A stretch of DNA of 64,000 bases, taken from NCBI RefSeq assembly GCF_028330965.1, contig NZ_JAQMUB010000094.1:1-64000 (forward strand). Reading direction: 5' to 3'. Each line of letters begins with the position of its first letter. The first letter of the stretch is position 1. Of this stretch, positions 1-64,000 are shown piece after piece. A model generated the notes under the pieces. That model was not told the DNA's origin, did no database searches, and worked only from the letters and a program-made list of their open reading frames with translations. Source of the DNA: Oscillatoria sp. CS-180. Its GTDB lineage: Bacteria > Cyanobacteriota > Cyanobacteriia > Phormidesmidales > Phormidesmidaceae. Position numbers and translations under genes: made by a program.

Positions 1-37
1 CCTGTCCGCTGGTCAAGTTTCATCCATCGCAAAAGCT

Positions 38-325
38 TTGTCCTTGCAAGGACACTCAACAATCGGCTTAGTTGTCTGGTTTGGGGCACTCACAGCCTGT
101 GGTTGCAGCGCAGGCACAACTCTATTTGTCCAAAATCAAGAAGTGGTGGGCATGGCAGATGAGGACGAGTGCGATCGCGACATGTTTGTCGAAGTTGCCA
201 TTGAGGAGGATATTTTTTCGTTACCGCTCCTCGGCTTGCAACCAATCAACATAGATGAGGACACCAATCAGGGCTTCACAGACTGGCAGTATTGGTGCGA
301 TCGCGGCTACAGCTTTGAAGAATAA
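38..325 (+). CDS. CcbP-like calcium-binding protein, C-terminal part
   Basis: The C-terminal ~60 residues match the pattern of cyanobacterial CcbP calcium-binding proteins: an acidic stretch VVGMADEDECDRDMFVEV, then PLLGLQPI, then the ending DWQYWCDRGYSF. In Anabaena, CcbP buffers Ca2+ and influences heterocyst development; that role is family knowledge, not seen here. The reading frame is open to the left edge of the window, and the first in-frame start is a TTG. The N-terminal third does not resemble the usual WYYYL...FPF CcbP start, so the gene may be truncated by the window edge, divergent or frame-damaged. A near-perfect 30-bp palindrome follows the stop, and bicA converges from the right. 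Confidence 0.5.
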   Translation: MSLQGHSTIGLVVWFGALTACGCSAGTTLFVQNQEVVGMADEDECDRDMFVEVAIEEDIFSLPLLGLQPINIDEDTNQGFTDWQYWCDRGYSFEE

Positions 326-350
326 AACCCAGTGAGAGAGTGAAACTCGT

Positions 351-380
351 TTTAGGGACACGATATATCGCGTCCCTAAA
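351..380. repeat. 30-bp palindrome between convergent genes
   Basis: TTTAGGGAC and GTCCCTAAA flank a CGATATATCG core, giving a perfect palindrome apart from one A/C pair. It lies between the end of the CcbP-like gene and the end of bicA, so it could act as a bidirectional terminator. A related palindrome with the same CGA-AT-TCG centre occurs at 9533-9560. Similar GGGACxCGATATATCG palindromes are common dispersed repeats in cyanobacterial genomes. Confidence 0.6.
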
Positions 381-439
381 TACCCAGTATTGCAGTCCCG
401 CAACCAGCACACGAAAATACCGTGCAGAGACCTGACTGT

Positions 440-2125
440 CTAAACGGCTGTCATTGAAGCAGCAGTATCAGAGGGACTTCCCAAGAGAGCCAATGCGCTT
501 TGTAACGCCTCAGTTCGCGTTTGCACAATGTGTGCTTCAGGAACAAAACGCTGAATGCCCAGCTTTTTGAAGCGCCGCATCGCTTGCTCACTGGCACCAA
601 CGATGAAGACAGGGCGTCCGTTATCACTAGCGTCCTGAATCGTATTTTCGAGAGCCAAAGCAGCGGTAACGCCCAGAATAGGAACGTCATGCAAGTCGAG
701 GATAAGGACTTCGTGATCTTCCATCGCATTGTGCTCACGAGCGATCGCCTTAGCAACCCCAAAGATCATAGGACCACTGAGGTGGAATAAGAGGACGCGA
801 CCATCAGCACGATCAAGCAGCATCTGCTCCTCTCGTGTCATCTTCAGATCTTCGTCTTCATCCGCGTCTGTAATCGTTTTCACACCCTCAGACTGAAGCT
901 TGGTTAGGCGATCGATTGTGAGGATGTTCGCGATGAAGACACCAACACCAACCGCCACAATCAAGTCAACAAATACGGTTAGAAAGAGCACACCGTACAT
1001 GATCAGAGTGCCTTTCCAAGAGACGCTATGTGCCCGCTTCAAGAAGCTCCAATCTAGGATGTCGAAGCCAACCTTCATGGCAATTCCTGCTAGCACAGCT
1101 AGAGGAATCGGGGCAATGAGACCAGCAGCTCCTAAAACGACGACCATCAGCAAAACGGCACGAACCAAGCCGGAGAGTGCTGTACGGCCACCCGTTTGGA
1201 TGTTGACCACGGTACCCATCGTGGCACCTGCACCGGGCAGTCCGCCGAACAAACCCGAGACCAAATTCCCTAAACCCTGACCAATCAATTCCTTGTCAGA
1301 TTGGTGTTGAGTCCGAGTTAAGCTATCTGCCACCATGGACGTCAGCAAGGCATCGATACAGCCTAAGGCACCCAGTACTAAGGCATCGATGAGCATAATT
1401 TGAAGTTGGTCAGCCGTGAAAGTTGGGACTTGAATAGCAGGCAAACCAGTAGGAATAGCACCGATGCGACGAATGTCTGCACCACCAAATACCATCATCG
1501 AAAGAATCGTACCGGCAATCAAGACGACCAATTGAGGCGGTATTAGGCGCTTCAGCTTCTTAGGCATTAAGAAGAGGACTGCTACTGTGAACGCCGCCAG
1601 AATCACTTCCGGCATGACAGCATTGCTGAACAGATTGGGCAAGTTGGTAATCGTACCAATGACGCCGCCTTTGGGGCTGGACTGGCCTAGAAACGGCCCA
1701 ATTTGCAAAATGATAAGAATCACCCCAATACCAGACATGAAGCCTGAGATTACGGTGTAGGGCATCAAAGTAACATAACGGCCTAGTTTCAAAAGGCCGA
1801 AAATAATTTGAAAGACACCTGCCATCATGACCACAGTGAAGGCCATAGCTAGGCCGTTCTCGGGGTCAGCTGCGGTTAACTTGGCGATCACAGCCGTCAT
1901 AACAACGGTCATAGGGCCGGTGGGTTCGGAAATGAGGGTTGGTGTGCCACCAAACAAAGCAGCAAAAAGGCCAACCAAGACAGCGCCATACAGGCCTGCC
2001 TCGGGACCTGCACCGGATGCCACACCAAAGGCAAGAGCCATTGGTAGGGCAATGACCGCTGCAGTCAAGCCGCCGAAGACATCTCCGCGCAGGTTGCTGA
2101 AGTTGATACGGTTAGTCAGTGCCAT
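440..2125 (-). CDS. bicA: BicA-type sodium-dependent bicarbonate transporter (SulP family)
   Basis: This is an inner-membrane importer that supplies bicarbonate to the CO2-concentrating mechanism. The protein has 10 or more hydrophobic segments over residues ~10-400 and a cytoplasmic STAS domain over ~430-545. The N-terminal region carries the highly conserved GGLTAAVIALPMALAFGVAS and GGTPTLISEPTGPMTVVMTA blocks of BicA. Further matches are CIDALLTSMVADSLTRT and GAGATMGTVVNIQTGGRTAL. ATG at 2125 gives a start (MALTNRINF) that matches known BicA N-termini; a GTG at 2134 is an alternative. Length ~561 aa is normal. No partner gene is next to it, as expected for single-gene BicA. CcmK3/K4 lie in the same window, but 60 kb away. 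Confidence 0.93.
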   Translation of the reverse strand: MALTNRINFSNLRGDVFGGLTAAVIALPMALAFGVASGAGPEAGLYGAVLVGLFAALFGGTPTLISEPTGPMTVVMTAVIAKLTAADPENGLAMAFTVVMMAGVFQIIFGLLKLGRYVTLMPYTVISGFMSGIGVILIILQIGPFLGQSSPKGGVIGTITNLPNLFSNAVMPEVILAAFTVAVLFLMPKKLKRLIPPQLVVLIAGTILSMMVFGGADIRRIGAIPTGLPAIQVPTFTADQLQIMLIDALVLGALGCIDALLTSMVADSLTRTQHQSDKELIGQGLGNLVSGLFGGLPGAGATMGTVVNIQTGGRTALSGLVRAVLLMVVVLGAAGLIAPIPLAVLAGIAMKVGFDILDWSFLKRAHSVSWKGTLIMYGVLFLTVFVDLIVAVGVGVFIANILTIDRLTKLQSEGVKTITDADEDEDLKMTREEQMLLDRADGRVLLFHLSGPMIFGVAKAIAREHNAMEDHEVLILDLHDVPILGVTAALALENTIQDASDNGRPVFIVGASEQAMRRFKKLGIQRFVPEAHIVQTRTEALQSALALLGSPSDTAASMTAV

Positions 2126-2134
2126 CGCGAACAC

Positions 2135-2690
2135 CTGATTTTTACATTGAAGAAAGCAAATGATGTTTTTAAATACAATTGCATTTGTTCTATGAAGAGA
2201 TTACCATTCTCTTTCGGTAATGAAAACCATCAGAATTGCCTTTATGCTGGATTACTCACATAAAGTTTTTTCAATCTCTGAAGGCAAAATAGTCTTTCTG
2301 TAATCCTTGGCTAGGACAGAGTGCAGGGATCTCTCAACACATAAACAAATGCGATATTCAAATTTATTGTGTGGTGAGATTGTTTAATCAAAAGCCTAAT
2401 CGTGATTAGGAAAAGGGTGCTACCAATGAGTTCTCAAAAGTAACAAGAACCATCAAGCCAGATAGCAAAAGCCATCGATGCCATTCGAGAAACAAATACA
2501 TCACCGCTACGAAATAGCTGTCGCCAGTTCTGTTAGGACAAGACGACAACATCTGGCTATGCCTTCAGCAGTCGGATGCTATGAGGCACACAATCTCAAG
2601 GGCTAAAGCTATATATACCAGATCATCAGAGTCCTCGCACTCATACGAGACTAGCTGAGCGAAGTTTTAACTCTTCAGAGCGTTTGCTGT
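2135..2690. other. Gene-free stretch upstream of bicA
   Basis: These 556 bases separate the end of the GGDEF gene from the start of bicA. The only structure I recognise is the ~100-nt dispersed element at 2514-2612. The rest is AT-rich and presumably holds the bicA promoter, but I could not assign a -10/-35 pair or a CcmR-type site with confidence. Confidence 0.5.
2514..2612 (+). repeat. Dispersed ~100-nt element R1, copy A
   Basis: The element opens with ATAGCTGTCGCCAGTTCTG and closes with GGCTAAAGCTAT. The ends are imperfect inverted repeats (ATAGCT-NNN-GCC and GGC-NNN-AGCTAT). The first ~35 bases align with copies at 43882-43980 and 57760-57860 (consensus AGTTCTGYTARGACRA.ACG). The last 20 align almost exactly with the 57860 copy. 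It contains no ORF. It sits 3' of the GGDEF gene and 5' of bicA. Confidence 0.7.
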
Positions 2691-5183
2691 TTATGGGCGG
2701 TCAGTAAAGCACTGACAATTATTACGACCGACTTGTTTAGCCACGTATAAAGCCTGATCAGCCTGACGAATTAAGACATTGGGTAAGCTACCTTGAGTCG
2801 GAATCATGGCGCTAACCCCAACACTGGCGGTGACGACAGCATGGACGTCTGAAGAGGCGTGAGGAATTCCTAATTTTTCAATGTCTTCTTGTATGCATTG
2901 GGCGATACGATAGGCTTCTTTTAAGGAGGTATTAGGCAGCACGATCGCAAATTCCTCCCCACCATAGCGAGCCACTAAATCTGAAGAGCGGTCAACGACT
3001 TCTAAAGCTGCTCGGGCTACTTGAAAGAGACAGTCGTCTCCTTTCTGATGCCCATAAGTGTCGTTGAATCGCTTGAAAAAATCTAAATCAAACAGAATGA
3101 ATGCCACCGGTTGCTGTTCGCACAGACTACGGGTCCATTCTTGGGTGAGACGTTCGTCCAGGCTGCGGCGGTTTGCCAAGGTGGTGAGAGGATCCGTCAG
3201 GGACAGCTTTTCGAGTCGTTCGTTTGCAAGAAGGAGTTTGGCTTCCATACGTTTGCGATCGCTGATGTCTCGAATGATGATGAGTACTTCATCACTGTCA
3301 ACGGGGACAATATAAACCTCTTCGTACTGAAGCACGTCTTTAATTCGGATCTCTTGCTCATAGACTCGCATTTCGCCCGTTTCGATCACTGCCTGGATGT
3401 CTTGCATCTTGCGCTCGATGTGCTGAGCGAGTTCAGGCGTTGTCGCATAGTCCTTCAAATTGTGACCCACCCGAGTCTCAGCATCGCCAAACAGATCCAA
3501 AAAGTTCCTACCGCCGAGATATTCCAGAATGGTGCCGTCGTTCCGGACGTAAAATATCAGGTCAGGAATGGCTGTAAGAATTGCCTGTTTTTGGGTTTCG
3601 CTTTGTTGCAGTGCTAGCTCAGCTTCCTTGCGATCGTTAATGTCTCGAACAATGACTAAAACTTCGTCCTTGCCATTCGGAATGATGCGAACCTCTTCAT
3701 ATCGCAACGTCTTATCTAAGGGCACCTGCTGCTCGTAAGCCATCATCTCTTGTGTATCCAAGACTTGATGAACGACTTGCATTTGTTTGTCGATTAGGTT
3801 CTGGTAAAAAGTGTTTCTAGCGTATTTGTAAATATTATTGCCGATTGGATTTTCAGTTTTATCGATCAAGTCTTGGGTTTTCGAACATCTGAAATAGGCT
3901 AGAAAGGTGCCATTTCGATGCAGTCGAAAGATCAGGTCGGGGATAGCTGAAATGATTGCTCGATTTTCAGCTTCACTGTGTTGAAGAGCAATTTCTGTGA
4001 CTTTGCGGTCTGTGATGTCGCGGATGATAAAGAGCAGTTCGGCTTGAGAGCGAGGAACAATTCTCACTTCTTCATACTGGATGCGGTCATTAACAATAAC
4101 TTGCTGTTCAAAAACTTGTACCTCTCCAGTTGACAGTGCCTTTTGCACTCGGTTGAGTTGAGGTTTGGCAATTTCAGCCGGCAGATATTCCGAGATATGT
4201 TTGCCTTCAAGTTCGCGGGTATCTGCAATGAAATCAATGTGAGCATTGGTTTGGATGTAGTCCAGCCAATATCCATTGTTGCTAACGCGGAACATCAAGT
4301 CTGGAAGTGCTGAGATGATGGCCTGTTTGTCAGCTTCACTTTGTTTCAAGGCCAGCTCTGTCAACTTGCGATCGCTAATGTCTCGGATCATGAGCAAAAC
4401 CTCATCGGATCCACAGGGAACAACACGGATCTCTTCATATTGCCGGCGATCATGAACGATCAGAGATTGTTCAAAGACCTGAACCTGCATCGTATCGAGG
4501 GCTTTGTATATCATCTCCAGCTGAGTAGCAGCGAGATCGGGCGGCAAATAATCCGATAAGTGATGCCCAACGGCGCTCGAATCATCTGAAAAGATATCGA
4601 TGTTGGAATTACCGCTGAGCTTATCAACACAGAATCCTTGACGGTTGATGCAGACGATTAGCTCAGGAATGGCGGTTAGGATAGCCTGATTTTTAGCAAT
4701 GTCTTGCTGCTGTTTATGCTCGGAGTAATCATTACCAGAGACTGCTTCAGTAGCGGTGACGCCTTCTTGAAAAGTGACGACTACGTAGAGAATTGTGTCG
4801 TGCTCATCTCTGATAGGCGCTGCATTGGCCTGTAGATAAATAGAGCGATCGCCCTGACGAGTTTCCAGATCCGTTACGCAGACCTGATAGCCCTGTAGGG
4901 CTTTTGCAGCGGGCAATTGCTCTATTGGATAGAGCAACTCGGTGTCTGATACATAGAGATTAAAGAGACTAGAAATGTTGTCTAGCGGCGAACCAACGGA
5001 ACTGTAATAGTTAAATAGCCTGCGAGCCGCGTTGTTGAGATACGAAAGGCAACCATCTGTGGTGTGCATCGCGATACCAACAGGCAATGAGTCAAATAGA
5101 AATTGAAGGTCAGTGTTAGCGATGTTGGAAGGAGCTTCTAGTACCTGTTTCTCGCTAATAGATAAATGCGATGAACTGCCCAT
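2691..5183 (-). CDS. Multi-PAS diguanylate cyclase (GGDEF)
   Basis: A predicted cytoplasmic sensor of ~830 aa. The N-terminal PAS domain (FDSLPVGIAMHTTDG, ~30-150) is followed by four similar ~120-aa PAS repeats. Each repeat starts with a pattern like QSEA.KQAIISALPDL and ends in RDISDRK. The C-terminal GGDEF domain (~660-820) contains DPLTTLANRRSLDE, FDLDFFKRFNDTYGHQKGDD and the active-site loop YGGEEF, so it should make c-di-GMP from GTP. No RxxD inhibitory site is obvious just before the loop. There is no EAL domain and no membrane segment. ATG at 5183 was chosen; TTG at 5201 is in frame. The gene stands alone, reading the same way as bicA. Input ligands cannot be told from sequence. Confidence 0.9.
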   Translation of the reverse strand: MGSSSHLSISEKQVLEAPSNIANTDLQFLFDSLPVGIAMHTTDGCLSYLNNAARRLFNYYSSVGSPLDNISSLFNLYVSDTELLYPIEQLPAAKALQGYQVCVTDLETRQGDRSIYLQANAAPIRDEHDTILYVVVTFQEGVTATEAVSGNDYSEHKQQQDIAKNQAILTAIPELIVCINRQGFCVDKLSGNSNIDIFSDDSSAVGHHLSDYLPPDLAATQLEMIYKALDTMQVQVFEQSLIVHDRRQYEEIRVVPCGSDEVLLMIRDISDRKLTELALKQSEADKQAIISALPDLMFRVSNNGYWLDYIQTNAHIDFIADTRELEGKHISEYLPAEIAKPQLNRVQKALSTGEVQVFEQQVIVNDRIQYEEVRIVPRSQAELLFIIRDITDRKVTEIALQHSEAENRAIISAIPDLIFRLHRNGTFLAYFRCSKTQDLIDKTENPIGNNIYKYARNTFYQNLIDKQMQVVHQVLDTQEMMAYEQQVPLDKTLRYEEVRIIPNGKDEVLVIVRDINDRKEAELALQQSETQKQAILTAIPDLIFYVRNDGTILEYLGGRNFLDLFGDAETRVGHNLKDYATTPELAQHIERKMQDIQAVIETGEMRVYEQEIRIKDVLQYEEVYIVPVDSDEVLIIIRDISDRKRMEAKLLLANERLEKLSLTDPLTTLANRRSLDERLTQEWTRSLCEQQPVAFILFDLDFFKRFNDTYGHQKGDDCLFQVARAALEVVDRSSDLVARYGGEEFAIVLPNTSLKEAYRIAQCIQEDIEKLGIPHASSDVHAVVTASVGVSAMIPTQGSLPNVLIRQADQALYVAKQVGRNNCQCFTDRP

Positions 5184-5482
5184 TTTGATACAAGCTATCA
5201 ACTACGGGAGAATTGATGTCTCTGAAGGACATCTAAGCAATGAAAAGGCTGCGATGCTGGATTGCAATTAAGGCAAAAGGCACAGCAGCATTTCAGTCTA
5301 GGCAACATGAATAGCTCCTCTCCGAAGGAGTCATTCACTTACTTGTCAGGGAACCAAGAGCGACAGAAGGGCATAGCCTGCGACATGTCCTGCAATCCTA
5401 CCCTTTTGCCTAGCCAATCGGCATCAGCAATAATCGGCATCTGGAGCGCAGGATTGATAGGTGTCAATTTCCTGGAGGTCTA

Positions 5483-7369
5483 TTATCGCCTGGCGGCTTG
5501 TAATTCCTGAATTCGCTCTAGATTGCCAATCGGAATTGCTTCGATTAAACGCTGCGTATATTCCCGCTGTGGCTCGTAGTAAATCTGATCCGCAGGGCCG
5601 AGTTCTTCAAGCTTGCCCTGATTCATCACCATAATGCGATCGCTCATGAATTTAACAACCGCTAAATCATGGGAGATGAACAAATACGTCAGGTTGAACT
5701 CAGCCTGTAACTCCTTCAGTAGATTGAGTACCTGAGCTTGGACCGAAACATCTAGAGCTGAGACCGATTCATCGCAGATAATGAACTGGGGATTAAGGGC
5801 CAGAGCACGTGCAACGCAGATACGCTGCCGCTGACCACCAGAAAACTCATGGGGGAAACGTCTCATATAGCTGGCATCCAGGCCCACTCGCTCCAACAAA
5901 TAGGCGACACGCTCGTGTTGATTAGCCCGACTACGGGCCACGTTGTGAATTTTCAGGGGCTCGGCGATCGCTGCGCCAACGCTCATACGAGGATCAAGAG
6001 AGCTGAAGGGATCTTGAAAGATGTACTGCATATCCCGACGGAGCTTCCTCAACGAGGTGCCCCGCTGTGCCAAAACATCCTGGCCGTTAAACCAGACGTG
6101 TCCACCCATTGCAGGAATCAACTTCAGTAGTGCTCGTCCGAGGGTCGTCTTACCGCAGCCAGACTCTCCCACCAAGCCAAAGGTTTCGCCCTGAAAGATA
6201 TCAAAGGAAACGCCGTTGACCGCCATAATATGACGCTGAACGTTGCCGAAAACGCCCCGAATGGGATAGCCCACCCTGACGTCTTCGACCCGCAACAGTG
6301 GCCCTTGCCTTTGCAGCGTACTGAGTCGGGTAGCAGCTTCTTCTGCAGAAACCACAGTCTGAAACGCCAGTACCTGGCCATTGTCGTGCACCTTGGCGCG
6401 AATCTGAGGATCGCCTGCTGCGTTGGGAACGACTTCCATAAAGTCGGAAACAGTCGGCAGCTGCCGCAACCGTTTGTGGGGGGACGGTCGGCAGGCTAGA
6501 AGCCCTTGTGTATAGGGGTGTTGCGGATTAGAAAAGATGTCCCAAACAGAACCATATTCAACGATTTTACCCTGATACATCACTGCAACCTGGTCAGCAA
6601 TTTCAGCAATGATGCCCAGATCGTGGGTGATAAAAATCATGCCCATCCCACGACGATCGCGGAGTTCTCTTAACAAATTGAGGATGCGAGCCTGCACCGT
6701 AACATCCAGAGCTGTGGTAGGTTCGTCTGCGATCAGCAGCGTCGGGTCGCAGGCGATCGCCATCGCGATCATGATCCGTTGCAGTTGTCCCCCCGACAGT
6801 TCGTGAGGATAGCGATTCAGAATTTCCTGTTTGCGATGCTCAACTTCGGCCAGGATTTGATCGTCTTTCCAGTCAGGCTGGACCGATTGAATCTCGGCAT
6901 ACAGTTCCTCGTCACTATTCAGTAATTTGACTTCCTGGAGACGAGAGATCGCTTGCTGAGCAGCTATTTCAGGTGTCAGGTCTTTGTGCTGACGGATGGC
7001 TTCTGTGAGCTGAAATCCACAGGTATAGACCGGATTCAAGGAACTCATAGGTTCCTGAAAAATCATCGAGATTTTCTCACCTCGAAGTTTTTGCATCGTT
7101 GATAGCGATACTGTCCTCAAATTGACAGAAGGTGTCTCTTCTTCGGCCCGAAAAAAGATTTCTCCTTGAGTGATTTCTCCAGGCGGGTTGGGGATTAAGT
7201 CCATTACAGACAGGGCTGTAACCGATTTTCCTGACCCCGATTCTCCCACAATCCCCAGAGTTTGCCCTGAGGCAACTTGAAACGAAACGTCGTTAACGGC
7301 TTGAATAAGGCCGCTATCCGTTTTGAATTGCACAGACAGGTGACGAACATCCAATACAGGAACAGTCAT
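5483..7369 (-). CDS. Oligopeptide/dipeptide ABC transporter, two fused ATPase domains
   Basis: A ~628-aa cytoplasmic energiser of a peptide (or related solute) importer, equivalent to DppD and DppF joined in one chain. Domain 1 (~1-260) has Walker A GESGSGKS, signature LSGGQLQR and Walker B LLIADEPT. Domain 2 (~360-610) has Walker A GESGCGKT, signature FSGGQRQR and [11 protein letters not shown]. Both domains have the C-terminal [16 protein letters not shown] oligopeptide-permease extension. In domain 2 the residues after Walker B read DESVS rather than DEPTS, a common variant in this subfamily. Permease and binding-protein genes are not adjacent. ATG 7369 or GTG 7387 are possible starts. The CNNM gene is divergent with a spacer of only ~90 bp. 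Confidence 0.9.
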
Positions 7370-7458
7370 GGAAGCAAATATAGACACTAGCAGCGTACAG
7401 TTGGATTAGCAGGATCATAACAGCGGTGTCACCCAGAAAACGGTTCACATAGAGAAGG

Positions 7459-8517
7459 ATGTTCAAACTCGCGATCGCCGTTCTCATTATGCTTATCGGA
7501 TCGGCTTTGTGTTCAGGTACAGAAACAGCACTTTTATCGGTACCCACTTTAAAGGCTAGACAGCTCGCTCAATCTCACAAACCTAGGGCTTTGGCGTTGC
7601 TTTCGATTCGCCAAAAAATTAATCGCCCCATTGCCACCATCGTTGTGCTCAACAACTTGTTCAACATCGTTGGCAGCATTGTCATCGGGAGCCTTGCTGC
7701 TGATGTGCTCGGGGATGCCCTTCTCGGCATTTTCTCCGGTGTGCTGACGTTTCTGGTGATTGTCTTCGCGGAAATTCTACCGAAAACACTGGCAGAGCAA
7801 CATGCGCAGCGCATTGCTTTGTCGATGGCAATTCCGGTGAGGGGATTGACCTGGGCTATGACGCCTTTCGTGATGCTGCTAGAACGCATTACATCTCCCT
7901 TTACTCGTAGTGGGCGGGTGCCAACGACGAATGAAACTGAAATTAAGCTCTTGGCATCAATTGGCCATCAAGAGGGCATCATCGAAGAAGATGAAGCCGA
8001 AATGATCCGTCGCGTCTTTCGGCTCAATGATGTGGAAGCGGCCCATATCATGACGCCTCGGGTAGAACTGACCTATTTACCAGGAGCGGCTACGATCGCT
8101 AGCCTCAAAGAAGACATTATCAACTCTCAGCACAGTCGTATCCTCATCATCGAAGAAGACATTGACCACATTCAGGGCATTGCTCTCAAATACGAACTGC
8201 TGACGGCTTTGATCGAAGATAAGGGAGATCAACCTATTAGCAGTTTGCAGCGCCCTGTTCGTTTCATTGCCGAAACCGAACGCTCCGACAAGCTGCTACA
8301 GGAATTTCAGAAGAATCGTGAACATATTGCCGTCGTTGTTGATGAGTATGGAGGGGTCTCAGGCGTTGTGACCCTTGAGGACATCCTGGAAGAGCTGACG
8401 GGTGAAATTGTAGACGAAACCGATCTCAATGTTGATCTGCAAGCGCTGGCTCGTTTGCGTCGTAATCGCTTGCTCAAATCCAAAGGATTTGGTGATCTGC
8501 CGCCGTCAGATCAATGA
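7459..8517 (+). CDS. CNNM/DUF21 membrane protein with CBS pair (HlyC/CorC family, short form)
   Basis: The N-terminal DUF21 region (~1-145) holds several membrane segments (FKLAIAVLIMLIGSALCSGTE, and VLNNLFNIVGSIVIGSLAA). A CBS domain pair (~190-310) includes HIMTPRVELTYLP and VVVDEYGGVSGVVTLEDILEEL. Family members are linked to Mg2+/Co2+ efflux or homeostasis. At 352 aa the protein ends ~40 residues after the CBS pair and lacks the C-terminal CorC_HlyC domain seen in ~430-aa relatives. ATG at 7459 is preceded by GAGAAGG. It is divergent from the ABC gene and followed 69 bp later by a methyltransferase on the same strand. Confidence 0.85.
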   Translation: MFKLAIAVLIMLIGSALCSGTETALLSVPTLKARQLAQSHKPRALALLSIRQKINRPIATIVVLNNLFNIVGSIVIGSLAADVLGDALLGIFSGVLTFLVIVFAEILPKTLAEQHAQRIALSMAIPVRGLTWAMTPFVMLLERITSPFTRSGRVPTTNETEIKLLASIGHQEGIIEEDEAEMIRRVFRLNDVEAAHIMTPRVELTYLPGAATIASLKEDIINSQHSRILIIEEDIDHIQGIALKYELLTALIEDKGDQPISSLQRPVRFIAETERSDKLLQEFQKNREHIAVVVDEYGGVSGVVTLEDILEELTGEIVDETDLNVDLQALARLRRNRLLKSKGFGDLPPSDQ

Positions 8518-8586
8518 TGAGGCAGGATAAAATCAGCCATCATCGGCCTGCTGTCGTGGCCAATAGCTCTCCAGACTTGGAAACTA

Positions 8587-9339
8587 ATGACCTTCAAGGA
8601 TTATTTCTCGGGCCACGCGGCTGATTATTCTCATTATCGTCCTCGGTATCCGAGTGAGCTGTTTGATGGGCTAAGTCAACTGTGTCAAGCGCATGACTCT
8701 GTTTGGGATTGTGCAACAGGCAATGGTCAGGCGGCGATCGCCCTCACCTCTCACTTTCGACAGGTCATGGCTACTGATGGCAGTGCAGCGCAACTGAGTC
8801 AGGCTCCAGCCCATCCGCAGGTGAGCTATCAGGTTGCGGTGGCTGAAGATAGTGGGTTAGCAGAAAACCAGTTTGATTTAGTCACAGTGGCTCAAGCGGT
8901 CCACTGGTTTGATCGAGAAGCCTTTTACCGAGAGGTTCGACGGGTGCTCAAGCCAGGAGGCGTGTTGGCCATCTGGTGTTATGGCAAACCGATGCTTGCC
9001 AATCCAGCCTCAGACAAACTGTTAGAGCAGTACTACGGTCATACCCTGGATGATTTTTGGACCCCAGAGCGGCGCTTGGTCGAAGACGGGTATCGCACCC
9101 TAGCGTTTCCGTTTTCAGAAATCCCTGCTTCGCCTTACACAATGCAAGTATCGTGGACGCTGCCCCAACTGATGGGTTACCTATATACCTGGTCGGCCAC
9201 ACAACGCTATATTGCAGCGCATCAGATTAATCCTTTGGAGAAACTCGCAGAACAGCTGGCTGATGCGATGGCGACGGCTCAGGAACGCGATCGCTTCTCC
9301 GTTTCTTGGCCCATCAACTTGAGAGTTGGCAGGCTGTGA
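8587..9339 (+). CDS. Class I SAM-dependent methyltransferase
   Basis: A 250-aa soluble enzyme. Motif I is VWDCATGNGQAA (the usual acidic-x-G-x-G-x-G loop with ATGNG), and the post-motif segment VAEDSGLAENQFDLVTVAQAVHWFD is typical of the cyanobacterial/yeast Crg1/TMT1-like type (PF08241, Methyltransf_11). The C-terminus WPINLRVGRL matches the family ending. The substrate is unknown. It may be cotranscribed with the CNNM gene. Repeat elements follow it from 9392. Confidence 0.85.
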   Translation: MTFKDYFSGHAADYSHYRPRYPSELFDGLSQLCQAHDSVWDCATGNGQAAIALTSHFRQVMATDGSAAQLSQAPAHPQVSYQVAVAEDSGLAENQFDLVTVAQAVHWFDREAFYREVRRVLKPGGVLAIWCYGKPMLANPASDKLLEQYYGHTLDDFWTPERRLVEDGYRTLAFPFSEIPASPYTMQVSWTLPQLMGYLYTWSATQRYIAAHQINPLEKLAEQLADAMATAQERDRFSVSWPINLRVGRL

Positions 9340-9391
9340 TATCGCTTTAGCTAGGCTTGTGCATCCCAATAGTATGCGGGCTTGGCCTCAG

Positions 9392-9476
9392 AGCCCTGTG
9401 CAGTTTGGTCAAGTACGTCTCAGTGTCTTAAGGAGCAGGGAATAGGATGTGCTTTAGTCAAATCCATGCCGCTATA
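9392..9476 (+). repeat. Dispersed ~86-nt element R2, copy 1
   Basis: Starting AGCCCTGTGCAG and ending CATGCCGCTATA, this segment aligns along its whole length with 31480-31565, with about a dozen mismatches and a 1-nt gap. Short inverted repeats (CCCTG with CAGGG, and TCAAG with CTTAA) suggest structure. Both copies lie shortly downstream of a plus-strand gene. It contains no ORF. Confidence 0.7.
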
Positions 9477-9519
9477 TAGCCCAATGGCTCCCCGTTTTGT
9501 CTTACTAGGACGGCTATAG
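9472..9519 (-). repeat. Short copy of dispersed element R1 (copy D)
   Basis: CTATATAGCC at the left and GGCTATAG at the right form terminal inverted repeats. Between them, ATGGCTCCCCGTTTTGTC followed by TTACTAGGAC matches the reverse complement of the R1 5' half (ATGGCTCGCCGTATTGTC, then CTAGCAGAAC in copy C). It therefore looks like an internally deleted, inverted R1 copy overlapping the end of R2 copy 1. Confidence 0.55.
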
Positions 9520-9532
9520 TTGCCAAAAAAGC

Positions 9533-9560
9533 GCGGGGATACGACATATCGCATCCCCGC
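9533..9560. terminator. 28-bp palindrome, likely terminator or dispersed repeat
   Basis: GCGGGGAT and ATCCCCGC flank an ACGACATATCGC centre. The palindrome sits between the methyltransferase gene and the convergent 129-aa gene. It has the same build as the palindrome at 351-380. A run of A residues (CCAAAAAAG) precedes it, so on the minus strand the hairpin is followed by T residues, as an intrinsic terminator of the 9616-10005 gene would be. Confidence 0.5.
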
Positions 9561-9615
9561 ACTTCTAGGAAATCTTCAAAAGATAGGCTGCCCTAACCCT
9601 ACGGCGAAGGAGTAT

Positions 9616-10005
9616 TTAGCGTTTTTTAATGTCCTTTGCCATGTTGCGGAACATATCCATACTGGTGTCGGTTTTATTGTTCCGGCGCTGAAAGCTAGAG
9701 GTTTCAGTCTGGGCAGACGAGGAAGGCTCAGCCTTTTTCTCGGGCTGGCTCGCAATGAGGCCTTTTTCATCCAGTGCACGCCTGCTCAGCGCAGAAATCT
9801 GACGCACTGATTCTAATTCCTCAGCTTGGCCTTTCTTCTTCGCAAATGTCCGCCTCACCACTTTAGTAGAGCGCATGTAGTCGATATCACCAAAGGTTTT
9901 GGCGTCGTCTTCACTTAAGAAAAAAGCACCTGTTTGCTTGGGGGGTTTTGGAGCACGGGGTTGTTTGTTTTTACGGCTAAACAAGCCACGGATAAAGCCA
10001 GTCAT
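9616..10005 (-). CDS. Conserved cyanobacterial hypothetical protein
   Basis: A 129-aa, very basic and Lys/Arg-rich protein. It has no signal peptide and no membrane segment. Visible blocks are GAFFLSEDDAKTFGDIDYMR followed by KVVRRTF, and a C-terminal SMDMFRNMAKDIKKR helix separated by a low-complexity Ser/Lys linker. I believe similar proteins occur in many cyanobacteria, but I do not know a function. It reads in the same direction as the HAD gene, with 79 bp between them. Confidence 0.7.
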   Translation of the reverse strand: MTGFIRGLFSRKNKQPRAPKPPKQTGAFFLSEDDAKTFGDIDYMRSTKVVRRTFAKKKGQAEELESVRQISALSRRALDEKGLIASQPEKKAEPSSSAQTETSSFQRRNNKTDTSMDMFRNMAKDIKKR

Positions 10006-10084
10006 GAACTGTTCCTGCGTCTATATGAGAGTTCTTTACTTATCGTAACGTTAAACTCCACCTCATGGGAGTGTTCTATGAGAC

Positions 10085-10876
10085 TTATCTTTGACTTTGT
10101 TGATTGATAATGGCGTCAACTAATTCCCGAAAACCCGCGACTTCTTCAGATGGAGTGATGAATTTAGGCAAGTGATGCAGGCGATCGCAGTAGTGCTGCA
10201 CATTTGCCACGCCAACCGACAGTGGAAAAAGGCTGGCATCAAATAAGCCCTCATCGTTGGGGCTGTCTCCTACCGTCACAACCTGATTGGGGGCAATATT
10301 AGGAAACTGCTGAGTGAGGACTCGCTGCAATCCAGGGCCTTTGTCTTGAGTTGCAGGGCGAATGTGACACTGCACCGTGCTGTAAGTGAATCCCCATCCT
10401 GCGGTCTGACACTGTTTGGCAATGTGAGTCAAATCGGTAGGCGTTAGATCTCCGATGTCGAAGGTCCAATCCGTCAGCCGAAACGCATTATCGGCAGCAG
10501 GGCGTAAATGGGGAAAGTGGTTTTGAATCTGGGCGAACACAGCTGCTAACTGCTGACGGTGGGTTTTGATATCGTCAGCAATGTCTACGAGCATCATGGG
10601 TTGCCCGGTCTCCTGGGGTAGAAAAACGCCGCCATTTTCAGCGATCGCCCCTACCACAGGCAAATACGCAACAATGCCCTGTACCCAACCCGCAGAACGT
10701 CCTGTCACAATTAGGGTGGCAACATTGGCTTTTGCTAAAGCCATCAGCGCCCGCATCAAGTCTTCAGTGAATTGACCTGTCGAAGTCAGCGTGCCGTCCA
10801 TATCAGTTGCCACTAGCCGAACATCAGCCAGACCCGAAGGCGAAGATTCTTGCAATAGAGCCGGAGAATTTTCCAT
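10085..10876 (-). CDS. HAD-IIB (Cof-like) sugar phosphatase
   Basis: A 263-aa soluble HAD hydrolase. Motif 1 is ATDMDGTLTSTG (nucleophile Asp and acid/base Asp), motif 2 is LIVTGRSAGW, and motifs 3/4 are the Lys region ATQDKGPGL and VTVGDSPNDEGLF. The cap is of the IIB type, placing it near Cof, sucrose-phosphate and mannosyl-3-phosphoglycerate phosphatases. The substrate cannot be fixed from sequence. It is divergent from the M15-peptidase gene with a ~40-bp spacer. Confidence 0.8.
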   Translation of the reverse strand: MENSPALLQESSPSGLADVRLVATDMDGTLTSTGQFTEDLMRALMALAKANVATLIVTGRSAGWVQGIVAYLPVVGAIAENGGVFLPQETGQPMMLVDIADDIKTHRQQLAAVFAQIQNHFPHLRPAADNAFRLTDWTFDIGDLTPTDLTHIAKQCQTAGWGFTYSTVQCHIRPATQDKGPGLQRVLTQQFPNIAPNQVVTVGDSPNDEGLFDASLFPLSVGVANVQHYCDRLHHLPKFITPSEEVAGFRELVDAIINQQSQR

Positions 10877-10917
10877 AAAAGTCCTACACTTTGGGCATAC
10901 TGCAAGGTTTCAGGGCT

Positions 10918-12579
10918 ATGGCACAGCGTTCACCCGATCAGCGCAACAATTATTATCTGATTGAAGCAGGTCGTGCAGGCATTCACAAATCCATCTTGGC
11001 AGCCTTGTATGCCACACAACAGAAGCCTCCGCTCACGGATGGTGAAACAGGGCTAGGAATTGCGCCGGCTAATCGCATTTCTCCTGAAGACGTCAATACC
11101 TTTCCGGAGCAGGTACAGTATGCAGCTAATACGCTTCGAAGCCTTACGGACAAGCTGGCTGATGCCGGTTGGCGGGGGAATGATCTGTGGGATGCAGCAG
11201 CAGGGCGATATAGCGATCGCTTCTTGACTGCGATCGCTGAGGGCTACAGTCCTCCCGCTGCTGATATATCAGCTGCCCGCCTAGAGCCGACCGATGCTGA
11301 AGCGCTCAAGCAGGCTTACATTGCGGATTTAGCAACGGACTACAGCGCAGAGCGATTGCCGCAAAACCTGGCTTTTCTGGATAAGGCGCTCATTGCTTTT
11401 GTTGAACGAATTCTAGCGAACTACAATTGCTTATCTTTTCAACGGCAAGCCCTGCTGGAAGCGGTTCGACTGTGGCGCAAATTGGATACGGATGAAGAGG
11501 CGATCGCAGCCCTTGGCGTGGCCAGGGAAGCGGGCAGTTACGACGAAAGCGCACTGGATCGAGCGCTACTGGACTTTATTGCTCAAGCTGATCGCTCTTT
11601 TTCCGGCTATCCCAATCAGCGAGAGGCGTTAATTCGGTTGGTTCAGCTCTGGCGTGAGCTGGATTCCAGGGAAGAAGCCATTCAAGCGCTGTCCCAGGGG
11701 GATCCGTTTGCGAATGAAACCAATTTGCAAATTTTGGACTCAGCCCTGATTGCGTTTGTGCAAAGAATTCCTGAGTCCTACAAAGGAAAAGGCGATCAGC
11801 GTTTCGCTCTGACTGAGGGATATCGCTTATGGAAGGGACTGGATTCGCGGACGACCGCGATCGAGGATTTGGGCCTTGACCCCCAAGCGTTAATCAAGGG
11901 CACTGGCGATCTATCTGCAATGGCCGTAGCGGCTGCTCAGATTGACCGGGCACTTCTCAATTTCTGGAATCGTGTGCCCACGCTGTATGACGGAGCGACT
12001 GACCAACGGGAAGCCATCCTGCGGGTGGTGACGATATGGCGGCACATGGATGCCCGAATCCCTACCATTCAGTCGCTGTTTGAAGATCTCAAACGTATGG
12101 AGCGGGCGAATAAAGACTCGGTAGAAGCCATGCCGCCCCCTGTTCCTAGCGTTTTGCCGTCTCGCCCTGACCGCTGGACCCCTAACAATATTCAACTAGC
12201 GACTTCAATCTTGCCGAGCGGTAACTTTACGTGGGCAGAAGCAACGCGGGGAGGGGCTCGGATGCCGCCTGACCAAGCCACTGTTGACGCGATTGTCCGC
12301 ATTGCATCCCTGGCTCAGGAAGCCCGAGAGCGCATTGGTCGACCTTTTTTTATTACGAGTTGGTATCGTCCACCAGAGGTGAATGCACGGGTAGGCGGAG
12401 CTTCAATGAGTCGCCATATTGTTGGGGATGCGATCAACTTCTATTGTGATGGTTTGACTGGACGTCAGCTCTATTGGGCACTCGACCCCTGGTGGCCGGG
12501 TGGCTTGGGACGCTACACTCAGTTTCCATACCTGTGTCATTTGGATGCTCGTGGACAGCGATCGCGTTGGGTTCATTAA
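10918..12579 (+). CDS. Repeat protein with C-terminal M15-type peptidase domain
   Basis: A ~553-aa protein without an obvious signal peptide. Residues ~155-400 contain four related ~60-70-aa helical repeats. Each has the pattern LD.AL..F..R.......QR.AL...RLW..LD.R..AI..L; examples start LDKALIAFVERI, LDRALLDFIAQ, LDSALIAFVQRI and IDRALLNFWNRV. The C-terminal ~120 residues are of the peptidase M15A/DUF882 type (murein D-Ala carboxypeptidase fold), with FFITSWYRPPEVNARVGGA, then SRHIVGDAIN, and a later HLD. These give His, Asp and His as likely zinc ligands. A cell-wall substrate is inferred. ATG at 10918 is preferred over TTG 10891. Confidence 0.75.
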   Translation: MAQRSPDQRNNYYLIEAGRAGIHKSILAALYATQQKPPLTDGETGLGIAPANRISPEDVNTFPEQVQYAANTLRSLTDKLADAGWRGNDLWDAAAGRYSDRFLTAIAEGYSPPAADISAARLEPTDAEALKQAYIADLATDYSAERLPQNLAFLDKALIAFVERILANYNCLSFQRQALLEAVRLWRKLDTDEEAIAALGVAREAGSYDESALDRALLDFIAQADRSFSGYPNQREALIRLVQLWRELDSREEAIQALSQGDPFANETNLQILDSALIAFVQRIPESYKGKGDQRFALTEGYRLWKGLDSRTTAIEDLGLDPQALIKGTGDLSAMAVAAAQIDRALLNFWNRVPTLYDGATDQREAILRVVTIWRHMDARIPTIQSLFEDLKRMERANKDSVEAMPPPVPSVLPSRPDRWTPNNIQLATSILPSGNFTWAEATRGGARMPPDQATVDAIVRIASLAQEARERIGRPFFITSWYRPPEVNARVGGASMSRHIVGDAINFYCDGLTGRQLYWALDPWWPGGLGRYTQFPYLCHLDARGQRSRWVH

Positions 12580-12653
12580 GACAGCTTGCACCGTGGTACT
12601 TTTGCAGCGCTAACCGGGAATTTTTGTTGTACTGAAACACTCCGATTTCCACC

Positions 12654-13412
12654 ATGAAATATTCGCTCACTCAATCTCGTTTCATCGTGGCTCAAGCACC
12701 TGTTCCAGAATCGTTGCCTGAGACGAAGATGAGCGTTGACCTCTGGATGATTGCGTCGGGCTTGCTGTTGGCTTTACTGATTGCGGGGGGAATTTTTGCC
12801 CAGCGTCAGATTAATGAATTACGAAAGCAACTCAAGTTTACTGAGTATAAAAATAACGAGCTGCAAAAGCGAGTCAAGATGGCGTTAGGGACCATCACTA
12901 AGATGGAGAAAAACCCTGACCTGATTCACTCACGAGAGTTTAATTTAGACTATCTGCGATTGCGGATGGATGAGGAGTTGTTCCACTTCCAGATTGTTAA
13001 TCAGCTGAAAGTTAAAGTGAAGCAGCAGCTGGCGATCGCTCTCCGACCGCGTCAAGCGGAAGCAGGCATGATTGGGGTTTCTAGCAAGGCTCGACAAATT
13101 GACCAAATTTTTGACGTGGTCTACAAAACGAGCGAGGCACTGGGGTCAAAAACGCGAGTTCTGTTCAGAATTGAGATTAAGCTAGCGAAAATTCCAACCC
13201 AATCGACTTCTTCCACAATCAACCAAATTATTGAATGTATTGAAACGTTTCTCAGCCCTAAGGCAGAGGGGAGTACTTGGCAACCAACGATTCAGGGTCG
13301 TCTAGCTAATATGCATTGGGACCAAAAGGCTAAGCCGACTCCGCTATTAGTGCTGGAGCAGTCAGCTGAAGGGGTGAACGTGACTTTGCGGAGTAAATAT
13401 AAGCCAGCGTAG
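12654..13412 (+). CDS. Membrane-anchored coiled-coil protein, unknown
   Basis: A 252-aa protein with one N-terminal membrane segment (VDLWMIASGLLLALLIAGGI) followed by a charged helix (QRQINELRKQLKFTEYKNNE) likely to be coiled coil. Then comes a ~170-aa soluble domain with no catalytic motif that I recognise (LAIALRPRQ, KTRVLFRIEIKLAKIP). Related proteins appear to be limited to cyanobacteria. It follows the peptidase-repeat gene by 74 bp on the same strand and may be cotranscribed with it. The function is unknown. Confidence 0.7.
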   Translation: MKYSLTQSRFIVAQAPVPESLPETKMSVDLWMIASGLLLALLIAGGIFAQRQINELRKQLKFTEYKNNELQKRVKMALGTITKMEKNPDLIHSREFNLDYLRLRMDEELFHFQIVNQLKVKVKQQLAIALRPRQAEAGMIGVSSKARQIDQIFDVVYKTSEALGSKTRVLFRIEIKLAKIPTQSTSSTINQIIECIETFLSPKAEGSTWQPTIQGRLANMHWDQKAKPTPLLVLEQSAEGVNVTLRSKYKPA

Positions 13413-13591
13413 GTCAGTCGGATAGGTCTGTTGGTCAGCGATCGCGCGTGCCGAAATAGGTTTTATCCTTTTGCCACATTTTGATTCCCTCTAAAGCGAG
13501 ATGTTAGAAGGGCAACATACGTCGAGAATGAAGCGGGTGTTTGGTGGTTTTTTTCCCACTCTAAAAATCCGTTGCAAAGGAGCGCACCTTA

Positions 13592-15748
13592 ATGGCTTTG
13601 ATGTCTTACGTCAGCGGGCTGCTGTCATCTAACAGCGTTCTGGGCTTCTTGTCATCCTTCAGAAATGCCTTTGATATTGTCAACCGGGGTCCCATTGAGG
13701 ACCCCGTCACCGTATTTCTGGTGATTGTCGGCATTATGCTGATTGCGCCCCTCCTATTTGAGCGCTTAAAGCTGCCCGGCATCGTGGGTCTGATCCTGGC
13801 GGGTGTTGTCGTGGGTCCTCACGGATTGGGGCTATTAGAGCGTGATGAAACCATCGTGCTGTTAGGCACCGTAGGACTCCTTTTTCTGATGTTTCTGGGT
13901 GGACTGGAAACGAGTCTGGATGACCTCAAGAAGAATGCCGGTCCTGCTTTGAGCTTTGGCTTCATCACGTTTTTGCTGCCCATGGTGATGGGGACGGGGG
14001 CCATGATGCTGGCAGGCTATGGACTTCTAGCAGCAGTGCTAGTGGCGTCCTGTTTAGCCTCTCATACGCTGATCGCCTTGCCTGTTCTAAGCAAGTTGGG
14101 AATTATGAAAGCTCCCCCGGTCACAGCTACGTTAGGGGGAACGCTCATTACCAATGTCTTGGCACTGCTCGTACTCGCGGTTGTGGTCAAAGCCCAGGAA
14201 GGAGACTTGACGCTCAATTTCTGGCTATTTCTGATTCCGTCGCTGATTATCTTCACCTTCATGACGCTGTGGGGAATTCCTCGTTTAGGACGTTGGTTTT
14301 TCATCAAGTTTGGTCATGATGAAGGGGCTGAATTTGGCTTTGTGCTGGTAGCTCTTTTTGTGGTGTCCTACATTGCTGGACTGATTGAGATTGAGCCGAT
14401 TGTGGGAGCTTTCTTAGTGGGCGTTGCGATTACGCAGCAGATCCCTAGCCTCAGTCCGTTGATGAACCGAATTCAATTTATTGGCAACACGCTGTTTGTG
14501 CCGTTCTTTCTCATTTCTGTCGGCATGTTGGTGGATCCCCTAATTCTTTTCCGGGAGCCGCGATCGCTCCTCATTGCGGGAGTCATTATTGGGGCAGAAC
14601 TCTTAAGCAAGTTCCTGGCGGCTTGGGGAACAGGCAAGATTTTCAAGTGGCCGTTTAATACTTCGGTCACGGTTTTTGGTCTCTCAGTGGCTCAGGCGGC
14701 GTCAACGCTAGCGGCGGTTACGGTTGCCTTCAATCTTGATATTGTGGATGAAGCAACTGTTAACGGCGTCATTGTCATGATTCTGGTGAGCTGCATTCTG
14801 TCTCCCTGGGTGACGGAGCGCTGGGGTAGTCGTATGGATATGACAACAGCGACGGCTGCCAGTGACGACTCCGATATGGATTGGGGCAAGCGCATCTTGA
14901 TTCCCGTTTCCAACCCTGAAACTGAAAACAACTTGTTGTCCTTGGCGGTATTGCTGTCTAAGCGCATGAAGGGAACGCTACTGCCGCTACATGTCCTGAC
15001 TGATCGCAAGGGCAAAATTTCGCAGCAGCAGCAGCTCAACCAGCAGCGCTTGCTCGCCGCTGCCGAAGACTTTTCCCATGGTGCTGCTGCTGATGTAGAG
15101 GCGATCGCCCGAGTCGATCACAGCATTAAGAAGGGTATTTTGCGAGCCGCGACTGAGCGGCAGGTCAGCATGATTATCTGTGGCTGGAACGGACGCCCCA
15201 ACTATCAAAAGAATTTATTCAACAGCATGATTGACAGCCTCTTGCAGCTGACGACTGTGCCTGTCTTGATTGCTCGCCTATCGCAGCCCGTTGAGTTAGT
15301 GAATCGAGTCGTCTTGGCGCTCACTGTGAAGCGGAAGTTGACGGCAGCAGACCAGCTGTCTTTGTCGTTGGCACAGCAGCTTGCTGAAGAACTTAAAGCA
15401 CCTTTGAACATTCTCCTGATCTACACCCGTCCTGAAAATCGAACAGCGACTGCTTGGATGGATGGACTACCCGAAAACGCGACTCTCGTTCGTGTCCAAG
15501 GTAACCCTGTTCAACAGATTTCAAATGCGGTTAAGTCTCAAGACTTGCTAATTCTGCCAACTAAGCGGGGACGCTATGAGGGCAAAATCGCTGTCCGCCG
15601 CGAACCGGATGCGATCGCCTACCACTGCCAAAAGACTGCCATGATTGTGGTCCATACGCCCATTGGCAGCCCGGCTAGCAACTACATCCGGAAAGGGAAT
15701 CAGCTGACTCAAGTGCCTGAACGAGAGGCGATCGCCTCTGCTCCTTAG
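13592..15748 (+). CDS. CPA2 cation/proton antiporter with C-terminal Usp-like domains
   Basis: A 718-aa inner-membrane protein. Residues ~35-425 form the Na+/H+ exchanger domain with about 12 segments (APLLFERLKLPGIVGLILAG, FLGGLETSLDDLKKNAGPAL, FLISVGMLVDP). Residues ~440-690 are two universal-stress-protein-like cytoplasmic domains (ILIPVSNPETENNLLSLAVL; VVLALTVKRKLTAADQLSLS). The layout matches cyanobacterial NhaS-type CPA2 antiporters, which exchange Na+ or K+ for H+ and support salt and pH tolerance. SD AAGGAG lies ~11 nt before the ATG. The exact ion cannot be read from the sequence. It fits with stpA as another salt-related gene in the window. Confidence 0.88.
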   Translation: MALMSYVSGLLSSNSVLGFLSSFRNAFDIVNRGPIEDPVTVFLVIVGIMLIAPLLFERLKLPGIVGLILAGVVVGPHGLGLLERDETIVLLGTVGLLFLMFLGGLETSLDDLKKNAGPALSFGFITFLLPMVMGTGAMMLAGYGLLAAVLVASCLASHTLIALPVLSKLGIMKAPPVTATLGGTLITNVLALLVLAVVVKAQEGDLTLNFWLFLIPSLIIFTFMTLWGIPRLGRWFFIKFGHDEGAEFGFVLVALFVVSYIAGLIEIEPIVGAFLVGVAITQQIPSLSPLMNRIQFIGNTLFVPFFLISVGMLVDPLILFREPRSLLIAGVIIGAELLSKFLAAWGTGKIFKWPFNTSVTVFGLSVAQAASTLAAVTVAFNLDIVDEATVNGVIVMILVSCILSPWVTERWGSRMDMTTATAASDDSDMDWGKRILIPVSNPETENNLLSLAVLLSKRMKGTLLPLHVLTDRKGKISQQQQLNQQRLLAAAEDFSHGAAADVEAIARVDHSIKKGILRAATERQVSMIICGWNGRPNYQKNLFNSMIDSLLQLTTVPVLIARLSQPVELVNRVVLALTVKRKLTAADQLSLSLAQQLAEELKAPLNILLIYTRPENRTATAWMDGLPENATLVRVQGNPVQQISNAVKSQDLLILPTKRGRYEGKIAVRREPDAIAYHCQKTAMIVVHTPIGSPASNYIRKGNQLTQVPEREAIASAP

Positions 15749-15751
15749 CCT

Positions 15752-15815
15752 TAATTTCCTGGGGGCTATCATTTAGCACTCGAAGCTTTGTTAGAAAAGG
15801 TTTTAGCCCCTAGCT
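15752..15815 (+). terminator. Inverted repeat after the antiporter gene
   Basis: GGGGGCTA shortly after the stop can pair with TAGCCCC about 40 bases later. The loop is long and there is no clear T tract, so this is only a weak terminator candidate. Confidence 0.3.
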
Positions 15816-15960
15816 GATCAATCGAGGACAGGCGCAGCAATGCTTCTGCTACAAGGTTTCTAGCATTCATGGATGGCGCGCCCTAATGCACTATGCGAAT
15901 GCTGTGCCCACGTTGTGCCGCCAGCGTTAAGCTGTAAGAGCATTCTTTCAGAGATTGATT

Positions 15961-16875
15961 GTGTGGTCTGACCACTATCAAACACCGCGTTCTGTGTGGA
16001 CGGTGAGCGCGATCGCGGCGACGGCTTTTCATGCTGGCGTGATTGGCTGGGGCCTTACGGTGAGGCAAACTCAACCAAGGATTGCTCCTGCACCCATTCA
16101 GGTTATTGCGCTACCTGCTGAATCTACGGCTGACGTCAGTCCAGCCTCTGAGGCGGCCACTGCTGTTGAGCCTGCCCCTAATTCGGCATTGTCTTCAACT
16201 CGCACAAATCCCGATTTTGCAGAGCCGCCCATTGAGCCAGTAGAGCCATCCGATATGGGTGACCCGTCAACGTCTGCGGCACCGATTCCCGCCACCACCA
16301 CTAATCGTCCTGATCCGCCAGTAACACAGGCTGAATCGCCCGGTTCCTCAGCGGTGGCTACACCTGCTCCCAGCGACTCGGCCACTCCTCCCTCCACAGC
16401 GCCGCCTGAAATTCCTGAATTACCTTCTGTTGAGCCCACCGTTGATGGATCAAGACGACCGCTGCCGCTCACGACGGGCGATCTAGAAACGGATGATTTC
16501 ACGGATGATGTCGGTCTACAAACGGCTTGGCAGCTTCAACTGTTAGGAGCCGATATTCCTGAGGAATTGCCTCAAGCTCCTCTTGGATGGCCGCAGGCGA
16601 TGAATGCTGTTTTCAACGATGCAAACTGTGCTACCAATTTGATGCCCCCAGGAACATCGATCCAAACCACTGTGAGACCCATTGTTGAAGCTGACGGTCG
16701 CATCTCAGCCATCCGGGCTTTGACTGATGACGACAATCCTAATAGCGCTATCGTTGCAGCCTGTCTCAATTCCCTCACTGCTCAGATTCCGCCTCTGATT
16801 CCTGCAAGAGATGGTGGCGACGCGATCGCCTCTGACGCCATGATCTTAATTATTGAGATCCGCGCTCCTCAATAA
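15961..16875 (+). CDS. TonB-like energy-transducer protein
   Basis: A ~304-aa protein with one N-terminal membrane segment (WTVSAIAATAFHAGVIGWGL) and a long Pro/Ala/Ser/Thr-rich linker (~45-170). The C-terminal ~90-aa domain has the TonB_C look: TTVRPIVEADGRISAIRALT, NSAIVAACLNSL and a final beta strand DAMILIIEIRAP. TonB links the inner-membrane proton motive force to outer-membrane receptors. ExbB/ExbD are not adjacent, so the role is inferred from architecture only. The start is GTG 15961 or TTG 15955; no ATG lies near the N-terminus. The opposite-strand ORF across the proline-rich linker is an artefact of composition. Confidence 0.6.
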   Translation: MWSDHYQTPRSVWTVSAIAATAFHAGVIGWGLTVRQTQPRIAPAPIQVIALPAESTADVSPASEAATAVEPAPNSALSSTRTNPDFAEPPIEPVEPSDMGDPSTSAAPIPATTTNRPDPPVTQAESPGSSAVATPAPSDSATPPSTAPPEIPELPSVEPTVDGSRRPLPLTTGDLETDDFTDDVGLQTAWQLQLLGADIPEELPQAPLGWPQAMNAVFNDANCATNLMPPGTSIQTTVRPIVEADGRISAIRALTDDDNPNSAIVAACLNSLTAQIPPLIPARDGGDAIASDAMILIIEIRAPQ

Positions 16876-16967
16876 TCGTTTGTCATTTTGGGTCCTTCAT
16901 CCTTCATTGCTCTTTTTGCTGTACAAGTAGCTGTGTAGAGCCGTATCGGTATGGGCGGAGTATTGAT

Positions 16968-17552
16968 ATGACGGTGATTTCTGCGGCAATTGTGCTGTTG
17001 CTGATTCTGGACCCCTTTGGCAATTTGGTGACTATCAACACGCTGCTTTCTGAGATTCCAGGGAGAAAGCGCCAGCGCATCATTCTCCGCGAAGCGCTGA
17101 TTGCCTACGGTATTTTGGTGGCGTTTCTGTTTGGTGGCAATCCGTTACTGTCATTCTTCGGGGTCGATTCCCATACCTTACGAATTGCGGGGGGTGTGAT
17201 CTTGTTTCTCATTGCCTTGGGTATGGTGTTTCCAGATCGATCCTCTATGCCATCGACGCTCGATGCAGAACCGTTTATTGTCCCTATTGCGATGCCGCTG
17301 ATTGCGGGTCCGAGCGCGATCGCGGCACTCCTAGTTTTAGCAAAGTCTGATCCGCACCTGCTCTTGAGTTGGCTTGGTGCATTGACGTTGGCGATCGGAA
17401 TTTCTGCTTTCATCTTGTGGGCTTCTCCTTGGATCTTTCAACGTCTGGGGCAACGAGGAGCTTTAGCGATAGAGCGGCTGATGGGAATGCTCCTGATCAT
17501 TCTCTCGATACAAATGATGTTGGACGGGATCGAGCAGTATTTGCAGACGTAA
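16968..17552 (+). CDS. MarC family integral membrane protein
   Basis: A 194-aa protein with six predicted membrane segments. It has the MarC/YhgN signatures LILDPFGNLVTINTLLSEIP near the N-terminus, FFGVDSHTLRIAGGVILFLI, and PIAMPLIAGPSAIAALLVLA. The transport substrate of this family is not established. ATG at 16968 follows GGCGGAG. It stands alone between the TonB-like gene and an unassigned spacer. Confidence 0.85.
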   Translation: MTVISAAIVLLLILDPFGNLVTINTLLSEIPGRKRQRIILREALIAYGILVAFLFGGNPLLSFFGVDSHTLRIAGGVILFLIALGMVFPDRSSMPSTLDAEPFIVPIAMPLIAGPSAIAALLVLAKSDPHLLLSWLGALTLAIGISAFILWASPWIFQRLGQRGALAIERLMGMLLIILSIQMMLDGIEQYLQT

Positions 17553-17562
17553 CCTTAGATTG

Positions 17563-17724
17563 GTGCTGCACTTGACTCAGCAACAGGGCATTGAACCGGT
17601 GCTTAGGACATCTCGTTCTGCCAAGGCAATGAAGTCAGGGCTGATGCAGTTGAATCCGGCTTTGACTCCTGAGGAGATTTCTAAACATAAAATTACCGGG
17701 CTGCGGTGCATTACGCTGCGTTAA
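17563..17724 (+). pseudogene. Possible 53-codon gene remnant
   Basis: Directly after marC, a short reading frame (GTG 17563, stop 17722-17724) translates to a protein-like stretch including RTSRSAKAMKSGLMQLNPAL and TPEEISKHKITGLRCITLR. The amino-acid composition looks coding, but I do not recognise the family and there is no clear ribosome site. It may be the tail of a decayed gene or a genuine small protein. The remaining spacer to 17985 holds nothing I can name except AGGAGG at 17952-17957. Confidence 0.25.
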
Positions 17725-17985
17725 TGGCACCCTACCAGCGGTAAATTTTTTCTGGAGTCCCCTTAAGCCTCCGAACATGGGGAAACCGGATTCAACGGCC
17801 CTAGAATTGGGGGATGCAAGAGGCTATGTGTAAGCCTTAAAAATATTGAATCACCTCTGTAAGGCAAGCTACGGTACCTAGGTGTGCTCATGCCGGATTA
17901 GAGGAGAAAGCGTCTACCTGGACAAAAAGCTGGATTATTCCGCGCTAAGGTAGGAGGCAAGAATTGAAAGTATTGAGTGTTGTCA

Positions 17986-18765
17986 ATGGCTTGCTTTACT
18001 AAATCGATGGTCTCTGCGGCTAGTCTGGGTCTGGGTTTGAGCTGGCTGGCGATCGCACCTCAGGCGATCGCTGCTCCACCCGAAACAGCCCCGGCTCAAT
18101 TGATTTCAGCTATTGACAATATTGAGGCGGCTGCGAACCAGCAAGATATTGATCAGGTGATGGCTCTTTATAGTCCGGCTTTTCAAGGACCTGATGGGTT
18201 TACCCGTGAGCAGTATCAAATGACGCTCACTGAATTTTGGGGCCAGTATTCCAATCTGACGTACGATGTTGAACTCTTGGCGTGGGAATCTGAGGGGACT
18301 GCACTCATTGCTGAGACACTGACAACCGTTACAGGAACCCGGTCTACCGTTGGACGCGATATGAACTTGACCGCTGAAGTGCGATCGCGGCAGCGGTTTG
18401 AAAACGGGCAGGTGGTCTCGCAGGAAATTTTGTCTGAGCAAACTCAGCTCGCATCTGGTGAGAGACCTCCTTCTGTGGAGATTCTGCTGCCCGAATCGGT
18501 GACGCCAGGAGAGCGTTTTAATTTTGATGCCATTGTGGAAGAACCGCTGGGCGATCGCTTGCTGTTGGGAATTGCCGTGGATGAAGGGGTGACGGCTGAG
18601 GATTTTCTGACACCGCGCCCGCTTGATTTGCAAGCGTTGTCAGCAGGAGGCTTATTCAAGATAGGTAAAGCGCCAGAGCAGCCTGACCACCGCTGGATTT
18701 CCTCGGTTCTCGTTCGCAATGATGGGTTTGTGATTGATACTCGTCGCCTGAACGTCGAAAATTGA
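17986..18765 (+). CDS. Exported NTF2/SnoaL-like protein, unknown
   Basis: A ~259-aa protein with a signal peptide (SAASLGLGLSWLAIAPQAIAA, cleavage near AIAA/PPE). It is followed by an NTF2-like region (SAIDNIEAAANQQDIDQVMA then LYSPAFQGPDGFT) and a second ~100-aa beta-rich domain with VEILLPESVTPGERFNFDAI. NTF2-like folds in this setting are often ligand-binding rather than catalytic. It is probably periplasmic or in the thylakoid lumen. GTG 17977 and ATG 17986 are both possible; the strong AGGAGG lies ~28 bases before the ATG, further than usual. Confidence 0.65.
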   Translation: MACFTKSMVSAASLGLGLSWLAIAPQAIAAPPETAPAQLISAIDNIEAAANQQDIDQVMALYSPAFQGPDGFTREQYQMTLTEFWGQYSNLTYDVELLAWESEGTALIAETLTTVTGTRSTVGRDMNLTAEVRSRQRFENGQVVSQEILSEQTQLASGERPPSVEILLPESVTPGERFNFDAIVEEPLGDRLLLGIAVDEGVTAEDFLTPRPLDLQALSAGGLFKIGKAPEQPDHRWISSVLVRNDGFVIDTRRLNVEN

Positions 18766-18899
18766 AGCGAGTTTGCGTACCAGTAGGGTGAGGTGCGGTC
18801 TCTCAACAGATGGCCCTATACGACCAAACCCTCTAGAAATGGTTAGCAGACTTAGGTAAGAAGGCCATAGATTGGGTGGCCTTGGGGAAGCCGGAGCTG

Positions 18900-21242
18900 T
18901 TAGGCCAACCTACGTTCGATCGCGGATTCCCAAGTGGCCGTTATAGTGGCCAGCTCAGTTTTGATAAGGGCATGACCGTCTGCATTCGTGAGAGTCAAAT
19001 CAGTAGTAGCGCTGACGGTTCCAATGACTTGCCAGTGACTGTCTAGAGTGTCGGTGAGGTAGGTTTCCCAAGGGGCGATCGCATCTGGAGAGACCGATAC
19101 GAGAATGCGTGCTCCGCCCTCGCCAAATAAAAGTCGATCCCACCGAACGGACGCATCTTGAACAGGGAGCGTAATATCAGCACCCTGCTGTCCGCTGATA
19201 CAGGACTCGGCTAAGGCGACAGCGAGTCCGCCCTCAGCACAATCATGGGCCGACTGTATCCAACCCTGCTGAATACCGTGACGACAGGCTGCCTGCACTG
19301 CTTTCTCTAGCTCAGCATTCACTTTAGGGGGACGACCCGCGACCGTGTCGTGAATCACCGCAAGATACTCAGAGCCACCTAGGGTCACAGATTCGGAAGC
19401 TGCTGAGGATGCTTCTACTTTTAAGCCTAAGAGATAAATCGTATCTCCGGTTTGTCGCCATCCCTGCCCTTTGGCCTGGGTCACGTCTTCTAATAAACCA
19501 ACCATACCCACCACCGGAGTGGGATAGATAGGAGTGGGGTTGCCGGCGCTGTCGAGTGTTTCATTGTAGAGAGAAACGTTGCCGCCAGTAACCGGCGTTG
19601 CGAAAAGGCGGCAGCCGTCTGCGAGTCCCCGGGTTGCTTCTGCTAACTGCCAATAGCCAACCGGCTTTTCTGGACTACCAAAGTTGAGATTGTCGGTAAC
19701 GGCTATCGGGTCAGCGCCCACACAGCTGAGGTTGCGGGCCGCTTCTGCGATCGCGGCCTTAGCTCCCTCGTAGGGATCAAGATATACATAGCGACCATTG
19801 CAATCTACCGTTGCTGCCAGCCCTTTGCGCGTATTGACGAATGCCTGAGCTTGATCACCGGTTTGAGGACGCAAACGAATCACCGCTGCGTCACTGCCGC
19901 CTGGCAGCAGGACCGTATTGTTTTGCACCTGATGATCGTATTGGCGATAGATCGATTGCTTAGAGGCGATTGAAGGACTGTCCAACAGGGTTTCCAAAAC
20001 GCTGGTCCAGGACTGGGACGGTTGAATTTGCAGACCGGTGCGATCGCAGTCAGGTAGCGCTGCTTCAGACCACCGCCGTGCCTGCTGCACATAGTCTGGT
20101 AAGTCGGCCATCAGCTCACGATGATAGATGGGTGTGTCATCAGCTAAGGCATTAGCAGGAATCTCAGCGGCGATCTCTCCCTTAAACCGAATCCGAACGA
20201 TGGAGTCTTCGATGACTTCCCCAACCACGACGGCATGCAGTCCCCAGCGCTCAAAGATGTCGATCAGCTCCTGTTCCCGGCCCTTTTGTGCAATGAATAG
20301 CATCCGCTCCTGGGACTCTGAGAGCAAATATTCGTAGGGCACCATCCCTGTTTCACGGTTGGGGACTTTATCTAAATCAACATCTACCCCAACGCCGCCG
20401 TTGGCTGCCATTTCAGACGTTGAGCAGGTAATTCCGGCTGCGCCCATGTCTTGAGCGGCCACGACAGCCCCTGTTTTGAACGCTTCCAGGCAAGCTTCGA
20501 CCAGCGATTTTTCAAGAAAGGGATCACCGACCTGAACTGCTGGGCGATCATCCTGCGAGGCATCGCTCAGCTCGGCGCTGGCAAAACTGGCTCCACCCAT
20601 GCCGTCTCGTCCTGTTGTGGAGCCGACATACAGTACGGGATTCCCAATCCCCGACGCGCCAGATTTTACAATGTCTGGCGTTTCCATCAGGCCGATCGCC
20701 ATGGCATTAACAAGGGGATTCCCAGCATAGGCTGGGTCAAAATAAACTTCGCCGCCTACCGTCGGCACACCGAAACAATTGCCGTAGTGAGCAATGCCTG
20801 AGACCACTCCATCAACAATGCGGCGTGTACGAGCATCGTCTAAGGTGCCAAACCGCAAGGCATTCAACACCGCAATGGGACGCGCACCCATTGTAAAAAT
20901 ATCCCGCAGGATGCCGCCAACGCCAGTAGCTGCTCCCTGAAAGGGTTCCACTGCTGAAGGATGATTGTGGGATTCGATTTTGAAGGCAACTCGTAGCCCA
21001 TCACCGGCGTCAATAACACCGGCGTTTTCTCCAGGACCCACCAGAATGCGATCGCCCTGCGTGGGGAACTGACTGAGTAAAGGACGGGAATTTTTGTAGC
21101 AGCAGTGTTCCGACCACATGACTCCAAACATGCCGAGTTCCGCCCGGTTGGGATGCCGCCCAAGCCGACGTACGATTTCTTCGTACTCATCGGGTTTGAT
21201 ACCTTCGGAAGCGATTTCGTCTGGGGAAAAGGGAGAAGTCAT
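18900..21242 (-). CDS. purL: Phosphoribosylformylglycinamidine synthase subunit PurL
   Basis: A 780-aa cytoplasmic enzyme that converts FGAR to FGAM in purine synthesis, using ATP and ammonia supplied by PurQ/PurS. It is the short (PurLQS) type. Motifs are [35 protein letters not shown] with [20 protein letters not shown] just after, SQERMLF and [13 protein letters not shown]. The C-terminal half repeats the AIRS-like fold ([36 protein letters not shown]). Other pur genes are not adjacent. ATG at 21242 starts [14 protein letters not shown]. Confidence 0.95.
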
Positions 21243-21298
21243 GAGCAGTCAATCTGCGATAACAAACCCAGCCTAGTCTACCGCTCAACCACGCTGAC

Positions 21299-21510
21299 TT
21301 GAACGGTAGACCGTGAACGATACATAGTCGAGGCGGCTAAGCACTAACGCATATAGAGAAATTGGGTGATCATTCTCACGGGGGAGAGTGACAACCGTCC
21401 TAAGCAAAAACCGATTCCTTGAGGATACTGATATCGACTCAACTCTAGCCGAGTCATCTACAGGGAACACACAGAGACCGATGGGAATACGGGATTCCTG
21501 TCGGTTTTTT
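21299..21510 (+). ncRNA. Candidate small RNA ending in an intrinsic terminator
   Basis: Between the divergent purL and DUF4346 genes, a plus-strand terminator (21477-21510) has no upstream plus-strand gene to serve. TTGAAC at 21299-21304 and TACATA 16 bases later could be a promoter, giving a transcript of roughly 175-180 nt. Internal pairing is visible: TCATTCTC with GAGAGTGA around a six-base loop, GACTC with GAGTC, and CGGCTA with TAGCCG over a longer range. The length is in the range of cyanobacterial 6S RNA, but I cannot confirm the 6S fold. Confidence 0.35.
21477..21510 (+). terminator. Intrinsic terminator
   Basis: ACCGATGGGAA pairs with TTCCTGTCGGT (two G-U pairs) around a 7-nt loop, followed by TTTTTT. 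The orientation is plus strand. The only thing upstream on this strand is the unassigned 21299-21476 stretch. Confidence 0.7.
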
Positions 21511-21636
21511 ATTGCGGTTAATTCTATTTCGGATGACTCAAACGACTGATTTCCCCATCAACGGATGCTCAGGCTAAGATAAGAGTCCAGTTCAATTCAC
21601 TTTTGTTGCAAACTGTTTAGACACACTTCGCACTGA

Positions 21637-22044
21637 ATGGTACAAACTCAAACTTCTCAACAGCATCACCCTCAAGCCTTAATCGACTTGGACAATAAGC
21701 TCTCACAGCGTTTCATTGAGCTTGATCCGGGCGGATACTTTTTGATCTATTTGGAGCGCGACTCAGGTCTGATCTGCGCCAAGCATTTCACGAACGTGAT
21801 CAACGATAAGGGACTAGCGTGTGATCCTGAAACAGGTGAACCTTTGCCGTGTGATGGAGAAGTTCAACGGCAGCATTCACAGGTTTATACAGGTCGTACT
21901 GCGAAGGAGTTGTGCATTGCTATTTTTGAAAACCGCGATCGCCCCTGTCCTGTCACAATGCTCGACCATGCTGCCTATCTGGGTCGTGAATTTGTTCGAG
22001 CAGAATTCGCCTTACTCTCTGCACAAGACTACATTCAGGACTAA
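21637..22044 (+). CDS. DUF4346 family protein
   Basis: A 135-aa soluble protein of the cyanobacterial DUF4346 type. Characteristic stretches are LIDLDNKLSQRFIELDPGGY, ICAKHFTNVINDKGLACDPE, TGRTAKELCIAIFE and DHAAYLGREFVRAEFAL. The function of the family is unknown. It is a single gene with TAAGAT as a plausible -10 at ~21575. Confidence 0.75.
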   Translation: MVQTQTSQQHHPQALIDLDNKLSQRFIELDPGGYFLIYLERDSGLICAKHFTNVINDKGLACDPETGEPLPCDGEVQRQHSQVYTGRTAKELCIAIFENRDRPCPVTMLDHAAYLGREFVRAEFALLSAQDYIQD

Positions 22045-22175
22045 GAGGACCTTTGCGAATACGGCTAACCGCTAGCGTTGTGAGTTTGCCTATATTACCT
22101 GTAGGTGCATTCTGCATTAGTCCTGACTTTGCATGAGGTACCGTCCAAATTCATAGAGCAATAGGCAAAACTGTT

Positions 22176-22212
22176 GGAGCTGCCAGAGAGATCATGCCTC
22201 TTTGCCAGCTCC
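22176..22212 (-). terminator. Hairpin downstream of psb32
   Basis: On the minus strand, GGAGCTGG...CAGCTCC forms a long hairpin with an inner AGAG/CTCT pairing, followed by AACAGTTTTG. It lies 26 bases after the psb32 stop. Confidence 0.5.
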
Positions 22213-22238
22213 ACTTCTGTAACTTCAGCTTACAGACT

Positions 22239-22943
22239 TTATCCGCCAATGGATTGATAGAAATAATAGGTTGCCATAGGAATGATGGTGGCGGCGATCA
22301 AAAACCCTACGACAATGACGGTAGCATTGCCGCGATTCTCTTCGGTTTCTTCTGCTGATGCAAAAGTGCTTTCGATTTCAAAGGAACTCTTTTCCTCAGG
22401 AGGACCCGGATCGGGTTCGCCAGAGAGCACTGCAACTAAGCGATCGCTGGCATCCAATAGGGCCTGATTGTATTTATTCGCCTGCCGTAGCGGAATCCCA
22501 ATCGTTTCACTGACAATGCTATCGGCAATATCATCTGCCAATAAAGTTGCTGATTCATTGCCAACTTTTAGGGCTGCGCCATTGGTCACATCATCAAGGA
22601 CCAAAATGCTTTGGCTGGCCCGGTTTTCGGGATCTGGAAACCATTTCTCCATCAAGGCATCCGCAAAACTGGCAGGTGTTTCGCCATAATCTAAGCGATG
22701 AATTGTGACAAAACGAACTTCGTTACCAGTTGCAGCTGCCAAATCTTGCAGTTGCGTCGTAATTTTTCCTTCATTCAGGCGGCTTATTAATCCAGCATCG
22801 TCAACAATCCAAGTGCTGTCAGATAGAGGCGGCATTTGGTAAACACCTGTTGCGAGGGCAGGCGGGGCAATGACCACCATGAGGAGGAGCGCGATCGCCG
22901 TTATGCAGGAGCCTAACAAAGGCTTGAGAAGTTGCTTCAGCAT
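22239..22943 (-). CDS. psb32: TPM-domain protein, Psb32-like
   Basis: A ~234-aa exported membrane-anchored protein. The signal peptide is AIALLLMVVIAPPALATGVY. The TPM domain (~25-175) contains STWIVDDAGLISRLNEGKIT, EVRFVTIHRLDYG and SQSILVLDDVTNGAALKVGN. The linker is acidic, with one C-terminal membrane segment (NATVIVVGFLIAATIIPMAT). Psb32 in Synechocystis protects and helps repair photosystem II; this is family knowledge. The N-terminal ATG at 22943 gives a proper signal peptide; the upstream extension to 23042 is unlikely. Confidence 0.8.
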   Translation of the reverse strand: MLKQLLKPLLGSCITAIALLLMVVIAPPALATGVYQMPPLSDSTWIVDDAGLISRLNEGKITTQLQDLAAATGNEVRFVTIHRLDYGETPASFADALMEKWFPDPENRASQSILVLDDVTNGAALKVGNESATLLADDIADSIVSETIGIPLRQANKYNQALLDASDRLVAVLSGEPDPGPPEEKSSFEIESTFASAEETEENRGNATVIVVGFLIAATIIPMATYYFYQSIGG

Positions 22944-23099
22944 AGTGATACATGGGTGGCAGCTATAGATATCACTATACTGGAACACCTTCTCATAGAG
23001 GACCGATAACTGATCCCCAGTTTTATCCCCCAATTGGTTCAACTCAAGAATCCTGCAAACCCGACTGGGGAACCGGGGTTATACTAGAGATAACCCTCA

Positions 23100-23555
23100 A
23101 TGACGCAACATAAACCGCTCGTGGAACTGTCAAGTAAAAGTGAGTACGCCTTGCTAGCGCTCCTAGAATTGGGACGCAACTTCTCTAACGGTGAACCAAT
23201 GCAGATCCGTCAGATTGCGGCCCAGCAAAGCATTCCTGATCGTTACCTAGAGCAACTGCTGGCAACGCTGAGACGGGCAGGTATTGTTCGTAGCCAACGC
23301 GGAGCCAAGGGCGGATATCTGCTAGCGCGATCGCCGTGGCAAGTGACGCTTTATGACATCGTTAGCTGCATCGAAGGATTTGACTCAGGCAAGGAAACCG
23401 GGGCTAAGCCACAAACCTCGGAAGGTGTCGTGATTGCAGAAACCTGGCAAGCCGTGAGGGAGGCTGCCGAAACTGTGCTGCAAAAGCAAACCCTTCAAGA
23501 TTTGCTGGATCAGTGCCGAGCTAAACAGCAAGTTGATCTGATGTACTACATTTAG
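23100..23555 (+). CDS. Rrf2-family transcriptional regulator
   Basis: A 151-aa protein with an N-terminal winged helix. Visible stretches are [35 protein letters not shown], then [22 protein letters not shown]. Only two cysteines are present (VSCIEG and DQCRA), so the three-cysteine Fe-S cluster set of IscR is missing. This is closer to CymR/NsrR-like proteins without a cluster. Its stop overlaps the possible GTG start of the cysteine synthase gene, implying translational coupling. A link to sulfur or cysteine status is an inference from that neighbour. Confidence 0.85.
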
Positions 23556-23560
23556 TGCTT

Positions 23561-24523
23561 ATGCGTATTGCAGATGATGTGACGGCGTTGATTGGTCATA
23601 CGCCCCTCGTTCGATTAAACCGAATTCCTCAGGCGGAAGGGTGTCGAGCGACCATTGTGGTCAAGCTAGAGGGCATGAATCCTTCCGCGTCCGTCAAGGA
23701 CCGGATCGGTATCAATATGATTGATGCAGCTGAAGCCGAGGGGAAGATTCGACCTGGGCAGACGACTTTGGTTGAACCGACATCGGGCAATACGGGCATT
23801 GCGCTGGCGATGGCGGCGGCAGCCAAGGGATATCGATTGATTCTCACGATGCCGGAGACGATGAGCGCTGAGCGGCGGGCGATGCTGCGAGCCTTTGGTG
23901 CTGAGCTAGAGCTAACACCGGGTGTTGAAGGGATGTCAGGCTGTATTCGGTGTGCTCGGCGTTTGGTTAATACATTGCCAGACGCATACATGCTGCAACA
24001 GTTCTCGAATCCAGCTAATCCTGATATCCATCGCCAAACGACAGCTGAGGAGATTTGGGCCGATACGGATGGGCAGGTTGATATGGTGATTGCCGGAGTC
24101 GGGACGGGCGGCACTATTACAGGCATTGCTGAAGTGCTCAAGGGACGCAAACCAGACTTTCAGGCGATCGCAGTCGAACCTATCAACAGCCCGGTTCTAT
24201 CTGGTGGCCACGCTGGCCCCCATAAAATTCAAGGCATCGGTGCAGGCTTCATCCCGGAAGTCCTCAACACTCAAATTATTGATGAGGTTGTCAGGGTTAG
24301 TGACGACGATGCAATTGCGTATGGCCGTCGCCTTGCTAGAGAAGAAGGCTTACTTTCGGGGATTTCAACGGGTGCCGTATTGAAGGCAGCGATCGAAGTG
24401 GGCTCTCGTCCTGACAATGCGGACAAGCTAATTGTCATGATTCAACCAAGCTTTGGGGAAAGATACCTCAGCACACCGTTATTCCAAGATCCCGAATTAA
24501 TTGCTCCTGTTGCTGCAAAGTAG
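23561..24523 (+). CDS. cysK: Cysteine synthase (O-acetylserine sulfhydrylase)
   Basis: A ~320-aa PLP enzyme that makes cysteine from O-acetylserine and sulfide. The PLP lysine lies in [12 protein letters not shown]. The substrate loop is [12 protein letters not shown], and the phosphate-binding loop is [11 protein letters not shown]-terminal motifs are [12 protein letters not shown] and GISTGA. The length is normal. It could start at GTG 23555, which overlaps the rrf2 stop by one base, or ATG 23561. It is converged on by dnaX. The CysK/CysM choice is not certain; the symbol reflects the family. Confidence 0.92.
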
Positions 24524-24597
24524 CCTCTCTCGCCGAAGGCCCACAACTACAAAGCGATTCTATGGATACAGGTAATCATCGCCTGATCTATCGATGG

Positions 24598-26556
24598 TTA
24601 AAATGGCACGTCACTTCCTGGTGAAGAAGGAGGTTTGGGCTTTGGTTGCTGGCCCTTTGAGGATTTCCCCTGGGTGTCAGAGTCGTCGTCATCGTCGTCT
24701 AGATTCACAATCTGACCGTTGAAAAAATCGGCAAAGCTTTTCGCGGCTCTATCAATGTCGCTCTGAGGCTGCCAAGTGTTCTGAGGTGGCTCAATTCCTG
24801 ATTCAGGCGCAGAGGGATCTGACGATTTTGGGGGAGGGGGAGGGGACGGAAGATCAGGATTTTGCGTTTTAGGCTTTGGTGGCGGCGGTTTTTTGGTTGT
24901 TGCTGGGGGCGGTTGAGCGCTGGCATCGGCTACGGCTGTTGTATTTGAACCGGGAGGAGCTTCAGCAACCTCTAGCGTGACAGTGACTTTCTGGTTAGAG
25001 ATCTGTTCAAAAGCCGCCTCAATGTTGGCAACTCGTCCTTTTGCCATTTTGAACAGTGGCTTGGACTTGATGCCAATGCGAGCGCTAGTGCCGTCGTAGC
25101 TGATCAAATGCCCCTGTTGCTGCATCATGGCGCGCGTTCCCATCGGACGCATTTGGCTGATCACCTGTGCCCAGATAGCCGCTAGATCGGCTGTTGGCGC
25201 GATCGATGGCTCGACAGGTGCTAACTCTGGCGAGACAGTCTCGGGTGGTTCAACAGGTTCAGGTTCGGGTGGCTGCGATGTCGCGGCCTCTTCTGCTGGA
25301 GGGGTAGGCGGTGGTGGTTCAGGTGTAGGTTGTGCAGCTGTTTTGGCAGGGCTGGAGGGTTGTGACAGAGGGGCTTGAGGAGCAGACGATCGCGTCACTA
25401 CAGGAGAATTCACCGAACGCGGTAGGGGTTGGGGAGCAGTTGCCGCATTGCCCATAAGACTCGTTTGAGCAGATGGCAACAGATTCATCAACGTCACTTC
25501 TAGCCAGAGCCGAGGTTGGGTTGTGTTCCGTAGCTGAGGTTCTGCCTCCCTTAATGTTTTCTGGCCAACCAGTAGCAAGGGCAGGGATACAGACTGGCTA
25601 AAGGCTTTCATCGCCTCCCAGGTGGGTGGCGTTACCGGAACCAAATCGGCTCGCTCTGCCGCAGTTTTAGCGATGATCAGGTCTCGATAGAAGCTGGCTA
25701 AATTTTGCAGCACGATCATGGGTTCCCGCCCTCGATCCATCAGACGACGAACCGTGTCGAGCACCTGTACGCCATTATCTGATGCGATCGCCGCTACCAA
25801 CTCCAACAAATCACGTTCAGGAACAGCGCCTACCAATTCCCAAACCTTTTCAGGAATAATAGGCGGCTCTAGCAGACTTAATTGGTCCAGCAGACTCTCT
25901 GCATCTCGCAGTCCCCCCTGAGCAATCTGCGCAACTAGACGCACGGCCTCTTCCGTGATGTCAATGGATTCTGTTTGAGCGATCGCCTGCAAATGACTCA
26001 CCATCGCCTCTAGAGGAATGCGCCGGAAATCAAATCGCTGGCATCGAGAAATAATGGTGGGTAGTACCCGCTGGGGATCCGTCGTTGCTAGGACAAAAAT
26101 TACCTGATCAGGGGGTTCTTCCAGCGTCTTCAGCAAAGCGTTAAATGCGGCAGTGCTCAGCATGTGACACTCGTCAATAGCATAGACCTTGTAGCGGCAC
26201 TGCACTGGTGCAAACTGTGCTCGCTCAATCAGTTCACGAATATTGTCGACGCCTGTGTTGCTAGCAGCATCAATTTCCACAATGTCCAAAATGGAGCCGT
26301 CATTGATGCCCCGGCACACTTCACACACGCCACAGGGATGAGGATCGGGAACATCGTGGTTCAGACAATTCAAAGACTTGGCCAGAATGCGAGCGCTGGA
26401 GGTTTTGCCCGTGCCGCGTGGACCGCAGAACAAGTATGCCGGAGCAATGCGCTGCTGTTCTAAAGCATGGCTCAACGTTTGGGCGATCGCATCCTGACCT
26501 ACCAGTTGCGCGAAGGTCTGAGGTCGATATTTATGGTGAAGTGGTTCATAGCCCAT
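24598..26556 (-). CDS. dnaX: DNA polymerase III subunit gamma/tau
   Basis: A 652-aa clamp-loader ATPase. The N-terminal AAA+ domain has Walker A FCGPRGTGKTSSARI, a zinc site built by CGVCEVCRG and an upstream Cys, Walker B AIDECHML, and SRC-type sensor ISRCQRFDF. Residues ~370-480 and 560-652 are Pro-rich, low complexity. A domain III-like segment (LAAIWAQVISQMRPMGTRAM) lies between them. No intein interrupts the gene, unlike Synechocystis dnaX, which carries a split one. There is no obvious A-tract slippage site. Confidence 0.93.
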   Translation of the reverse strand: MGYEPLHHKYRPQTFAQLVGQDAIAQTLSHALEQQRIAPAYLFCGPRGTGKTSSARILAKSLNCLNHDVPDPHPCGVCEVCRGINDGSILDIVEIDAASNTGVDNIRELIERAQFAPVQCRYKVYAIDECHMLSTAAFNALLKTLEEPPDQVIFVLATTDPQRVLPTIISRCQRFDFRRIPLEAMVSHLQAIAQTESIDITEEAVRLVAQIAQGGLRDAESLLDQLSLLEPPIIPEKVWELVGAVPERDLLELVAAIASDNGVQVLDTVRRLMDRGREPMIVLQNLASFYRDLIIAKTAAERADLVPVTPPTWEAMKAFSQSVSLPLLLVGQKTLREAEPQLRNTTQPRLWLEVTLMNLLPSAQTSLMGNAATAPQPLPRSVNSPVVTRSSAPQAPLSQPSSPAKTAAQPTPEPPPPTPPAEEAATSQPPEPEPVEPPETVSPELAPVEPSIAPTADLAAIWAQVISQMRPMGTRAMMQQQGHLISYDGTSARIGIKSKPLFKMAKGRVANIEAAFEQISNQKVTVTLEVAEAPPGSNTTAVADASAQPPPATTKKPPPPKPKTQNPDLPSPPPPPKSSDPSAPESGIEPPQNTWQPQSDIDRAAKSFADFFNGQIVNLDDDDDDSDTQGKSSKGQQPKPKPPSSPGSDVPF

Positions 26557-26723
26557 AGTTCTACGATAGCCGGGAAATGAGCATGGTGCATCTGATCTAT
26601 AGAGGGACTAGAGGCGGGCGGGGATACAGATGGAGGGATGTTATCTATTCGTCTCGTCTCACGCTAAGTTAGATTGTCCTACACCCCTGTCCCATCAAAC
26701 TGATTGGCCCGCACATCTCAAAA

Positions 26724-28364
26724 CTACTCATCCGGCGATAAAAATGTTTGCCAGTCTTCTAAAGCTTGGGGAGCAGAAGGACTATCTCGCTGGAGCAAAA
26801 TGAGACCATCTTTAGCTTGAATAAGGCCGTATTGTTCGGTGGCTATCCATGCATTGATGAGCTGGGTGAAGTGGTGAAGTCGATCGCGATCGCGACTGAA
26901 GGCAACTTGATAGCGCTGTAGTCGCCATAGGTCAGCAGCAATGTAGTCCACATCTCGTGCCGTTCCTGCGTCGTCTTGGTAGGCTATCAGCGGCATCCGC
27001 AGTATGGCGCGTCGTCCAGAAACATGGGGAACCAGATAGGTCGTTGCCGTTACGCTAGCATCGGCGGGAATTTGGGCAAGGAGCCGATTCATCGCTTGGG
27101 CACGTTGCCACTGCAGGATGGGAGATACATACACCCAAGGCTGAATAGAGTCTGGAATCAGGACTGTGAAGACGCGGCTAGGATTCGAGATGGGGATAAA
27201 CACGAGCGAAATAATCAAGCAGACACTCCAGAAGCGGCGGAAATTGCGAGACGGAGAGCGCGATCGCACCGTTTCCCAAGGCTGCATGAATCGCCGGAAT
27301 CCCTGTCCGGCCCACCAAAGAATGGTTCCGTAGAACATGCCCGGCACAACGTTTAAGGCATAGCGAATGCTGGTGTTGAGACCAGAACTGCCTTCTGTCA
27401 GCGTGAGTTTGAGCAGGGGGGGTCCTGCTATGATCCACGCTGCTGGAGACAAAGCCGGAATAAACGCTAGGGGAAGCCAATGTCCGGCGAAATACTCCAG
27501 TGTGTCTCCGGGGGGGGACACCAGTTCTCGTAGGAGCAGTCCTGGCTGACTGATCATGGCCCAAAGCACGTCCAGCGTAGACGCCTCATCATCGTTGATG
27601 TACTGTCCAAATTCCTCAATCATGAAGCGTTTGGAGATGTCTTCTGAAAAGGCTGGCATGAACACATTGGTCACCAGGACAAAATAGCCCACGCTGAGAG
27701 CACAGACGCCTAAACCGATGCGGGGATGGCGACGACTAGCTACTAGATAGGCGCCGATGCCAAACAGGGCCACTGGGCTATCTTCTCGGACAGCCAGAAT
27801 CACTAAACACAACAGCGCAAAAATCCACCAGCGACGATATTCCATAGCTAGCAGTAAGCCAAAGATAAAGAGGGGAATTTGTCCAATGTCGTGGAAGTTT
27901 GCCAAGTAAGGATTGAGGACTGCGATCGCCCCATAAAAGCTCACCATAATCGCTAGCGATAGCCGCTGCTCTAGATACTTACGAGCGAGGGCATAGAGCA
28001 GCAGTCCAGAGAGAGTCGCAAACGCTGCTTGCAGCACTGATAACGTAGCGGGCGATGGAAAAACAGTATAGATGGGCCACCATAGCAGAAGGGCTGGCGT
28101 AAAGTGTTGTCCCAAGCGACGATAAGTCGTCTGAGGCAATTCCCCGCTGTGAACGACATTCGTTGAGAGCTGAGACGACAGCGTGCTTTGAAACAGATTA
28201 CCGTGAGCGTTATTCCAAAAGACCTGATTGAAAATACCCTGATCGAAGGAAGCATAGTAAGTGAAATAACGGTGTAATAGGAGTCCAGTGACTAGGACAA
28301 AGAAACCGCCAGCAATCAGCAATACTCGCCGCAGATCGGGTTCCTTACGCCAACTCAAAATCAT
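26724..28364 (-). CDS. DUF2079 integral membrane protein
   Basis: A ~546-aa polytopic protein with about 10-12 hydrophobic segments, beginning with LLIAGGFFVLVTGLLLHRYF. The DUF2079 hallmark is YASFDQGIFNQVFWNNAHGN, then GQHFTPALLLWWPIY, and later AGHWLPLAFIPALSPAAWII. Family members are glycosyltransferase-C-like in topology, but the substrate is unknown. ATG 28364 is preferred to an upstream in-frame start at 28406. It is divergent from rnhA. Confidence 0.85.
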   Translation of the reverse strand: MILSWRKEPDLRRVLLIAGGFFVLVTGLLLHRYFTYYASFDQGIFNQVFWNNAHGNLFQSTLSSQLSTNVVHSGELPQTTYRRLGQHFTPALLLWWPIYTVFPSPATLSVLQAAFATLSGLLLYALARKYLEQRLSLAIMVSFYGAIAVLNPYLANFHDIGQIPLFIFGLLLAMEYRRWWIFALLCLVILAVREDSPVALFGIGAYLVASRRHPRIGLGVCALSVGYFVLVTNVFMPAFSEDISKRFMIEEFGQYINDDEASTLDVLWAMISQPGLLLRELVSPPGDTLEYFAGHWLPLAFIPALSPAAWIIAGPPLLKLTLTEGSSGLNTSIRYALNVVPGMFYGTILWWAGQGFRRFMQPWETVRSRSPSRNFRRFWSVCLIISLVFIPISNPSRVFTVLIPDSIQPWVYVSPILQWQRAQAMNRLLAQIPADASVTATTYLVPHVSGRRAILRMPLIAYQDDAGTARDVDYIAADLWRLQRYQVAFSRDRDRLHHFTQLINAWIATEQYGLIQAKDGLILLQRDSPSAPQALEDWQTFLSPDE

Positions 28365-28555
28365 AGTGATAGTCGTCCATCTAAGCGAGTTCTGTAGCTT
28401 TCCCAAGGAAAGCAGATTTGGGGCTTAGACAGCAACCATGGCATACGTGAGCCATCATCTCTTGCTGTATCGGTTCTTTCAATAAGGTGAACTATTACTG
28501 CAAAGTGACTTTGCAAGTTGCATAATCGACAACGCTAGACCTTTTGGAGATCGCT

Positions 28556-29083
28556 ATGGCGTCTTTGCCCACAATCAAGACTATTTACACCGATGGTGCC
28601 TGCTCCGGTAATCCAGGCCCCGGCGGTTGGGGAACGGTTCTATATTTGGCAGATGGTTCGGTACACGAGATGGGTGGACGGGACAGCCAAACGACGAACA
28701 ATCGTATGGAGATGCAGGCGGCGATCGCTGGCCTACAGCTGTTGGTGGCTTCTGAACAAACCAACCCTGTTGAACTCTTCACCGACAGCGAATATGTCAA
28801 AAAAGGAATCACCGAATGGATTGCTGGATGGAAGCGACGTGGGTGGAGGAATTCCGCTAAAAAGCCTGTGTTAAATCAAGATTTGTGGCAGCAACTCGAC
28901 CAAGTTAATCAAGCAGCCGCGCAGCAGACAGGTGCCCCTGTGATTTGGACGTATGTGCGAGGTCATGCTGGAAACGAGGGAAATGAGCGCTGTGATACGA
29001 TTGCCCGCGCCTTTTCTCTCAATCGTGCGGTTGATCTGTCACAGCGGCCTGAAGCGATCGCCCTCTTGGATACAGCTCAATAG
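28556..29083 (+). CDS. rnhA: Ribonuclease HI
   Basis: A ~175-aa enzyme that removes RNA from RNA:DNA hybrids. All catalytic acids are visible: D in [16 protein letters not shown] in [12 protein letters not shown] in [13 protein letters not shown] and D in NERCDTIAR. The basic protrusion [15 protein letters not shown] is present. The C-terminal ~20 residues extend past the E. coli length. ATG 28556 follows GGAG at 28546-28549. Confidence 0.95.
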
Positions 29084-29202
29084 CAGCTCAATAGAATAAT
29101 AGATTTAAGTCTTGGATCACCGAATAGATGATTGATAGTTCACCTCATGGATCCTTGTAACTGAAGGCATAGAATAGAGTCAAGGTTTTTCCAGGGAACA
29201 TA

Positions 29203-29484
29203 ATGGCTGATTCAGGTGTCAATGATGGGATCGATGCGCTAGAGAATTTGCCTCGCGAGGCGCGAGTTAACCAATTACGCAACATGATCGAAACCCTGCA
29301 AATCGCCGATGCGATCGCGAAGGAGGGGTACCTGATTACTAGCTCTGAATTAGCCGACCTGATGGATGTGAACGCGAGTGCTGTTACCAGTCGTGGTGAA
29401 TACTGGGCTTGGAGAAATTGGTCCGTTTCAAGGGTCCGTCGCGAGGGGAACCAGATTCTCTGGCAGCTCGAACGGCTAGATTAA
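29203..29484 (+). CDS. Small conserved HTH-like protein
   Basis: A 93-aa soluble protein. SELADLMDVNASAVTSRGEY looks like a helix-turn-helix-like segment, followed by a Trp-rich C-terminus (YWAWRNWSVSRVRREGNQIL). It is of a type widespread in cyanobacteria with no assigned function. It follows rnhA by 119 bp on the same strand, with its own GGGAA ribosome site. Confidence 0.65.
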   Translation: MADSGVNDGIDALENLPREARVNQLRNMIETLQIADAIAKEGYLITSSELADLMDVNASAVTSRGEYWAWRNWSVSRVRREGNQILWQLERLD

Positions 29485-29488
29485 ACGG

Positions 29489-29563
29489 TTACTTGGGCCG
29501 GGTTTGATAGACCTGAAATGTAATCAGTCCGATCAGTCCTAGAAAAAAGAGTGCTGCTCCCAT
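29489..29563 (-). CDS. Candidate 24-aa single-span membrane peptide
   Basis: On the minus strand, ATG at 29563 gives a 24-residue peptide with a hydrophobic core (MGAALFFLGLIGLITFQVY) and a basic tail (QTRPK). This is the size and build of small photosynthetic or NDH subunits. GGAAG lies ~10 bases upstream. The stop lies 5 bases from the stop of the convergent gene. An in-frame TTG upstream would give ~36 aa. I could not match it to a named subunit. Confidence 0.35.
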   Translation of the reverse strand: MGAALFFLGLIGLITFQVYQTRPK

Positions 29564-29632
29564 GTCCGCTGAACTTCCGGGCAGGGGCAGGTATATCAAA
29601 TTTAATCAACATATAGTAATCTCCATGGTTTC

Positions 29633-30109
29633 ATGACTTCTTTGCGTCCTGATATTGCCTATATTCCAACGCCACAGGACGCGGTAGATGCAATGCTAGC
29701 TCTGGCTCAAGTTGGTCCTGATGATGTGCTGTATGACCTGGGATGTGGTGACGGACGATTATTGATTCAAGCAGCCCAGCGGTGGGGAACGAGAGGTGTT
29801 GGAATTGACATTGATCCAGTTCGGATTCGCCAAGCTCAAGCCGCTGTTCACGCAGCTGGCGTCTCCGATCAGGTTAAGCTGCATCAGGGCAACCTCTACG
29901 ACAGTGATCTCAGTTGTGCAACAGTTGTTGCACTTTATCTGTTGCCCCATCTCAATCTTCGTCTGAAGCCTCGCTTGTTGCAGCAATTAGCATCCGGTGC
30001 ACGAGTCGTTTCCCATCAGTTTGATATGGGTGATTGGGAACCTGATCAGGTCGTCCAACTCGTTCCTTCGGAAGAAGACTCCACACTCTATTTGTGGAAA
30101 ATTCCCTAA
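29633..30109 (+). CDS. Class I SAM methyltransferase (small)
   Basis: A 158-aa soluble protein. Motif I is VLYDLGCGDGRLLIQAAQRW, motif II is GVGIDIDPVRIRQAQ, and a later strand is CATVVALYLLPHLN. Small methyltransferases of this kind, with the LGCGDGR motif, are common in cyanobacteria; the substrate is unknown. A second ATG lies 9 bases upstream. Confidence 0.8.
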   Translation: MTSLRPDIAYIPTPQDAVDAMLALAQVGPDDVLYDLGCGDGRLLIQAAQRWGTRGVGIDIDPVRIRQAQAAVHAAGVSDQVKLHQGNLYDSDLSCATVVALYLLPHLNLRLKPRLLQQLASGARVVSHQFDMGDWEPDQVVQLVPSEEDSTLYLWKIP

Positions 30110-30421
30110 GTATCTAGAACGTCGATCGCAACAGCAGGCGTCAATTCAACCTGTACCTTGCCACCGGCACCCTGAGAATGGCAGATCCATACCTGTCAGG
30201 ATTCCGCATCAACTTGAAAAATTGTGCAACAGCTCGTTGCAAAATTTCTGCTGTATGATGAGGTGAACCTGATAGTCTATGCGTACTAAAATGCTGCTCT
30301 TGCTCGACTGCACGGTAGTCAACACTGCAACAGGCTGTTGCAGACGCTTTGAAAGCATAGAATCAGCCAGCTTCTGCGTCTGTAGTGGTTAAAGCGGCAT
30401 CATTTATTCTTCCATTCGCCT
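30110..30421. other. Gene-free stretch with a possible minus-strand remnant
   Basis: No intact gene was found. On the minus strand, ending at 30106, a protein-like stretch VWICHSQGAGGKVQVELTPA followed by VAIDVLDT is interrupted by a stop just upstream, suggesting a decayed or unrecognised small gene convergent with the methyltransferase. Short CAACAGC/GTTGCAG direct and inverted words occur near 30225-30340. Confidence 0.3.
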
Positions 30422-31477
30422 ATGCCTCCTCTTTCCGTCTCCGATGAATACAGCCAGTTGCTGACTGACCTAAAAGATCGCATTCGACAGTCGCGTGTCC
30501 GGGCGGCGCAAGCGGTGAATCGTGAGTTAGTGCTGCTGTATTGGCAGATCGGGCGAGAGATCTTGCAACGGCAAACTGACCAGGGATGGGGCAGCAAAGT
30601 GGTTGATCGCATTGCCAAAGATCTGCGCCATGAGTTTCCTGAGATGAAGGGGTTCTCCCCCCGAAATCTGCACTATATGAGAGCATTTGCGGAGACCTAT
30701 ACCGACGAGGCAATGGTGCAACAGACAGTTGCAAATTTACCTTGGGGCCACAATGTACGACTCATGGAGGCCGTAAAGGATCCTGAGGAACGGCTTTGGT
30801 ATGCTCAGCAGGCGATCACGCGAGGATGGAGTCGCAATATCCTACTGACTCAAATCGACAACCAACTCTATAACCGTCAGAAGAGTAGTGCGATTACTAA
30901 TTTCGAGCGCACTTTGCCAGAGGCCCAGTCTGATCTGGCGCAAGATCTGATCAAAAATTCCTACACGTTTGACTTTTTAGCGATCGCTCCTGGTGCTCAA
31001 GAGCGCGACGTTCACAAGGGTTTGGTTGACCACATTCGTAACTTCCTGCTGGAATTGGGTGTTGGCTTCGCCTTCGTTGGCAGTCAATATCACTTAGAGG
31101 TTGGCGGTGAAGATTTCTTTATTGACCTGCTGTTCTATCACCTGACACTGCGGTGCTTTGTGGTGATTGACCTCAAGATGGGTGATTTCCAGCCTGAGTT
31201 TTCCGGCAAGATGAATTTCTACGTCTCGGCGGTGGATGATCTGCTGAGACATGCTGAAGACCGTCCCACTATTGGGATGATTCTATGCCGCTCCAAAAAC
31301 AAAACGATCGCAGAATATGCGCTGCGTGATGTTCAAAAACCGATTGGCATCTCAATTCACCGCACGGGAACAGAACTCCCTGACCCTATCAAGCAGCAGT
31401 TGCCTTCACCGGAACGCCTGGAAGCAGCACTTGAAAATGCCTGTGCAACAGTGCCAGAGCCGAGTGATCAGCCGTAA
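30422..31477 (+). CDS. DUF1016 (YhcG-type) PDDEXK nuclease-family protein
   Basis: A 351-aa protein. The N-terminal DUF1016_N region (~1-160) has ELVLLYWQIGREILQRQ and GFSPRNLHYMRAFAETY. The C-terminal nuclease domain (~175-340) contains GGEDFFIDLLFYHLTLRCFV then VIDLKMGDFQPEFSGKMNFY, matching the D...D-x-K core of PD-(D/E)XK enzymes. Family members are linked to DNA recombination or repair and often sit in mobile regions or beside restriction systems. No restriction gene is next to it here. ATG 30422 starts MPPLSVSDEYSQ. Confidence 0.88.
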   Translation: MPPLSVSDEYSQLLTDLKDRIRQSRVRAAQAVNRELVLLYWQIGREILQRQTDQGWGSKVVDRIAKDLRHEFPEMKGFSPRNLHYMRAFAETYTDEAMVQQTVANLPWGHNVRLMEAVKDPEERLWYAQQAITRGWSRNILLTQIDNQLYNRQKSSAITNFERTLPEAQSDLAQDLIKNSYTFDFLAIAPGAQERDVHKGLVDHIRNFLLELGVGFAFVGSQYHLEVGGEDFFIDLLFYHLTLRCFVVIDLKMGDFQPEFSGKMNFYVSAVDDLLRHAEDRPTIGMILCRSKNKTIAEYALRDVQKPIGISIHRTGTELPDPIKQQLPSPERLEAALENACATVPEPSDQP

Positions 31478-31479
31478 CA

Positions 31480-31565
31480 AGCCCTGTGCAGCTTGGTCAA
31501 GTCCATCTCAGTGTCTTGAGGGAGCAGGGAATGAGGTTTGCTTGATGCAAGGGCATGCCGCTATA
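31480..31565 (+). repeat. Dispersed ~86-nt element R2, copy 2
   Basis: It starts three bases after the DUF1016 stop and aligns end to end with 9392-9476. Internal pairings include TCAAG with CTTGA, CCCTG with CAGGG, and GCCCT with AGGGC. It contains no ORF. Confidence 0.7.
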
Positions 31566-32099
31566 ACTCTAAATCTTTCAGGTTTGAGCAGCGCCCGTGT
31601 GAAATGCATGACATCATGGCCAATTTTTCATGAAGTACTGCAACACAGTCTTATCCTTGTCATGGCATCATCACACAACAAGTCAACCTGTTTGTCCAAC
31701 GCCATCTTAGGTCCGAGTTGCTGAATAGGGATGCCGTGCCTAGCAAAGCTGGTGAAGCAGGCTTGGCCCGCTGTTCAGCACTCATATACGCTCATCGTTT
31801 CGACGATATTCCGTGCAGCAGTCTGGTAGTCTCTATTGAAATCTAGTCAAAAGATTTATGAGAATTGTCTAGAAGTCTCTGCTGAGATTAAGAGGTACCA
31901 ACCCTAATCTCGTACTATAGTGAAAGTCCCGTCAGTATTTTTAGTCACATTTGCTTAAGCACAGAATGAGGCTGAGCGGTTTATTCTGTAAGGCTAAGAG
32001 AATATTTTGGGCGATCGCTACCCTCCTGTGGTGGTCTCCATGCAACTGTGTTTCGGGATTTTGCGAACTGGAACACGCCAACTGTCCATTCACTAGCAT
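31566..32099. other. Long leader region of ilvB
   Basis: About 530 bases with no gene that I accept. GAGATTA at 31884-31890 pairs with TAATCTC at 31905-31911. Just after it, TACTATAGT (31914-31922) is a reasonable -10, which would give an ilvB leader of ~170 nt. On the minus strand near 31560-31700, short protein-like fragments (GHDVMHFTRALLKPERFRV, and DKQVDLLCDDAMT in another frame) hint at a decayed gene. Confidence 0.3.
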
Positions 32100-33968
32100 G
32101 TGTTTTCTTCAAAATCCATGACATCTTCTGTTCAAGCACAAGATAAAGTTACGACTCAGCGGGTTACGGGTGGATTTGCCCTGATCGACAGTCTTAAGCG
32201 TCATGGGGTTAGCCATATTTTTGGTTACCCAGGTGGTGCGATTTTGCCGATCTATGACGAGCTATACAAAGCTGAGCAACAGGGCGGTCTGCAACACATC
32301 CTGGTGAGACACGAGCAGGGAGCAGCCCACGCTGCCGATGGCTACGCTCGTGCAACAGGGCAAGTTGGCGTCTGTTTTGGAACTTCAGGTCCTGGTGCAA
32401 CCAATTTGGTGACCGGAATTGCCACCGCCGCAATGGATTCTATTCCTTTGGTGGTCATTACCGGACAGGTTCCACGAGCTGCTATTGGCACAGATGCGTT
32501 TCAGGAAACCGATATTTTTGGCATCACGCTTCCGGTGGTCAAGCATTCCTACGTAGTGCGATCAGCTAGCGACATGCCGCGCGTTGTTGCCGAAGCCTTC
32601 TACATTGCGCAAACGGGTCGTCCCGGTCCAGTCCTCATCGACGTTCCTAAAGATGTTGGGTTCGAAGAATTCGACTACATTCCTGTCAATCCCCAAGAGG
32701 TGAATCTGCCGGGATACAAGCCGACAGTAAAAGGCAATCCCCGTCAGGTTGATCACGCAATTCAACTGTTGCGAGCAGCTAAGCAACCCCTCCTTTATGT
32801 CGGTGGTGGAGCCATTACGTCGGGTGCTCACGCTGAAATCCACGCCCTTGCCGAGCAGTTCTCGATTCCCGTAACCACTACGCTGATGGGAAAAGGTGCT
32901 TTCGATGAGCATCATCCGCTTTCTGTCGGCATGTTGGGAATGCACGGCACTGCCTACGCTAACTTTGCAGTTAGCGAGTGCGATCTGCTAATTGCAGTTG
33001 GCGCTCGATTTGACGATCGCGTCACAGGGAAACTGGATGAATTTGCGAGTCACGCCAAGGTGATTCACATCGACATTGATCCCGCAGAGGTGGGTAAGAA
33101 TCGCATCCCCAACGTTCCCATTGTGGGAGATGTGCAACGGGTGTTGCAAAATTTGCTGAGACGGTTGAAAGAGCAGAACGTTACTGGAGACCCCACTCAG
33201 ACTCAGGTATGGCGCGATCGCATTCAGCGCTGGCGAGAGGATTATCCGCTGGTTGTGCCAACCTATGACGTTGAGATTTCTCCCCAGGAAGTCATTGTTG
33301 AGTTGTGTCGTCAAGCTCCTCAGGCCTATTACACCACTGATGTGGGTCAGCATCAAATGTGGGCGGCTCAGTTCCTTAAAAATGGACCCCGTCGCTGGGT
33401 ATCAAGCGCGGGTTTAGGAACGATGGGCTTTGGTTTGCCGGCTGCGATGGGAGTCCAGGTGGCGCACCCTGAAGAAACTACGATCTGCATCAGCGGTGAT
33501 GCTAGTTTTCAAATGAATCCCCAAGAGCTAGGAACCCTCGCTCAGTATGGGATCAACGTAAAAACCGTCATCATCAACAACGGCTGGCAAGGCATGGTGC
33601 GTCAGTGGCAACAGGCGTTCTATGGCGAACGGTATTCGTCTTCGAATATGCAGTCGGGAATGCCTAACTTTGAGATGCTAGCGAATGCTTACGGGGTGAA
33701 GGGCGTGATTGTGGAAAGTCGGGATCAGCTTGCGGCTGCGATCGCTGACATGCTGGCTCACGATGGCCCAGTCCTTATGGATGTGCGCGTTCGCAAGGAT
33801 GAGAACTGTTATCCTATGGTGGCTCCTGGTAAGAGCAATGCTCAGATGCTCGGTTTGCCTCAAAAGCCTGCTGAAGTTCAGCCGATTGAACTCATTTACT
33901 GCGGCAGCTGCGGTGCCAAGAATCCTTCTAACCACAGCTTTTGTCCTAACTGTGGGGCCAAGCTGTAG
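32100..33968 (+). CDS. ilvB: Acetolactate synthase large subunit with C-terminal zinc ribbon
   Basis: A ~622-aa ThDP/FAD enzyme that makes acetolactate or acetohydroxybutyrate in branched-chain amino-acid synthesis. The N-terminal domain has [17 protein letters not shown] and the catalytic Glu in [20 protein letters not shown]. The ThDP motif is [18 protein letters not shown]...[14 protein letters not shown]. The C-terminal ~30 residues add a CxxC...CxxC zinc ribbon (CGSC and CPNC with a 12-residue gap). The E. coli enzymes lack this. The regulatory subunit gene is not adjacent. GTG 32100 and ATG 32118 are the candidate starts. ilvC lies 23 kb away in the window. Confidence 0.93.
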
Positions 33969-33977
33969 GGAATTGAC

Positions 33978-34583
33978 TCAGCCAGAAATAGCTTGTGCAG
34001 AGGTTGGTGTTGGGTGGTGTAAAAGCTTAATTCCTGGCTCAAGTGGCTTGGGTCTGCTCAATTGCCTTAACGATGAGATTACAGACAGGTTGCTTAACCT
34101 TGAGAGTCTGTCGCTGATTCTTTTGGGGGGAAGCTGCTCATTCAGGATGTGCGAAAATGTGAATTCGCACTCGTCTGGGAATGTGTCTGCTGAAAGCATC
34201 ATCTCTGCTTCTGCTTGCTGGACAGCATCCTGGTAAGCTTCAGCCAACACACGTTCTAAGTAGGGGAAGAGGCTGGGTGAATCTTTGAGCATTTCATGAA
34301 TGCGTCGTCGGTGTTCAACGATGCTGCCTGCCCAGCTTCCTGTTCTATGTGTGGGCTGATGGTGCCATTTCAGTAGATGTAATAGAAGCACGACGAGATT
34401 GCTTTTCAAGTTTCTCCGCTCTCGCTTCCCTATATCTTTGATTTCTTCAATCAGGTTGGACCAGTCCATATGGGCATAATCTTGGCAGCGTAGCTTTTCT
34501 ACCGTTGCTTCAATCCACTGCATATAGTCTGTTTCGTACAGCGATGGAGAATGATGACTGAAATGAGAGGGAGTCGCTTTCAT
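33978..34583 (-). CDS. DUF29 family protein
   Basis: A ~201-aa protein. DUF29 signatures are LYETDYMQWIEATVEKLR, DWSNLIEEIKDIGKRERRNL, KSNLVVLLLHLLKWHHQP, then RTGSWAGSIVEHRRRI. DUF29 proteins are numerous in cyanobacteria and have no settled function. The C-terminal ~45 residues after the family's usual end (PDECEFTFSHIL) look unrelated and Ser/Leu/Pro-rich, so the stop may have been lost. ATG 34583 is chosen; earlier in-frame ATGs at 34622 and 34679 exist. Confidence 0.75.
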   Translation of the reverse strand: MKATPSHFSHHSPSLYETDYMQWIEATVEKLRCQDYAHMDWSNLIEEIKDIGKRERRNLKSNLVVLLLHLLKWHHQPTHRTGSWAGSIVEHRRRIHEMLKDSPSLFPYLERVLAEAYQDAVQQAEAEMMLSADTFPDECEFTFSHILNEQLPPKRISDRLSRLSNLSVISSLRQLSRPKPLEPGIKLLHHPTPTSAQAISG

Positions 34584-34680
34584 CGGCAATGTCGAGAATA
34601 GGACTGCTGTCGATGGTGTCATCCTAGCAGCAGCGATCGCAGTCAGCCATGATCGTTGTGACCATTGGAATAAGGCCAAA

Positions 34681-34884
34681 TCATGGCTGCCTAGTCTCTT
34701 CAGGGTGCTTGAGAATCGACGGGAAATCCTCGTCTCTGCGAATCATGTATCGATTCTCTGATTTCAGAGCATGGAAGCCAAACTTTTCATACAGACTGTG
34801 AGCATCAGCTGTGCCTAACATCCAAATTTTGGCTCGAATGCCTGCCTGGCAAAGCACATGTTCCACCCTAGATTTTTGGAGCAA
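34681..34884 (-). pseudogene. Truncated GNAT acetyltransferase (C-terminal fragment)
   Basis: The 67 residues contain WMLGTADAHSLYEKFGFHAL and NRYMIRRDEDFP, the last two strands and the LY-KFGF acyl-CoA-adjacent motif of GNAT N-acetyltransferases. The N-terminal two thirds of the domain (~80 residues, including the Q/RxxGxG/A loop) are missing, and nothing like them is found upstream. This is a remnant rather than a working enzyme. Confidence 0.65.
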
Positions 34885-35033
34885 GTGAAGATGAGGCGAT
34901 CGTGACTACGCTACAGGATCATGCGATTTACTACCATAAGCCTGACCAACTAGACGACTGATTGGCGGATGTGGCCTTGCTGAAGGCTCTTCTAACCTGA
35001 ACACAACTGAATGGTTGTTAAGGGATTACTGGT

Positions 35034-36941
35034 ATGCCCGTCGTCAATTCTCGCTTTGATTCGGCTTCTGTTCTCCACATGCCCATGCTGGATTCAAGCC
35101 CTTACTTGGCTTTAGAGTTGTTACCTGAGATGCCAACTAGCGGTTTGCCTAACGACTCGTCTGTTGCCCTGCCAGAACCTGCATCTATTGAACAACCCAA
35201 TGTTCAGTTTGGTCATTCTGGAGAGGATAACATCTATGGCTCAAATGGTAGTGATGTGGTTTTGGGGTTTGCCGGTAACGACATTTTGGCGGGTGGTGCT
35301 GGGCAAGATTATCTTCTAGGAGGTGGGGATAATGACTGGCTCAACGGTGGCGCAGATCATGATTTTGTCTGGGGTGGTACAGACAGTGACATACTCATCG
35401 GTGGGACTGGTGATGACGTTTTAATGGGCGGATTGGGGGATGACCTTCTTAAAGGACAATCTGACCATGACCAGCTTTGGGGAGGTGATGGCAATGACCA
35501 CCTAGAGGGCGGTATGGGGCAAGATCAATTGAACGGCGGCAGCGGCAACGATGTTTTGATAGATGCTGATGTGGGCACTCATATGACAGGCGGCAGTGGC
35601 AGTGACGAGTTTCGTATTGGCAACGGTCGTTTACCGCAGGACCCCAAGATTGCTATTTTTCCACCTCCACCTGACTTCACCATCACTGATTTCAATGTGG
35701 ATGAAGATGTTCTCAAGATCAACTACAATCTCGGGTTCGAGGACTTAATCATTACTGATACCGATCAGGGGGCGTTGATTAGTGTGGAACGCCGCTCAGG
35801 TTTAATTCTGCTGGAAAGTGTTAAAGCAGCTGACTTGGAGGAGGAGAGCTTTCGCTTTTTAGATGCGGAGCTAAGAACTGACTTGCAGGACTCTCTCGAC
35901 CAGACCGTGACTGATAGCGGCATACCCGGCGCAACAGCAGCCGTCATCACGCCAGAGGGCTACACCTGGTTAGGAGCCAGCGGCGTTGCCAATCTTGAGG
36001 TACCAATGGCGATGCAGTCGGATGCCCCCTTCAAAATCGGCAGTATTACCAAAACATTCACAGCTACCGTAGTGCTGCAATTAACGGAAGAAGGTTTGCT
36101 GTCTTTGGATGAGGGAATCGCTCAGTGGCTTCCTAATGAGGTAGCAGCGGTTATTCCCAACAGCGACACCATTACCGTACGTCAACTGTTGAACCACACC
36201 AGTGGTGTAGCCAACTTCCAGCGTAGTGAAGCCTACACTACAGCGTTGCTAGCTGAACCAACTCGTATTTGGCAACCCGAAGAAAGATTGACTTACGTCA
36301 GTGAGCTAGAGCCTGACTTCGATCCAGGGCAAGGCTGGACTTATTCTGCTAGCAACTATCATCTGCTGGATCTGATTATTCAAACCGTGACAGATTCCAC
36401 AATTGCCGATCAGATTCAGGCACGCATTACTAATCCTCTAGGTTTAGCTAATACCTATCTGTACGAGGGTGAGATGATTCCTACAGACCTTGTGCAAGGC
36501 TATCAAGATGTTTTTGCAGAAGACGGGTCTTACGGCGAAGACGGCGTTTTGGACAATGTTACGGCTGCCAACGCTAGCTCTAACTCGGCTTCAGGGGGTA
36601 TTATTTCGACCGCTGAAGAGGTTGCCTACTTTACACAAGCGTTATTCTCAGGCGAGTTGATCAATCCAGATACGTTAGAAGAGATGCTCACGTTTGTGGA
36701 CGCCCGTGATGACAAACGATATGGCTTGGGGCTGTGGGAAGAAGAGACTCCTGTCGGTACTGCGTGGGGGCACGATGGTGGAGTGTTGGGTTATCAATCG
36801 CAAATGTTTTATGCCCCAAATCAAAATATGACCAGCGTCGCACTGATTAACCAGCGCGAGTCACCAGGACAACCTCTTGGACAACCACAGCTCAAGATTG
36901 CTTTGGAGAATCTAGAAACGGTTATTAGTTCAGATCGATAG
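35034..36941 (+). CDS. RTX-repeat protein fused to serine beta-lactamase-fold hydrolase
   Basis: A 635-aa protein. Residues ~60-180 carry about a dozen RTX nonapeptide calcium-binding repeats (GGxGxDxLx type, such as GGTGDDVLMGGLGDDLLKG). A ~75-aa linker strand domain follows. Residues ~270-630 are a class C beta-lactamase/D-Ala-D-Ala carboxypeptidase-like domain with SxxK in GSITKTFTA, YxN in YSASNYHLLD, and HDGG in WGHDGGVLGYQ. All active-site residues are present. There is no signal peptide, so secretion by a type I system is likely, as usual for RTX proteins; no such exporter is adjacent. Confidence 0.85.
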   Translation: MPVVNSRFDSASVLHMPMLDSSPYLALELLPEMPTSGLPNDSSVALPEPASIEQPNVQFGHSGEDNIYGSNGSDVVLGFAGNDILAGGAGQDYLLGGGDNDWLNGGADHDFVWGGTDSDILIGGTGDDVLMGGLGDDLLKGQSDHDQLWGGDGNDHLEGGMGQDQLNGGSGNDVLIDADVGTHMTGGSGSDEFRIGNGRLPQDPKIAIFPPPPDFTITDFNVDEDVLKINYNLGFEDLIITDTDQGALISVERRSGLILLESVKAADLEEESFRFLDAELRTDLQDSLDQTVTDSGIPGATAAVITPEGYTWLGASGVANLEVPMAMQSDAPFKIGSITKTFTATVVLQLTEEGLLSLDEGIAQWLPNEVAAVIPNSDTITVRQLLNHTSGVANFQRSEAYTTALLAEPTRIWQPEERLTYVSELEPDFDPGQGWTYSASNYHLLDLIIQTVTDSTIADQIQARITNPLGLANTYLYEGEMIPTDLVQGYQDVFAEDGSYGEDGVLDNVTAANASSNSASGGIISTAEEVAYFTQALFSGELINPDTLEEMLTFVDARDDKRYGLGLWEEETPVGTAWGHDGGVLGYQSQMFYAPNQNMTSVALINQRESPGQPLGQPQLKIALENLETVISSDR

Positions 36942-37066
36942 CCTCAAAATATCCAACCAAGGAGGGTACGATCGCCCAAGTCGCTGCTGCCTTGCCTGTC
37001 GATTAAAAGGTACAACCGTTGCGCTCTAGTCTGAGTGGTGTCGCGTCTCCGGGAGAGAGTGAACGA

Positions 37067-37906
37067 ATGCACAAACAAGTTGACTCTACACGTTTATGGC
37101 GATCGCACTTACCCGGTATTGAACTATTTGAGGCACAGCTTTTTCGTCACCGCTTTGGCAAACATTTTCATGACGCCTACACGATTGGTTTGAACGAGCA
37201 GGGACAGGGACGCTCTCTGCATCATGGAGAAAATCGGTGTCTTCATGTTGGCAGCTTTAACCTGATCAATCCCGGTGAAGTCCATACGGGCCAAGTCGTT
37301 TCGGTAGAGACGGGCTGGGCATTTCGCAATATTTATATCGAGGTGGAGGCGATCGCCCCTCTGCTGGCTCAGTTGGAATGGTCTCAGTCCGGCCTGCCTT
37401 ACTTCAAAGCCGCCATCGGGGTTGATCAACAACTGCGGTCCCGTTTCTATACCCTTTTTAATGCCCTCACTCAACCGACGTCTGTCCTGATGCAACAGTC
37501 GCTGTTGCTAGAACTATTGTCTGATTTATTTTGCCGATATTCTGACACCGCTTTCGAGCCGAGAGCGTTAAAGCCTGAATCGAAGGCGATTGCTGTCGTT
37601 CGCAGCTATTTAGCAGCCCATTATGCCGAACCGATTTCCTTAGACGCCCTAGCGGCACTGGTCAGCTTGAATCCGCACTACTTGGTCCGCTGCTTCCATA
37701 AGCAGGTGGGCTGTCCGCCCCATCAGTATCAGCGGCACTGTCAATTAGCTGCGGCAAAACGAGCGTTGAGGTCGTCGGTGGCGATCGCTGCGATCGCAGC
37801 AGATCATGGCTTCTACGATCAGAGTCATTTCAATCGCGAATTTAAGCGCGTCTTTGGCGTCACTCCAGGACACTATCAAAAGGTCAATTCTGTCCAATAT
37901 CGCTAG
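37067..37906 (+). CDS. AraC-family transcriptional regulator
   Basis: A ~279-aa protein. The N-terminal AraC-type cupin (~10-110; FRHRFGKHFHDAYTIGLNEQ, FNLINPGEVHTGQ) is followed by a C-terminal double HTH (~185-279; SLDALAALVSLNPHYLVRCF, then VAIAAIAADHGFYDQSHFNR and FKRVFGVTPGHYQ). It lies directly upstream of the BenE-type transporter gene, 62 bp away on the same strand. It may control that gene or amino-acid/aromatic uptake; this is inference. The ATG at 37067 is preferred over TTG 37019. Confidence 0.88.
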   Translation: MHKQVDSTRLWRSHLPGIELFEAQLFRHRFGKHFHDAYTIGLNEQGQGRSLHHGENRCLHVGSFNLINPGEVHTGQVVSVETGWAFRNIYIEVEAIAPLLAQLEWSQSGLPYFKAAIGVDQQLRSRFYTLFNALTQPTSVLMQQSLLLELLSDLFCRYSDTAFEPRALKPESKAIAVVRSYLAAHYAEPISLDALAALVSLNPHYLVRCFHKQVGCPPHQYQRHCQLAAAKRALRSSVAIAAIAADHGFYDQSHFNREFKRVFGVTPGHYQKVNSVQYR

Positions 37907-37968
37907 CCGTCACGGGCTTAACTTGGAGCGAGTGAATAGGTCTGTCCGAATTCAGTTCGGCTTTGGGG

Positions 37969-39141
37969 ATGCTCGTGCAAGATTTCTCGATTTCTGCGGT
38001 GGTAGCAGGCTTTGTCAGCGTGCTGGTGGGCTTCACCAGTGCGGGTGTAATTGTGTTTCAAGCAGCGCAGTCCCTGGGGGCTGGCGATGCTGAAATCAGT
38101 TCTTGGTTATGGGCTTTGGGGTGGGGCATGGGACTGACAAGCATTGGGCTATCCCTACGCTATCGAGTGCCCATCATCACGGCTTGGTCTACCCCGGGAG
38201 CGGCAATGCTGATCACAACTACGGCGGACGTTACTCTGTCAGAGGCGATCGGAGCTTTTCTCGTCTCTGCTACCTTAATCACGCTGGTTGGATTTACAGG
38301 TTGGTTCGAGCGCTCGATGAGTCGCCTACCGCTTTCACTAGCAGCCGCTATGCTGGTTGGTGTCCTGTTACAGTTTGGGCTGAACGTTTTCACCGCAATG
38401 CAAACGCAGTTTGTCATGGTGTTTGTTATGTTCGGCGCTTACCTCATCCTGCGTCGTGTCTTGCCGCGATATGCTGTCATCGCAGCGCTGGTGTTGGGGA
38501 TTCTGATAGCAGGCGGTCAGGGTCTGCTGCAAGCTGAAGCTGTGCAACTGCAATGGGCAAAACCGATCTTCACTGCTCCCAGCCTTTCCCTGGGTGCACT
38601 CATGGGCATTGCCCTGCCACTCTTCATTGTGACAATGGCGTCTCAGAATGTCCCCGGCGTAGCAACAATCCGGGCCTTTGACTATACTGTCCCCACGTCT
38701 CCTCTGATTGGCTGGACAGGCGCAGCAACGATGATTTTTGCTCCCTTTGGTGCTTTTGCCATTAACCTGGCAGCCATCACCGCCGCCATTTCAATGGGCC
38801 GAGAAGCCCACGAGGATCCGAACAAGCGCTATGTTGCCGGGTTGGCGGTTGGCGGCTTCTACATCCTGATTGGTGTTTTGGGAGCAACGGTGACCTCGAT
38901 TTTCGCGGCCTTGCCTGAGGAATTAGTGCTGGCGATCGCGGGTCTCGCGTTACTAGGAACTATCGAAAAAGGGTTAGTTACTGCCCTATCCCAAGAGCAA
39001 GAACGCCTCCCAGCCTTGATCACCATTCTCGTCACCGCTTCTGGAGCATCCCTCTGCGGCATCAGCTCCGCATTCTGGGGACTGATCATGGGGCTATTCT
39101 CGATGGCAATCTTACGAACTCACGGGTTACGTCCTTCGTAA
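37969..39141 (+). CDS. BenE family transporter
   Basis: A ~390-aa inner-membrane protein with about 12 hydrophobic segments. It shows BenE-family motifs: GFTSAGVIVFQAAQSLGAGD, AWSTPGAAMLITT, and VTMASQNVPGVATIRAFDY. The family takes benzoate/proton symport as its type, but the substrate here is unproven. It probably forms an operon with the preceding AraC regulator. Confidence 0.85.
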   Translation: MLVQDFSISAVVAGFVSVLVGFTSAGVIVFQAAQSLGAGDAEISSWLWALGWGMGLTSIGLSLRYRVPIITAWSTPGAAMLITTTADVTLSEAIGAFLVSATLITLVGFTGWFERSMSRLPLSLAAAMLVGVLLQFGLNVFTAMQTQFVMVFVMFGAYLILRRVLPRYAVIAALVLGILIAGGQGLLQAEAVQLQWAKPIFTAPSLSLGALMGIALPLFIVTMASQNVPGVATIRAFDYTVPTSPLIGWTGAATMIFAPFGAFAINLAAITAAISMGREAHEDPNKRYVAGLAVGGFYILIGVLGATVTSIFAALPEELVLAIAGLALLGTIEKGLVTALSQEQERLPALITILVTASGASLCGISSAFWGLIMGLFSMAILRTHGLRPS

Positions 39142-39355
39142 CCTGAAGATCTGTCTCCAACTCCGCTTCGTCTCCACCTGATTTAGCTGAATATACTGCA
39201 TTTAATCCGTATATCCATTCTGATTTGGGTAGATAGACTGCAAATGTCGATCTAATAAGAGTTAGGCGGCTTAGGCTATCGGTGGGGACTGTACTACAAG
39301 GCTACTTTTCAGGATGCTATTTTTAAGTCGGCTGTGTTCTAGGTAGTTAGTACGT

Positions 39356-40162
39356 ATGATCAAAAAATCCACAAAGCATCTTCCTACTCTTTTTGAAAAA
39401 GCTGCTCATGATACATGGAAGCGGCTAAAAGCCAGTTTAGAACTAGGTGTTTCTCAAAATGAAACAACTATTACAGATATTATTCTGCTAGATCTGAAAG
39501 CTGCAAAATGTCCATTTTTGCACGTTATTAAAACACCACAGAATATTGAATCTTCACAAGGTACTGATTGGGAATGGTGGATTGGAGCACACAATATTGG
39601 TTGGCTACGCTACGCGGTTCAAGCCAAGAAAGTTAATCTGTCTTCTCTAAGATATGACGATTTGGCACATAAAGTGAATGGAAAGCTACAGTTGGATATT
39701 TTGCGTTCCTACTCATCAGAAAACAGAGCGTTGGGTAGGTATTGCTTTTACAACTATACAAATTCTGTACAACCGGAAGTGCATTGGAACTGTAATCTTC
39801 CTTATGATTCCAGTCAGCTTGGCTGTTCTATAGCTACCCTAAGTACTGTCTCTAAAGCTATTGAGACTCGGGGTTACCGTGGCTTTGATTTTATCCATTC
39901 TGAGAGTTCAACGTTGCCATTTCGATGTTTAGTTACTTGTCCTATGATTCTGTCTATTTATGCAGGGGCAACTCGTTTTCCTCTTGGATTTGAAGATTAT
40001 GAAAATGCCCATATTTTTGAGTCGCTTCCACGTAATATTCAAGAAGGCATTGAGACAGGAGCTTCTGAAGGGTGGGATCCAAATTTCTACAGCGATGATA
40101 TTCGGTACCACCCTGAAAGGATACTTGTTGCAGAACTACCTTACTGGACAGACCAAGTCTAA
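39356..40162 (+). CDS. DUF6615-like protein, putative nuclease, first cassette
   Basis: A 268-aa protein encoded by AT-rich DNA. Visible features are TTITDIILLDLK, then SSQGTDWEWWIG and YAVQAKKVN, and later GRYCFYNY. DxEWW followed by QAK is the pattern I associate with DUF6615, which resembles a PD-(D/E)XK core (acidic residue, then ExW, then QxK). DNA cleavage or a defence role is an inference. It stops 17 bases before attC 40179. There is no neighbouring methylase or antitoxin on its own. Confidence 0.6.
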   Translation: MIKKSTKHLPTLFEKAAHDTWKRLKASLELGVSQNETTITDIILLDLKAAKCPFLHVIKTPQNIESSQGTDWEWWIGAHNIGWLRYAVQAKKVNLSSLRYDDLAHKVNGKLQLDILRSYSSENRALGRYCFYNYTNSVQPEVHWNCNLPYDSSQLGCSIATLSTVSKAIETRGYRGFDFIHSESSTLPFRCLVTCPMILSIYAGATRFPLGFEDYENAHIFESLPRNIQEGIETGASEGWDPNFYSDDIRYHPERILVAELPYWTDQV

Positions 40163-40178
40163 TGGTTAGATTCCACCC

Positions 40179-40264
40179 GCCTAACACATCGCGGCAGCGG
40201 ACGGTTGAAAGCCACTGGTGCTGAGTTTGCGGTTGTCTACCGCTGCTGCGTTTTGCCGTTAGGC
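40179..40264 (+). other. attC recombination site (86 nt)
   Basis: The outer boxes are GCCTAAC (40179-40185) and GTTAGGC (40258-40264), perfectly complementary. The inner arms CGCGGCAGCGG (40190-40200) and CCGCTGCTGCG (40240-40250) pair with one G-U. This is the standard layout of an integron attC, with R'' and L'' on the left and L' and R' on the right. The next gene starts 10 bases after it. Confidence 0.8.
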
Positions 40265-40273
40265 ATCGCTAAG

Positions 40274-40645
40274 ATGGAACTGTCTGAATTTGAGCATCGG
40301 GTCATTGACGCCATGATTAGCGGTGATCCTGACGAGGGCGTGCTTCGCAACCAGCTATGCCTGGCGACGGTCACGGAACGCAACTACACCGACGTTGGTG
40401 TTTTCGCGAAGCTCAATGCCCCCGTGTCGGCAATGCGAACCAAGATGACAAATCGCCTCATCCAGACAACTCCGATGGTCTACCTGACTCACCCGAAGTT
40501 GCCGCAGGGAGCGCAAGCTATGCTTTTGTTTCATAATGCCTTAATGAGTACTCTCGAATGCCTGGCATTTGACGAGGACTGGCCCGAAGACGAATCGAAG
40601 TTTACGGTGGAGCCGTATGGCAGCTTGCCGACGAGCGACGCTTAA
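40274..40645 (+). CDS. Small cassette-encoded protein, unknown
   Basis: A 123-aa soluble acidic protein starting MELSEFEHRVIDAMISGDPD. Later features are a Trp/Phe-rich C-terminal part (LECLAFDEDWPEDESKFTVE). It looks like a protein type often found in cassette arrays, but I cannot name a domain. ATG 40274, ten bases after the attC core, is far better supported than the upstream in-frame start inside the attC. Its stop lies within GCTTAAC, which itself could be the left box of a further, disrupted attC. Confidence 0.65.
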   Translation: MELSEFEHRVIDAMISGDPDEGVLRNQLCLATVTERNYTDVGVFAKLNAPVSAMRTKMTNRLIQTTPMVYLTHPKLPQGAQAMLLFHNALMSTLECLAFDEDWPEDESKFTVEPYGSLPTSDA

Positions 40646-40715
40646 CATATAGGACTAAGGGGATAATTGTTCAGAGTAAAATGTAGGCATACCATCGGTA
40701 AAAAGGTCAAAGCCT

Positions 40716-40982
40716 ATGACAATTGAGCGACTTCGCTATAGCAAAGAGGAATTTGCTCGACGAGGTAATGAGATTTATGAATCTCAAGTGCGTTCTCAAG
40801 TTGAGCAGGGCAATCATGGCAAAATTGTAGCGATCGATCTTGAGACGGGAGCCTTTGAACTGGCAAAGGATACGGTTACTGCATCAGATCGATTGCTTGA
40901 ACGTTACCCTAATGCTCAAATCTGGTGCGTTCGGGTTGGTCATAGAGGGGTTCATCGTTTTGGTGTAGGTCGTCTGCAATAA
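40716..40982 (+). CDS. Small partner protein of aspartic protease
   Basis: An 88-aa soluble protein starting MTIERLRYSKEEFARRGNEI. It has GKIVAIDLETGAFELAKDTV in the middle and WCVRVGHRGVHRFG at the end. It has no catalytic motif that I recognise. Its stop is 4 bases before the start of a clan AA aspartic protease gene. I recall this two-gene arrangement from many cyanobacteria, without an assigned role. A toxin-antitoxin or regulated-proteolysis pair is conceivable but unproven. Confidence 0.75.
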   Translation: MTIERLRYSKEEFARRGNEIYESQVRSQVEQGNHGKIVAIDLETGAFELAKDTVTASDRLLERYPNAQIWCVRVGHRGVHRFGVGRLQ

Positions 40983-40986
40983 CTCT

Positions 40987-41367
40987 ATGATGCAAGGAAT
41001 TGTTGATCAAATCTGCGAGGCGACAATCCGTTTAGTTGTGGGCAATGCAGATTCACAGAGGCAAGTGATTGATGCTGTCATTGATACGGGATTTACAGGT
41101 TTTCTGACACTGCCTTTTTCAGTGCTTGGAGATCTCAACTTACGGGCATATCGACGCGAAGAGGGAATCCTGGGAAATGGAAGCACCTGTATTTTCGATG
41201 TGTATCGTGGCCTAGTCATTTGGGATGGAGAGTTGCGGCGGATCGACATCAATGAATCTGATACAGCACCTTTGGTTGGTATGAGTTTACTCTATGGCTA
41301 TCGGATGCAGCTTGATGCTATTGAGGGTGGCAAAGTTACAATCCAGGCATTAAGCAGTTTAAGTTGA
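40987..41367 (+). CDS. Clan AA (retropepsin-like) aspartic protease
   Basis: A 126-aa protein. The catalytic D-T-G lies in VIDAVIDTGFTGFLTLP, and a second conserved segment, APLVGMSLLYGYRMQLDA, matches the G-x-x-hydrophobic flap of retropepsin-like domains. With one DTG per chain it would act as a dimer. It has no signal peptide and no membrane segment, so a cytoplasmic role is likely. Two ATG codons (40987 and 40990) are available. It is almost certainly cotranscribed with the 88-aa gene and ends 2 bases before a palindromic attC junction. Confidence 0.82.
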   Translation: MMQGIVDQICEATIRLVVGNADSQRQVIDAVIDTGFTGFLTLPFSVLGDLNLRAYRREEGILGNGSTCIFDVYRGLVIWDGELRRIDINESDTAPLVGMSLLYGYRMQLDAIEGGKVTIQALSSLS

Positions 41368-41369
41368 TC

Positions 41370-41387
41370 GGTTAGGCATGCCTAACC
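41370..41387. repeat. 18-bp perfect palindrome at cassette junction
   Basis: GGTTAGGCATGCCTAACC is a perfect palindrome made of a right-type core (GTTAGGC), AT, and a left-type box (GCCTAAC). It looks like one attC ending where the next begins, with no gene in between. Confidence 0.85.
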
Positions 41388-41468
41388 AGGGCTTGCAGCG
41401 GATGGACTGAACATTCTGCTTGCAGCTCAAAGACCCTTGCCCCCGCTGAAGCCAAAGCCGTTATCGGC
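41380..41468 (+). other. attC recombination site (89 nt)
   Basis: Left box GCCTAAC (41380-41386) and inner arm GGCTTGCAGCGG (41390-41401) pair with CCGCTGAAGCC (41443-41453); one base is bulged. The right core is GTTATCGGC (41460-41468), a variant of the usual GTTRRRY. Arm lengths, spacing and total size match the site at 40179-40264. Confidence 0.7.
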
Positions 41469-41523
41469 ACTGAAATTCAATCCCTCCGACATTGCTCGCT
41501 GCGTAAGCGATCGCCAAACCACT

Positions 41524-41890
41524 ATGAAGACCACCAAAGACCACGACGAACGTATCGCGAATATGACCTTCGCCCCTGTTTATCCGCTCTATGTTGCAAA
41601 GATTGAGAAGAAGGGGCGAACCGTAGAGGAACTCCACCAAGTCATTTCATGGCTGACTGGTTTCAAGGTGGAAGATCTGCATCGCCTGATTGAAAATGAC
41701 GCTACGTTTGAACAGTTCTTTGCTGAGGCCACGGTCAACCCGAATGCGAGCCTGATCACCGGGCTCAATCTGTGGCTATCGAGTTGAAGAAATTCAGACC
41801 CCGCTGACCAAACAGGCCAGATACCTGGACAAGTTGGTGGGCGAACTAGCGAAAGGACGCAAGATGGAAAAGATTTTACGGTCTCTCTAG
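41524..41890 (+). pseudogene. DUF2200 gene with a frameshift
   Basis: The reading frame from ATG 41524 encodes MKTTKDHDERIANMTFAPVY, YVAKIEKKGRTVEELHQVI and [11 protein letters not shown], a textbook DUF2200 start. Near 41764-41769 it runs into a premature stop. One base later in phase, the expected C-terminus continues: [20 protein letters not shown], then [18 protein letters not shown], with a stop at 41888-41890. A single extra base explains it. DUF2200 genes are known cargo of integron cassettes. It follows the attC at 41380-41468. Function unknown. Confidence 0.8.
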
Positions 41891-42371
41891 CTCGGAAAGC
41901 TGCGGATAACAATTATCGCATTCGTGAATACTGACCGATGAGGAGAGCCTTATTATCGAGAACGCCCCTTTTCGATAATAAGCGTTGGCTCACGAGACAA
42001 AATTCTAGCTGCACCGATATGGTGGGAGCAGCTGAGAATGCTGTGGCTCAAACTGAGTTAGGGGCTGTATCCCACTGTTTTGCCGAAGTCAGCCGTTCCT
42101 TTGGCTACAAGTATCAAATTTGACTTGCGCTGGGGGATCAAATGGACTACTATCAGCAACCATAGCTGCCTCCGTGCAGCTTGCTGTCCCCGAACGTTTA
42201 GTCGGCGGCACTGGCAAGTGGTAGCAACACAAACCAGCGCCTAACCCATAGACAGAACCAACCTGTCGTACGGGCTGTGCCTATTTTAGGTCGCCCCACC
42301 GAAGCGCTTCGTCTAAGGGCGACTGAATCTTCGGGGATTCCAACCCAACATGATTCTGGGAGGAATCCCCA
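41891..42371. other. Structured, gene-poor end of the cassette island
   Basis: No gene that I accept. CTTATTATCGA and TCGATAATAAG flank a 12-base centre at ~41950-41983, a strong dyad. From 42237, GCGCCTAA and ATAG-ACAG can pair with CTGTGCCTAT and TTAGGTCGC up to ~42294, giving a degenerate attC-like hairpin. GTCGCCC at 42290-42296 pairs with GGGCGAC at 42317-42323 around the palindrome GAAGCGCTTC. A 61-codon frame from 41938 is not recognisable. Confidence 0.4.
42333..42370 (+). promoter_or_regulatory. Hairpin that buries a ribosome-binding site
   Basis: GGGGATTCC (42333-42341) pairs perfectly with GGAATCCCC (42362-42370), extended inward by CCCA with TGGG. The 3' arm contains GGGAGGA, the only Shine-Dalgarno sequence for the GTG start at 42372. 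If formed in mRNA, this stem would block translation initiation. Confidence 0.6.
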
Positions 42372-42656
42372 GTGATTACCATTCAATACTTCCTGCCGTC
42401 TCATCACACTGAGGCGGCACCACCGTCGCTGCCGAGTAACCCTACTCATCCCCAACGGCGACACAAGCGACTGCGCCTCTATCTCGTCGGTACTGAAGCC
42501 GATACCCAAAGCGCTATTGATCTGTTTCACCTACGGAACTGTATCGAGCGCATCGAGTGGAGTCCGAAGATCGATGTCCCCGAAAACGGTGTGCTGATTC
42601 GCCAAGACCCCGGCGATGTGTTGCGATATTTGCAGCGCGATCGCCGGTTTGAATAG
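42372..42656 (+). CDS. Small conserved hypothetical protein
   Basis: A 94-aa protein. The N-terminal 35 residues are polar and Pro-rich. The rest (RLRLYLVGTEADTQSAIDLF, then IERIEWSPKIDV and DPGDVLRYLQRDRR) looks like a small alpha/beta domain of a kind seen in other cyanobacteria, with no known function. It starts at GTG, 7 bases after GGGAGGA; no ATG is available near the N-terminus. The ribosome site lies inside a strong hairpin. Confidence 0.55.
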   Translation: MITIQYFLPSHHTEAAPPSLPSNPTHPQRRHKRLRLYLVGTEADTQSAIDLFHLRNCIERIEWSPKIDVPENGVLIRQDPGDVLRYLQRDRRFE

Positions 42657-42753
42657 CGATCGCCCCAACGTAGCGAATTAGGCTAGTTGGAAATCAAGTG
42701 CGATCGCCTTTCAACACTAGATTATTTTGAGAGGCGATCGCCCCAACGCTTGT

Positions 42754-43641
42754 CTAATGAGCAACCGCCCACTTTTGCAGGATAGGATTGACTAACTCCG
42801 GCGCTTCATCTTGGGGACAATGGCCGACGCCTTCTAACACGATAAAATCCTCAACTGCGGGATAGTTCGCGTATTCACGTCCTAACTCTACAGGTTCCCA
42901 AGGATCATCAGCGCCCCAAATAAAGAGAGCAGGGCACTGTAGTTTGGGCAACAGGTCCTCGGCTATGGGACCCTGAGAGTAGCGGACAAAGGCTAGGAAA
43001 ACATCGGCGGCACCTTCATCTTTAGAAGGGCCAATGAGGATATCAACTAGCTCATCCGTCACGGCTTCCTCTCGGCCATAAGCTTGCTTCAGCACATTGC
43101 GAATAAATTTAGGACGCGCTAAGCGAGAAAAAAAGAAGTGACCCAGGGGACGGATACCTAGCAGCTTCTGAAAGAAAGGCGTTGGCGCACCGCGATACCA
43201 GGGAAGAGTACTGCGCTTGCGATCGTGCAACAGCCGCAGGGAGCAGTCCAGCATAGCAACACCCCGAACCTGAGCCGGTTCCATGATGGCGGCCTGCAGC
43301 GCCACAATGCAGCCGATGGAATTGCCGACTAGAAAAGTCGCTTCCCCAATCACATCACGGCAGAAATCAACCACCAGCTGTCCCCATGTCTCAAACGTGT
43401 AGGTGACGGGATCGCCTGGAAAAGGCTTGACAGATTTGCCAAAGCCAATCAGGTCGATGGCATACACTTGATGCGTCTCAGCCAGTACTGGAATGTTCTT
43501 GCGCCAGTGATCGCTAGAAGCACCAAAGCCGTGTATCAACAGCATTGGTGCGCCTGTCGTGCCAGCTTTTTGATAGCGAATTGGGAATCCTTGCCAGGGC
43601 CAAGTGCAATCAGCAACAGGAATGGCAGTTGCAGCGGACAT
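42754..43641 (-). CDS. Alpha/beta-fold hydrolase
   Basis: A 295-aa soluble enzyme. The oxyanion region is LLIHGFGASSDHWRKN. The nucleophile elbow is LVGNSIGCIVAL (G-N-S-I-G, Ser nucleophile), the acid Asp lies in LFIWGADDPWEP, and the His in LEGVGHCPQDEAP. This set is typical of cyanobacterial homologues near haloalkane-dehalogenase/epoxide-hydrolase or chlorophyll-related esterases. The substrate is unknown. A short AT-rich spacer with two GCGATCGCCCCAACG repeats separates it from the cassette island. Confidence 0.85.
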   Translation of the reverse strand: MSAATAIPVADCTWPWQGFPIRYQKAGTTGAPMLLIHGFGASSDHWRKNIPVLAETHQVYAIDLIGFGKSVKPFPGDPVTYTFETWGQLVVDFCRDVIGEATFLVGNSIGCIVALQAAIMEPAQVRGVAMLDCSLRLLHDRKRSTLPWYRGAPTPFFQKLLGIRPLGHFFFSRLARPKFIRNVLKQAYGREEAVTDELVDILIGPSKDEGAADVFLAFVRYSQGPIAEDLLPKLQCPALFIWGADDPWEPVELGREYANYPAVEDFIVLEGVGHCPQDEAPELVNPILQKWAVAH

Positions 43642-43881
43642 GGAGTGTTGCCTGAGTAAAAAACAAATAAAGCGTCGTAAGAAGTGCTTTATATAAGTTT
43701 ACAAGGCATCGTTGTGAACGGGCAGCTCTAAGCCTAAAATCGCCAACAGAATCAATTTGAGATAGGCCAGGAGATTGGGATGCTAATCTAACGGCTCTCT
43801 ATTCTGATTTCTGATTCCTAATTTTTTAGACGAGTCATTGCTTCTATGGCTTGAAGCGTGTTTCGATTAGGTCCGCACAAG

Positions 43882-43980
43882 TACAGCCGTCAGTTCTGCT
43901 AAGACGAGACGGCGAGCCATTTGAACAAGCGCTAAGCCCCCGGATGCTGTCGGATGAATTGGCTTGGATGGCTCGTGCTT
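43882..43980 (+). repeat. Dispersed ~100-nt element R1, copy B
   Basis: It starts ACAGCCGTCAGTTCTGCTAA, with CGGCGAGCCAT and CTAAGCCCCCGGATGCTGT in the middle. The terminal inverted repeat CGAGCCAT/ATGGCTCG closes a long loop. Most internal bases match copy C at 57760-57860. It lies between two divergent genes (hydrolase and EamA) in a 362-base spacer that otherwise shows no gene. Confidence 0.7.
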
Positions 43981-44003
43981 ATTCATGAACCCTCAGGAGT
44001 GTT

Positions 44004-44864
44004 GTGTCACAGGTTTCTGTCCAGTCTTCTAAACGGTTATCCGTTGCGCTGTTGTTTTTGTCGATGACGTCGATTCATTCTGGCGCGGCGATCGCGAAGG
44101 GTCTCTTTAGTCAGGTGGGACCCTTTGGCATGGTCAGCCTGCGGTTGGGACTGGGGGCTTTGATTTTGCTATTGGTGTCTCGACCGCGTTGGCGAGGACA
44201 CACCTGGGAAGACTATCGCCTGCTGGTTATGATGGGGCTATCGACGGGCGTTATGAATACGCTGCTCTATAACGCGATCGCCTATATTCCGGTTGGTGTG
44301 GCAGTGACCCTGGAATTTGTGGGTCCGTTAGGCGTTGCGCTGGTGCATTCCCGACGGGGACTAGATTGGATCTGGGTTGGCATGGCAGCCACAGGTGTCA
44401 TGCTGTTGGCACCCGTGGGCGGCATTGCTCTGCATCCTATCGGTGTGATTTTAGCCTTGATGGCGGGCTGCTGCTGGGCTGCTTACATTGTGCTGGCGGC
44501 CAGAGTAAGTCAGCGGTTTTCCGGCATTGATGGATTAGCCATGTCGATGTTTGCAGGGGCGATCGCAATCCTCCCTTTCAGCGTGGCAGTCGAGGGCCTC
44601 AATTTGCTGCGCCCTGAAATTTTGCTCTCCGGTTTCGTGGTGGCAGTGTTATCGTCCGCTTTGCCATACTCCCTGGAAATCACGGCCTTACGGCGTTTAC
44701 CGGTCAAAACGTTTGGCGTTTTGATGAGTTTGGAGCCAGCCGTGGCCTCTTGTATTGGTCTGCTGATTTTGGACGAACAGCTGACTTGGAGAATGATTGC
44801 TGCAATCGTATTCGTCTGTACTGCTGGTGCGGGTTCAACGTTGCAGTCTCGCCTGCCAGAATAG
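44004..44864 (+). CDS. EamA/RhtA-type exporter
   Basis: A 286-aa membrane protein with ten hydrophobic segments in two EamA repeats (~10-135 and ~145-280). It includes SVALLFLSMTSIHSGAAIAK near the N-terminus and SLEPAVASCIGLLILDEQLT in the second repeat, as in RhtA (threonine/homoserine exporter). The exported metabolite is not certain. It starts at GTG 44004. It converges on the SDR gene, with a gap of only 20 bases. Confidence 0.82.
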   Translation: MSQVSVQSSKRLSVALLFLSMTSIHSGAAIAKGLFSQVGPFGMVSLRLGLGALILLLVSRPRWRGHTWEDYRLLVMMGLSTGVMNTLLYNAIAYIPVGVAVTLEFVGPLGVALVHSRRGLDWIWVGMAATGVMLLAPVGGIALHPIGVILALMAGCCWAAYIVLAARVSQRFSGIDGLAMSMFAGAIAILPFSVAVEGLNLLRPEILLSGFVVAVLSSALPYSLEITALRRLPVKTFGVLMSLEPAVASCIGLLILDEQLTWRMIAAIVFVCTAGAGSTLQSRLPE

Positions 44865-44884
44865 ATCACCATCCTGCAATCGCG

Positions 44885-45595
44885 TCAAAAAGAGATTTCG
44901 CGGCGATCGCGCCAAAACTTTCCGGTCTTATCGTGGGGCGCTTGTGTTGCTAACCAAATGGCAGTGTCGGCTCCTTGTTCCGGCGATCGCGGCGCTGATG
45001 AGCCACCCATGTCAGTCTTCACCCAACCGGGACACATAGAATTCACTGCAATCCCTTTAGCGTGCAGAGACTCTGCCAGCATGATGGTTGTGCCGTTCAA
45101 CGCTAGTTTGGACAAGCAATAGCTCGGTGCGGTTGTGGTCAGACCGTTGAGCGATCCCATGCCGCTGGAAACATTAATGACTCTGGCAGTTGGAGCCGCT
45201 TCTAGAAGGGGCAGAAATGTCTGCACCATCCGAATGACGCCGAAGGTATTGGTGTTCATCCCGGTTAATAACGCTTCGCGGGTTGTGGTGAGGACCGTGA
45301 CGTCTTGATCTGGGTAAACGCCAGCATTGTTGATCAAGACATCCAATTGATTGATTCCTTTTTGCCGTAGGGTCTCTGCGGCTTGCGTGATGGAGCGATC
45401 GCTACTAATGTCTAGCTCCAGGGGAATGACCCGCCCTGACAATTGCTGAGCTGCCTGCTGAGCGCTATTCAGAGAACGAGCAGTCATGATGACCTCGAAG
45501 TCTTTGGCTAGCAGACCCTGGGCGATCGCGAAGCCAATCCCTCGGTTGCCCCCTGTCACCAGCACCCGCTTCACATCACTGTTTGCCACGAGCAT
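44885..45595 (-). CDS. Short-chain dehydrogenase/reductase
   Basis: A 236-aa cytosolic NAD(P)H oxidoreductase. It has the Rossmann motif VLVTGGNRGIGFAIAQGL, the NAG motif in VLINNAGVYPD, catalytic Ser in VINVSSGMGSL, and YxxxK in SYCLSKLAL. It resembles carbonyl-reductase-like SDRs (PGWVKTDMGG). The substrate is unknown. Confidence 0.88.
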   Translation of the reverse strand: MLVANSDVKRVLVTGGNRGIGFAIAQGLLAKDFEVIMTARSLNSAQQAAQQLSGRVIPLELDISSDRSITQAAETLRQKGINQLDVLINNAGVYPDQDVTVLTTTREALLTGMNTNTFGVIRMVQTFLPLLEAAPTARVINVSSGMGSLNGLTTTAPSYCLSKLALNGTTIMLAESLHAKGIAVNSMCPGWVKTDMGGSSAPRSPEQGADTAIWLATQAPHDKTGKFWRDRREISF

Positions 45596-45646
45596 ATCTC
45601 CTCGGGAGTCTCAAAATCGGGTTCATCTTGTCGTTATACCTCATCC

Positions 45647-47914
45647 TTATCGTGGATAGGCTCTGCTGATATCGGGAGCATCGTTGAAGTTCAATATTTC
45701 AGACACGACTTGAACTTCAATGATTTGTCCTGGTTCGACGGTCACGAGTGTAGGGGATTGAACAACGCCAGTTGCGGCCCCAATAGCAGCCCCACCTAAG
45801 AGACCTAAACCGGAGAAGCCTGCTAGCAAAGTCACAGCAGCGGCACCGATACCGGAGCCAATACCGACATTGGTGCCACTCACGTGGGTAGTGCCCACCA
45901 TCCAGTCCGATTCTGCCAGCAAAGGACGGCGATCGCTACCGTTGATGGTCATTTGGGTGACAAAGCGACGCCCACTCTCGTCAAACCCTTCAAATCGCCC
46001 CAATACCTGACTGCCTGACGGCAAAATTAACTCTCCCGTCTCAGGATGGTAAACGTTGCTAGTTACTAGCAAAATTTCGTAAATCGGGTCTTGGTGTTCT
46101 AAGACTAAAGGACTGTCGCCGACATATTGCAGGGCCAAACGGCTACCTTCTGGTACTGCCACTCCAGAACGATAGGACGTCGGCGCTGGCTCGGTCTCAA
46201 TGGACTTCGTTTGAGGTAGGGGGACGCCGAAGGGCAGCGTTCCATCCGCCTGAGGAACTGCAGGCGGCGGTGGAATACTAGGCTGCTCGACATTGACGGG
46301 CTGCTCCGTTTCCGGTAGGAAGGGCGGTGGCGCGGGATTGGAAGCGACCTCAACAGACGTAATCTCCGCTGAGGACGGTGGCGGTGGCACCACTGCGATC
46401 GCTGTATCACCAACTGCGGTAGGCGGCACAACGATCGTTCCAGAGGGGGAAACCGTGACCATGTCTTCGGGAGCAGGAGGAGCAACAGTAGCAGGAGTTT
46501 GCTCGATCGCTTCGCCCTCGGCAGGCGGTGTGAGGCTGGGCGGCACTGCTGTGGGAGACTCCACAATCGAGGGGTCGCTGCTCCAGTTGTCGGGAGGAAG
46601 CGGAATCGTAGGAATGTCCATGGAATTCATGGCTACTGTGTCATCCTCCGTGTCCATCCCAGGCGGGGGTGGTATTGCTCCGGATTGAGGTGCAGTGGAT
46701 GGCGGTGGTGCTTGAACGACAGGAGCGGTCGCGATCGCGTCAGGTTCCGGGGGCTGTACCTGGTTGGGAGATGTGGCGGGAAGGTCTGGGGCTGCTGACA
46801 CTTGAGGTGCCGCAGGCACGTCGGGCACTTCCGCAAGAGATGGCACTGATACGCGGGGAGCTGTGGAAGCCCCGGTTTCGTCCAAGCCTGATACGGCGAC
46901 AGAAGGCTGACTGCCTAGGGTGAACGGATCAATCGGCAACTGCTCGGGCGGAGAATCGGTCACGTTGTCAGCCCCTACCCCGGCCAAGACGGAAGCGTCA
47001 GTACTGACGCCCTGCATAGGATCTGGTCCGGTAGGCAAGCTGCGCACTGCACCCGTCATGGCTGAATTCGCGATCGTCGAAGGAGAGGTGGGGGTGGCCA
47101 GCGGTTCTGTCTCTGCCAGGTCTGGAACTGGAATCTCAATTGCAGTGGCTGCTCCATCAGCAGGATTGGCAGGGTTGATTGCTTGTGGAACATCGACGGG
47201 TAGCGCTGTATCTTCTGCTAGCGTGGCATCGTCTGACGATGTTTCCTCGGTAGGGATCGTCTCTGATTCTGACGCAGGTGCTACTTGAGGCAGGGGCTCT
47301 GTTGCCAATTGGGGTTCAGCACTAGGTTCTGGCAGTGGCTGAGTTTCAACGGGCTGAGGAGCTAGGTCAGCCGGTGGGCTAGCTTCGCTGGCGGGTGCGG
47401 CGGGTTGAGATGCGACCGGTGTCGGGGTCTCAACAGGAACAGGCTCAGCCGCGATCGTTCCGGTAGCATCATCTTGCAATAGGGGTTTTAGTGTCCACTC
47501 AGTTTGGCCGTTGCCGATATCCATGGCGGTCAATTCAGCATGGCGCGGATCGAGCAGCGTGTTGGGCGCAAACTCAAGGACAACTCGGGTGCCATTCTGC
47601 GTTTCTGACAATCGCACATAGCGAATGGCCCCAGAATACTCCTGGATGCGCTGCGTTTCTCCTAAAGCGGTTTGCGGCACATTGAGAACAATACGAGCAG
47701 GTTGTGCCAGCAAGAAAAAGTTTGGAGTGACCCCAGTTGGCAGTGTCACCGTTAGTTGATGCGTCGTGGTATCAAAGTCCCAATCGCGCAAGACGGCAGC
47801 TCTGGCCGGGGCGAATATGGCAGCACCTACCGTCATGGCGGCAAGGGCGATCGCTGATGGTGCCTGCCATGATCCAAAACTAGATTTAGAACTTCGACGT
47901 CTCCGGGGTACCAT
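45647..47914 (-). CDS. AMIN-domain, proline-rich, VirB10/TrbI-like envelope protein
   Basis: A ~755-aa exported or membrane-anchored protein. The N-terminal signal/anchor is SAIALAAMTVGAAIFAPARA. The AMIN domain (~40-150) has ARIVLNVPQTALGETQRIQE and AIRYVRLSETQNGTRVVLEF. Residues ~160-560 are Pro/Ala/Thr/Glu-rich low complexity. The C-terminal ~170 residues (LILPSGSQVLGRFEGFDESG, and GIGAAAVTLLAGFSGLGLLG) look like a TrbI/VirB10-type barrel with a glycine zipper. AMIN domains target proteins to peptidoglycan septa or the outer envelope. ATG 47914 follows GGGGGAGAAGG. Opposite-strand ORFs here are composition artefacts. Confidence 0.7.
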   Translation of the reverse strand: MVPRRRRSSKSSFGSWQAPSAIALAAMTVGAAIFAPARAAVLRDWDFDTTTHQLTVTLPTGVTPNFFLLAQPARIVLNVPQTALGETQRIQEYSGAIRYVRLSETQNGTRVVLEFAPNTLLDPRHAELTAMDIGNGQTEWTLKPLLQDDATGTIAAEPVPVETPTPVASQPAAPASEASPPADLAPQPVETQPLPEPSAEPQLATEPLPQVAPASESETIPTEETSSDDATLAEDTALPVDVPQAINPANPADGAATAIEIPVPDLAETEPLATPTSPSTIANSAMTGAVRSLPTGPDPMQGVSTDASVLAGVGADNVTDSPPEQLPIDPFTLGSQPSVAVSGLDETGASTAPRVSVPSLAEVPDVPAAPQVSAAPDLPATSPNQVQPPEPDAIATAPVVQAPPPSTAPQSGAIPPPPGMDTEDDTVAMNSMDIPTIPLPPDNWSSDPSIVESPTAVPPSLTPPAEGEAIEQTPATVAPPAPEDMVTVSPSGTIVVPPTAVGDTAIAVVPPPPSSAEITSVEVASNPAPPPFLPETEQPVNVEQPSIPPPPAVPQADGTLPFGVPLPQTKSIETEPAPTSYRSGVAVPEGSRLALQYVGDSPLVLEHQDPIYEILLVTSNVYHPETGELILPSGSQVLGRFEGFDESGRRFVTQMTINGSDRRPLLAESDWMVGTTHVSGTNVGIGSGIGAAAVTLLAGFSGLGLLGGAAIGAATGVVQSPTLVTVEPGQIIEVQVVSEILNFNDAPDISRAYPR

Positions 47915-48026
47915 ACCTTCTCCCCCACAATTTTCCGGTCTACATAAGGATATGCAGAATTTTAAGAATTGCAAGCGTAATATCAAATTGCGCTAGATAT
48001 AGCGTTTAGAGGAGAAGAAGGATGGG

Positions 48027-49640
48027 TTAAGTGCGATCGTGGTCTGAGTGGGTCTCCGATGACTTCATATTGCGAGCTTTTTGCTTCAGGCTGTCAACGT
48101 AATCGTCTACGCTAATGGTGCTATCTGCATCTTGAGAGGGGGTTGAAGAGGGACGGGTCGGTCTATCGTCTCCTGACTTCTGGGAGTTGGTTGTTGCTGC
48201 GCCGCTGCGCTTGTCTCGCAGTTCCTTCGCCTGAGATTGCAAGCGGGCAAAGTAGTCGGTGTCGGTGATCTCAGCAACTTGCTCTCCCACGCGCGTTTGA
48301 TCGATCTCAATCTCTAGGCGCAGCAAGCTTTTCATTTGTTTGTAAACCGCTTGACCGTAATCACTCTTGTTAAAACGGTCGAGCAACACCACACCGCCTG
48401 ACGCTAACAGCAAGGACAGGGCTGGTGGCACGAGTGGGATCCAACCCCCTTGAAGAAAGAAAAGATAACAAACGCCGTAAAGACCTCCCAGCAACACCAC
48501 GGCTCCCACAGCGTAGGGCAAAGGCCGCCGCACATACCAGGCAAAGAGGGCACCGCCTAATCCCCAAGCGATAATCCACCCGGCTTCTCCCAATGTGGAC
48601 CAGCCCCACAAGAGGGGACGGTCGTTCAAGACAGCCCTTAAAATTTGGCTGGTTGCTTGGGCGTGGACCATCACACCTGTCATGGTTTGACTATCGCGCA
48701 ATCCACCGCTGAACGGTGTGTAAAAGACGTCTTTGGCTTCGGGCGTAGTGGCGCCAATCAGAACAATGCGATCGCGAAATTGGTCGGGCGAGACCTGTCC
48801 CGCAAGCACTTCACTGAGGCTAACTTCTGGAATTGCACCATCAGACGCTTGGTAATTGAGCAGAATTTGATAGCCCTGCGCGTTGATGTTGCGGTAGCTA
48901 CCTGTGTTGGGACCTAAGCGAGAGAGAACCGTATCTCCCAATTTGAGTTCTTGGTTGGCCGTAAACTCTGGCTGGATGCCATCAGCCGCCAGGTAGCTCA
49001 GCGCTAGCTGCAAACTCAAAGACAGCAGCTGAGCATCAGGACTGTTGCACAGATGGGTGTTGGTGACATCGGAGTCCTCGGGTGGTGCCGCAACGAGTAA
49101 GCTCCGTCGCAAAATGCCGCCTTGATCAACTAATAAATCAGAAAAACCGACATATTCTTCAGGCACGCCTTGAGGTGGGGGAACGCCTGGATTCGCCGAA
49201 TCGCTCATTTTGCAAACGGGAAAAACGCGATCGCTGCTCTCTAGTTGTGTCACCAGAGCGGCTTGTCCTTCGCCGATGGGAACGTCTCGGAAAATATCTA
49301 AGCCAACAGCCCGAGGATTGCCTGCTAATACAATCTCCAAAACGTCTGCCAAAGTGCTGTCTTGAATTGGCCATTCCTGACGAGCCTGAATATCAGCCTC
49401 ACTGATGCCAACGACGAGAATGCGATCATCCGGCGTCGGGGCTGAACGCAGACGCATCATTTGGTCATAAACGCCCAGTTCCAGTCCCTGCAAAGCTCCG
49501 ACTGCTCTGAGACCTAATACGATAATGGCCGTTGAGACCGTTGAAATGACTGGTGGACGACAAACCCGACTCATCCAATCAAGTGGTTTCTGGACCCAAG
49601 GAGGAGAGTTTCGACCTTTGGGAGAGGGTGGAGTTACCAT
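48027..49640 (-). CDS. CHASE2-domain membrane protein without output domain
   Basis: A ~537-aa protein. One N-terminal membrane segment (VISTVSTAIIVLGLRAVGAL) precedes an extracytoplasmic CHASE2 sensor domain (~50-340, YDQMMRLRSAPTPDDRILVV). Three membrane segments follow (~350-430, AGWIIAWGLGGALFAWYV onward). The C-terminal ~110 residues are charged and disordered-looking, with no cyclase, kinase or GGDEF domain. CHASE2 next to DUF928 is a common cyanobacterial pairing, often near two-partner-secretion genes. No such exporter is present here. Confidence 0.82.
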   Translation of the reverse strand: MVTPPSPKGRNSPPWVQKPLDWMSRVCRPPVISTVSTAIIVLGLRAVGALQGLELGVYDQMMRLRSAPTPDDRILVVGISEADIQARQEWPIQDSTLADVLEIVLAGNPRAVGLDIFRDVPIGEGQAALVTQLESSDRVFPVCKMSDSANPGVPPPQGVPEEYVGFSDLLVDQGGILRRSLLVAAPPEDSDVTNTHLCNSPDAQLLSLSLQLALSYLAADGIQPEFTANQELKLGDTVLSRLGPNTGSYRNINAQGYQILLNYQASDGAIPEVSLSEVLAGQVSPDQFRDRIVLIGATTPEAKDVFYTPFSGGLRDSQTMTGVMVHAQATSQILRAVLNDRPLLWGWSTLGEAGWIIAWGLGGALFAWYVRRPLPYAVGAVVLLGGLYGVCYLFFLQGGWIPLVPPALSLLLASGGVVLLDRFNKSDYGQAVYKQMKSLLRLEIEIDQTRVGEQVAEITDTDYFARLQSQAKELRDKRSGAATTNSQKSGDDRPTRPSSTPSQDADSTISVDDYVDSLKQKARNMKSSETHSDHDRT

Positions 49641-49710
49641 AAGCACCAGCAGCTTGTGTTAAGCGTAAAAATTCCGTCAGTGTGTTTAGGCGATGGCTTA
49701 GAAAAAGCCG

Positions 49711-49733
49711 ATGACGCCTGATGTGGGCGTCAT
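49711..49733. repeat. Inverted repeat in the CHASE2/DUF928 spacer
   Basis: ATGACGCC and GGCGTCAT flank a 7-base loop. It lies in the 460-base divergent spacer between the CHASE2 and DUF928 genes, where it could be an operator or an mRNA hairpin. Nothing else in the spacer is recognisable; a 66-codon frame at 49721 looks non-coding. Confidence 0.4.
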
Positions 49734-50102
49734 TTAGAGCGTATTGTCCTGAGCGAGGCGTTGCGCCCCCATCGGTGACCTATGGTGCTGATAATAACTC
49801 TGGGATGCTCCCCTTTCTTGTCCGTAGAATCCAATTTTTTAGAGTCCTTTGCAATAGAGGACAGGCCAACCTCAGCTTTGTCATGATTGAGGCTCTGAAG
49901 GAATTCATTCAAGAACCGTAACAGTATTCCGTATTACTGAGGTTAGTCGGTGTATCTCTAGGTGACAATAGAGTCAATATTCAGGGACTCTATGATAATG
50001 GCTTAGGTATTTGAGGCCAAAGGTGAATAGCATCAATCGTTTTTGTGCCTTTTGGATTGATTTAATATTCTGTGTCTGCTGATATCTGGTTAATCAAGTT
50101 CT

Positions 50103-50843
50103 ATGAAATGCTGTCGTCACCCGCGTCCAATAGGATTCTCCGGCGCTGTCGGTCTCCTGTTGAGTATAGGAATCATGAGTATGGATCTGCCTGCGATCGC
50201 TCAGAGTCGATTACGGCTGCGACTGCCCGATATCAGTGCTCCAGGTAATCGTCAATCCGGATCAACTCGCAGTACTAGCTGTATTGCTCCCCGCGATAAC
50301 CTGATTTCTTTGGTTCCTCAGACCAACTATGGACAAACGGTAGAGGGTTACCCTACCTTTTACTTTTACCTGCCGCCGACAGAAGCGCGTCAGCTGAAGC
50401 TCGTTATGCTGAATGACGCCACTAATGAGTTCGTTTATGAAGGACGCTTTAGCATCCAAGCTAACTCTGGAATTGCCAGCGTCAGCTTGCCTAACAATGG
50501 CCTACAGAGACCACTGGAAGTCGGCCAGCGCTATGTTTGGTATCTTGCAGTCATTTGTGACGAGAATGACCCAAGTGCCGACGTTGTTGTAGAAGGCTAT
50601 GTTGAGCGAGTTGCGCCGATTGCCGCAGCTGATGAAGCATCGCCTACAGTATTACCGGCGATTTACGCAGAGGAAGGGCTGTGGTATGACGCAGTCAACG
50701 CCTCAGCTGAACTCAAAGAGGATGGCAGTTCTACAGAATGGGAGACTTTGCTGGAAGCGGTAGAACTCGATGATTTGATTGCTGTACCTTTGCTGACTCA
50801 TTTGAGTTTTCAGGAACAATCCGCTGCTTCGGACAGTCAATAA
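50103..50843 (+). CDS. DUF928 family exported protein
   Basis: A 246-aa protein with a signal peptide (AVGLLLSIGIMSMDLPAIAQ). The DUF928 core has SCIAPRDNLISLVPQ, YPTFYFYLPPTEARQLKLVM and RYVWYLAVICDENDPSADVV. A C-terminal part (AEEGLWYDAVNASAELKED) follows. It is probably periplasmic. The gene is often found beside CHASE2 or CHAT genes in cyanobacteria. Function unknown. Confidence 0.82.
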   Translation: MKCCRHPRPIGFSGAVGLLLSIGIMSMDLPAIAQSRLRLRLPDISAPGNRQSGSTRSTSCIAPRDNLISLVPQTNYGQTVEGYPTFYFYLPPTEARQLKLVMLNDATNEFVYEGRFSIQANSGIASVSLPNNGLQRPLEVGQRYVWYLAVICDENDPSADVVVEGYVERVAPIAAADEASPTVLPAIYAEEGLWYDAVNASAELKEDGSSTEWETLLEAVELDDLIAVPLLTHLSFQEQSAASDSQ

Positions 50844-50892
50844 CGCCAGCGCGATTGGTAACTCATTACGCTGAGGAGAGATTAATATCTTC

Positions 50893-52176
50893 TCAGCGTT
50901 TCTGATTTTGAGCAGCGGCACAGAAGGTTGCACAATACTGCTGATAGCCCCCCGGAAAGACGACGTTGAGAACCAGCGGATCAGACTGATCAAGAACATC
51001 TCCCGGCCCTTCAGTGACTGTTGGAGTGCCGTCATTGTTGACTACGTTTAGGGGTTTTCGATTCCTCAACTCACCGCCGCTACTGTCAACATAGACGACC
51101 ACATTGCCCACACTGAACGATCGCCCAATGGCTTGTATCAAATGTAAAAAGTTGCGATCGCTGCCACCTCGCTGAGCGATCACCTCGCCGTTAACGTGAG
51201 TTACCTTGCTGGTGACAGTATCCCCGACGCCAACCATTAAGGGCATGTGAGCAGGATCAAAGTGGTCTTCCACCAGCTGAATCAAAGCATTATGGTCGTG
51301 AGGTGCTGTGCGAACGCTAAAGTCAGGTCCAAGGGGATAAGTGCCTGTGCGCTGAGCATAGTAGCGATTGAGCAGCGCTAACACTCCAGCCTCTTTGATC
51401 GCCCCTCGCAGCATAAATTGAAAGTCAGTGGTGCCGGATTCTGAGGCTTGGCTCAACCAGACAATCTCTTTACCGCTCTCGTCCCGTCCGTGGTTGGGTG
51501 CATAGTGAACGAAAAAAGAAGCCGCTAGTCCTTGCTCAGCGGCTTCTGTCAGTAGATCGTCCATCAGCGACTGCATTGCTTTCTGCAACGCCACGTAGAT
51601 TTCGCGATCGCTGCCAATCTCTCCATGGAATGTGTTGAGGTTAGCCGTAGGTGACGCCACGTTGTCTAAAGCCGACGATTGAATACATCGCTCTAGCGTT
51701 GCTGCATCCAAACCCAGGTCGTGATTGGCCGCAAAGGTCTCTAGCGATCGACGAATGCGATGGGGCACGGTTTTAAGAAACGCTAGCTCAGCATCTGTCA
51801 CGCCTGGATGGTCTGTCACGCCATCGCGATCCTGCCACTGCACTCCTCCAGCCGCTAGACCCGGCAAGTATCGTCGCTGCTCACGGACTTGTTCAGTGTC
51901 ATTACCAAAAGCACGCTCAACAATACCGTTAACGCCCCGCCGTCCGATATGTTCGCCATTCGTCAGCACATAAAAATGACCTTCAAAGGCAGCGGTTGCC
52001 TTGACATAAGCCGGATCAATAGCTCGGTGTAGGGGATCTTTCACTAGCCCCATGCACACACCGTCCAAATCCTGAATGATAAGCAAGTTTTCTGTCGTTG
52101 CTAACAGATCACAGAAGCGATCGTGCTGCAAAGAAAACGTTTGCTTGTGCAAAGGCAGACTGATAGCAGAAGTCAT
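50893..52176 (-). CDS. stpA: Glucosylglycerol-3-phosphate phosphatase
   Basis: A 427-aa cytoplasmic HAD-type enzyme that dephosphorylates glucosylglycerol phosphate to the compatible solute glucosylglycerol. Recognisable stretches are LLIIQDLDGVCMGLVKDPLH (nucleophile Asp motif DLDGVCM), FYVLTNGEHIGRRGVNGIVE, and GVGDTVTSKVTH. I recognise this as the cyanobacterial StpA type by overall likeness, without a search. The synthase gene ggpS is not in the window. Its presence implies salt acclimation by glucosylglycerol. Confidence 0.82.
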   Translation of the reverse strand: MTSAISLPLHKQTFSLQHDRFCDLLATTENLLIIQDLDGVCMGLVKDPLHRAIDPAYVKATAAFEGHFYVLTNGEHIGRRGVNGIVERAFGNDTEQVREQRRYLPGLAAGGVQWQDRDGVTDHPGVTDAELAFLKTVPHRIRRSLETFAANHDLGLDAATLERCIQSSALDNVASPTANLNTFHGEIGSDREIYVALQKAMQSLMDDLLTEAAEQGLAASFFVHYAPNHGRDESGKEIVWLSQASESGTTDFQFMLRGAIKEAGVLALLNRYYAQRTGTYPLGPDFSVRTAPHDHNALIQLVEDHFDPAHMPLMVGVGDTVTSKVTHVNGEVIAQRGGSDRNFLHLIQAIGRSFSVGNVVVYVDSSGGELRNRKPLNVVNNDGTPTVTEGPGDVLDQSDPLVLNVVFPGGYQQYCATFCAAAQNQKR

Positions 52177-52370
52177 AGGAGCTAAAGAACGCTACTTCAG
52201 CCTCAGCCTACCAAGTGAACGAACATCTGTAGGTAGTCTCGACATTAAGATGAGCAGATATCCGAGCCAATAGCATGACGCAGGCGCAGCAGCCATTCCC
52301 ATCAGGCTGCATTACGGTCTTGTGAGACTTGCAGTCTCTGAATTATTTCACAAACCCGCTTTCGCCTTAC

Positions 52371-53471
52371 CTAAAAAGCGTACCGGATCTCACAGTACGG
52401 CAACTCCTGTCGCAATAGCTCAGTAAACTGCTCCACTAGTCTCCCCTTCAGTCCCCGCTTGTAGCGTACATTTCGTCCGCCTGTCTGCGAAAATTTCGTC
52501 TCTTGAATGTCAGGCTGCCAAAGCAGTTCTTCACCCTTGGGATGCCAGCCCAGGTTGACGTCATGCAGGCGGTCGTTATGAGTCAAGAAAATCACCTCAC
52601 ACTTCAGCTGCGCTTTAGCTTGGTCGTTCAACACGTCGTCTACCTGTCCGAACAGCTCCGCGTATTCCTCTAGCCAGCCGTCGTAATACACGACTGGGGC
52701 AAAGTTGAGATGTACCTCATACCCTGCCTCGACAAAATCATTGACGGCATGGATGCGATCGCGAATTGGAGACGTTCGAACATCAATAATTTGGGCCTTG
52801 GAATCAGGCATGAGGCTAAAACGAATGCGCGTTTTGCCTTGAGGATCGTAGTCAAGCAGCTGTCGATTGACGCACTTAGTTGCAAACGTGGCCTTGGCGT
52901 TCGGAATCCTGCGAAATAGAGCAACTATGTCTCGCACGTTGTCACAAATAGCAGCGTCAACTGAACAGTCACTGTTTTCGCCAATCTCATAAACCCAATC
53001 ACGGGGATCAACCTGATTAGGTTCAGGCTTGTTACCTTGCCGCTTAGCATGGCGCTCCGTATAGCCTAAAATTCGCTTAATGTTGACGAAGGTCGTGATG
53101 GGGTTAGCGAATCCCTTGCGTCGAGCAACATAGCAATACGCACAGGCCATCGCACAACCATTGGCATGAGAAGGTGCAACAAAGTCAGATGAGCGGCAAT
53201 TAGGTCGTGCCTGAATAGACTTTTTCGTGCCTAAAACGAGGACTGTCCGCTTAATGCGATTCCAATCGTCTACAGAACCTTCATTACCATGCAGGTCAGG
53301 GATCTTCCAGTGGGAAGGCACCTCAATCAAGGACGCCTCCGGATACTGAGTCAAGATATCTTGGGCACGCTGGTACTGAAATACATCTGGTTCGTGATAG
53401 ATCTCGCGAATATTAAGCAAGCGCTTGAGATGCAGATCACGTTGAGTCTGAGCTGTTTGAAGGGTAGTCAA
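52371..53471 (-). CDS. Spore photoproduct lyase-family radical SAM protein (A)
   Basis: A 366-aa protein. The radical SAM cluster motif is CAMACAYCYV (CxxxCxxC followed by Tyr), after GTKKSIQARPNCRSSDFVAP. ENSDCSVDA supplies a cysteine at about the place where the Bacillus enzyme has its hydrogen-donor Cys141. VHLNFAPVVYYDGWLEEYAE and a C-terminal LPYCEIRYAF follow. The Bacillus enzyme repairs the spore thymine photoproduct. Cyanobacteria do not sporulate, so the natural substrate is open. The start is TTG, with AAAGGA ~9 bases upstream. It is divergent from a second family member. Confidence 0.85.
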   Translation of the reverse strand: MTTLQTAQTQRDLHLKRLLNIREIYHEPDVFQYQRAQDILTQYPEASLIEVPSHWKIPDLHGNEGSVDDWNRIKRTVLVLGTKKSIQARPNCRSSDFVAPSHANGCAMACAYCYVARRKGFANPITTFVNIKRILGYTERHAKRQGNKPEPNQVDPRDWVYEIGENSDCSVDAAICDNVRDIVALFRRIPNAKATFATKCVNRQLLDYDPQGKTRIRFSLMPDSKAQIIDVRTSPIRDRIHAVNDFVEAGYEVHLNFAPVVYYDGWLEEYAELFGQVDDVLNDQAKAQLKCEVIFLTHNDRLHDVNLGWHPKGEELLWQPDIQETKFSQTGGRNVRYKRGLKGRLVEQFTELLRQELPYCEIRYAF

Positions 53472-53751
53472 AAAATGAGTCCTTTGAATGTCAGTACAGG
53501 TCTCGCGATCGCCCTGCTGCTTGCCCCTGACGATGACAGCACCAACAGGACTGCGAACTCACTGCCTTCACCGTAACGTGACTGTTGTGGAGGACAATTC
53601 TCCCAGTTTTCGTAAACACCGTCCGTCTTGGGGTGGATTATGTCCTATGGGTAACTCTGCCCTACAACTCAGCTGGAACCCTCATTTCAGAAGGGTTAAG
53701 CACCTTATTTTGTTGTCACACTATAACCACGGCGCTAGCCGATAGCGCTCT

Positions 53752-54891
53752 TTGCTGTTAATTGTCTTTTTTGTTTTGTCCAACTCTGTTTCTGCGATCG
53801 CCAACGCTCCTACCGTTTCCCAGACGCAGCCTGCCTCGGTCAACACGGCCTATCGCACCCGTCAGTGGAAGCCAGAGCAAGTTTTGTTTACCCCTGCTGC
53901 TTTGGATGAACCGTGGGGTCAGCAAATTTTGGAGCGTGTGCGATCGCTCGATCTGCCAGTTGAATTTCTTAAGGCCAACCGGATTACCGGTCTTCGAGGA
54001 GAGACTGAGCGAGAGACCTACTCAGTTGCTAAGCGCACGCTGGCAGTGGTAACAGCTCCCGCAAGTCAGCTTAAGCTGACTCCCATTCCACCCTCTGCCG
54101 ACTGGCAATTTCACTTAGCGCAGGGATGTCCAGCGCATTGTCAATACTGCTACTTGGCAGGTAGCTTGCAAGGGCCGCCCGCCATCCGGGTTTATGCTAA
54201 TCTGCCGCAGATTCTAGACAATTTGAAGCACTATGAGAAGTCTGATCGTGATACGTCCTACGAAGTAAGCTGCTACACCGATCCGCTGGGAATTGAGCAT
54301 TTAACAGGCAGCCTCGCTGAATGCATTCGTTATTTCGGCACCCGCGAAAGAGGCTACTTGCGTTGGGTGTCGAAGTTCGACAACGTAGACGGTTTGTTAG
54401 GGTTACCTCACAACGGTCATACTCGCTGTCGTTTCAGTATTAATGCAGCACCTGTTTCGCGCTTTTTGGAAGGTGGCACTGCTTCAATAGCGGAACGGCT
54501 ACAGGCGGTTCGTAAGCTTGCTTTACCGCGTGAGCAGGGCGGTGGCGGATATCCCATTGGCTTTGTCGTTGCTCCCATCATGCCGATTGAAAACTGGCAG
54601 GAAGAATACAGTCAGCTTTTGGATCAGGCTGCCAATACCTTAGATTTTGACTGCGATTTGACGTTTGAACTGATCTCTCATCGCTTTACGCCTGGATCTA
54701 AAGGGGTGTTGGAGCAGTGGTATCCCAACAGCAAACTGGACTTAGATGAGTCTAAGCGATCCGTTAAGCGCAACAAATTTGGCGGTACCAAATATGTCTA
54801 CGACAAAGACACCATGAAAACCCTCAAGGCGTTTTTTGAAGATGCGATCGCGCAGCGCTTTCCCAATGCTGAAATTCTCTACTGGACTTAA
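53752..54891 (+). CDS. Spore photoproduct lyase-family radical SAM protein (B)
   Basis: A protein of up to 379 aa. The radical SAM motif is QGCPAHCQYCYLAGSLQGPP. VSCYTDPLGIEHLTGSLAEC carries the likely H-donor Cys and the family's DPxGIEHLTG block. It also has FSINAAPVSRFLEGGTASIA and VAPIMPIENWQEEY. It is closer in motif spelling to Bacillus SplB than its divergent neighbour. No ATG exists near the N-terminus; TTG 53752 or 53776 are candidates and no good ribosome site is visible, so the start is uncertain. Pyrimidine-photoproduct repair is a possibility, not shown. Confidence 0.85.
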   Translation: MLLIVFFVLSNSVSAIANAPTVSQTQPASVNTAYRTRQWKPEQVLFTPAALDEPWGQQILERVRSLDLPVEFLKANRITGLRGETERETYSVAKRTLAVVTAPASQLKLTPIPPSADWQFHLAQGCPAHCQYCYLAGSLQGPPAIRVYANLPQILDNLKHYEKSDRDTSYEVSCYTDPLGIEHLTGSLAECIRYFGTRERGYLRWVSKFDNVDGLLGLPHNGHTRCRFSINAAPVSRFLEGGTASIAERLQAVRKLALPREQGGGGYPIGFVVAPIMPIENWQEEYSQLLDQAANTLDFDCDLTFELISHRFTPGSKGVLEQWYPNSKLDLDESKRSVKRNKFGGTKYVYDKDTMKTLKAFFEDAIAQRFPNAEILYWT

Positions 54892-54944
54892 ACGTGTCCA
54901 CCGCTAAGAATCACCAGCATATCTATGCAAAGGTTTAGTTCATA

Positions 54945-54972
54945 AGAAAAACGCCCCTTGGTATAGGGGCGT
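54945..54972 (-). terminator. Intrinsic terminator of the sigma factor gene
   Basis: On the minus strand, ACGCCCCT pairs with AGGGGCGT around a 6-base loop and is followed by TTTTTC. It lies 23 bases after the sigma factor stop. Confidence 0.85.
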
Positions 54973-54994
54973 CAATCACGCACGAAAAGTATAG

Positions 54995-55981
54995 TTAGCT
55001 GGCTAGATAGCCACGAACATTGCTCTTGCGACGACGCAGATGCTTAAGCGCTTGCTGCTCAAGCTGGCGAACTCGCTCACGGCTAATGTTGAGTCGATTG
55101 CCAACTTTTGCCAAAGACAATTCATTACCGTCGTTTAGGCCATAACGTAGTGTGATAACCTCCTGCTGCTGAGGTGTTAGCTCCGCCAGCAGAGTGCGAA
55201 TATCTTGTTTGAGAGATTCGCGGACAGTGTAGTCTTCAGGCGATGCTTTTTCGTCTTCGAGTAATTCTTGAAGTTCCGTGTCTTGGTTATCACCAATACG
55301 AACATCCAAAGAAATCGGTTGCCGAGACATGGTGAGATATTCTCGAACTTGAGTTGTCTCTAGTTCTAAAGCCTCTGCAATCTCAGCAACAGTAGCGCTT
55401 CGTCCCAGTTTCTGAGACAGTTCACGCTGAACTCGCTTGATCTTATTAAGCTTTTCGGTGATGTGGATGGGGAGCCGGATAGTTCGAGCCTGCTGCGCGA
55501 TCGCTCGCGTGATAGCCTGCCGAATCCACCAGTAGGCGTAAGTCGAAAACTTGTAACCCTTAGTTGGGTCAAACTTCTCGACACCCCGCTCCAGACCTAA
55601 AGTGCCCTCTTGAATCAGGTCAAGGAACTCAAGGTTACGCTTTTGATACTTTTTAGCGATCGCGACGACTAGGCGCAAATTGGCTTCAATCATCTTGCGC
55701 TTCGAACGTTCACCCCCGCGCAGCTGCTGCTTCAGTTCTTCTAGGTCAAGACCCGCTGTGCTCGCCCACTCTTCATAGGTGGGTTCTCTGTCTAGCTCTG
55801 TCTCCAGCTGCTCTCTAGCTTCCAGAAGACCCATCATTTGCTGCACCTGCTTACCCAGCACAATCTCCTCTTCATGAGTGAGGAGCGGTACTCTACCTAT
55901 CTCGTGCAGATAGGTCCGTACAGCGTCGGCGGAGAAAGAAGGGGCTTTAGTTTTGGATTTACGGGCATTAACTTTAGGCAT
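54995..55981 (-). CDS. Group 2 sigma-70 factor
   Basis: A ~328-aa RNA polymerase sigma factor. Region 1.2 is [20 protein letters not shown]. Region 2 is [20 protein letters not shown]...[20 protein letters not shown]. Region 3 is [20 protein letters not shown]. Region 4 is [20 protein letters not shown]. It lacks the acidic region 1.1 of the primary sigma, so it is a non-essential group 2 member; the start motif is most like SigC, but I do not assign a letter. ATG 55981 has GGAGG 9 bases upstream, better than GTG 55996. Confidence 0.9.
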
Positions 55982-55996
55982 GAGGTTCGCCTCCAC

Positions 55997-56749
55997 TGAT
56001 GATGCTGAAGCAGTTCCTTCAGAAAAATTGAAGGAGCACAGATGCGCGATCGCAATAACGGAATTATTTAAGTTCTAACTGTTTGAAGCGTCAGCAATTT
56101 TCAAAGATATAGGGATATAACCACCCCAATGAATACGGCCTACCGAGAAAGACATCTAATATTAAGGACTGCTCACCGGTACTAAAGAACTTCAAGAAAC
56201 AGCAATAAACCAAAAAACGGAACCGTTATGAGTTTGGATCTCTATCTTAAAACAACTTATTCGTTGCGTAAAGTACTACAAATGTAGTTTTTGGAGATTT
56301 TTTATCTCTAAACGCCTAACTATTCAAAGCAAGCATTTTCAAATTGCTCCTATATCATCGCTTGTAACTCCTGATGTTCCTGGGGTAAAAGCCCCCCCAG
56401 AGAACCGTACAGATGTTTCAAATCTTGAAAACTATACAGTTTAGTTTAGGTGAATAGGACAAGAACTCTAGGGTTGTTTCTAATCTTGTAACCAACCTAT
56501 GAAATTGTCATAAACCTGGAATGAAATTGAGATGACGTTTTCCTGAGAAATATGAGACGGTTTTTGCCGAAGCATTCAAGGGCAATCAGACTATGGCTTT
56601 GAATGCGATAAGGGAAATCAGCGAACCCAGTTGCGAGTAACTTCTATGGATTCTATTCAGGCGATCGCTGGAAAAAAGCTCCCTTTTGTCGCAGGCTATA
56701 TCTCACACCGGTAACTCTCACACTCACAAACAGAAAAGGAGACCGCTTT
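55997..56749. other. Divergent spacer between sigma factor and ilvC
   Basis: About 750 bases without a recognisable gene. It holds the promoters of both neighbours. A GC hairpin, CTGGGG...CCCCCAG with a short loop, lies at 56380-56400. AAGGAGA, 10 bases before the ilvC ATG, is its ribosome site. The spacer is long enough to hide a small RNA, but I see no terminator that would define one. Confidence 0.35.
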
Positions 56750-57745
56750 ATGGCCCGTATGTACTACGACAGCGACGCAAACCTAGATCTATTGAACGGC
56801 AAGACAGTCGCGATCGTCGGCTATGGCTCCCAAGGACATGCCCATGCTCTCAATTTGAAAGATAGTGGCGTCAACGTCATTGTCGGTTTGTATGAAGGTA
56901 GCCGTTCCATTGCCAAAGCAGAGGCAGAAGGACTAACCGTTAAGCCTGTAGCCGATGCTGCTAAGCTAGCAGATTGGATCATGATTCTGCTACCCGATGA
57001 AGTACAGAAGCGGGTCTATGCGGAAGATATTGCGCCCAATCTAGAGGCCGGCAACGTTCTTTCCTTTGCCCACGGCTTTAACATCAACTTCGGACAGATT
57101 GTTCCTCCAGCTGAGGTTGATGTGGTTATGGTGGCTCCGAAAGGTCCAGGACACTTAGTTCGTCGTACGTATACAGAAGGTCAAGGCGTTCCTTGTCTAT
57201 TCGCGGTCTATCAGGACGCGACTGGTCAGGCACGAGATTTAGCCATGGCCTATGCCAAAGGCATCGGGGGGACCCGTGGCGGTATTTTGGAAACGACCTT
57301 TCGGGAAGAAACGGAGACCGATTTATTTGGTGAACAGGTCGTTCTCTGTGGTGGCCTAAGCGAACTTATTAAATCCGGCTTTGAGACGCTGGTCAATGCT
57401 GGCTATCAGCCTGAACTGGCTTACTTTGAGTGCCTACATGAAGTGAAGCTAATCGTTGACTTGGTTGTCGAGGGTGGGCTTGCCAAGATGCGGGATAGTA
57501 TCTCTAATACGGCTGAGTACGGAGATTACACCCGTGGCCCGCGCATCATCACAGACGAAACTCGTGCTGAGATGACAAAAATCTTGAAGGAGATTCAGAC
57601 AGGACAATTTGCCCGAGAATTTGTGCTGGAAAATCAATCGGGCAATGCTGGCTTTACTGCTATGCGTCGTCGCGAAGCTGAACACCCCATTGAAGAAGTC
57701 GGTAAGGACTTACGGGCAATGTTTAGCTGGTTGAAGAAAGTCTGA
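56750..57745 (+). CDS. ilvC: Ketol-acid reductoisomerase
   Basis: A 331-aa NADPH- and Mg2+-dependent enzyme of branched-chain amino-acid synthesis, class I (short) type. The N-terminal Rossmann motif is [20 protein letters not shown]. The substrate domain has [26 protein letters not shown] and [20 protein letters not shown] (Mg2+ ligands). The C-terminus [20 protein letters not shown] is intact. The ATG follows AAGGAGA. An R1 repeat copy starts ~15 bases after the stop. Confidence 0.96.
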
Positions 57746-57759
57746 ACCCTGCCTTGGAT

Positions 57760-57860
57760 AGAGCTGTTGCTAGTTCTGCTAGGACAATACGGCGAGCCAT
57801 CTAGCTATGACTAAGCCCCCGAATGCTGTTTAGTGCATAAGCTCAGATGGCTAAAGCTAT
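57760..57860 (+). repeat. Dispersed ~100-nt element R1, copy C
   Basis: It runs from GAGCTGTTGCTAGTTCTGCT to ATGGCTAAAGCTAT. It contains CGGCGAGCCATCT and CTAAGCCCCCGAATGCTGT, nearly as in copy B, and ends as in copy A. AGCCATCT pairs perfectly with AGATGGCT. It sits directly after ilvC. The rest of the spacer up to the kinase gene shows nothing else. Confidence 0.75.
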
Positions 57861-58002
57861 ATTCCTTTTAGTCGCTAAGCGTGATCACAGCTGCTGAATT
57901 TCGATCACGCTAACAAAAGTTGTTGAAATCTATCGTAGGACGGTGGTTATGACTACCCTACAGCATCATATGGTGAGACGTTGACTTGAAAATCGACGCA
58001 TT

Positions 58003-59100
58003 ATGGCTTCTAAGACCGCCCACGTTTTTGTTGTGGATGATTCTGCTGATAACCGCTTTTTGTTAGAAGCGCTATTGGAAGACGAGGGTTACATCATCAC
58101 CACGCTAGCTGGTGGGCAAGAGATGCTAGACATTGTTGCTGAGGTTTTGCCTGACCTGATTTTGCTGGACATCATGATGCCGGGCATGAGCGGTTATGAA
58201 GCGACTCGCAAGCTGCGCAGCATGAATACACTGCCCTTCATTCCGATCTTGCTGGTGACGGCCCACGAGCGGTCCAATGTTGTCGAGGGACTGGACACCG
58301 GAGCGGATGATTTCATTCGCAAACCGTTCAATGCTGATGAACTGTTAGCAAGAGTTCGAGCGCTACTGCGGCTGAAGCAGAGTGTTGATGCTGAGCGTGA
58401 AATCACGCAGCAACGAGATGACTTTGTCTCTCGTCTGACTCATGATTTGCGAACGCCGTTGGTGGCCGCCAACCGCATGCTGTCTTTGGTCACTGAGGAC
58501 ACATTTGGCACGATTCCAACAGATGCCAAGACTGCCATCAGTCAAACCATTTTGAACAATGACAATTTGTTGGCAATGGTGAATACCTTGCTAGAGGTCT
58601 ATCGTCACGAAGCTGGACGTAAAGAAATGGTGATGGCACCTTTCAACCTCAAACGGCTGCTGGAGGAGGTTGTGGCTGAGCTTTTGCCCTTAGCCCAAGA
58701 AAAACAGCTGACGTTGAAGTTAGACGATTGGGTAGACTCTCAGTCGGACGATCGCCAATACACCCTTAAGGGCGATCGCTTGGAGTTTCGCCGAGTTTTG
58801 GTGAACCTGATTGGCAATGCGCTCAAGTTTACTGACGTAGGCGAGGTTCTAGTCCGCTTTGAGAAAGTGATGGCAGAGACACCTTATTGGCAGATCACAG
58901 TCAAAGATACCGGACCAGGAATTACTGTTGAGGATCAAGCCGAACTATTTGCTTGGTTTCGAACGGGGAAACATCGCCGTTCCGGTAGCGGGCTTGGACT
59001 GCATCTAGCACAGCGTATTGTCCATGCTCATGGAGGACGCCTGTCGGTTAGCTCGGAGGTCGGTAAAGGCAGCAGTTTTACTATTCAGATACCGCTTTAG
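58003..59100 (+). CDS. Receiver-histidine kinase hybrid
   Basis: A 365-aa soluble protein. The N-terminal receiver domain (~1-125) has VDDSADN, the phospho-acceptor Asp in LILLDIMMPGMSG and the Lys in IRKPFNA. The HisKA domain has the phospho-His in SRLTHDLRTPLVAANRML. The HATPase_c domain has LVNLIGNALKF, VKDTGPGI and GSGLGLHLAQRI. Such response-regulator-first hybrids accept a phosphate and then act as kinases. No membrane or PAS sensor is present, so its signal must come from a partner. The partner regulator is not adjacent. Confidence 0.92.
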   Translation: MASKTAHVFVVDDSADNRFLLEALLEDEGYIITTLAGGQEMLDIVAEVLPDLILLDIMMPGMSGYEATRKLRSMNTLPFIPILLVTAHERSNVVEGLDTGADDFIRKPFNADELLARVRALLRLKQSVDAEREITQQRDDFVSRLTHDLRTPLVAANRMLSLVTEDTFGTIPTDAKTAISQTILNNDNLLAMVNTLLEVYRHEAGRKEMVMAPFNLKRLLEEVVAELLPLAQEKQLTLKLDDWVDSQSDDRQYTLKGDRLEFRRVLVNLIGNALKFTDVGEVLVRFEKVMAETPYWQITVKDTGPGITVEDQAELFAWFRTGKHRRSGSGLGLHLAQRIVHAHGGRLSVSSEVGKGSSFTIQIPL

Positions 59101-59131
59101 ACGTTTGGAGTACTGCCAATACCTCATTACT

Positions 59132-59156
59132 GTGTTCAGCTTTTTAGGCTGAACAC
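59132..59156. terminator. Bidirectional hairpin after the kinase gene
   Basis: GTGTTCAGC and GCTGAACAC form a perfect 9-bp stem around a 7-base T-rich loop. It lies between the kinase stop and the convergent 30-aa ORF, and no long T tract follows. Confidence 0.55.
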
Positions 59157-59173
59157 AACGGGTTTAATGCTGC

Positions 59174-59266
59174 CTACAGAAAGAGTGAGAGTGCAATCGC
59201 GGGTGCAATAACCCAGAAAAAAATTGCTTGCAAAATCAGCCGTTCTCGATTCTGAAATGGACCCAT
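59174..59266 (-). CDS. Candidate 30-aa single-span membrane protein
   Basis: On the minus strand, ATG 59266 encodes a 30-residue peptide. It has a short polar N-terminus (MGPFQNRERL), then a continuous hydrophobic helix (ILQAIFFWVIAPAIALSLFL) that ends the protein. AGGAGA lies 8 bases before the start codon, which is good spacing. The length, single helix and N-in layout resemble small photosystem, cytochrome b6f or NDH subunits, but I cannot match a named one. A hairpin lies just beyond its stop. The ~490 bases upstream hold no other gene. Confidence 0.5.
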   Translation of the reverse strand: MGPFQNRERLILQAIFFWVIAPAIALSLFL

Positions 59267-59758
59267 TGGGATCTTTCTCCTACTTAAGAAAGAGCACTCA
59301 AACGAAACAGAGATCTCGTAAAGTTTTAATTTCACTTTGGCAATGCATCAGCATGAGAAAAGGTTGCCCATGCTGTGATTGCTTGTTGTCACTGTACTGA
59401 CAAAAAATCGTAAAGACTTGTATAAGCCTTGAACCCTTAAATGACTTAATTGGATAAATGTCTCACAGTTTCGGAACTGTCGGAGACTAAAGACTGGAGC
59501 TTTATTGCCTTAATACAATCATTAGCACCTGATTAACCGTAAAAATCACCCTAGAAATACCCAAAGTAAGGTGTTCGGTTGTTAGTTCAGATTTAGCCTC
59601 TCAGAAACGTTCAACAGTCGAAAATTTCGAAACTGTTCGGTATTGTCATCCAGCAAATAACAATTCTGGAAAAATATTAGATTTCCTTTAGAATTGCGTC
59701 ACACGAAACTGAACCATTGGCCTTTATGACAGAGAGACATTGATAATTATGAATTTGC

Positions 59759-60853
59759 TCAATTGATTTCTGCTGCATTGCGACCCTCCGTCGTGTTGCC
59801 AAAACGCCACAGCATGGCGGCGGCTTCGGCGCGAGTAACAGCTTTATCTGGACGGAAGAGGGTTGTGTAGCCAAAAGCGCGACGAAAATTGGAAAAGTCC
59901 CCCAGCTGAAAATCTGCCGCGATCGCCCTCAACGCCAGAGCGTCAATGCTGGCCGTGTCTTGGAAGCTCCAAGCAGCGGTAACAGCTTCAGGGGTTGTTG
60001 TAGGAAGAGCCGTTCGCGTATCTAGCGGAACTTTCCACAGGATGGCTGATTCCCGAACAAGGGGAGCATCGGGGCGAAAATTGACGGCAGTACTATTGCC
60101 GGTAAACGCGCTGGGAATGATCCCCGCCTCCGCTAATCCTTGAATAACGGCAAAATCGGGATCAGACGTGGGTACATCCTGAAATGCAGGTTCATCACTG
60201 GAACTACCCGACCGCAGGCGATCGCCCGGTTCATCTTCATAGAATCTGTTGTAGCTATTAAATAGCCAGCGGGCATACTCTCGACGTGAAATTGGTTGCG
60301 CAAAGGGAGACTGATCCGCAGAGGCGGGATTATCAGTGCTGTTGGCTGGTTCAGACAGTGCCAAGAGTTCAAGGGCCTGTAAATCTCGAATGTAGGCTTG
60401 TAAATCCGCAGGAACCCCAGTTAATGCTTGGGCTGTGTTCGAAGCATCGACTGCTTCCTGATCCGAGGACGTTAATTCAGCATCAGAATCACTCCAGACG
60501 GGGCCGATAAAGTCTTGGTCGCCCGGTTCAGGAGTACGCGCCACAGTGTCAGCTGGCTCATCCGTTCGATCAGCTGCAGCTGAGTTGTCCGCTTCAACGG
60601 CATCCCCCTCTGTTTGAGTCTCTGCCTCAGCGCTATCAGCTTGAGCGCTATTAGTCTGGTTGTCAGCGATCCCCGATGTCTCATCAGCTTGATCTGTAGC
60701 CTCTGTCCCCGCTTCAGAGGATGACGAATCCAGTGGCGACGTATCTTCCAATTGGGGATCAGCTTCTAGAGACTGTTGAACCTGATCGCCCAGAGGGCTG
60801 CCTGCACATCCCACTGACAGACCGAAAGTCAGTAGACTCATGATGACGTACAT
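59759..60853 (-). CDS. SLH-domain lipoprotein
   Basis: A ~364-aa protein. From ATG 60853 it reads MYVIMSLLTFGLSVGCAGSP, a lipoprotein signal with the lipid-modified Cys at position 16; the preceding residues would make the signal too long. Residues ~30-170 are acidic low complexity (Asp/Ser/Ala/Thr). The C-terminal half carries two or three SLH-like segments (ISRREYARWLFNSYNRFYED; VTRAEAAAMLWRFG), which usually bind cell-wall polymers. The nucleoside hydrolase gene is divergent, with ~136 bases between true starts. Confidence 0.75.
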   Translation of the reverse strand: MYVIMSLLTFGLSVGCAGSPLGDQVQQSLEADPQLEDTSPLDSSSSEAGTEATDQADETSGIADNQTNSAQADSAEAETQTEGDAVEADNSAAADRTDEPADTVARTPEPGDQDFIGPVWSDSDAELTSSDQEAVDASNTAQALTGVPADLQAYIRDLQALELLALSEPANSTDNPASADQSPFAQPISRREYARWLFNSYNRFYEDEPGDRLRSGSSSDEPAFQDVPTSDPDFAVIQGLAEAGIIPSAFTGNSTAVNFRPDAPLVRESAILWKVPLDTRTALPTTTPEAVTAAWSFQDTASIDALALRAIAADFQLGDFSNFRRAFGYTTLFRPDKAVTRAEAAAMLWRFGNTTEGRNAAEIN

Positions 60854-60989
60854 CTCACGTTTGTTCGTCACGGTTCCCAATAGTCTTTGTCTATCCAATA
60901 GTGCTCTCAATCTAAACTCCCCAAACGATCCCGCATCATCGCTTTATCATTACGCTAGCGCAGTATTCTACCGTTCTGAGGCTAAGGTT

Positions 60990-61916
60990 GTGTCTGCGAA
61001 AAAGATCATTATCGATTGCGATCCGGGTGTCGATGACGCGATCGCCCTAATGCTTGCATTGAAGTCTTCTGAACTTGCCGTACAGGCTATTACTGTCGTC
61101 GCTGGAAACGTTCCTCTGGAGCTCACTCAGCGCAATGCTCGCCAAATTTGTGAGCTTTTAGACCGAACAGATGTGCCGATTTATGCAGGCTGCCCTAGGC
61201 CGTTAGTGCGATCACTGATCACAGCGGAAGACATTCACGGCAAAAGTGGCTTGGAAGGCGTTACTTTACCTGAACCGGCTGTCCCGTTGCAGCCCATGCA
61301 CGCGGTTCATTACTTGATTGAACTATTGCGAACTGCCGTTGAACCCCTAACCATCGCAGCGTTAGGTCCATTGACCAACATCGCGGTTGCGTTGATTCAG
61401 GCGCCTGACATTGTCGACAAAATTGAGCGCTTAGTCATCATGGGAGGTGGCATCACCCATGGCAATATCACGCCTGTTGCTGAATTCAATATGTATGTTG
61501 ATCCCCATGCGGCTCAAGTGGTATTCGAAGCAGCTATCCCTACGACTCTAATCAGCTTAGATGTGACCCATCAGGTGCTGACAACACCTGCCCGTTTAGA
61601 TGCTATTCAAGCTGTGGGTAATCCAGTCAGTGAGGTAGCAACGGCTGTTTTAAGTCACTACGGCAAGGCAGATAAGGAGAAGTTGGGTACTTTAGGAGCA
61701 CCCCTCCATGATCCCTGTGTGATTGCTTATTTGCTGGAACCGCATTTGTTCACAACCTATCCCGGCAGTATTCAAGTGGAAACCAACAGTCCACTGACTT
61801 TGGGACAAACCGTCATCGGACTAGCCGAGTCCAGCAGTCCGATGATTGACATTGCTCAGGATGTGAATGCATCTGGAATCTATGACTTACTGATAGAGCG
61901 CTTGGAAAATCCATAA
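60990..61916 (+). CDS. Nucleoside hydrolase (IUNH family)
   Basis: A ~308-aa enzyme that cleaves ribonucleosides to base and ribose. The Ca2+-binding N-terminal motif is IIIDCDPGVDDAIALMLAL. It also has AALGPLTNIAVAL, MGGGITHGNITPVAEFNMYV and HDPCVIAYLL near the C-terminus. GTG 60990 gives the expected N-terminus; the in-frame extension upstream to 60840 overlaps the lipoprotein gene and is unlikely. Base preference cannot be set. Confidence 0.9.
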   Translation: MSAKKIIIDCDPGVDDAIALMLALKSSELAVQAITVVAGNVPLELTQRNARQICELLDRTDVPIYAGCPRPLVRSLITAEDIHGKSGLEGVTLPEPAVPLQPMHAVHYLIELLRTAVEPLTIAALGPLTNIAVALIQAPDIVDKIERLVIMGGGITHGNITPVAEFNMYVDPHAAQVVFEAAIPTTLISLDVTHQVLTTPARLDAIQAVGNPVSEVATAVLSHYGKADKEKLGTLGAPLHDPCVIAYLLEPHLFTTYPGSIQVETNSPLTLGQTVIGLAESSSPMIDIAQDVNASGIYDLLIERLENP

Positions 61917-61980
61917 TGTTCTCAAAGTCTAGTTATGGAGGGATTGATAAGATTGAGTTAATTATCTTTCCTCAGTGTCT

Positions 61981-62565
61981 ATGAGCTATACCACTGAAGA
62001 ACTTCTAGACTTTCTGGATCAAGAATTACGAGCAGCATGGCGGGGAGAGCGGGTTCTCTTGTCCTCAGACAAGCGCCTTAACCCTGTTGTTGCTAAGGCG
62101 ATCGGCACTGAAAAATTAAGCAAAGTCTTTGCGGTTCAAGACTTTCGGGACCAAATCCACCAATATCAGCGGGAATACAGTGTTTCTGGCTTGGTCTGGC
62201 ACACCTGTCGCTTTCAAGGGCGATCGCACCAGTTTCCTGAGCTTCACCAGCAACTCGTCCCCATTCCTGAAGACAAGCTGACGTTAACTGCGGCTAAAGC
62301 AGGCGTGATTGACTTCTGGCGCTCTTCGATTGCTGGATTGCGGCTATGGCGATCTGGTGCACCGCCCTTGCCGTTAGAGCTTTCGACTGTGAATCGATGG
62401 ATTGAAGAGGCGGAATGGGCGGAAGTTGATGCTACCCGCTCTGAGCTCTATCTGCGCCTCTGCTGGGGCGATCCCAAGGTGTGTCACTACGATTGGGCGA
62501 GACCTGATTCAGGATGTGAACGAATCATTGCGGCGATCGCGGAACCCAGCTCAATCAAGGTATGA
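61981..62565 (+). CDS. Conserved cyanobacterial hypothetical protein
   Basis: A ~194-aa soluble protein starting MSYTTEELLDFLDQELRAAW. Trp-rich stretches (VSGLVWHTCRFQGR; IDFWRSSIAGLRLWRSG) are visible, but no motif that I can name. It lies between the nucleoside hydrolase (64 bp) and ccmK3 (83 bp) on the same strand. Whether it belongs with the carboxysome genes is unknown. Confidence 0.65.
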   Translation: MSYTTEELLDFLDQELRAAWRGERVLLSSDKRLNPVVAKAIGTEKLSKVFAVQDFRDQIHQYQREYSVSGLVWHTCRFQGRSHQFPELHQQLVPIPEDKLTLTAAKAGVIDFWRSSIAGLRLWRSGAPPLPLELSTVNRWIEEAEWAEVDATRSELYLRLCWGDPKVCHYDWARPDSGCERIIAAIAEPSSIKV

Positions 62566-62648
62566 TTTTTCTTTGGGGGAGTTTAGACGAGGCGACACTT
62601 CTGCTTGTCGTTTAGCTTTCCTAGCCACGTTTACCCACATTAGAAGCT

Positions 62649-62990
62649 ATGCCGTTTGCTGTTGGGGTTATTGAAACTCAAGGATTTCCTGCTGTTTTGG
62701 CTGTTGCAGATGCCATGGTCAAAGCGGGTCGCGTAACCCTTGTGAAGTATGAGCGAGCTGAGAGTGGTAGGCAGTTTGTTGCGGTTCGTGGAGCTGTTTC
62801 GGAAGTGAAGCGAGCGGTTGAGGCCGGTCTGATTGCTGGCAATGACATGCCGAATGAGGGCACAGTAACAACTCACTACATTGTGCCGAACCCTCCTGAA
62901 AACCTGGAGGCGGTTCTGCCGATTTATTTCAGTGAAGAGTCTGAGGACTTTTGGCTAGAGGAAATGCGTGGTATTTTGCCAGGTCTATGA
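62649..62990 (+). CDS. ccmK3: Carboxysome shell protein CcmK3
   Basis: A 113-aa BMC-domain protein starting MPFAVGVIETQGFPAVLAVA with DAMVKAGRVTLVKYERAESG. The pore-loop region ERAESGRQF and the ending HYIVPNPPENLEAVLPIYF mark it as the K3 type. In other species CcmK3 assembles with CcmK4 as mixed hexamers that add to the beta-carboxysome shell. The pair is normally encoded away from the main ccm operon, as here. Confidence 0.9.
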   Translation: MPFAVGVIETQGFPAVLAVADAMVKAGRVTLVKYERAESGRQFVAVRGAVSEVKRAVEAGLIAGNDMPNEGTVTTHYIVPNPPENLEAVLPIYFSEESEDFWLEEMRGILPGL

Positions 62991-63120
62991 TTCTGTAACT
63001 AAACATTGATTAACGTGAAGAATCTGTGGCTACGCAACAAAGCGTCCAAAGTAACCACTTCAGGGGTCTCTCGGCCTTACAATAAATTTGAATTCCTAAT
63101 TCTATCTGAGGAGAACAGTA

Positions 63121-63477
63121 ATGCCCCAGGCAGTTGGCTCACTTGAGACGAAAGGCTTTCCGCCTGTTTTAGCGGCAGCAGATGCAATGGTGAAGGCAGG
63201 TCGAGTGACTTTGGTCAACTATATTCGGGCTGGAAGTGCCCGTTTTGTCGTCAACATTCGCGGTGATGTGTCTGAGGTCAAGGCGGCGATGGAGGCAGGC
63301 GTTGCCGCAGCAGAAAATGCTCCGGGCGGTGTCTTGGAAACGTGGGTCATTATTCCTCGTCCCCACGAGAACGTAGTTTCAGTTCTACCTATCGAATATA
63401 CTGACGATGTTTCTGCTTTCCGGCAGGCGGTTGAGCAGCCTGTTCTACCCGGATCTAACGGCGGTTCTAATCGATAG
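63121..63477 (+). CDS. ccmK4: Carboxysome shell protein CcmK4
   Basis: A 118-aa BMC-domain protein: GSLETKGFPPVLAAADAMVK, the pore-loop stretch YIRAGSARFVVNIRGDVSEV, and WVIIPRPHENVVSVLPIEY, matching CcmK4. SD AGGAGA is followed by ACAGTA and the ATG. It follows ccmK3 by 130 bases. A strong hairpin terminator lies beyond it. Confidence 0.93.
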   Translation: MPQAVGSLETKGFPPVLAAADAMVKAGRVTLVNYIRAGSARFVVNIRGDVSEVKAAMEAGVAAAENAPGGVLETWVIIPRPHENVVSVLPIEYTDDVSAFRQAVEQPVLPGSNGGSNR

Positions 63478-63509
63478 GTTACGACGGATCAATTGCTTCA
63501 AGCTTCCTG

Positions 63510-63537
63510 CCGCCGAGTGATGCCATCCACTCGGCGG
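63510..63537 (+). terminator. Terminator hairpin after ccmK4
   Basis: CCGCCGAGTG pairs perfectly with CACTCGGCGG around an 8-base loop, followed by TTATT. It marks the end of the ccmK3-ccmK4 unit. Confidence 0.75.
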
Positions 63538-63614
63538 TTATTCGATGGCGTTATATCCTAGAGTTTATTAGTTCTCATTTTCAATAGCAGCTTCACCGCT
63601 AGCCAGCTTACTCT

Positions 63615-64000
63615 ATGAACTCATCGGCTATCCTCGAACTGATTTCGCTGACCAAGCAATTTGAAAATCAGCCTCTTCCTGCTGTGAATCAGGTCAGTCT
63701 GACGTTACGACAGGGTGAACTGCTAGGACTTTTAGGTCCTTCCGGCTGCGGCAAGACAACTTTGTTGCGGCTTATTGCCGGGTTTGAACGCCCCCAATCC
63801 GGAAGCATTGAGCTAGCGGGGAGAACTGTTTGCGGAACTGGGACGTGGATACCCCCTGAGCGGCGAGATGTGGGCGTTGTGTTTCAGGACTATGCGCTAT
63901 TTCCCCATCTTTGCGTATTGGATAACGTTGCTTTTGGTCTGAAAAGTTTGGCTCGCCGTGGCAAGTTAGCCAATCCTCAAATTCGGGAAGAAGCTGAACG
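63615..64000 (+). CDS. ABC transporter ATP-binding protein, partial (iron(III)/FutC-like)
   Basis: An ATG at 63615 opens a frame that runs off the window end after 128 codons. The beginning is [20 protein letters not shown]. It has Walker [18 protein letters not shown], the Q-loop in [20 protein letters not shown] and IPPERRDVG. This is the CysA/PotA/FbpC class; the wording of the Q-loop and ERR motif best fits iron(III) importers (FutC/FbpC). The signature and Walker B are beyond the window, so the subfamily is provisional. Confidence 0.8.

What the first reader, a model, noticed from the sequence alone, without database searches (positions are those of the whole stretch)
40716..41367. Two-gene module: 88-aa protein plus DTG aspartic protease inside the island
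The genes are 4 bases apart and lie in a mobile context. The second is a single-domain retropepsin-like protease; the first has a conserved VRVGHRGVHRFG end and no known role. Pairing of a small protein with a cytoplasmic protease on mobile DNA suggests a toxin-antitoxin, defence or regulated-proteolysis system that has not been described.
Basis: partly seen in the sequence, partly recalled or inferred. Interest (0 to 1): 0.75.

Follow-up and report, generated by a model that had tools for sequence, protein, structure and literature searches.

The report
Integron-borne small-protein/aspartic-protease gene pair
Two small adjacent genes, one for a basic protein of unknown family and one for an HIV-protease-like enzyme, travel together through cyanobacteria as integron gene cassettes, and the protease is almost never kept without its partner, which suggests an undescribed toxin-antitoxin-like system that uses an aspartic protease.

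Summary
A (88 aa) and B (126 aa, DTG) lie 4 nt apart; in 72 of 89 related pairs the genes overlap as ATGA. B has a retropepsin-like sequence and predicted fold; A matches no Pfam or NCBIfam family. D[T/S]G is kept in 107 of 108 distinct full-length B. Among 292 cyanobacterial genomes, nearly every full-length B has A directly upstream. The one locus without any A reads NTT instead of DTG; one catalytic B is cut off from its A by a 1.1-kb insertion. By contrast, 72 distinct intact A genes (47 clusters) lack an adjacent full B, and orphan A still looks purifying-selected (dN/dS about 0.2). A is therefore probably not the toxin; catalytic B depends on A.

The 'island' is an integron-cassette context: attC sites flank the window module (40179-40264, 41380-41466). 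In 19 of 51 related pairs an attC begins within 30 nt of B's stop, always on the same strand, against none in 240 kb of control DNA. One related locus is a complete integron with intact integrase and 11 attC sites.

Best reading: a toxin-antitoxin-like cassette with B as protease effector and A as inhibitor. Toxicity, proteolysis and A-B binding are inferred, not shown.

The parts
40179..40264 (+). attC site closing the upstream cassette (R''=GCCTAAC, R'=GTTAGGC, fully complementary)
   Evidence: sequence; fold; attC-like scan; covariance model 70.1 bits, E=6.7e-11 (this site was one of 11 in the model)
40274..40645 (+). 123-aa ORF, first gene of the same putative cassette, starting 9 nt after the attC; no family
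40677..40682 (+). TAAAAT, -10-like box of the A-B promoter (the module seems to carry its own promoter)
   Evidence: same box at about -38/-37 from the A start in most of 79 relatives: TARRMT within -55..-36 in 57 of 79, shuffles mean 4.7, largest 10
40716..40982 (+). gene A: 88-aa basic protein (pI 9.0), predicted alpha-beta-beta-alpha-beta fold; proposed antitoxin/inhibitor
40987..41367 (+). gene B: 126-aa acidic (pI 4.4) retropepsin-like aspartic protease; DTG codons at 41083-41091; proposed toxin/effector
   Evidence: TIGR03698; profile to Rickettsia APRick E=0.006; fold match 5c9b for a relative, E=1.8e-4; DTG census
41380..41466 (+). attC site closing the A-B cassette, 12 nt after the B stop
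   Evidence: fold; covariance model 59.6 bits, E=7.7e-9 (also in the model's training set)
39356..40162 (+). DUF6615 gene, upstream cassette content (context)
   Evidence: Pfam PF20320 E=6.5e-9
41524..41787 (+). DUF2200 gene directly after the second attC (context)
   Evidence: Pfam PF09966 E=2.6e-25 on the ORF 41437-41787

Best explanation
A-B is a two-gene toxin-antitoxin-like module carried as an integron gene cassette. Upstream A, translationally coupled to B, is the antitoxin; B is a cytoplasmic single-domain retropepsin that should act as a homodimer and, when not held by A, would cut host protein(s) and stop growth. Basic A (median pI 8.1) probably binds acidic B (median pI 4.4) and blocks its cleft or dimerisation. 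Loss of A, through cassette loss or stress proteolysis, would free B, which stabilises the cassette. Shown: pairing and order, conserved DTG, own promoter box, attC association, and the one-sided dependence of catalytic B on A. Inferred: toxicity, inhibition by A, dimerisation, targets, stabilisation.
For: Pairing: 142 A and 124 B hits in 292 genomes, 91 adjacent by BLAST, always A then B. Of the 33 other B, 25 have a divergent A directly upstream; the rest are fragments or special cases. Of 108 distinct full-length B, 107 keep D[TS]G; the one that does not (NTT, G211) has no A in its locus, and one search reported none in its genome. The only catalytic B without an adjacent A (G002) has A 1.13 kb upstream across an insertion. 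Intact A without an adjacent full B: 72 distinct, 47 clusters; in the balanced genome sample about 19 against 1, p=5e-4 under a length-based null. Orphan A has dN/dS about 0.2, so A is tolerated alone and keeps a function. ATGA overlap in 72 of 89. Own promoter box. attC in 19 of 51 pairs within 30 nt of B, same strand, none in control. Integrase-bearing genomes carry A in 12 of 21 against 45 of 271 others, p=8e-5. Neighbours are rich in PIN, DUF5615, DUF433 and MNT families; none of these reached two members in control.
Against: No toxicity, cleavage or binding data. A has no known antitoxin or DNA-binding domain. B lacking A could decay through translational coupling or because A is a needed partner, not because B is toxic. 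L043 is an exception: a degenerate A core (residues 10-72, C-terminus lost) is fused in frame to an intact DTG-bearing B. The A-anchored collection inflates the orphan-A count. Random control regions are not matched for accessory DNA.
Confidence: 0.52

Rival explanations
1. Regulated proteolysis: A is the substrate of B (or a substrate adaptor). B cleaves or remodels A under some condition, and A is the effector that acts on the cell. Orphan A keeps its activity; B without A has no purpose and decays.
For: A is kept alone under purifying selection. A is more conserved than B (window A against relatives up to 88%, B often 40-55%). Fixed coupling by ATGA.
Against: Uselessness alone predicts some young loci with broken A and intact B; none was clear, apart from the ambiguous fused L043. 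The only B in a locus without A lost its catalytic motif.
Confidence: 0.2
2. B is a useful, non-toxic enzyme that needs A as folding partner or cofactor, or whose translation depends on A by coupling; the asymmetry is then polarity and partner dependence.
For: ATGA overlap in most loci. Known bacterial retropepsin-like enzymes have stress roles (PMC12239564, abstract).
Against: Does not explain orphan A under selection, carriage as a cassette, patchy multicopy distribution (up to 12 A hits per genome), or the frequent inactivation of B beside intact A.
Confidence: 0.15
3. Phage-defence cassette: B is an abortive-infection protease kept silent by A and released by a phage trigger.
For: Toxin-like anatomy, plasmid and integron carriage. 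Integron cassettes elsewhere are reported to carry defence genes (my own knowledge, not tested here).
Against: No PADLOC match. No known defence partner gene or phage copy found.
Confidence: 0.1

Closest known systems
Clan AA single-domain aspartic proteases TIGR03698 / COG5550 (pSNCAP), and Rickettsia APRick (PDB 5c9b/5c9d)
   Same: DTG motif, length about 120 aa, retropepsin fold; plasmid homologues of B are annotated 'clan AA aspartic protease'
   Different: Window B scores under the TIGR03698 cut-off; it is obligately paired with A and carried on cassettes. COG5550 proteins were described as little known and no partner is mentioned in the passages read (PMC2642776).
Type II toxin-antitoxin systems, especially integron-borne ones
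   Same: Small two-gene operon, putative antitoxin first, ATGA coupling, own promoter, patchy multicopy spread, cassette carriage, antitoxin often left alone
   Different: No known toxin or antitoxin family; an aspartic protease effector. 'Aspartic' and 'aspartyl' do not occur in the type II survey PMC2701414.
COG2856 (ImmA-like) Zn protease with Xre repressor modules
   Same: Protease paired with a small regulator on mobile DNA (PMC2701414)
   Different: Metalloprotease and HTH repressor there; aspartic protease and a partner without a recognised HTH here.
Pseudomonas aeruginosa retropepsin-like osmotic-stress proteins (PMC12239564)
   Same: Bacterial retropepsin-like aspartic proteases
   Different: Described as secreted, in stress tolerance and biofilm (title and abstract only); no A-like partner mentioned there.

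Membership tests
Retropepsin-like clan AA aspartic protease | Catalytic D-T/S-G motif conserved | tested here: met
   107 of 108 distinct full-length B
Retropepsin-like clan AA aspartic protease | Retropepsin fold | tested here: met
   Predicted on relative L099, B part pLDDT about 90; best PDB match 5c9b, E=1.8e-4
TIGR03698 (clan_AA_DTGF) | Score above the curated cut-off | tested here: not met
   48.2 bits against 57.35: related to, but not filed in, this NCBI subfamily
Retropepsin-like clan AA aspartic protease | Homodimeric proteolytic activity | not testable with these tools
   needs purified protein
Type II toxin-antitoxin system | Small bicistronic operon, antitoxin gene first, tight coupling | tested here: met
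   A always upstream; ATGA overlap in 72 of 89
Type II toxin-antitoxin system | Toxin depends on antitoxin, antitoxin can stand alone | tested here: met
   polarity or cofactor need is an alternative cause
Type II toxin-antitoxin system | Toxin inhibits growth and antitoxin neutralises it by direct binding | not testable with these tools
   experiment needed; the fused model gave no usable interface
Type II toxin-antitoxin system | Member of a known toxin or antitoxin family, or antitoxin with a known DNA-binding domain | tested here: not met
   Pfam, NCBIfam and PADLOC empty for A; B matches protease families only
Integron gene cassette | attC site after the gene, same strand, R''/R' core sites | tested here: met
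   window 41380-41466 and 40179-40264; 19 of 51 relatives; 53 of 53 same strand
Integron gene cassette | Found in an array beside an integron integrase | tested here: met
   relative L330: intact intI 473 bits and 11 attC sites; in the window's own genome intI is broken and on another contig
Integron gene cassette | Excision or integration by IntI | not testable with these tools
   needs a recombination assay
Known anti-phage defence system | Match to a defence model | tested here: not met
   PADLOC-DB 2023, no match

The most novel reading that the evidence does not exclude
A toxin-antitoxin class whose toxin is a retropepsin-like aspartic protease held by a new small-protein inhibitor family, spread through cyanobacteria and some other phyla as self-promoted integron cassettes: regulated intracellular aspartic proteolysis used as an addiction or defence weapon in bacteria.
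Probability: 0.45. Interest if true: 0.88.

Novelty: new variant of a known kind. Interest (0 to 1): 0.7.

Why it matters
I know of no toxin-antitoxin system with an aspartic protease as effector, and the roles of the small bacterial DTG proteases (COG5550/TIGR03698) are open. A partner that catalytic B seems unable to do without makes the role testable: it names a candidate inhibitor or substrate. It also gives a function to cassettes in little-studied cyanobacterial integrons, and a natural intracellular partner or inhibitor of a retropepsin fold would interest protease biochemists.

Tried and rejected
Phage carriage: no match in phages or viral contigs. Known family for A: none in Pfam, NCBIfam or PADLOC; single-sequence Pfam hits at E 0.02-0.7 scattered over unrelated families are chance. 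Fold of A: no PDB match below E=1; VIA Z 3.8 to cytidine-deaminase-type folds is not informative. A as toxin: rejected as less likely, since orphan A is common and constrained. A-B complex: a mixed alignment of fused and separate chains could not be built with MAFFT; the fused L099 reading across its TAA stop gave a good B and a poor A, and no interface is claimed. Tandem A-A-B arrays are part of the 'orphan A' class and are not true losses in every case. Palindromic operator upstream of A: none evident. tRNA or RNA-family features near the module: none at a credible score.

Full report
1. The observation. The two ORFs are present as described: A 40716-40982 and B 40987-41367, both +, 4 nt apart. 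B is weakly but clearly a clan AA aspartic protease (TIGR03698, E=1.1e-12, below the curated cut-off). A profile of 45 relatives reaches the Rickettsia retropepsin APRick (5c9d, E=0.006), 11 of 45 relatives hit Pfam gag-asp_proteas, and a predicted model of a relative matches 5c9b by fold (E=1.8e-4). A matches no family. Its model is confident (pLDDT 83.8: helix 10-29, strands 37-41 and 47-50, helix 53-63, strand 69-73) and has no clear PDB match. The host is a cyanobacterium (6.5 Mb, 102 contigs; relatives). It has one copy of the pair, the sampled same-genus genome G170 has none, and the sampled same-family genome G215 has only a split A.

2. The pair is a unit. In 292 genomes of the phylum, 57 hold A and 56 hold B. 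Of 124 B hits, 91 have A adjacent by BLAST, always A then B (the one reversed case is an A fragment next to another pair). Of the remaining 33, 25 have a divergent A immediately upstream by profile search, four are truncated or split, one has lost the catalytic motif, one is separated from its A by 1.13 kb, and two were not examined. Spacing is stereotyped: 72 of 89 pairs overlap by ATGA and nine have the 4-nt gap seen here. A TAAAAT-like box sits about 38 nt before A in most relatives (57 of 79 within the tested range; shuffles mean 4.7), so the pair seems to carry its own promoter. Both genes are under purifying selection (dN/dS 0.18 and 0.22).

3. One-sided dependence. Of 108 distinct full-length B, 107 keep D[TS]G. 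The exception, in genome G211, reads NTT and has no A in its locus; the A search also reported none in that genome. The only other B without an adjacent A (G002) has A upstream across an insertion. Conversely, 72 distinct intact A (47 clusters at 85% identity) have no adjacent full B: the B is absent, truncated, frameshifted, or lies behind another A in a tandem array. Part of that count comes from an A-anchored scan; in the balanced phylum sample the figure is about 19 against 1. Orphan A remains constrained (pooled dN/dS 0.21 over 20 pairs, though in some pairs B may have been lost after the split). This is the pattern expected if free catalytic B is harmful and A is not. It is also partly expected from translational coupling or partner need, so it favours but does not prove toxicity. 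One ambiguous exception: L043 has a degenerate A (residues 10-72, C-terminus lost) fused in frame to an intact DTG-bearing B.

4. What the 'island' is. Between the DUF6615 gene and the next ORF lies an 86-nt imperfect palindrome with the integron attC core sites GCCTAAC...GTTAGGC (40179-40264), and a second one starts 12 nt after the B stop (41380-41466). A covariance model built from 11 such sites (two from the window, nine next to B in relatives) finds 54 matches in 79 sources that hold A-B loci and none in 240 kb of random regions from A-bearing genomes. In relatives, 19 of 51 distinct pairs have an attC starting within 30 nt of the B stop, and all 53 sites tallied lie on the A-B strand (one weak reverse duplicate of a + site was left out). 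Several of these 19 sites trained the model; the others were found by it. An earlier model-free scan gave 13 of 107 against 11 of 1200 control windows. In genome G185 (L330) the pair lies in a complete integron: intact integrase (473 bits) and 11 attC sites on the opposite strand, with A-B between attC sites. In G282 the pair lies directly after a divergent integrase and is followed by an attC. Integrase-bearing genomes carry A more often (12 of 21 against 45 of 271, p=8e-5). In the window's genome the integrase is interrupted and on another contig, and 15 attC-like sites are scattered. Only 1 of 35 orphan A against 19 of 51 pairs has an attC downstream (p=2e-4). The pair also occurs on eight Nostocales plasmids (A seen in seven) and in metagenome-assembled genomes labelled Armatimonadaceae and Deltaproteobacteria, with neighbouring genes that do not look cyanobacterial (binning not verified).

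5. Neighbourhood. Genes within 1.5 kb of A-B include PIN (9), Uma2 (8), DUF5615 (4), DUF433 (3) and nucleotidyltransferase (3) families among 227 ORFs. In 173 control ORFs only Uma2 (2) appears among families with two or more members; single-member families below the display limit were not visible.

6. Mechanism proposed. A is basic (median pI 8.1), B acidic (median 4.4). I propose that A binds B and blocks its cleft or dimerisation, and that free B cuts host proteins. Shown: linkage, order, coupling, conservation, dependence, cassette carriage. Inferred: binding, inhibition, toxicity, target, stabilisation of the cassette. Rivals are regulated proteolysis of A, an A-dependent benign enzyme, and phage defence.

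7. Known or new. Literature searches in an open-access library found no description of the pair. Aspartic proteases are not mentioned in the 2009 type II survey (PMC2701414), COG5550 is called little known (PMC2642776), and integrons in Cyanobacteria are known (PMC2426708). It works like a toxin-antitoxin cassette; it is not a member of any known toxin-antitoxin family by the tests made here.

Noticed in passing
window 42111-42660: A roughly 550-bp repeat with 15 or more copies (75-92% identity) in the window's own genome, holding a 94-aa ORF without family; possibly a non-autonomous element or a young gene family.
   Followed up: no
L274 (G000:C53) 1081-2172: Integron integrase gene of the window's genome is interrupted (N- and C-terminal parts separated by about 140 nt with repeat-like sequence, plus a stop), so this genome's scattered cassettes may be immobile.
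   Followed up: partly
L330 182-12203: Complete cyanobacterial integron with intact integrase and 11 attC sites; cassettes include DUF1877, a cupin and an SDR enzyme, and several ORFs without family.
   Followed up: partly
window 35034-36941: RTX-type calcium-binding repeats fused to a beta-lactamase/serine-hydrolase domain in one 635-aa protein.
   Followed up: no
L180 1139-1489: Full-length B without A whose DTG reads NTT: a natural catalytic-loss allele.
   Followed up: yes
L043 1201-1875: Degenerate A fused in frame to an intact B.
   Followed up: partly
L116 3273-3503: An orphan A followed at once by a UPF0175-like small ORF (resemblance recalled, not tested), as if B had been replaced by another toxin-antitoxin component.
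   Followed up: no
L182, L181, L188: Tandem arrays of divergent A-B pairs (A-B-A-B-A-B) or repeated A before one B in other cyanobacteria.
   Followed up: no
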